23,351 bases of DNA from a virus: IMG/VR virus record IMGVR_UViG_3300043446_000156, positions 1-23,351 of that record. One strand, written 5' to 3'. The position numbers were made by a program, and so were the translations under genes. The stretch's first letter is position 1, and every line of letters starts with the position of its first letter. The notes beneath the pieces were generated by a model, which ran no database searches, was not told the origin of the DNA, and worked only from the letters and a program-made list of their open reading frames with translations. Positions 1 to 23,351 of the stretch are shown here, in pieces.

Positions 1-144
1 CCTGCTATTGGTCTTATTGTACTAGGTACTTGGGCATATATGCACTTACATGGTACATCAACACCTGAAGTAGATAACTTTGCTAGTGCTGTAGGATTCT
101 ACTTATTTGGTGAACGTAGCTTATTCTACATCAAGAAGAAATGA
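1..144 (+). CDS. C-terminal fragment of a small membrane protein (5' end outside window)
   Basis: An open frame runs from base 1 to a TGA at 142-144. The 47 visible residues begin with a hydrophobic, probably membrane-spanning stretch (PAIGLIVLGTWAYM), continue with a polar middle, and end in a basic tail (FYIKKK). The stop overlaps the start of the endolysin gene as ATGA, so the two are translationally coupled. A small membrane protein directly before an M15 endolysin may be holin-like, but too little is visible to assign a family. The start lies to the left of the window. Confidence 0.6.
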   Translation, partial: PAIGLIVLGTWAYMHLHGTSTPEVDNFASAVGFYLFGERSLFYIKKK

Positions 145-572
145 ATTTAAGTCCTAACTTTACACTAGAAGAACTAACACATAGTGAGATTGCTGAACGT
201 CAAGGTCTAGACAATACTCCTAATGAAGATGTTAAAGCTAACTTAACAAGATTAGCTAGGTTTCTAGAAGAAGTTCGTAGAGTCTTAGGCCGACCCATCA
301 TGGTTAATTCTGCCTATAGATCACCACAGGTGAATGTTGCAGTAGGTAGTAAACCGACAAGTCAGCACTGTATTGGTTGTGCTGCAGACATTAAAGTACC
401 AGGATTAACACCTGATAATATTGTTAAAGAATTACTTAAAACAAACCTTGAGTATGACCAACTTATTCGAGAGTTTAACTCATGGGTACACATTTCAATA
501 CCTAATAAGTTTGCAGATAAACCACGCAAACAAGTTTTAATCATAGATAAAGCGGGCACGCGTCCTTACTAA
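141..572 (+). CDS. M15-family peptidase, probable endolysin
   Basis: This 143-residue protein has the compact M15A layout of phage L-Ala-D-Glu or D-Ala-D-Ala peptidases, which cut peptidoglycan stem peptides at lysis. The core is SAYRSPQVN followed by SQHCIGCAADI and SWVHISI. His76, Asp83 and His117 fit the three zinc ligands. The N-terminal segment (NFTLEELTHSEIAERQGLDN) is the usual lead-in of this family. There is no signal peptide, so export should depend on a holin. It overlaps the preceding membrane-protein stop (ATGA) and is followed four bases later by an HExxH protein. The family call is firm; the exact bond cut is not known. Confidence 0.88.
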   Translation: MNLSPNFTLEELTHSEIAERQGLDNTPNEDVKANLTRLARFLEEVRRVLGRPIMVNSAYRSPQVNVAVGSKPTSQHCIGCAADIKVPGLTPDNIVKELLKTNLEYDQLIREFNSWVHISIPNKFADKPRKQVLIIDKAGTRPY

Positions 573-576
573 TGAT

Positions 577-915
577 ATGAAGCTTATTACTGTTGAAACG
601 TGTAAAGCTGTCTATGATATGTTAAGACACTTACCACCCTTCAACAAGTATGAGTTACCAAGACCTTCCGAGATAGAATTTATAGTTGTAGATGACCCTG
701 GTATGTATGGGCAATATATACCTGAACCTCACTGTATTACCATCAGTACAGCAAAACAAAGTCATTTAATAACTCTAGAGAGAACTATGGCACATGAGAT
801 GGTGCACATGCTTTTATACTTACAAGGTAAAAGGTATGAACTCCATAACAAAAACTTCTATAAACTAACATATCAAGTAGCCGAGATATACGGCTGGGAA
901 CCTAAGGATTTATAA
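577..915 (+). CDS. SprT-like zinc metalloprotein (HExxH)
   Basis: This 112-residue protein carries HEMVHMLL at residues 73-80, a zinc-metallopeptidase HExxH motif. A downstream His90 in ELHNKNFY is a candidate third ligand, as in SprT/WSS1-like domains. There is no signal peptide or membrane segment. It lies between the endolysin and a holin-like gene and directly abuts the latter (TAA ends at 915, ATG at 916). The position suggests late expression. It may cut a protein during maturation or lysis, or may not be a peptidase at all; SprT-like phage proteins are mostly uncharacterised. The zinc-site call is good and the function is open. Confidence 0.75.
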   Translation: MKLITVETCKAVYDMLRHLPPFNKYELPRPSEIEFIVVDDPGMYGQYIPEPHCITISTAKQSHLITLERTMAHEMVHMLLYLQGKRYELHNKNFYKLTYQVAEIYGWEPKDL

Positions 916-1101
916 ATGATACATCATCATCTGGATGAAGCAACTAAACACGTTATTGATGGGGCATCAGTAGTCACAGTACTAGGTACTATGGCTCAAG
1001 TATTACCTCCACTAGCAGCTTTGTTTACTATTGTATGGACTATTATCCGTATTTATGAAACAAAGACTGTTCAAAGACTAATAGGAAAAAAGAAGGACTA
1101 A
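916..1101 (+). CDS. Small holin-like membrane protein
   Basis: This 61-residue protein has a polar, His-rich N-terminus (MIHHHLDEATKHV) and one or two hydrophobic segments from about residue 18 to 46 (VVTVLGTMAQVLPPLAALFTIVWTIIRI). It ends in a strongly basic tail (RLIGKKKD). Size, topology and charged tail fit a small holin that would release the M15 endolysin upstream. It starts one base after the SprT-like gene and is followed one base later by the head-closure gene. No diagnostic motif exists for holins, so the call rests on size, hydrophobicity and location. Confidence 0.6.
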   Translation: MIHHHLDEATKHVIDGASVVTVLGTMAQVLPPLAALFTIVWTIIRIYETKTVQRLIGKKKD

Positions 1102-1102
1102 C

Positions 1103-1846
1103 ATGGCTACTTCAGGTACAACAACGTTTAGCGTAACTCGTAATAACATTATTGAGTCTTCACTACGTCTATTAGGTGTGCTTGAAGAAGGAGCACAACC
1201 TACAGCTCAAGCTATTGAGAATGCAAGTATGGTTCTTAATATGATGCTTAAAGATTGGATGACAGATGGTATTAAAATCTGGACTATCCATGAAATGATT
1301 ATTCCATTAGTTAATAATCAAACATCTTATACTATTGGACCTGCATCAGGTAATGATGTTATTGCTGATAAACCTTTAAGACTTATTCAATCTTTCTTAA
1401 GAAATATTTCAGTTACTCCTAATGTAGATTTACCTATGACTATTATCTCTGAACAAGAGTACAATATCTTAGGTGCTAAAAAGAATACAGGTACTATTAA
1501 TACAGTATTCTACAAACCTTATTTAAATCATGGTGAGTTAAAAGTATTCTTAACTCCTAATGCAAGTACAGTTAGTACTTATGAATTACATATTAATGTA
1601 CAAAAACCTATTCAAGATATTACTACAGCTAACCAAACGTTTGACTTTCCATCAGAATGGTATCAATGTTTACGTTGGGGTTTAGCTTCAGAATTAGCTG
1701 CTGACTATGGTCTTCCATTAGATAGGCTTGCTGGTGTTATTCAAAGAGCAGAACAATATAAACAAAGACTAGCTGCTTGGGATATTGAATGGTCTTCTAC
1801 ATTCTTCCAACCAGATATCAGAGCACAAATACCAAGGTTTAGATAA
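1103..1846 (+). CDS. P22 gp4-like head-closure / tail accessory protein
   Basis: This 247-residue protein begins with a helical segment typical of gp4-like adaptors (NNIIESSLRLLGVLEEGAQP, then AIENASMVLNMMLKDWMTDGIKIW). The C-terminal helices contain FDFPSEWYQCLRWGLASELA. In P22 the gp4 ring binds under the portal and closes the DNA-filled head. The gene immediately precedes the nozzle gene, as in P22-like tail modules, and its TAA overlaps that gene's ATG (TAATG). The recognition comes from the pattern of the N-terminal helices and the conserved gene order, not from an alignment. Confidence 0.78.
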   Translation: MATSGTTTFSVTRNNIIESSLRLLGVLEEGAQPTAQAIENASMVLNMMLKDWMTDGIKIWTIHEMIIPLVNNQTSYTIGPASGNDVIADKPLRLIQSFLRNISVTPNVDLPMTIISEQEYNILGAKKNTGTINTVFYKPYLNHGELKVFLTPNASTVSTYELHINVQKPIQDITTANQTFDFPSEWYQCLRWGLASELAADYGLPLDRLAGVIQRAEQYKQRLAAWDIEWSSTFFQPDIRAQIPRFR

Positions 1847-3609
1847 TGGCTGAAACCCTTAGACTTCCTATGAACTACGGTATTGAGTTCCGTAATGATA
1901 GCACAGCTAAAGGTTCTAAAATGGTTAACTGTTACGCAGATGACTATAATGGAACTATTTATGCAAAGAAAAGACCAGGATATATATCTGCTGGTATAAA
2001 CTTTACTCCAGGTATTGCTCAAGGTTTATATACATATGCTAATAAGATCTATAGTGTTATTAATAATACTCTTTATAGTACGGATCTTAGCACAATTACT
2101 ACAGTAGGAACTATAACAGGAACAACAGATCCTTGTTCATTTACTAATACATTGAACAATGGTTATATGTTTTTCCAAAAAGGTGATAAAGGTTATACCT
2201 ATGATGGCACCACTCTAGCTCAAGTTAGAAGTGATGGTGTAGCATTTATTACTATTACTGCTGGTGGTACAGGTTATGGATCAGCCCCTACTGTAACATT
2301 TGGTCCTGAATGGCAAGCATCTACTGCTTATAACTTAAATGATCAGATAGCTTATGGTGCTAATCTTTATACAGTAACTGTTGCAGGTACTACAGGAACT
2401 ACTGCACCTACATTTACTAGTGGTTCTGCATCAAATGGTACTACTACATTAACTTATGCAGGAACAAGAGCTACAGGTACTGCTATTATTAGTGGTGGTA
2501 TAGTAACTGATATTACTATTACTAATGCAGGTACAGGATATGTATTACCTCCTACAATTACTATTGCAGCTCCTGGAGGATCGGGTACACAAGCTTATGC
2601 TTCTTGTACTCTAAATGGATTCCCTTCCAGTGGTATGGTTCCTGGAGCAGCTTACTTTGATACTTATGTATTTGTAATGACAGAAGATGGTAAGATCTGG
2701 AACTCACAACCTAATGATCCTACTAAATGGGATGCACTAGATTATATTACTGCAGAAGCAGAACCAGATAAAGGTGTAGCTTTAGCTAAACACTTTAACT
2801 ATCTTGTAGCTTTTGGTCAATGGTCTACTGAATTCTTCTATGATGCAGGTAATGCTGTTGGTTCACCTTTATTACCTAACCAAACATTCCGTATTGAGTT
2901 TGGATGTGCTAATGGTGATTCTGTTGTAGAGATGCAACAAACTGTAGTATGGGTAGCTGTAGGACGTAATACTGGTAGAACAGTTCTTATGTTAGATGGT
3001 ACAAGACCTGTACAAATTTCAGATGTTTCTGTAGAAAGAATCTTAAATCAATCTAACTTAACAAATGTTAGATCTTATAGTTTAAAGATTTCAGGACATT
3101 ATTTCTATGTTCTTAATTTGTTAGATGATGGTTTAACTCTTATTTGTGATATTAAATCTAAACAATGGTGTATTTGGACATCATATGTTAATGGACAAGA
3201 AACAATCTTAAATGGTGTATTCTATACTTCTTATAATAATGAAGCATATGCACTTGACAATACTAACGGAAAGTTGTATAATATTAGTGAGCATACATAT
3301 ACTGATGAAACTGGTCCAATCCAGTATAGAATCAGAACACCTCTTATAGATGCTAACTCTACTAAACGTAAGTTTATTGGTAGATTAGAAATAGTAGGTG
3401 ATAAGATTGGTGCTACACTCCGTATACGACATACAGATGATGACTATAATAACTGGTCTCAATATCGTAATGTTGACCTAAATGCTATTAGAAGTGTCCT
3501 ATATCAAAACGGAAACTTCAGACGAAGAGCTTATGAATTTTTCTGTACCGACAATCAACCAATACGATTACAAGCCTGCGAAATGGATCTTGACCCAGGA
3601 GTTACATAA
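1846..3609 (+). CDS. P22 gp10-like tail nozzle (packaged-DNA stabilization) protein with inserted binding module
   Basis: This 587-residue protein opens with residues 10-45 (N-Y-G-I-E-F, then VNCYADDYNG, then KKRPGYI). That resembles the start of phage DNA-stabilization/nozzle proteins: multi-bladed beta proteins that extend the tail tube below gp4. Short Tyr/Asn-rich blade repeats continue along the chain. Residues about 137-250 look inserted. TAGGTGYGSAPTVTF and NAGTGYVLPPTITI are matching arms around a central module (WQASTAYNLNDQIAYGANLYTV) that resembles small carbohydrate-binding (CBM5/12-like) folds. The gene is coupled to the gp4-like gene and overlaps the next ORF by 77 bases. Confidence 0.75.
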   Translation: MAETLRLPMNYGIEFRNDSTAKGSKMVNCYADDYNGTIYAKKRPGYISAGINFTPGIAQGLYTYANKIYSVINNTLYSTDLSTITTVGTITGTTDPCSFTNTLNNGYMFFQKGDKGYTYDGTTLAQVRSDGVAFITITAGGTGYGSAPTVTFGPEWQASTAYNLNDQIAYGANLYTVTVAGTTGTTAPTFTSGSASNGTTTLTYAGTRATGTAIISGGIVTDITITNAGTGYVLPPTITIAAPGGSGTQAYASCTLNGFPSSGMVPGAAYFDTYVFVMTEDGKIWNSQPNDPTKWDALDYITAEAEPDKGVALAKHFNYLVAFGQWSTEFFYDAGNAVGSPLLPNQTFRIEFGCANGDSVVEMQQTVVWVAVGRNTGRTVLMLDGTRPVQISDVSVERILNQSNLTNVRSYSLKISGHYFYVLNLLDDGLTLICDIKSKQWCIWTSYVNGQETILNGVFYTSYNNEAYALDNTNGKLYNISEHTYTDETGPIQYRIRTPLIDANSTKRKFIGRLEIVGDKIGATLRIRHTDDDYNNWSQYRNVDLNAIRSVLYQNGNFRRRAYEFFCTDNQPIRLQACEMDLDPGVT

Positions 3610-3967
3610 GTCATTAGACAAGGCTTGGGAAAGCTATCAACAGTTTTGGGAAGGAACTAAAGAGTCCTTTCTTGATAAGTTTAAAGGATTTACCATTTAT
3701 CCTCTTAAGAATAAAAATGGTGTAATAGGATGTTCAGTAGTTAAAGACAATGAAATACATGTATTTGCTACAGAACATTTTTACATGAGAAATTATATAC
3801 GATCTATTTTAATTCCTTTGTTTGATAAGTATGAAGAGGTTGTTTCAACCGTTCATAAGGATAATGTAAAGGGTTTAGAATATGTCACTAGGTTAGGATT
3901 TAAACCCTATAAACAAATTAATAATACGATTTATATAAGGATCACTAAAAATGGGCTTTGTTGCTGA
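3533..3967 (+). CDS. Small GNAT-like / DUF2824-like phage protein
   Basis: About 144 residues from ATG 3533. An in-frame ATG at 3482 would lengthen it but lies deeper inside the nozzle gene and has no better ribosome site, so the start is uncertain. The layout is mixed alpha/beta: FTIYPLKNKNGVIGCSVVKDNEI, then a helix, then VSTVHKDNVKGLEYVTRLGFKPY. The last part is like the end of GNAT acetyltransferase folds (N-V-K-G-L-x-Y-x-x-x-L-G-F). Phage proteins of this kind sit beside nozzle genes in P22-type modules, where the P22 counterpart is described as a head-assembly protein. Catalysis is not implied. It overlaps the ejection-protein gene downstream by 17 bases. Confidence 0.62.
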   Translation: MNFSVPTINQYDYKPAKWILTQELHKSLDKAWESYQQFWEGTKESFLDKFKGFTIYPLKNKNGVIGCSVVKDNEIHVFATEHFYMRNYIRSILIPLFDKYEEVVSTVHKDNVKGLEYVTRLGFKPYKQINNTIYIRITKNGLCC

Positions 3968-4898
3968 TGTAGTTGGTGGAGTCGCAGACGTCGTAGGTGA
4001 CGTTGTAGGTGGCGTAGCTGATGCTGTAGGTAGCGTTGTTGATGCTGTAGGACCATTAGGTCTAGCTGCTGGTATAGCATTAGGACCTGCTGGCTTTGGT
4101 ATGGGAGGACTAGGTGCTGGTGCTGCTGCCGCAGGAGCGGGAGTTGATGCTCTTGGTATGGGTCTAATTGGACCTACACTTATGGGTGCAGCTGGTGCTA
4201 CCCCTGCCGCTTTAGCTGGATATGCCGCAGCAACAGGAGCTGGTGCAGGTATTCTAGGTAGTGCTGCAGCTGGTGGATTATCATTAGGAGGCATTACAAG
4301 TGCTATATCTGGAGGTCTTGGTTATGTTCCTTCATCTATTGTATCTAGCATTGCTTCTGGTGAAGTAGGAGGTATTCCTACATCTACTGGTGGTTTAGGT
4401 TCACTTAAGAATATATTTGATATTGCTAAATCTGGTTATAATATTTATAGTGCTTTAAATGCTTCTAAAGGTATGTCACCTGATGTTGCTGCACTAAAAG
4501 CTGATCCTTACTCTCCATTCAGAGCTTCTGCTGCTGAAGACTTAGCTGCTTTAATGAAAGATCCTAATAGAGTATATGGTATGCCTGGTTATAAGTTTGC
4601 ACAAGAAGAAGGTGCTAAACAAATTCTTAGAAGTAAGACAGCTACTGGTGGAGCTCAATCAGGTAACACATTAGCTACACTACAAAAATATGGTGCTGAA
4701 ACTGCACAAAACTGGTTTAATAATTATTATAACCAATTAAGCTCATTAGCAGGTGCTAATCAGTCTCCTGCAGTAGGAGTTAATGCTTCTAATGTAGCTG
4801 CTAACTATCAATCTCTAGCTGAGAAAGCAAGACAAGAACAATTGTTACAAGGTGTTATTGGTCTTGGTGGTGCTCTTGGTGCTAGTTTCTTTGGATAA
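3951..4898 (+). CDS. Ala/Gly-rich internal (ejection-type) virion protein
   Basis: This 315-residue protein begins with a repetitive amphipathic block of VADVVG-like hexads (residues about 4-35), followed by a long small-residue hydrophobic region rich in Ala and Gly to about residue 125. The remainder is more polar (DPNRVYGMPGYKFAQEEGAKQIL and QNWFNNYYNQLSSLAG). This resembles the smallest of the P22/T7-type ejected proteins, which help form a trans-envelope channel. It is the first of three genes of this type in a row and has a ribosome site (AAGGA) nine bases before its ATG. Base composition is locally richer in G and C because of the Ala/Gly codons. The role is inferred from composition and order. 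Confidence 0.65.
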   Translation: MGFVADVVGGVADVVGDVVGGVADAVGSVVDAVGPLGLAAGIALGPAGFGMGGLGAGAAAAGAGVDALGMGLIGPTLMGAAGATPAALAGYAAATGAGAGILGSAAAGGLSLGGITSAISGGLGYVPSSIVSSIASGEVGGIPTSTGGLGSLKNIFDIAKSGYNIYSALNASKGMSPDVAALKADPYSPFRASAAEDLAALMKDPNRVYGMPGYKFAQEEGAKQILRSKTATGGAQSGNTLATLQKYGAETAQNWFNNYYNQLSSLAGANQSPAVGVNASNVAANYQSLAEKARQEQLLQGVIGLGGALGASFFG

Positions 4899-4908
4899 AG
4901 GATAAAAT

Positions 4909-6426
4909 ATGGCTGGTATTCCAATGTATCATGGTATCCCTAGTTTTGGTGAAGTTGAAGCCAAAATGGCTAGGGAAAAGATGGATGTTCTTAAGACTGA
5001 AGAAGCACAGATTCAGTTAGATGAACTTAAACAAGCTAAAGATATTATCAAGAAACAAGCTATTGATGATCTAGCTAGAACTAAAACAAGTCAAGTTCCT
5101 CCTAGTATTCCTGGTGGATATACTGTTGGTACAGGATTTGATGGTAAACCTGCAGTAATGCCTGAAGGTGCTATGTCTTTACAAGGTGTTAAATCACCTA
5201 CAGGTACTCCTATGCCTTCATTTATGACAGGTGCTGATACTGAAGCTCGTGCTAAAGAACCTGTGATGGATGAGACTAAACCTGCTACTATGGAAATGTA
5301 TCCAGGTAAGACAGCTCAACCTACAATAGAAACACAACCTGCTACAGAAACTCAACCAGTTGTTAAGACTCCTTATCAACAAGTTAAAGTAGCTACTAAT
5401 GACTATATTAAAGTTAATGATCAAGTTAATGCTGCTTATAAAACAGCAGAGTTATTTAAACAAAATGGTCTTTTACTTCAATATCAGAAACAAATTAAAA
5501 TTGCACAAGACTTAGAGAATACTAGAACAATCGCTCAAGAACGTCGCATTGACTCAGCTAAAAAAGTTCTTGAAGTTACTGGTCAAATTGCACAAGGTTA
5601 TCTTGATGCAGATCCTCAAAATAAAGATGCTGCTTGGGGTACTGCTTTAATGCAACTTAATGCTGCTGGTATTCCTATTGATGACTTAATAAGAATCCCT
5701 CCAAATATGAGAGATCAAGTAGCTCAACAATATGCTGATTCTGCTATCTCTGGGGCTAACAAACTTAAACTAGAACTTGAATATTTAAAAGAATCTGGCC
5801 GTAATAGACGTGCTGAGGAATCTAATAGAATCAGAGAAGATCTAGGTAATAAACGTTTACAACAACAAGCTCGTAATCAAGAAGCACTACAAATACGTTT
5901 TGATAAGAGCATGGAACTTAGAGAATTTAATGCTGTTAAAGGTAAACTTTCTACTATTATTAGTCAAGCTCAACGTGATAGAAATGATATTGAAGCTAAG
6001 TCTGATGACATTAGTTTCAGAATTAATGGTCTAAGAAGTGGTACTATTTTAACCGATAAATATGGCAATAAGTTAACTAAAGAAGCTCGTATAGCTGAAG
6101 TTACTGCCCTACAGGAGGATTTAAATGCACTTGATACTCAACGTAAAAAGGTTGATGAAGAAATCAAAGGTTATGAAAGTAAGCTTAAAGAAATGCCAGT
6201 ACCTAAAGGTGGAAGTAAAGAAACAAATACAGAAGCTAGTACGCAAGTTAAAGAAGATACCGCTTCTAAACCAACTCCACAAGACATTAATCTAGCTGTT
6301 CAAGCTATTAACCAACATCCTGAAGCGTTAGAACAAATCAAAGCTAACTGGGCTAAGTTACATCCAGATGCTAAGTTTGAAGATTATATTAAACTAAATC
6401 CAAACAAAGCTAACGCTAAAAAATAA
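4909..6426 (+). CDS. Internal (ejection-type) virion protein, coiled-coil rich
   Basis: This 505-residue protein is almost entirely polar and helical. An N-terminal helix (residues about 13-60) is followed by a Thr/Pro-rich linker (about 100-155, with repeated ETQP/ATET units). Long charged helices, probably coiled coils, fill residues about 280-440. No catalytic motif is visible. It lies ten bases after the Ala/Gly-rich gene and twelve before the giant transglycosylase gene, the usual place for the middle ejection protein in podoviruses. I recognise the class by position and composition only. Confidence 0.6.
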   Translation: MAGIPMYHGIPSFGEVEAKMAREKMDVLKTEEAQIQLDELKQAKDIIKKQAIDDLARTKTSQVPPSIPGGYTVGTGFDGKPAVMPEGAMSLQGVKSPTGTPMPSFMTGADTEARAKEPVMDETKPATMEMYPGKTAQPTIETQPATETQPVVKTPYQQVKVATNDYIKVNDQVNAAYKTAELFKQNGLLLQYQKQIKIAQDLENTRTIAQERRIDSAKKVLEVTGQIAQGYLDADPQNKDAAWGTALMQLNAAGIPIDDLIRIPPNMRDQVAQQYADSAISGANKLKLELEYLKESGRNRRAEESNRIREDLGNKRLQQQARNQEALQIRFDKSMELREFNAVKGKLSTIISQAQRDRNDIEAKSDDISFRINGLRSGTILTDKYGNKLTKEARIAEVTALQEDLNALDTQRKKVDEEIKGYESKLKEMPVPKGGSKETNTEASTQVKEDTASKPTPQDINLAVQAINQHPEALEQIKANWAKLHPDAKFEDYIKLNPNKANAKK

Positions 6427-6438
6427 TAAGGAGTAACG

Positions 6439-9400
6439 ATGGATCTCAATCCTTACCTTAGTGGTATAGAAAGTTCTTCGCCTGCAAAATCTTCTTCTTA
6501 CTCTAGAAGTCAAGAAGATGCTAATATTCAAGGCTATCTTGCTAACTTAAGCAAAGCTGAAAAAGCAGATTACAATACGATTGTAGGTGGTGGTACGTTC
6601 GAAGATTATTCTAAACATCCTGGTGTTGTAGGAGTTACTACTAAAGAAGGTCCTAGCACTGCTGCTGGACGCTATCAGATTACTAAAACTACTTATGATC
6701 AGTATGCCAAGAAACTAGGTATTACTGACTTCTCTCCTGAGTCTCAAGACAAAATTGCTTTAGAACTTATTAAAGACAATAATGCTCTTGAAGATGTCAA
6801 AAAAGGTGACTACCAATCAGCTAACGCAAAGTTAGGTGGTGTATGGGCAAGCCTTCCTTCTAGCAAGTATAATCAACCTAAACGATCACATACTTGGGTA
6901 GAAGAAAACTTTGATACTGCTCCTTCTAAAAACCCTTATCTTGAGGGTACATTTAAAGCTTCTGATGTAAAACAACTAGAGCCTGAAAATCCTTACCTGA
7001 AAGGATTAGCCAGGCCTACTTCAAATCCCTATCTTAACGACGTTCCTACTGAGTCTAAAAGTGATATTAGTGCAACTCGTTCCTTTGGTAAAGCGGCTGG
7101 GGGTTCTGCTGCTGTTGGTATTGCTGCTACTCCAGCAATGGTTGTGGGCGCTGAACTTGGTGCGACCGCTGGTACTGCTGTAGGTGGTCCAGTAGGTGGT
7201 GTAGTTGGAGGAGTACTTGGTGGTGTAGGAGGATTTATTGGTGGTGCTAAAGCTGTAGAATATGCTTTTGATAAGCTTCCTGACTCTGTAAAAGAAGTTG
7301 TAGGTTATGATCCTCAAACAAGACAAAAAGAAATAGAAGCTAATCCTGAATCTTCCTTTGCTGGACAACTATCTGGTAACCTAGTTTTATTTAGACCTGG
7401 TGCTCTAAAAGATATTGTATTAGAAGGTGGTAAGAAGATTACTCCTTTAATGCAACGTATTGGTATGGGTACTGCTGGTGGTTTATTTGAAGCAGGATCT
7501 GAGAAGGTTGCTGGTGAAGACCTTAATGCACAACATATTGCAGAAGCTGCTGGCTTTACAGCCGTAGCTGCTAAACCTACATCATATACTAAAAAGGTTA
7601 ATGAAGTAGTAGGTAAAGCTATTGGTAATATTACACCTAAGTTTAATAGAACTGTAGATGACTTTGCTAAGACTCGTCAGTCTACTGAAGAAGTAGGTGC
7701 TAATGAATGGACAAGTAAATGGGCTGTACCTGAAACAACAGAGACAGGTGTACCTATTAAGCTTGGTAAGATTGTAGATGCTGAAGGTAATCAAGCAGTA
7801 CAAAAAGATGGTAAACCAATCATAGCTCGTCACTATCGTAATGAAGATGGTTCATCAAAAGAAATCATTATGGATATGGATGAAGCTCTCAAACGCTTCG
7901 AAGATAAACCTTGGGTTAAAGCAGGTTTAGAAGAGAATGCATTTAAAACTCCCTATGAATATGCTCAGTTCATTCTCAAACATGAAGATGAACACACTCG
8001 TCTTTCATTTGATGAATGGAAACAAATGCAAGATCCACAAGGTGATCTATTCAAGAATGACCAAACAGGTGTCTATTCTGAAGAGCAGTTGCGTAAAGAC
8101 TATGAACATTATATAAACAGACAAGCCTATCATGCCATGCAAGAGGATCCCTACATTTCTCAACCAGATGTAGAAGTTCCTAAAATCCCAAAGAATGCTT
8201 CTGAAAACGAAACATGGTTAGCAGATGCATTATATAGTTTAGGTAAAGCAGGAGAAAGAGATTCTGTAATAGCTAGAGCTCGTCGTGAGATGGCTCAAAA
8301 AGAAGGTGTTACTACAGATATGCTTCAAAGATGGAGAGCTTATGCTGAAGGTACAGCAGAACTTGATCCACATGAATTAGACTTATATAAGAAATATGCT
8401 GGACAAGAACTACAAGAAATTAAACGTCTAACTAAATACTCTAATGACAAAGGTTGGACAATGCATGAGCTTATTGATCCAGCAGTTGTTGGAGAATTTG
8501 CTCCTCGTATTTTTATTCCTAAAGAAACAAGTAATATACAAAAAGTATTAGATACTATTGGCAAAGGTGAATATGGTGGTTATGATCAATCACTTACAGC
8601 TAAACCAGGTGCTTTAAGAGCTCGTAATTTATTTGTTGGAGAGTTACCTAATGGTAATAGACTCATATTACAACAAGCTGATGATGGTTCTGTTATTAGA
8701 TGGGTAAAGGGTCAGTCTCAACCATTTGCTAAAATGAGTGAAGTAGGTAAGTTTAGACCTGGTGAAAAGGTTAAAAATGCTACTCTTAAACAAGCTACTG
8801 AAGCTGAGATTGAACAAAATACTCCTTTTACTTATGAAAAGGATTTCCAAAGTGTAATATATCAACGTCTACAAGAAGTTAGAGAGTTTGTAAGAGCTAA
8901 CAAATTTATAGAAGACCTTACACATTCTGACTGGATGAAAGAAAATGCAGTTAAAACTGAAGGTAAACGTCCTCCTCCAGGATATAAACGACCAGAACAC
9001 ATTGATAAACTACCTCAATTTGAAGGCTATGCATTTAAAACAGATATAGCACAAATGATTGAAGACTTTGCTAAGTCTAATAATCCTAATTGGCTTACAT
9101 ATTTAAGTGGTGCTTTTATTAAAAACATGATGCTTAACCCTCTTCCTCACATGATGAATGAGGGTTGGCACTTATATAATGCTCGTGGTCTAACAGGCTG
9201 GGTTACACCTGCAGGTATTTATAGATTTGTTAAAACAGGTATGCCTGCTCTTAAATCTGTGATTACACAAGACCATCAGTTTAGACAAACAATGTTAGAT
9301 GGTGGATCAATTCTTTCTGCTCAAGTTAGAAATAATGCTTTCTTTGAAGATATATTTGCTAAAGCTAATAAAGAGTTTTCACAGACTCCTGAATTCCAAA

Positions 9401-10275
9401 GCTTAGCTAAACGTATGGGAGTTAGTCCATTAAGACTTTATGATGCTATTTCTAGAAAATCTAATATAGCTATGTGGACTGTACGTGATATGATGTACAT
9501 GCAACTTATTAATGAGAAGATGGCTTATGAAGGAATGACTAGACAACAGGCTATCAAAGATGTAGAAAGACATATGCCTAACTACCGTATACCTCATAAA
9601 GTTATAGGTATGAGGGCTATGTCACAAGCTTTACAAAACCCTAATCTAACAGTATTTAGTAGATACCACTACGGTTTAGTTAACTCTCTTAAAAATACAG
9701 CACAAGACTTAGCTGCTCTACGAAAAGGTCAAGCAGGTTTAAAAGACTTTTTACATGGACTAGATACATCTGCAGCTATTGCTGTGGCTATTGCAGCTTT
9801 ATATCCATTACAAGATATAGTTGCTCAATGGTTAACAGGTAATGAAGATGCTACACAAAGACGTGCTGGTCCTTACCATATATTCCATGCTTTACATGGT
9901 TTAATGTCTTTAGAAAAAGATCAAGCAGCAGTCTTAGCTTCTTTCTTTACTCCTAATCCTTTACTACTTGCTTTAGGACAATTAGCTTGGAATCGTAAAC
10001 TATATAATGGTCAACCTATTTATAATCCTGAAGATAGTGGTGAAAAGATCTTTGGTGATATTACAGACTATGCTTTAGGTCAATACCCAATGGTTGGTCA
10101 AGCTATTAAAGCTGGTAAAGAAGAAGATGAAGGCTTTAAGAACTGGTTAGCAAGACAATTAGATATTGAATCACCTACAGGTGAAACAGTAATGAAACGT
10201 GAGAAGATGGTTGGTAGGAAAGAAAAAGCTGGTGCTCGTAGATCTATGAAATGGGAAACTGAACAGGAAGACTAA
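6439..10275 (+). CDS. Giant ejection protein with N-terminal lambda-R-like (GH104) transglycosylase domain
   Basis: This 1278-residue protein starts after a clear AAGGAG site. Residues about 30-150 match lambda R endolysin: YNTIVGGGTFEDYSKHP, STAAGRYQ, DFSPESQDKIAL and GGVWASLP. Glu41, just before YNTIVGG, is the likely catalytic acid, but the usual Gly after it is Lys here. Four NPYL motifs (residues 4, 165, 184 and 196) flank the domain. Residues about 218-272 form a glycine zipper (GG every four residues) that could insert in a membrane. The rest is helical with another hydrophobic stretch near TSAAIAVAIAALYPL. It probably opens murein during DNA entry, like T7 gp16. Confidence 0.78.
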   Translation: MDLNPYLSGIESSSPAKSSSYSRSQEDANIQGYLANLSKAEKADYNTIVGGGTFEDYSKHPGVVGVTTKEGPSTAAGRYQITKTTYDQYAKKLGITDFSPESQDKIALELIKDNNALEDVKKGDYQSANAKLGGVWASLPSSKYNQPKRSHTWVEENFDTAPSKNPYLEGTFKASDVKQLEPENPYLKGLARPTSNPYLNDVPTESKSDISATRSFGKAAGGSAAVGIAATPAMVVGAELGATAGTAVGGPVGGVVGGVLGGVGGFIGGAKAVEYAFDKLPDSVKEVVGYDPQTRQKEIEANPESSFAGQLSGNLVLFRPGALKDIVLEGGKKITPLMQRIGMGTAGGLFEAGSEKVAGEDLNAQHIAEAAGFTAVAAKPTSYTKKVNEVVGKAIGNITPKFNRTVDDFAKTRQSTEEVGANEWTSKWAVPETTETGVPIKLGKIVDAEGNQAVQKDGKPIIARHYRNEDGSSKEIIMDMDEALKRFEDKPWVKAGLEENAFKTPYEYAQFILKHEDEHTRLSFDEWKQMQDPQGDLFKNDQTGVYSEEQLRKDYEHYINRQAYHAMQEDPYISQPDVEVPKIPKNASENETWLADALYSLGKAGERDSVIARARREMAQKEGVTTDMLQRWRAYAEGTAELDPHELDLYKKYAGQELQEIKRLTKYSNDKGWTMHELIDPAVVGEFAPRIFIPKETSNIQKVLDTIGKGEYGGYDQSLTAKPGALRARNLFVGELPNGNRLILQQADDGSVIRWVKGQSQPFAKMSEVGKFRPGEKVKNATLKQATEAEIEQNTPFTYEKDFQSVIYQRLQEVREFVRANKFIEDLTHSDWMKENAVKTEGKRPPPGYKRPEHIDKLPQFEGYAFKTDIAQMIEDFAKSNNPNWLTYLSGAFIKNMMLNPLPHMMNEGWHLYNARGLTGWVTPAGIYRFVKTGMPALKSVITQDHQFRQTMLDGGSILSAQVRNNAFFEDIFAKANKEFSQTPEFQSLAKRMGVSPLRLYDAISRKSNIAMWTVRDMMYMQLINEKMAYEGMTRQQAIKDVERHMPNYRIPHKVIGMRAMSQALQNPNLTVFSRYHYGLVNSLKNTAQDLAALRKGQAGLKDFLHGLDTSAAIAVAIAALYPLQDIVAQWLTGNEDATQRRAGPYHIFHALHGLMSLEKDQAAVLASFFTPNPLLLALGQLAWNRKLYNGQPIYNPEDSGEKIFGDITDYALGQYPMVGQAIKAGKEEDEGFKNWLARQLDIESPTGETVMKREKMVGRKEKAGARRSMKWETEQED

Positions 10276-11159
10276 TGGCTTATCAAATACCACCAATACC
10301 TAATAACCCAATTACTGACGTATTTGTATGGCGTGATTGGTTCTATAAAGTATCACAAGCATTAGTACAACAAGCATCTATTGCTTGGACTTCTATTGAC
10401 TTTACTGGTTCTAATCTACAAGATATACAGACCAGACAACATAATGCCCTACAAAACTTACAGGGTGGTATTGCGTCACAATACTACCATTTAAGTCAAG
10501 CACAGTATAATTCTCTTAGTGCCTTAGCTAGTATTCCTATTACACCTGTTAATGGTGGTACAGGAGTAGCAGGTACCCTTACAGGTTATGTATATGCTAA
10601 TGGTTTAAGTCCTATGACTGCCTCTACTACTATACCTTGGAGTGTTATTACAGGTGCTCCTTCTATAACCTCTCCTAGTTATGGTTCATTTAGTAACACA
10701 GCTAATCAATATGCTAGTGCTAATAATACACCTACTGTAGTAGCTTTAAACACTACAGATGTAGCTAACAATACTTCTTTAGCTTCTAATAAGATTACTA
10801 TATCTACCACAGGTAAATATAATATTCAGTTTAGTTTACAGTTTGCTAATACAGATTCTCAAGCACATGGTATTTGGGTATGGTTAAGAAAGAATGGAAC
10901 TGATTTAGCAGGAACAGGAAGTAGATATGATGGACCATCTAGTCATGGTTCTTCCGATGGTTACCTTCTTGCAGTAGCTAACTTCTTTGTAAGTGCTACA
11001 GCAGGAGATTACATTGAAGTAGTTTTTGCTTCTGATCAAGTCTATATAGCATCACCTTTACAACAAGGTGTATATATTGAAGCTTATACTTCTTCTACAA
11101 GTCCTTTTACAAGACCTTCAATTCCATCATCCGTAGTTACTGTATCTCAAGTAGCTTAG
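10275..11159 (+). CDS. Tail fibre/appendage protein with C-terminal C1q-like jelly roll
   Basis: This 294-residue protein begins with a helical attachment segment (PNNPITDVFVWRDWFYKVSQ). A common phage fibre linker follows (HNALQNLQGG, then YYHLSQAQYNSLSAL), then a beta-rich repeat (NGGTGVAGTLTGYV). The last 130 residues resemble a C1q/TNF-like jelly roll: SNKITISTTGKYNIQFSLQF, then IWVWLRKNGTDL, then GDYIEVVFAS. These usually trimerise and bind a surface ligand. Its ATG overlaps the stop of the ejection protein (TAATG). As the last + strand virion gene it is a good candidate for host recognition. No terminator follows its stop at 11159 before the pqqA promoter. Confidence 0.68.
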   Translation: MAYQIPPIPNNPITDVFVWRDWFYKVSQALVQQASIAWTSIDFTGSNLQDIQTRQHNALQNLQGGIASQYYHLSQAQYNSLSALASIPITPVNGGTGVAGTLTGYVYANGLSPMTASTTIPWSVITGAPSITSPSYGSFSNTANQYASANNTPTVVALNTTDVANNTSLASNKITISTTGKYNIQFSLQFANTDSQAHGIWVWLRKNGTDLAGTGSRYDGPSSHGSSDGYLLAVANFFVSATAGDYIEVVFASDQVYIASPLQQGVYIEAYTSSTSPFTRPSIPSSVVTVSQVA

Positions 11160-11170
11160 GTTAATGGTTT

Positions 11171-11195
11171 TACTGAGGATTGTTTTCATTCAGTA
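11171..11195 (+). promoter_or_regulatory. Inverted repeat abutting the pqqA -10 (possible operator)
   Basis: TACTGA at 11171-11176 and TCAGTA at 11190-11195 form perfect 6-bp arms separated by 13 bases. The right arm touches the extended -10 of the pqqA promoter. It could be a repressor or activator site. It lacks a T-run, so it is a poor terminator. The function is inferred from position only. Confidence 0.4.
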
Positions 11196-11204
11196 TGATA
11201 TAAT
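11196..11204 (+). promoter_or_regulatory. Extended -10 promoter for pqqA
   Basis: TGATATAAT is a perfect extended -10 (TG-n-TATAAT). The expected start of transcription is near 11211, giving a leader of about 40 bases before the pqqA ATG. No good -35 is seen at 16-18 bases, which is tolerated with an extended -10. The block ATGATATAATA (11195-11205) is identical to the one in the - strand promoter at 14133-14143. Confidence 0.65.
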
Positions 11205-11238
11205 AGTAGTGTAGAGTGAAAACTTTACATTAACTTTT

Positions 11239-11244
11239 AAGGAG
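11239..11244 (+). promoter_or_regulatory. Ribosome binding site of pqqA
   Basis: AAGGAG lies six bases before the ATG at 11251. A full-strength site in front of a 23-codon frame is one reason to accept it as a real gene. Confidence 0.8.
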
Positions 11245-11250
11245 AATACT

Positions 11251-11322
11251 ATGTGGACAAAACCTGCAGCTACTGAAATGCGTTTTGGTTTCGAAGTTAC
11301 AATGTATGTAATGAATAAGTAA
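11251..11322 (+). CDS. pqqA: PqqA, pyrroloquinoline quinone precursor peptide
   Basis: This 23-residue peptide begins MWTKP and ends GFEVTMYVMNK, which is the full length and pattern of the PqqA family (compare the 23-residue Klebsiella peptide, which starts MWKKP and contains GLEVTLY). Glu15 and Tyr19 are the residues whose side chains PqqE, a radical SAM enzyme, joins on PqqD-bound PqqA. PqqB, PqqC and proteases then convert the pair to PQQ, the cofactor of periplasmic methanol and glucose dehydrogenases. No other pqq gene is in the window, so host enzymes would be needed. It has its own promoter and ribosome site and lies between two converging operons, as a moron gene would. Family assignment is nearly certain from sequence; benefit to the phage is inferred. 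Confidence 0.93.
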   Translation: MWTKPAATEMRFGFEVTMYVMNK

Positions 11323-11422
11323 GTTTGTTAAACTACCTTCAAAGGATGTAGTAAGTTGGGATTTTTGTAGTTTTCACACCAACATGTAGTAACTACCAAA
11401 TTTGAGACTTACCTATAATAAA
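11323..11422 (+). other. Untranslated, repeat-bearing 3' segment between pqqA and the terminator
   Basis: These 100 bases hold no convincing ORF. AACTACC occurs at 11331-11337 and 11391-11397, and ATGTAGTAA at 11346-11354 and 11384-11392. GTAGTT, the complement of AACTAC, is at 11367-11372. A local hairpin can form from ACTACCTT (11332-11339) with AGG-AT-GTAGT (11343-11352), and GTTGG (11354-11358 region) can pair with CCAAC (11379-11383). Several exclusive pairings are possible. It may be a structured 3' UTR or a small RNA, or only chance repeats. Confidence 0.35.
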
Positions 11423-11444
11423 AAAGCCCCTTAATTGGGGCTTT
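11423..11444. terminator. Bidirectional Rho-independent terminator between converging operons
   Basis: AAAGCCCC (11423-11430), loop TTAATT, GGGGCTTT (11437-11444) form a perfect 8-bp stem. On the - strand the stem is followed by a run of six T from the A-tract 11420-11425. On the + strand CTTTCTTATTT follows. It would end both the pqqA transcript and the leftward replication operon, and works better for the latter. Confidence 0.88.
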
Positions 11445-11449
11445 CTTAT

Positions 11450-11605
11450 TTAAGCTGCTTTTGGTTTTAGGAAATCAATTACTTCGTCAAAAGTCTTAAA
11501 GACCAAGTTGTTTTGCTCTGGTCTTTGTTCACCAAATACTTGCTTGGTTGTTGTTACCAGGAAACCATTATCAACTTTATTAATTTGCACTGTTGTGTAA
11601 TTCAT
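11450..11605 (-). CDS. Small hypothetical protein (51 aa)
   Basis: This 51-codon frame starts at ATG 11605 after a full AAAGGAG site at about eight bases and stops with TAA at 11450, just before the terminator. The product begins MNYTTVQINKVDNGFLV and ends VFKTFDEVIDFLKPKAA. It looks like a short beta hairpin followed by a helix, a layout seen in many tiny phage proteins. No motif or membrane segment is visible. It is the last gene of the leftward operon. Function unknown. Confidence 0.72.
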   Translation of the reverse strand: MNYTTVQINKVDNGFLVTTTKQVFGEQRPEQNNLVFKTFDEVIDFLKPKAA

Positions 11606-11615
11606 ACTTTCTCCT

Positions 11616-11750
11616 TTAAAAATTAACTATTGCCCTAACTAAAAATAAATCTACTACAATAAACCAATCATGATTGTCTTTATCTACTGCTTGGCCATCT
11701 ACTAACTCAATACCAAATGTACAGCCTTGTATTAGATGAAAGGTTATCAT
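11616..11750 (-). CDS. Small hypothetical protein (44 aa) coupled to the ribonucleotide reductase
   Basis: ATG at 11750 overlaps the TGA of the reductase gene (ATGA) and has AGGAG seven bases upstream; the stop is TAA at 11616. The 44 residues contain TFGIELVD, then HDWFIVVDLFLVRAIVNF: a short beta-type N-terminus and a hydrophobic aromatic C-terminal half. Phages often carry small proteins ending in a W-x-I-x-I-D-L-x-x-x-R pattern like this one. Function unknown. The exact coupling and ribosome site make it a credible gene. Confidence 0.68.
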   Translation of the reverse strand: MITFHLIQGCTFGIELVDGQAVDKDNHDWFIVVDLFLVRAIVNF

Positions 11751-13636
11751 GTTTGGACTCCTACTACCTCACAAACACCAGCAGCACAACTAAGTTCTTG
11801 TGTACCAGTGGTTGTATCTTCTTCCTCTTTTAAGTTACCCCAATCGATTGAAGGGAAGCTTGCTACAAAGGCATTGTATTGCTCCTCTGTAATTTCTTGA
11901 TATGGTGCTTGTTTATACACGTGATCTGAGTGTGGTAAAAGAGACACACCTGAAACATCACTGAAGTTGTTATAAATCCAAGCTCCAATGTTCAAGAATT
12001 CATCATCTTTATAGTATACAGTAATAGATGGATTGTGTTCTGTCCAATGCTTTTGATATACACTATAAAGCTTTAATTGTTCAATTGCATTAGTTTCGTT
12101 ACGAGTTACTCCTGATTGAGTTCCTTTTTGCGGGAAACTAAAGACTGTAATGTCACTAGGTTTAGTTACATCAGGTTCATTAGGAACACCTTGAGCTTTA
12201 AAGAATAAAGTAAGGGGATCCTTATTATCCATACGTACTGTTCTTATATAATAAGATGAGTAAGCAGGATGAATACCACTACTACAGCCAACCAACTGAG
12301 ATACAGTTCCGCTAGGCTTAACAGTTGTAATCGCTGCTGAAACAGGGATACCAAGTTTATCAGCCCATTCTTTATTTGTTTGAATAGCATATTCACGTAA
12401 CTCCGTTAACCATTTAACACACTCATCAGTAGGTTTACTAAGTACAGGATGATCCATAATACCTGTCATACTTACACCAAGTAAACGTTCTTCTTCTTGG
12501 TTCTTACGCCAATCACTTCTTAAGTATCTAAAGTTTGTAAGGGTGGATTGAAATGTCCCGATAATTGTTGCGACTTTGACTTTTTCTTTAAGACTAACAA
12601 GGGTATCATCCTCTCGGATGACAACTTCACTGAGATTGCAAAGTCCTTTAGATCGCAAGATAATTTCTCCGCAAGGGTTTGTACCATACTCAAAGCCTTC
12701 AACATCTCGTCTTCCGTTAGAGCTGGCTTTCTTTGTAGCTGCAACTCTATTAAATATACCTCTTTCTCCACTTTTCGAGTCATATAATGTTCCCCATTCT
12801 TTTAGAAAGATCCCTACGTCGGGTCTTTCGGTGTAAGCAACGGAATTGTTGGCAAGAGCACGTTGCACATCAGACTCCCACCAGGCTCCGTTCTTTGCAT
12901 TTCGCATTCTATCGTCGGTGAGATTTGACAAGCTGATAAGAGCAGACCGACGCACACCGCCAACAATAACAATATCAGCAACTTTACATACGAGATCATG
13001 ACATTCTAAGCTGTTAAGCTTTCTCCCCGCTGCTTTTTTAAAAGTATGAACCGTAAATGAGAACAAGTCCTCGAGAGGCTTAGGGCCAGACGCTCTGCCT
13101 CCAAAAGTCTTAAGCCGAGTTCCTGCAGGTCTGACTCCGCTAGTGTCCCATTTAGGTAATCGTCCTGAATATAAGAGGCTAATAAGTTCACGGTATGCAC
13201 TTGCCCATCCAATTCTTGAATCTTTGACTCTAATTGTTGTATCAGTTTCATGGAATTCCTCTGCTATACTTGGTAAGTTATTGGTAAACTGACGTTCAAC
13301 ACTAAAGCCTACACCAGTACCACACATTAAGATATACATTACTTCATCAAAAGCTTTAGGTGAATCAATAGCTACAAAGCTACAGTTATAACCTGCAATC
13401 TCATCACGTTCTAAAGCTGGCCCTGCTGTCATTAGACAGCGCATGCTAGGCATAACATCTAAGTTATGAATAGCTTTGTTTACATCATCTGCAGGGAAGG
13501 TATCAGGGAATCTATTCTTAAAGAATCCAGTGTATCTGTCTACAGTTTCTTTCCACGTCTCTCTACGGTTCTCCTCAGGAAGCCATCTAGCATATCGGCT
13601 TGCATGAATAAAACGTTGATAATCTGTCAATTGCAT
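11747..13636 (-). CDS. nrdJ: Class II (adenosylcobalamin-dependent) ribonucleotide reductase, monomeric type
   Basis: This 629-residue enzyme makes deoxyribonucleotides for phage replication. The active-site segment NPCGEIILRSKGLCNLSEV has Cys322 (thiyl radical), Glu324 and Cys333, with the same 11-residue Cys-to-Cys spacing as Lactobacillus RTPR. Cys85 in AGYNCSF is the partner redox cysteine. The C-terminal pair Cys617/Cys622 (CAAGVC) would be re-reduced by thioredoxin. MCGTGVGFSVE and TVKPSGTVSQL are also typical. There is no NrdA-type ATP-cone and no NrdB partner, consistent with the B12 class. It overlaps its neighbours on both sides (TAATG and ATGA). It needs host cobalamin. Confidence 0.9.
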   Translation of the reverse strand: MQLTDYQRFIHASRYARWLPEENRRETWKETVDRYTGFFKNRFPDTFPADDVNKAIHNLDVMPSMRCLMTAGPALERDEIAGYNCSFVAIDSPKAFDEVMYILMCGTGVGFSVERQFTNNLPSIAEEFHETDTTIRVKDSRIGWASAYRELISLLYSGRLPKWDTSGVRPAGTRLKTFGGRASGPKPLEDLFSFTVHTFKKAAGRKLNSLECHDLVCKVADIVIVGGVRRSALISLSNLTDDRMRNAKNGAWWESDVQRALANNSVAYTERPDVGIFLKEWGTLYDSKSGERGIFNRVAATKKASSNGRRDVEGFEYGTNPCGEIILRSKGLCNLSEVVIREDDTLVSLKEKVKVATIIGTFQSTLTNFRYLRSDWRKNQEEERLLGVSMTGIMDHPVLSKPTDECVKWLTELREYAIQTNKEWADKLGIPVSAAITTVKPSGTVSQLVGCSSGIHPAYSSYYIRTVRMDNKDPLTLFFKAQGVPNEPDVTKPSDITVFSFPQKGTQSGVTRNETNAIEQLKLYSVYQKHWTEHNPSITVYYKDDEFLNIGAWIYNNFSDVSGVSLLPHSDHVYKQAPYQEITEEQYNAFVASFPSIDWGNLKEEEDTTTGTQELSCAAGVCEVVGVQT

Positions 13637-13812
13637 TATTCTATATCCCCGTTCATTGATAATTGTTTGTTAAAGTATTCATAACGTTCTTCTATACGCT
13701 CAAAGAAAGCGTCTACTAAATCATAAGAGTTAATGTTTAAAACCTCAAGAAGAGTAATTTCATCGTACTCTTCTGCTAGTTTTTCTTTGATCTCTTGGAG
13801 CGTTAAAGTCAT
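13636..13812 (-). CDS. Small hypothetical acidic helical protein (58 aa)
   Basis: ATG at 13812 starts a 58-codon frame whose TAA overlaps the reductase ATG (TAATG). The product reads MTLTLQEIKEKLAEEYDEI, continues with a hydrophobic-helical part (LLEVLNINSYDLVDAFF), and ends ERIEERYEYFNKQLSMNGDIE. It appears to be two short charged helices with a net negative charge, and could fold as a small dimeric bundle. It starts two bases after the DUF6378-like gene ends. Many marine podoviruses have a comparable small gene near the reductase. Function unknown. Confidence 0.72.
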   Translation of the reverse strand: MTLTLQEIKEKLAEEYDEITLLEVLNINSYDLVDAFFERIEERYEYFNKQLSMNGDIE

Positions 13813-13813
13813 G

Positions 13814-14113
13814 TTATGCTTTCTTTTTAATTTTTATTACTTTAGAATCTGATTCTAAACGATCTGCTACAAGTTTAGCATATCCAGCTATATCAACCCA
13901 GTTATCTAAATAATCAGGATCACCATTAATCATTCTAGCTATTTTATCACAAATAACATCTAATGCTTGTTGTTGATCTGGTGCTAAGTTTTTATTTATT
14001 GAAATTAAATTTGTATTAATAACAGCTTTTAATGTTTGGCATATACGAGCATGGTTACTAAATGAACCATATCTACTACCTCGTTCTTGTAATACATCAT
14101 TTATATTAGTCAT
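13814..14113 (-). CDS. DUF6378-like phage protein
   Basis: I choose ATG 14113, which has AAGGAG five bases upstream. An ATG at 14131 lies over the promoter and ribosome site and is unlikely. The 99 residues contain LQERGSRYGSFSNHARICQTLK, DQQQALDVICDKIARMINGDPDYLDNWVDIAGYAKLVADRL. These resemble phage DUF6378 proteins, which have the helical look of nucleotide pyrophosphohydrolases (R-x-x-x-Y-G-x-F near the start; D-N-W-x-D-x-x-G-Y). A role in nucleotide pools beside the reductase is plausible but unproven. It is the first gene after the internal promoter at 14134-14162. Confidence 0.72.
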   Translation of the reverse strand: MTNINDVLQERGSRYGSFSNHARICQTLKAVINTNLISINKNLAPDQQQALDVICDKIARMINGDPDYLDNWVDIAGYAKLVADRLESDSKVIKIKKKA

Positions 14114-14133
14114 ATTTTCTCCTTTGTACATAT

Positions 14134-14162
14134 ATTATATCATGTCTTTTAGACATTGACAA
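14134..14162 (-). promoter_or_regulatory. Internal sigma70-type promoter with palindromic spacer
   Basis: Read on the - strand: -35 TTGTCA (14162-14157, five of six consensus bases), a 17-base spacer, and -10 TATAAT (14139-14134) with an extended TG. The spacer contains the perfect palindrome ATGTCT-AAA-AGACAT (14156-14142), a likely operator. It lies at the 3' end of the exonuclease gene and points at the DUF6378-like gene and the reductase. Transcription would start near 14127, about 14 bases before the ATG at 14113. Confidence 0.75.
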
Positions 14163-14895
14163 GCTTCATAGAGCCTTTTTCTTTAAGATTTTTATTATCT
14201 CTAAACCAGTTACCACAGGCTCTACATTGGTATCTTTGATACTTACCAGCTGCAGTCATGTTATAGCCACGTCTTTGGAAGTTCTTAGATGCACATGTAG
14301 GGCAACATAAGTCAGTACCTTCAACTAGGTTACGGTTAAGGTGGTTCTTAATCCAAGGTTTAAACTTCTCATAGACCTTTTCTAGAAGAATAACATCGTT
14401 CTTGTTATATTCTTCCATGATCTTCCATGCTTTAGGGATACCTGCCATACATTGTACCCATAACTCATGACCACTATGTTCAGTCTTTTTACCTAAACCT
14501 AGTGATTGAGCAACATAGTCTAGCTTGTTAGATACAAATCTAAACCTACCTTTAGCTACAGTAAGTAAATCAATTTCTTTAAATGGTGCAGGAGGAAACA
14601 TGCCATGAAGTAAGAACTCCTTATTAAGACTAGGTATATCAAACCGTTTACCATTGTAATGGATAACAGCATCAGCTTCGTCAAGAAGCTTATGAATACC
14701 TTCTAGCATTTTCTTCTCGCCACTTTTCTTTACAGAATCAAAGATCATTTTCTTATCACCCAGCCATTTGGCTGCATAGCACATGACATAAGACGATTCT
14801 TGTAATTGATTAATGCCGATGTTTTGATCCCAGATGCCCCAGACGTGAGCCACGTTGGGAGCCATCTCTATGTCAAGCAATAAAATTTTACTCAT
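14149..14895 (-). CDS. DnaQ-like 3'-5' exonuclease fused to a C-terminal zinc ribbon
   Basis: This 248-residue protein has the three exonuclease motifs of the RNase H-like DEDD fold: LLLDIEMAP near residue 7, HYNGKRFDIPSLNKEF in the middle, and EYNKNDVILLEKVYEKF near residue 165. Residues about 200-235 form a zinc ribbon (CPTC, then RRGYNMT, YQRYQCRAC, NWF). This ribbon resembles those of IS1 InsA and related transposases and suggests DNA binding. The DNA polymerase in this operon has its own exonuclease domain, so this enzyme is probably not the proofreader. It may act in host DNA breakdown, recombination or RNA removal. Confidence 0.82.
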   Translation of the reverse strand: MSKILLLDIEMAPNVAHVWGIWDQNIGINQLQESSYVMCYAAKWLGDKKMIFDSVKKSGEKKMLEGIHKLLDEADAVIHYNGKRFDIPSLNKEFLLHGMFPPAPFKEIDLLTVAKGRFRFVSNKLDYVAQSLGLGKKTEHSGHELWVQCMAGIPKAWKIMEEYNKNDVILLEKVYEKFKPWIKNHLNRNLVEGTDLCCPTCASKNFQRRGYNMTAAGKYQRYQCRACGNWFRDNKNLKEKGSMKLVNV

Positions 14896-14898
14896 AAA

Positions 14899-14955
14899 TT
14901 ACTCCGAAAAGAAAGATGATAGTAGTAATAATCCCGCCAAGAATATTAGTATCAT
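14899..14955 (-). CDS. Possible 18-residue hydrophobic peptide
   Basis: ATG at 14955 overlaps the TGA of the upstream gene (ATGA), and the frame ends at TAA 14899, three bases before the exonuclease ATG. The product (MILIFLAGLLLLSSFFSE) is one short membrane helix. It fills the only gap between two genes, and its end contains the GGAG that serves the exonuclease. It may be a real micro-membrane protein or only a coupling device. Confidence 0.4.
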   Translation of the reverse strand: MILIFLAGLLLLSSFFSE

Positions 14956-15170
14956 TTGTAGTTTAATCTTTCATCAAGCATAGCATCAGCAATTCTATAA
15001 GATGTTTGTGCTATTTCAGTTACATCTCCTAGATTATCTGCCAGCCCACCACCACCTTCTATAAGAGCATGCATAGCTTCTAATGCAAAGTAATCACGTA
15101 GGTTCATACCTGTATAGATATTCTTTTTACTATCTTGACATGGGAAAGCAGGTGAATTTCCTTTACTCAT
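14952..15170 (-). CDS. Conserved-type small phage protein (72 aa)
   Basis: The 72 residues include SPAFPCQDSKKNIYTGMNLRDYFALEAMHAL and end EIAQTSYRIADAMLDERL. The pattern TGM(S/N)LRDYFA, followed by a final helix YxIADAML, is common to small uncharacterised proteins of many phages and prophages. The protein should be alpha-helical and cytosolic. Its ATG overlaps the stop of the lipoprotein gene (TAATG), and its TGA overlaps the 18-residue frame. Function unknown. Confidence 0.75.
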   Translation of the reverse strand: MSKGNSPAFPCQDSKKNIYTGMNLRDYFALEAMHALIEGGGGLADNLGDVTEIAQTSYRIADAMLDERLNYK

Positions 15171-15424
15171 TATTTACCCTCCACAATAAATGTACCACTA
15201 ATACGAACATTATTACCTTTATCATCTATAAAACCAGCAATAGGTCCTTTGTATTCAATAGCATTATTTGTATGCCATGATTTAATTACATGTCCATCGT
15301 TTGTATATAATGTAACATCTCTACTTAAAGCACCTACACTACTTTCAATACTGTTTGTAAAGTTATCCCATTCACCACAAGCTGTTAATAAAAGTACAGA
15401 ACTTAATAAGATTAGCTTTCTCAT
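15170..15424 (-). CDS. Phage-encoded lipoprotein (84 aa)
   Basis: The N-terminus is a textbook lipoprotein signal: MRKLILLSSVLLLTAC, with the lipobox LTAC and Cys16 as the lipidated residue. The mature part is about 69 residues and beta-rich (VTLYTNDGHVIKSWHTNNAIEYKGPIAGFIDDKGNNVRISGTF). Similar small lipoproteins occur in many phages. Being made early from the replication operon, it could alter the envelope, for example to block superinfection, but that is inference. The absence of Asp at +2 (Gly17) suggests the default sorting to the outer membrane in Gram-negatives. It overlaps both neighbouring genes. Confidence 0.78.
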   Translation of the reverse strand: MRKLILLSSVLLLTACGEWDNFTNSIESSVGALSRDVTLYTNDGHVIKSWHTNNAIEYKGPIAGFIDDKGNNVRISGTFIVEGK

Positions 15425-15615
15425 TGTACTTGTCCTCCTTCTTCTTTAAATAAGTCTAGCTCTTGTTGAGCTTGATCTGTTGCAATACTAAATACACCAC
15501 GTCTTACCAATTCCTTAATAGCTAAGTCCATTAGGAATGAAGCTTCATTAGCATCAACATGGAAGTCAAAGTCCAAAGACCCATCACTGTTTTGTACACA
15601 ATTGCTTATAATCAT
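15421..15615 (-). CDS. Small hypothetical protein (64 aa)
   Basis: This 64-codon frame starts at ATG 15615 with AAAGGA about eight bases upstream, inside the end of the endonuclease gene. It ends in ATGA overlap with the lipoprotein. The N-terminal half looks beta (NCVQNSDGSLDFDFHVD) and the C-terminal half helical (EASFLMDLAIKELVRRGVF, then an acidic Gln-rich tail). No known motif is recognised. Its consistent coupling on both sides supports it as a gene. Confidence 0.68.
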   Translation of the reverse strand: MIISNCVQNSDGSLDFDFHVDANEASFLMDLAIKELVRRGVFSIATDQAQQELDLFKEEGGQVQ

Positions 15616-15970
15616 TTAACCAATCCTTTCTAAAGTCTAACCAAAGGAATCCATTGTCTTCAGCCCATTTGGAATAGGTAGTTTTACTTTTCTTGTTAAG
15701 TTTATTGTTAGGATTCATAAACAAGAAGATGACAGTGGTATCAGGATGTGAGTCCCTAAACCATATCATCTTTTGCCTTGTATCTAAATCTAACTTTCCT
15801 TTTGCTTCTAGGTAAATCTTTCTACGCCCTGTTTTAAAGTCTGGAATATAAGTCCGTTCTTTCTCAGGTTGTATATACTTGAACTTGTCTGGTTCGTATT
15901 TAACTGACGGGTATTCTTTCTTCAGTATTGTCCAAACTTGTTCTTCCAACTTGCTCTTGAACGAGGGCAT
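15584..15970 (-). CDS. T7 endonuclease I-like Holliday-junction resolvase
   Basis: I choose ATG 15970, which has GGAAGGA seven bases upstream; a longer frame from 16027 would run deep into the exonuclease gene. The 128 residues match T7 gp3: KSKLEEQVW (Glu9), TYIPDFKTG (Asp44), IYLEAKGKLDLDTRQKM (Glu55 and Lys57), then FRDSHPDTTVIFLFM. These are the counterparts of T7 E20, D55, E65 and K67, which bind metal and cut branched DNA. The enzyme resolves replication and recombination branches before packaging and helps degrade host DNA. It overlaps the FEN-type exonuclease gene upstream by about 70 bases. Confidence 0.87.
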   Translation of the reverse strand: MPSFKSKLEEQVWTILKKEYPSVKYEPDKFKYIQPEKERTYIPDFKTGRRKIYLEAKGKLDLDTRQKMIWFRDSHPDTTVIFLFMNPNNKLNKKSKTTYSKWAEDNGFLWLDFRKDWLNDYKQLCTKQ

Positions 15971-16625
15971 TGAATCTATCCTTCCAGTCTTCGTTGTCTT
16001 TACGTCTAATCCATAGGACTCGACCATTCATTATAAACTCTTCATCATTACTATAAGCTTCTCTTACAGCATCAAACATTTCTTTTTCATTAGTACAACC
16101 AAATAATATCTTTTCAGCTTTCTTAGGCCCTATTTTTTCTATGCCCTTGATATTATCAGATCTGTCCCCAGTTAAACACTGCATGTAAAAGTTATATATA
16201 CCTGTGAAGTTACTAATATAAATCTTTTCATCTTTAACAAAATTATAATGATGACCAGGGATCATAAGCAAATCTTTATCAATAGAACATATCACAGTAT
16301 CTTCTGTTTGATTGATCCCCATGGCATCATCAGCTTCTTGTCCGTCTATAACTTCAGCATTAAAGGTAGCAATAAGATACTGCCTACAAGCTTCTAACCA
16401 AAAGGGTTTCTCCTTAGGTCTGTGAGCTTTATATTCAGGATATATTGTATACCTAAAGTTATCTTTACCAGTAAGGAAGAGACGATACTCGTCAGCTTCA
16501 GTATTAACTAGAATAGAATCTACTAGATCCTCTGCCCTAGCAAATACAAAGTCTTGAGCATCGTCTTCTTGACACGTACAGGCAACCCTGTAAGCTACAA
16601 TATCAGCATCTATAAGTGCTTTCAT
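15900..16625 (-). CDS. T7 gp6-like 5'-3' exonuclease / flap endonuclease
   Basis: This 241-residue protein has the FEN/PIN metal ligands in order: LIDADIVAYR near residue 4, DGQEADDAMG near residue 95, and SIDKDLLMIPG near residue 115. The helix-hairpin region is TGDRSDNIKGIEKIGPKKAEKIL. Like T7 gp6 it should remove RNA primers and chew 5' ends during replication, recombination and host DNA breakdown. Its ATG overlaps the SSB stop (TAATG), and its 3' end overlaps the endonuclease I gene. Length is close to other minimal phage FEN proteins. Confidence 0.88.
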   Translation of the reverse strand: MKALIDADIVAYRVACTCQEDDAQDFVFARAEDLVDSILVNTEADEYRLFLTGKDNFRYTIYPEYKAHRPKEKPFWLEACRQYLIATFNAEVIDGQEADDAMGINQTEDTVICSIDKDLLMIPGHHYNFVKDEKIYISNFTGIYNFYMQCLTGDRSDNIKGIEKIGPKKAEKILFGCTNEKEMFDAVREAYSNDEEFIMNGRVLWIRRKDNEDWKDRFNALVQEQVGRTSLDNTEERIPVS

Positions 16626-17140
16626 TATACTGGAATGTCATCCTCTAAGTCATCAAAGTTAACCTCTTTAGTTGGGTTAGCTTCTTTAGCAAACACATAA
16701 GCTTCAAACTCTTTAGCAGTTGCAATAACATCAGCTACTTTAGAACCTTGACCCAATAGATCTACCGCAGTGGAAAGACTGCTCTGACGAATGATATAGA
16801 CTTGTCTAGCTGCACGTTCTTCTTTTGTTTCATAGTTACTTCCTGTAACTCTGCCACCTGTTGCAGGCTTAGCTTCGGTTGCTGTTGCTGGTGCATCTCC
16901 ACCAATACCTGTCCATTGCCAATAACCATTTGCATCCTTTTCTGTTCGTAGATTAATTTGATCACCTTTAGCTAAACCCTTAATGTGATTAAATACAGAA
17001 GGATTACTAAATGACATGATCTTCTTATTTTTTACTTGACCTTGTTCATCTTTGTAAGTTACTTCAATAGATTGATATGATCTACCATTCTTTGCTGCAT
17101 GTGTATTTGGTGCACCTACGTCTACAATATTAATTAACAT
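16625..17140 (-). CDS. Single-stranded DNA-binding protein (T7 gp2.5-like role)
   Basis: The 171 residues begin with an OB-fold-like beta region (INIVDVGAPNT, then YQSIEVTYKDEQGQV, then KGDQINLRTEKDANGYWQWTGI). A flexible Ala/Thr/Gly-rich linker follows at about residues 80-105, then a helical part and a strongly acidic tail (EVNFDDLEDDIPV). An acidic tip after an OB fold is typical of SSBs and contacts polymerase and helicase. It lies directly after the polymerase, overlapping its end by 11 bases, and before the FEN exonuclease. The fold call is from pattern and context and is moderately firm. Confidence 0.78.
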   Translation of the reverse strand: MLINIVDVGAPNTHAAKNGRSYQSIEVTYKDEQGQVKNKKIMSFSNPSVFNHIKGLAKGDQINLRTEKDANGYWQWTGIGGDAPATATEAKPATGGRVTGSNYETKEERAARQVYIIRQSSLSTAVDLLGQGSKVADVIATAKEFEAYVFAKEANPTKEVNFDDLEDDIPV

Positions 17141-17849
17141 TCACTATCTCCATGTTACCCCAGTTAGGTCCTACTTGACACTCGACCCTCATGGGAAGGT
17201 TAAATTCTACTCCAAACAATTTCTTAAAGTTTGTTGGAATATCCGTAAAACATTGATCAACAATCTTTACTATACTAATATTATCGCATACTTTAGAATC
17301 AAAGTCAACTATAATAGAATCATGTACAGTATTGATAAGTTTGACCTTTTCCATACCTTTAAGCCTATTGGCTAAAGATACTCTTGCTATTGCCATCAAG
17401 TCGGCACCAAGACCCTGAACTGGATAGTTAAGGATCTTAGTACGTGGCCACTTGACTTTGCCATACTTTACTTCTGGCTCATAGTTATAAACTCTACCTG
17501 TCGGCATCGTTATCTTTCTATCTTTCATAGCAGTTGCTACTATAGTTTTATGCCATTGACCGAGTCCTTTATACTTACTATAGAACTCGTCAATAACATT
17601 TTGCCAAAACGATTCACTATTACTTACATCTGTAAAATTAGTGTCGTTAGCATAACTATAAGCAGAACCACCATAGATAAGCCTAAAGACAAAGGTCTTA
17701 GCAATAAGCCTAGAAGGAAGCCCAAAACGAAGCTGATTGTCTGTATGCTGATCAGTTCCATCTCGTATCTCCTGTATTGCTATTTGGTCTTGTGAAAGAT
17801 AAGTTGCACATACCCACTCAAGAGCCTTTGCATCCGCTTGTAAGAGCAT
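17130..17849 (-). CDS. Family A DNA polymerase, C-terminal subunit (fingers and palm)
   Basis: This 239-residue ORF starts at ATG 17849 with AAAAGGA five bases upstream (a GTG three bases earlier is too close to the site). It begins at motif A: LLQADAKALEWVCATYLSQD, with Asp6 and Glu11. The O-helix has R47, K51, F55, Y59 and G60, the exact spacing of Pol I R754, K758, F762, Y766 and G767. NYPVQGLGADLM follows. Motif C reads VHDSIIVDF, with Ser where most family A enzymes have Glu. It lacks exonuclease and thumb, which are in the ORF ending at 17933, so both ORFs are needed for one polymerase. Confidence 0.85.
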   Translation of the reverse strand: MLLQADAKALEWVCATYLSQDQIAIQEIRDGTDQHTDNQLRFGLPSRLIAKTFVFRLIYGGSAYSYANDTNFTDVSNSESFWQNVIDEFYSKYKGLGQWHKTIVATAMKDRKITMPTGRVYNYEPEVKYGKVKWPRTKILNYPVQGLGADLMAIARVSLANRLKGMEKVKLINTVHDSIIVDFDSKVCDNISIVKIVDQCFTDIPTNFKKLFGVEFNLPMRVECQVGPNWGNMEIVNVN

Positions 17850-17940
17850 CACATTCCTTTTGTTTTTCTGCTACTTTGATTTGTTCAAATGCTTGTTCAG
17901 CACCTTGTTCGTTAAACTCTTGTACATAATCTTTACTCAT
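17818..17940 (-). CDS. 40-codon ORF wedged between the two DNA polymerase halves
   Basis: ATG at 17940 overlaps the end of the N-terminal polymerase ORF by eight bases and has GGGAG five bases upstream; the TGA is at 17818, inside the C-terminal polymerase ORF. It is in a frame different from both halves. The product begins MSKDYVQEFNEQGAEQAFEQ and goes on IKVAEKQKECDALTSGC. The first 29 residues could form one amphipathic acidic helix; the rest is set by overlap with motif A coding sequence. It may encode a linker peptide that joins the halves, serve to carry ribosomes across the gap, or be without function. Confidence 0.5.
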   Translation of the reverse strand: MSKDYVQEFNEQGAEQAFEQIKVAEKQKECDALTSGCKGS

Positions 17941-19093
17941 ATCTACTCCCGAATAATGTTTTAATTTCGCCATCAAAGTTTTGTAGGTTTGGTTTACTTG
18001 AACTAAGTCTACCTGTTCTAGCCACACATTGATTAAGCTGTCCGTGTAATCTTCCTTCATGCCAGTTCATCTCCTTTCTTAAATCAACCAGTCCTTTATA
18101 ATATGCTGTCAATCGTTTCTCTAGTGTAGCACGTTTTAATAATACTTCAACTAAATCTTTAGCATATCTACTTCTAGTCTTTAAAGACTTTAAAGTCTGA
18201 TCATCTGTTGAGAAGAAACCTTCTTTAGTTAACTCAGATCCTTTAATAGGATTGATAAGTCTAGGGAATTTTATTTCATGTTCTGCCCACCTTTCTTTAG
18301 TTTGTCCTTTTCTTTCGCCTGTTTTAAATACCCCGATAGCTTCTCTACGCTTGACTTTAATAGTCCCGCCATAAAGAAGAGAAGATACATGCTCCGTGCT
18401 ATTAGGATTAAACTCCACAAGGTCATGATATTCCATAAGGATTTTATCAATGACCGCAATTTGATCTTCAAGTTCTGTAGCCAAAATAGTACTGCTATTC
18501 TCATCAAATAAAAGTCCATTAAATTCCATCTCCTGTAATATAACTAAGTCTTGGTTATGCAGACTAATAAGTCTTTGCATGTTTTTTGCAGATGACGCAA
18601 ATTCTTCCATCTGTTTTTCATATACTTTTTGCGTTAAAAGCAAATCTTGTTTAAGATAATCTTCAAGTAACTCCCTTGGTATCTTGTCAGTATCTATCCC
18701 ATTCTTCCAATAATCAGTAGCAATGACGTCAAGTTTACTACCCAAATCATAATAAGCAGCGACACTATTGAGACTTGGATAGGGATATTGTTGTCCCGTA
18801 AGTATAAAATGTACCAGCTGACAATCCCAAACACGTTTACCCATAAAGCTAATTCCATATTTCCGTATCCAATGCAAATCAAATTTAATATTAAAGCCAA
18901 CCAATACATCTGCCTCATTAACTTTGGCTTGTACTTCTTCCAAACGAGTTCGATAAGGTTGGTCATCATACTCGATACTGTATACACTAGCATCAGTATC
19001 AAGCAAACCAATATAACAAAGCTTATTAGTTTCATCAAAAGGATTCCCTTTGTTACTAATAGTTGTTTCAACATCTAGTATTAAGCTGCGCAA
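17933..19093 (-). CDS. Family A DNA polymerase, N-terminal subunit (3'-5' exonuclease and thumb)
   Basis: This 386-residue ORF probably starts at TTG 19093, with AAAGGA about seven bases upstream; no ATG gives the complete exonuclease motif I. Exonuclease ligands are Asp7/Glu9 (LILDVETT), Asp72 (GFNIKFDLHW) and Tyr146/Asp150 (YLKQD), so proofreading looks intact. The thumb region follows and ends with the conserved CVARTGRLSSSKPNLQNF. The ORF stops after LFGSRYE, exactly where intact enzymes run into motif A. The missing half follows 83 bases after the stop. Both parts keep all key residues, which argues against simple decay. Confidence 0.87.
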   Translation of the reverse strand: MRSLILDVETTISNKGNPFDETNKLCYIGLLDTDASVYSIEYDDQPYRTRLEEVQAKVNEADVLVGFNIKFDLHWIRKYGISFMGKRVWDCQLVHFILTGQQYPYPSLNSVAAYYDLGSKLDVIATDYWKNGIDTDKIPRELLEDYLKQDLLLTQKVYEKQMEEFASSAKNMQRLISLHNQDLVILQEMEFNGLLFDENSSTILATELEDQIAVIDKILMEYHDLVEFNPNSTEHVSSLLYGGTIKVKRREAIGVFKTGERKGQTKERWAEHEIKFPRLINPIKGSELTKEGFFSTDDQTLKSLKTRSRYAKDLVEVLLKRATLEKRLTAYYKGLVDLRKEMNWHEGRLHGQLNQCVARTGRLSSSKPNLQNFDGEIKTLFGSRYE

Positions 19094-19236
19094 TCGCCAG
19101 TCCTTTGGTTAAGTGGGTAGAATTTATTTACTTCGTCAAGTATGTTTGCATCTGGTGGTATTAAATCTATAATATCATACACATCTTCTGATGTCAAATC
19201 AGGTCTTAGTTTTAAAATCTCTTCTAGTAAACTCAA
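19081..19236 (-). CDS. Small hypothetical protein with TTG start (51 aa)
   Basis: A GAGGAG site lies eight bases before TTG 19236, which overlaps the TGA of the upstream small gene (TTGA). The frame runs 51 codons to TAA 19081 and overlaps the polymerase start by 13 bases. The product begins MSLLEEILKLRPDLTSEDVYDII and continues DLIPPDANILDEVNKFYPL. It looks like a compact acidic helical domain. No homologue is recognised. The strong ribosome site and tight fit on both sides support it. Confidence 0.62.
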   Translation of the reverse strand: MSLLEEILKLRPDLTSEDVYDIIDLIPPDANILDEVNKFYPLNQRTGDCAA

Positions 19237-19376
19237 AATAAACACTCCTCTAATTTAGTTAAGTCAATCTTAGGTTCTTTATACAACACAGTACCACTAG
19301 CGGGATAGTCAAACCATCTAATGATTGAACCATCCCAATCTAGTAATACCCATCTAGTCCACTTAGATGTCTTCAT
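19233..19376 (-). CDS. Small hypothetical protein (47 aa)
   Basis: ATG at 19376 lies inside the last codons of the helicase gene; the frame ends with TGA at 19233. The 47 residues read MKTSKWTRWVLLDWDGSI, then IRWFDYPASGTVLYKEPKI, then a short helix. It is rich in Trp and Tyr with a small-beta-sheet pattern and looks like the compact phage proteins that contain W-V-L-L-D-W-D-G. No catalytic motif is visible. It is coupled to the TTG-start gene downstream. Function unknown. Confidence 0.65.
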   Translation of the reverse strand: MKTSKWTRWVLLDWDGSIIRWFDYPASGTVLYKEPKIDLTKLEECLF

Positions 19377-20604
19377 ACCTTGCAATCTCTGGTTTAATTA
19401 ATACTTGTGTAGAGCCGTGACGTAAGTCTGGTAGTGTATCTTGATCACCAATGAGTTTATTCTTACTGATGTTAAAGTACCTAGTACGACTTGTATTGTC
19501 TTGCTCTTTACCTATTCCCAAGATCCAGTCAGCTTCGCCTTGCTTGGCTGTCTTAGAACCGTCAACCATGTCCATGGTAAGAAATAGTTTACCTTCGGCT
19601 TCACCATTTGCTTGTGATACAGCGATGACTGGTGCGTATGTTTTAGCAATCTCTCTTGCCCATTGATAAATCTGTTTAAGTTCAAGGTCATTACGTTCTC
19701 CTTTAAATCCACGAATCTTATCTATCTGGTCAAAGATAATAAGAGCAGGGTTATAATGTTTAAGTACAGCTTCTATTCTATGCTTACTACTAGAATCTTC
19801 AAAGTCTAAGATCTTAATTCTGTCTTGGGTAAGCTCGTCATAGCGGGCCTGCTTAACTTCATCGTTAGTGAACAGGTCATTAATGTTGAGTCCAAGAGCT
19901 GCTTGGAACACTCTGATGCCAACCTTATTCCCTTGCTCCTCATTGTTAAACCAAAGGATATCACCGTCAGTTTGGCTGACCATGTTAGTAATTTCTGACG
20001 CAAGAAACGTAGTCTTTCCAGTTTCGGGACGAGCAAAGATAAACCCAAAGTCACCCTTGCGAAGAGATCCAAGACTTTTGTTAAGCCAATCAACACGCCA
20101 ACGTAAACCTGGTGTTTGTATTTGTGTTTCATATAACTCCTTTAAGTTCATTCTTACTGGTTTAATTTCTTCTACTTCAATCTCTTGATGTTCAAAGTCA
20201 TTGAACAACTCTAGTAATTGAGCAGTGGTTTTCTTACCTGACTCTACATCCAATGCAGTGAGTGCTACTTGCCCTGCAAGTGAACGTCTTCTATGTTCTT
20301 CTAACAGTCCTATTAGTAGTTCTCTGTTAGTAACATCTTGTGAATAGACGTCTTCCAACAAGGAAGACAATTCTTTTCTTTCATTATCTTTTAATAAATA
20401 ATTACTATTATAAAATATATCTAATTCATTTATATTTATAGTAATAGTATTTATATATTTACTATAATATAAATCTATTATATTAAATAGTTTATATAAT
20501 TCATTATAATTAATTTTAATATAATTAATGTTAACATATCTGTAATACTTTGTAAAGAGTTCTTTGTCTTCACAGAACAATTTAATTATCTGTTTTTCAA
20601 CCAT
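19363..20604 (-). CDS. DnaB/T7 gp4-type replicative helicase
   Basis: This 413-residue RecA-fold helicase unwinds DNA at the phage fork. The Walker A loop is FARPETGKTTF (Gly196-Lys197-Thr198), Walker B is PALIIFDQID, and WFNNEEQGNKV and IAVSQANGEAEGK are further helicase motifs. The N-terminal about 140 residues replace a primase domain. Residues 19-71 there are built almost only of Asn, Ile, Tyr, Leu and Lys, from DNA with just 9 G or C in 120 bases (20401-20520). The primase is a separate gene overlapping by 19 bases, in contrast to the T7 fusion. The helicase stop overlaps the next small gene. Confidence 0.86.
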   Translation of the reverse strand: MVEKQIIKLFCEDKELFTKYYRYVNINYIKINYNELYKLFNIIDLYYSKYINTITININELDIFYNSNYLLKDNERKELSSLLEDVYSQDVTNRELLIGLLEEHRRRSLAGQVALTALDVESGKKTTAQLLELFNDFEHQEIEVEEIKPVRMNLKELYETQIQTPGLRWRVDWLNKSLGSLRKGDFGFIFARPETGKTTFLASEITNMVSQTDGDILWFNNEEQGNKVGIRVFQAALGLNINDLFTNDEVKQARYDELTQDRIKILDFEDSSSKHRIEAVLKHYNPALIIFDQIDKIRGFKGERNDLELKQIYQWAREIAKTYAPVIAVSQANGEAEGKLFLTMDMVDGSKTAKQGEADWILGIGKEQDNTSRTRYFNISKNKLIGDQDTLPDLRHGSTQVLIKPEIARYEDI

Positions 20605-21275
20605 TCAACTATTTCTCCTGTGTTATATTCTTTAGGATCTTTTGGTGTAATAATAACATCAGCATTGATTCCTTTTTGTTTTAAATTTCTAGCCATTTTA
20701 ACAGCTTCAATTGCTTTATCCCTATCCAACCATATCTTTACATTTTTAAAGCGTTCTAGGATGGTTTCTGTAAGTTTTAGAGGCATAGTAGAACCTAATA
20801 GAGGTGTGGCACAAACACTTCCATTAGATTTTACCACTTTAATTGAAGACAAAACGTCTTCCACACAAACTAGTGTATCACCTAACCCATAGAATAACAA
20901 GGGTTTTTTACCCTTAGATCTATACTTTGCCCCATATCCACTAAAGTTTCTACCTTGATAATACTCAGGTGTATTAACTAATACTAACATTTGATGGTCA
21001 TTGTTCCACCCAATTTTGTACGTTTCAGCATCGTGTTTAGTTACCCCATATTTTAAGAGCCATTGCATAGGTTCTTTGGGTATGTTATAATCAACATTCA
21101 GGTCGAATGAGGAGGAGCTCTCATCTGGTGATGAGCTCAGACGAAGACGAACGGATGCCAAGTCATTATTCTTTTTAGTATATCCACAACCAAAACAATA
21201 TGACCCATCAGTATACTCAGCCAAGTTATCACGACTGCCACAGCTAGGGCAATTAGTGTGTCTTATAAATGACAT
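20586..21275 (-). CDS. Primase with zinc finger and TOPRIM domain
   Basis: I choose ATG 21275, with GGAG five bases upstream; a start at 21305 would put the coding region over a hairpin. The 229 residues have a four-Cys zinc finger (Cys9, Cys12, Cys27 and Cys30 in CPSCGS and CFGCGY), as in T7 gp4. A TOPRIM domain follows, with the acidic residues in LVCVEDVLSS and VKIWLDRDKA. It should make RNA primers on the lagging strand together with the helicase encoded next, whose gene it overlaps. A Ser-rich linker (LSSSPDESSSS) lies between the finger and the catalytic part. Confidence 0.85.
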   Translation of the reverse strand: MSFIRHTNCPSCGSRDNLAEYTDGSYCFGCGYTKKNNDLASVRLRLSSSPDESSSSFDLNVDYNIPKEPMQWLLKYGVTKHDAETYKIGWNNDHQMLVLVNTPEYYQGRNFSGYGAKYRSKGKKPLLFYGLGDTLVCVEDVLSSIKVVKSNGSVCATPLLGSTMPLKLTETILERFKNVKIWLDRDKAIEAVKMARNLKQKGINADVIITPKDPKEYNTGEIVEWLKNR

Positions 21276-21292
21276 AGATACTCCATAGATTG

Positions 21293-21314
21293 CAGCCGTT
21301 CCCACGGAACGCTG
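21293..21314 (-). promoter_or_regulatory. GC-rich hairpin just upstream of the primase ribosome site
   Basis: CGTTCC (21297-21302), CAC, GGAACG (21306-21311) form a perfect 6-bp stem. CAG (21293-21295) and CTG (21312-21314) extend it with a one-base bulge. On the - strand TTGTCA (a -35 match, 21320-21315) is followed after 18 bases by TGCAAT (21296-21291), a weak -10. It may be part of a promoter with a palindromic spacer, or an RNA hairpin used for processing or translation control. Confidence 0.4.
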
Positions 21315-21328
21315 ACAATCGTATGTCG

Positions 21329-21559
21329 TTAATGACCACAGAAAGCATCAGTTAGTTTTTTAGAATCATACTTGTTATCTTTGTTATAGACTTGTTTATA
21401 AGTCAAGTCTTTATACAAAGGAGTTAACTCTACGTGATGAATATCTTTAAGTTTCATTGTTTGTTTAAGATCAGAAGGTAAGAATGTCCATATATGGTGA
21501 ACCCTTAGGTTCCCATTGGTATCATATTCTTCATAGATCCAAGCGTCAGGTGTTTTCAT
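21329..21559 (-). CDS. Small hypothetical protein (76 aa)
   Basis: The 76 residues start MKTPDAWIYEEYDTNGNLRV and continue HHIWTFLPSDLKQTMKLKDIHHVELTPLYK. The protein looks soluble, charged and mixed alpha/beta. The W-I-Y-E-E and V-E-L-T-P-L-Y elements recur in small phage proteins of unknown role. It overlaps the end of the previous gene by 14 bases. About 50 bases of hairpin-bearing leader separate it from the primase, the largest gap in this part of the operon. No function can be assigned. Confidence 0.66.
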   Translation of the reverse strand: MKTPDAWIYEEYDTNGNLRVHHIWTFLPSDLKQTMKLKDIHHVELTPLYKDLTYKQVYNKDNKYDSKKLTDAFCGH

Positions 21560-21749
21560 TTTTCTTTACAACCTCCCCAGTTGATTTATCAAGTTCATAT
21601 TCATAATGAACCCCATCGTTTCCGTTCTGACCTACAACATCAATACGGGATTCTTTCTTTTTAAATATACGATCAAAGTTTTCATCGAATTGTTTAGAGT
21701 ACGGTTTGCTTTTAATCCAGTCACCAGTTATGTCATTCTTGGAAGTCAT
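21546..21749 (-). CDS. Small hypothetical phage protein (67 aa)
   Basis: Two starts are possible: ATG 21776 (76 residues, no ribosome site) and ATG 21749 (67 residues, AAGGAG twelve bases upstream). I prefer the second, because the product then begins MTSKNDITGDWIKSKPYSKQF, an opening seen in many small phage proteins, and overlap with the upstream gene shrinks to 17 bases. The rest is charged (FDENFDRIFKKK) and ends in a Lys/Glu-rich tail. Function unknown. Confidence 0.62.
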   Translation of the reverse strand: MTSKNDITGDWIKSKPYSKQFDENFDRIFKKKESRIDVVGQNGNDGVHYEYELDKSTGEVVKKNENT

Positions 21750-21957
21750 TTGTAAATATTTCTCCTTGTAAGTCATCTAGTTCTACATCTTCTGTAAAAG
21801 ATTCTTCATCTCTTAAGTCTTCTCTAACCACAGCTTCTACATCCCGCTCTACAGGCTGAAAGCAATGATTACATAAGTCAATGTATTCCCCAGTTATTGC
21901 AGATTTTCTTGTTGCTTCAAAATCATTTAAGATTTTGTTGCAAGCTAAGCATCTCAT
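21733..21957 (-). CDS. Small zinc-finger phage protein (74 aa)
   Basis: Two CxxC pairs near the N-terminus (MRCLACNKIL at residues 3-6 and LCNHCF about 25 residues later) should bind one zinc. A long acidic tail follows (ERDVEAVVREDLRDEESFTEDVELDDLQG). The pattern C-x2-C-N-K-x-L-x-D-F-E-A-T-R-K, then the second pair, is common to small proteins of many T7-like and related phages. The acidic tail might mimic DNA or bind a host protein, but that is speculation. Its ATG overlaps the TGA of the 40-residue gene upstream (ATGA). Confidence 0.72.
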   Translation of the reverse strand: MRCLACNKILNDFEATRKSAITGEYIDLCNHCFQPVERDVEAVVREDLRDEESFTEDVELDDLQGEIFTNDFQE

Positions 21958-22076
21958 TTTATTTTACCTTCTTTCATAATGGTTTGTAATGTGTAGTTGT
22001 ATAGTACCCATCTTCTGTTACGTTTGTCAATACGCATTTCAAACTCTTGATTCTTCCACCAGAAAACAGTAACCAT
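21954..22076 (-). CDS. Small basic hypothetical protein (40 aa)
   Basis: ATG 22076 follows the previous stop with no gap and has AAGGAG five bases upstream; the TGA overlaps the next ATG (ATGA). The 40 residues begin MVTVFWWKNQEFEMRIDKRN and go on RRWVLYNYTLQTIMKEGKIK. The net charge is positive with several aromatics, so nucleic-acid binding is possible but unproven. A longer frame through the same DNA (21974-22177) lies in another phase and is a shadow. Confidence 0.68.
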   Translation of the reverse strand: MVTVFWWKNQEFEMRIDKRNRRWVLYNYTLQTIMKEGKIK

Positions 22077-22430
22077 TTAAACTCCTTGAAATTTAAAGTG
22101 AGAGTCAGAGTTATTATGTTTACGGTATAACTGTTTAATCTTTTTACAAACATCTGCATACTTTTTGTTAGCTTCATTAATAGTTAACAATTGAGTTAGA
22201 TGACTTCTTAAAGATTCTTTAGTATGGATTTGATATTCAGATTTAACAACAGGAATATCTCTACCTTGAGAAAGAGATCTAACAGTTATGAAATCATCAT
22301 TTGGTACATTAACACCTATAACTTCATACCAAGAACAATCTTCAATAAAATCTTCCATTAGATTTAAGTTTAGATGTTCAAACTGTTCTTCTAAACCAAA
22401 AAATGCAACGTTAGTACCAATTTCAAACAT
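22077..22430 (-). CDS. Hypothetical protein (117 aa)
   Basis: The 117 residues start MFEIGTNVAFFGLEEQFEHL. A beta-rich middle (WYEVIGVNVPNDDFITVRS) is followed by two C-terminal helices (LRSHLTQLLTINEANKKYADVCKKI) and a His/Asn-rich end. There is no signal peptide or membrane segment. AGGAG lies about nine bases before ATG 22430, over the end of the ATP-grasp gene. The stop is immediately followed by the next ATG. I do not recognise the family. Confidence 0.66.
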   Translation of the reverse strand: MFEIGTNVAFFGLEEQFEHLNLNLMEDFIEDCSWYEVIGVNVPNDDFITVRSLSQGRDIPVVKSEYQIHTKESLRSHLTQLLTINEANKKYADVCKKIKQLYRKHNNSDSHFKFQGV

Positions 22431-22432
22431 AA

Positions 22433-23182
22433 TTACAGACTCCTATAATAATTGTATATTGCTTTCGCATATTTGTCAAGCGTAGTTCCTTCAATTCCAG
22501 GTGCAGTATTAACTTCAAAAACAAAAAACTTATTGTCAATTAGTCGGTGCCCAATATCAACGGCACCGAAATCAAGGCCCAAAAGATTAACAGCCCTGCG
22601 GGCTGATGATAGTAGTTCTTCGGACGGAGCAATCTCTGCCCTTGCGTAGATCCATCCATTACTGTGGTTCCTAATGCCAGAACCACCAATTGATCCTAAT
22701 CGTTTTTTCTTTTGTTGCACATCAAGTATCTGATCACGGAATACGTGAACACGATACTCATGTTTGTGTTTAGTTTTTACAGTATATAGTGGAGCTCTGA
22801 CCAATTTATCTAGCCTATCGACAATGATAATACCCTGACCACTATGCCCAGTTAAAGATGTACGACAATAGACAACATGACCATGGTTAATCCAATCTTC
22901 TGCATCTTTTAACTCTGTAGTAAATTTAGGTAAGTCAGTAAAACTTGCTAAATATAATGTTGATAATGTTTTAAGTTTATTACTAGCCAATTGAATAGCG
23001 TCAGGTTTGTTTAAATCCTGAGGCATCCACCTAAAATGTGGTGGTGTAGAGTTGCCCCAGTTTATAATGACGTCTCTACGTCTAGCATTATACGATGGCG
23101 AAACCCTTAGAATACCAAGGGTTCTAGCCAATCGCTTTGCTGAAACGCTACCAATTTTATAAGGAAATAATTTAAGACTCAT
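22433..23182 (-). CDS. ATP-grasp (RimK-like) ligase
   Basis: This 249-residue protein has the ATP-grasp hallmarks: a Gly-rich loop (RTSLTGHSGQGIIIV, residues about 107-121), EYRVHVFRDQ, the metal-binding strand LGLDFGAVDIG, and FVFEVNTAPGIEGTT with the Asn that binds Mg. Such enzymes join a carboxylate to an amine using ATP; RimK adds Glu to ribosomal protein S6. A specific N-terminal piece (KIGSVSAKRLARTLGI, then VIINWGNS) occurs in phage and bacterial members of unknown substrate. The gene is early in the operon, with AAGGAG six bases upstream, so it could modify a host protein, a peptide or a small molecule. Confidence 0.83.
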   Translation of the reverse strand: MSLKLFPYKIGSVSAKRLARTLGILRVSPSYNARRRDVIINWGNSTPPHFRWMPQDLNKPDAIQLASNKLKTLSTLYLASFTDLPKFTTELKDAEDWINHGHVVYCRTSLTGHSGQGIIIVDRLDKLVRAPLYTVKTKHKHEYRVHVFRDQILDVQQKKKRLGSIGGSGIRNHSNGWIYARAEIAPSEELLSSARRAVNLLGLDFGAVDIGHRLIDNKFFVFEVNTAPGIEGTTLDKYAKAIYNYYRSL

Positions 23183-23346
23183 ATAGTTCTCCTTAATATT
23201 TTATGTCTTTTATCTAACCAAAATTCATCACAAGATTTATCATCTTTTAATGGTGATGATATAAAATAAGATTGATATAGTTCATTTACATTAGCAGTAA
23301 AACGATAACATTGCCCTGCACGAGGACAACTGTTATCATTACACAT
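23179..23346 (-). CDS. Small Cys-containing phage protein (55 aa)
   Basis: ATG 23346 to TGA 23179, overlapping the ATP-grasp start (ATGA). The 55 residues begin MCNDNSCPRAGQCYRFTAN and continue YQSYFISSPLKDDKSCDEFW. Cys2, Cys7, Cys13 and Cys39 could bind zinc or an Fe-S centre. The element C-P-x-x-x-x-C-Y-R-F-T-A recurs in tiny early proteins of many phages. The ribosome site and promoter would lie outside the window, so this start is the first possible ATG seen, not proven. Confidence 0.68.
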   Translation of the reverse strand: MCNDNSCPRAGQCYRFTANVNELYQSYFISSPLKDDKSCDEFWLDKRHKILRRTI

Positions 23347-23351
23347 AGTTA

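Follow-up and report, generated by a model that had tools for sequence, protein, structure and literature searches.

A probable sigma70 promoter ahead of nucleotide-supply genes in a leftward phage operon, with a spacer palindrome most likely due to chance

A close described counterpart of the site analyzed here, which lies in the leftward early operon of a 23,351-nucleotide stretch of viral DNA (hereafter the window), is the bacterial sigma70 extended −10 promoter. The two are alike in TTGTCA, the 17-nt spacer and TG-N-TATAAT, although the predicted −35 of the window is buried in upstream coding sequence. There is also a likeness to the secondary internal promoters of phage early and middle operons that are served by host RNA polymerase, which similarly stand before a functional sub-module of a longer unit; relatives of the window, too, have no recognisable T7-type polymerase. 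Unlike these, the window promoter has no known activator box, and its type is linked to DUF3310 or DUF6378 together with class II ribonucleotide reductase (RNR), mainly in uncultivated phages. Palindromic repressor operators in promoter spacers offer a further comparison; a palindrome in the window spacer matches them in position and perfect symmetry, but it is present in one copy, is not conserved, and has no recognised candidate repressor. Lambda cI is named as a leaderless mRNA (PMC9031893), and in most DUF3310-type relatives of the window the predicted first transcript base is the A of the AUG, whereas for the window a 14-nt leader carrying a Shine-Dalgarno sequence is predicted. We found nothing covering this site in the literature on DUF6378 and on HMO-2011-type promoters.

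The site and its surroundings in the window

The minus strand reads TTGTCA ATGTCTAAAAGACATGA TATAAT ATATGTACAAAGGAGAAAATATG, in which ATGTCTAAAAGACATGA is the 17-nt spacer (Table 1). A sequence-only reading had described TTGTCA-17-TATAAT with an extended TG, as well as ATGTCT-AAA-AGACAT within the spacer, and both are present as described, the promoter elements at 14162-14134 on the minus strand and the palindrome as a perfect one. The site matches the consensus at 11 of 12 bases, with a spacing of 17 nt and the TG one base before the −10, and it is in the top three of the 39 sigma70-like matches between 11000 and 23351. Sites with at least 11/12 matches number four in the window compared to 1.3 in shuffles, and two of these have the TG, compared to 0.07. 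The −35 and the left palindrome arm lie in the final codons of the exonuclease gene (GTC AAT GTC TAA), and the stop codon TAA (14151-14149) is itself part of the palindrome, half of which is coding sequence plus stop. The likely start of the DUF6378 gene is at 14113, with a further in-frame ATG at 14131; the protein queries for this gene included one codon more upstream, with no effect on the search results. The terminator between the convergent operons was detected on the plus strand; on the minus strand it reads AAAGCCCCAATTAAGGGGCTTTTTTATT, and its T-run is seen directly.

Table 1. Positions of features in the window.
Feature	Position	Strand	Remarks
3'-5' exonuclease (RNase H-like)	14149-14895	-	PF13482, E 2.1e-13; upstream of promoter
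−35 box TTGTCA	14162-14157	-	Within last codons of exonuclease gene
Palindrome ATGTCT-AAA-AGACAT	14142-14156	-	Perfect; 6-bp arms, 3-nt loop; in spacer
Extended −10, TG-A-TATAAT	14134-14142	-	TATAAT at 14139-14134, TG at 14142-14141
Predicted transcription start	14127	-	7th base after −10 box, from spacing
Shine-Dalgarno AAAGGAG of DUF6378 gene	14119-14125	-	Within predicted 14-nt leader
DUF6378 gene	13814-14113	-	PF19905, E 2.8e-9; first in sub-operon
58-aa ORF between DUF6378 and RNR	13636-13812	-	Stop overlaps RNR start
Class II (B12-dependent) RNR	11747-13636	-	PF02867 and PF21995 over cut-off
Intrinsic terminator between convergent operons	11423-11444	.	Probable end of leftward transcript
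PqqA (pyrroloquinoline quinone precursor peptide) gene	11251-11322	+	23 aa; TIGR02107, E 1.8e-10; PF08042, E 6.4e-11
pqqA extended −10 element and leader hairpin	11177-11235	+	Element close to TTTTCATTCANTATGNTATAAT, no clear −35
RimK-like ATP-grasp protein	22433-23182	-	TIGR00768, below cut-off

Other features of the window are recorded here as separate observations. The pqqA gene is conserved in relatives, and PqqA has been described from a methylotroph virus of Lake Baikal (PMC7678222), which makes a methylotrophic host plausible for the window phage. The gene is preceded by a separate extended −10 element, which in TTTTCATTCANTATGNTATAAT-like form is found in 31 loci (overlapping records being counted separately), and this is followed by a leader hairpin, GUAGAGU-GAAA-ACUUUAC; a hairpin occurs at the corresponding position in relatives of differing sequence, with folding energies no better than those of shuffles. 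In addition to the RimK-like protein of the window, the relative G001 (L169 11471-14699) has matches to phrog_2599 (S6 glutaminyl transferase), to an amidoligase and to a class II glutamine amidotransferase; together these may be a cassette for peptide modification.

Recurrence of the promoter at the dNTP cassette

Megablast found no close isolate phage; at the protein level the nearest relatives come from uncultivated Manatee Spring records. The arrangement exonuclease, DUF3310 or DUF6378 gene, class II RNR is kept by related uncultivated phages, with a DUF3310 gene (PF11753, also matching phrog_236 'nucleotide kinase') replacing DUF6378 in other relatives and the RNR again next. Three IMG/VR contigs (L002, L003 and L004) share the DUF6378 gene and leader of the window, and their sites read TTGTCA ATGTTTAAAAAGGATGG TATAAT (L002) and TTGTAA AGTTTTAAATAACATGG TATAAT (L003 and L004). 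A frequent site in DUF3310 relatives is TTGTAA ATGTTTAAAAAGGATGG TATAAT AATAGT ATG, and the −35 variants seen among relatives are TTGTAA, TTGTCA, TTGACA, TTGCAA and TTGTTA. TATAAT and the TG are present in all 47 scored contexts, a count that is partly circular, the contexts having been picked in part by score.

Promoter scores were computed with a rough home-made matrix, so that absolute values mean little and the contrasts carry the argument; the DUF3310-upstream set, like the 47-context set, was partly chosen by score. Scores of at least 8 were obtained in 69% of the distinct DUF3310-upstream regions (64 distinct), compared to 3% before the RNR, 1% before exonuclease starts and 3% of random 90-mers, and the median score is 11.3 before DUF3310 starts versus 5.3 (RNR), 4.4 (exonuclease) and 4.5 (random 90-mers). 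When the interval from 90 nt before the DUF3310 or DUF6378 gene through to the RNR was scanned, 57 of 68 distinct regions contained a promoter scoring at least 10.5, versus 14% of length-matched controls; in two of the eleven apparently missing regions (L032 and L062) the site falls slightly beyond the interval scanned. Scanning IMG/VR with the pattern alone, blind to genes, recovered 46 contigs, 39 of which have DUF3310 exactly at the expected ATG.

The promoters fall into several dissimilar sequence types and positions, being located before DUF3310, before DUF6378, or between DUF3310 and the RNR. Contigs L109, L111 and L113-L116 have a consensus promoter between DUF3310 and the RNR instead, and in L080-L082 and L084, where an extra small ORF separates exonuclease and DUF3310, the promoter follows this ORF and adjoins DUF3310. 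No promoter was found at the locus in the L018, L027, L028, L049, L059 and L128 types, nor in L051-L054, where DUF3310 overlaps the exonuclease stop. On these comparisons, conservation of the sigma70-type promoter among relatives exceeds what neutral change would leave.

Contigs L008-L013 have exonucleases 96-98% identical to that of the window and RNRs only about 56% identical, and the RNR of L040/L090 is 95% identical to that of the window, but with DUF3310 in place of DUF6378; these discordant identities suggest that cassettes have been exchanged, with the breakpoint at the promoter or close to it. In a separate set of contigs (L222, L223, L234 and L238) the same pattern of promoter, 6 nt and ATG precedes a different, 81-aa gene.

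The spacer palindrome and alternative readings

A palindrome of this size is, taken alone, unremarkable for the window: inverted repeats with arms of at least 6 and loops of 0-6 number 64, compared to 62.6 expected from shuffles, those with a 3-nt loop number 9 compared to 9.25, and the probability that a given window 17-mer holds such a repeat is 0.55%. It is single-copy in the record and missing from all three sister contigs sharing the leader, in which the promoter is retained. The exact palindrome joined to TGNTATAAT has no match among other IMG/VR contigs, and the palindrome was not found in any other related locus examined. When 84,980 species genomes were searched for the palindrome with the −10, the sole match was in one Lachnospiraceae MAG contig, without evident link to the window phage. 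There is no family-wide dyad symmetry among the 26 distinct promoter spacers scored; the window palindrome has the top dyad score (p = 0.013 versus shuffles), with about 0.3 such expected. Spacer identity between contexts is 62%, compared to 69% at four-fold sites of the exonuclease; spacers diverge at roughly the pace of silent sites. The most likely interpretation of these comparisons is that the palindrome is a chance product of spacer drift, without a dedicated regulator.

An alternative explanation is that the palindrome is a true operator, at which a dimeric host or phage protein bound in the spacer would repress or retune the promoter in this phage only. The perfect 6-3-6 dyad sits at the spacer center, where repressors classically bind, and of the five spacer positions that differ from the sister L002/L023 four complete the dyad, with −35, −10 and leader the same in both; the dyad score is also better than expected from shuffles. 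Nevertheless, a best score among 26 spacers is less striking with 0.3 expected, the codons Asn-Val-stop determine the left arm, and the palindrome is single-copy and absent from IMG/VR relatives, with one unrelated-looking match in the species genomes. No HTH_3 regulator was found in 11 relatives, in a search that matched 14 of 14 control genomes, and no HTH family was found among 49 proteins of the 47.7-kb relative G001, the largest structural and replication proteins being left out; these searches cover phage-encoded regulators, and a binding protein may instead come from the host. The dimeric regulator proposed in the sequence-only reading is not borne out, and its suggested search for further copies gave the single copy in the record and no conservation; the absence of the palindrome from sisters and other relatives, an outcome named beforehand in that reading as refuting, counts against this half of the proposal, and we regard a lineage-specific operator as unlikely.

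We consider it slightly more improbable still that there is no promoter at all, the resemblance arising from an AT-rich gene junction and all expression from read-through of an upstream early promoter. AT-rich DNA does yield many sigma70-like matches, and the 39 in the leftward operon region compare to 46 expected, but near-consensus sites with the TG are rare by chance (see above), and the site recurs before the same cassette in many relatives, in several dissimilar sequences. The palindrome could alternatively act in a read-through transcript as an RNA hairpin that influences, at the exonuclease stop, how stable the mRNA is or how translation is coupled. Although the RNA is able to fold as AUGUCU-AAA-AGACAU, the folding is no better than that of shuffles (z = -1.1; 26/200 as good), is not kept in sister contigs, and no T-run follows the palindrome, and this reading is very improbable. 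A striking palindrome in a promoter can thus be due to chance, and comparison with sister phages exposes that at once.

A second transcript for dNTP genes

We therefore return to the interpretation of the site as a host sigma70 extended −10 promoter inside the leftward early operon, giving a second transcript for the dNTP genes and containing a palindrome by chance, which we consider probable. This reading draws on the sequence, on the conserved promoter and gene order, and on the lack of a recognisable T7-type polymerase in relatives; the start at this site, its timing and its strength are predictions from the DNA. Host RNA polymerase would initiate at about 14127 from a promoter overlapping the end of the exonuclease gene, and the transcript would have a 14-nt leader with a Shine-Dalgarno sequence and would run through DUF6378, the 58-aa ORF and the class II RNR to the vicinity of the terminator. 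Upstream read-through combined with re-initiation would increase the supply of enzymes for dNTP synthesis, or alter its timing, compared to that of the replication enzymes. A fresh start close to the dNTP genes is reasonable given that the leftward unit is long in relatives; in G001 a promoter at L169 17233 is located about 14 kb ahead of DUF3310. Comparison with relatives supports the earlier proposal that the DUF6378 and RNR genes can be transcribed separately from the replication genes, and the suggestion of host sigma70 signals without a phage RNA polymerase also holds: no T7-type RNA polymerase (PF00940) was over cut-off in any of 23 relatives (up to 55 kb), the window record being a 23-kb fragment, and the one match below threshold, in G019, is weak and contains stops.

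Unexpectedly, in most DUF3310-type relatives, and in 29 of the 47 contexts overall, exactly 6 nt separate the end of the −10 box from the ATG, a distance at which the A of the AUG is the predicted first transcript base and the mRNA would be leaderless. The distance is 2 nt in six contexts and 3 nt in one; DUF6378 contexts at these distances have a later ATG with a Shine-Dalgarno sequence. In L040, L096 and L101 the −10 ends only 2 nt before the annotated DUF3310 ATG, and a transcript from the promoter would therefore miss it. A candidate DUF3310 Shine-Dalgarno sequence in the spacers of relatives, AAAAAGGA, was rejected for the common type by eye, being 15 nt from the ATG. We put forward, with slightly less than even confidence, the broader proposal that in a large group of uncultivated freshwater phages an internal promoter with an exonuclease-buried −35 drives a leaderless mRNA for DUF3310 (nucleotide-kinase-like) and RNR, that the promoter-AUG distance is selected, and that the DUF6378 lineage of the window swapped in a Shine-Dalgarno leader.

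On sequence grounds, these comparisons argue that dNTP supply is regulated apart from replication in uncultivated freshwater phages that have no recognisable T7-type RNA polymerase. A portable sigma70 promoter would be the means of this separate control, and it provides a concrete pattern for finding such promoters.
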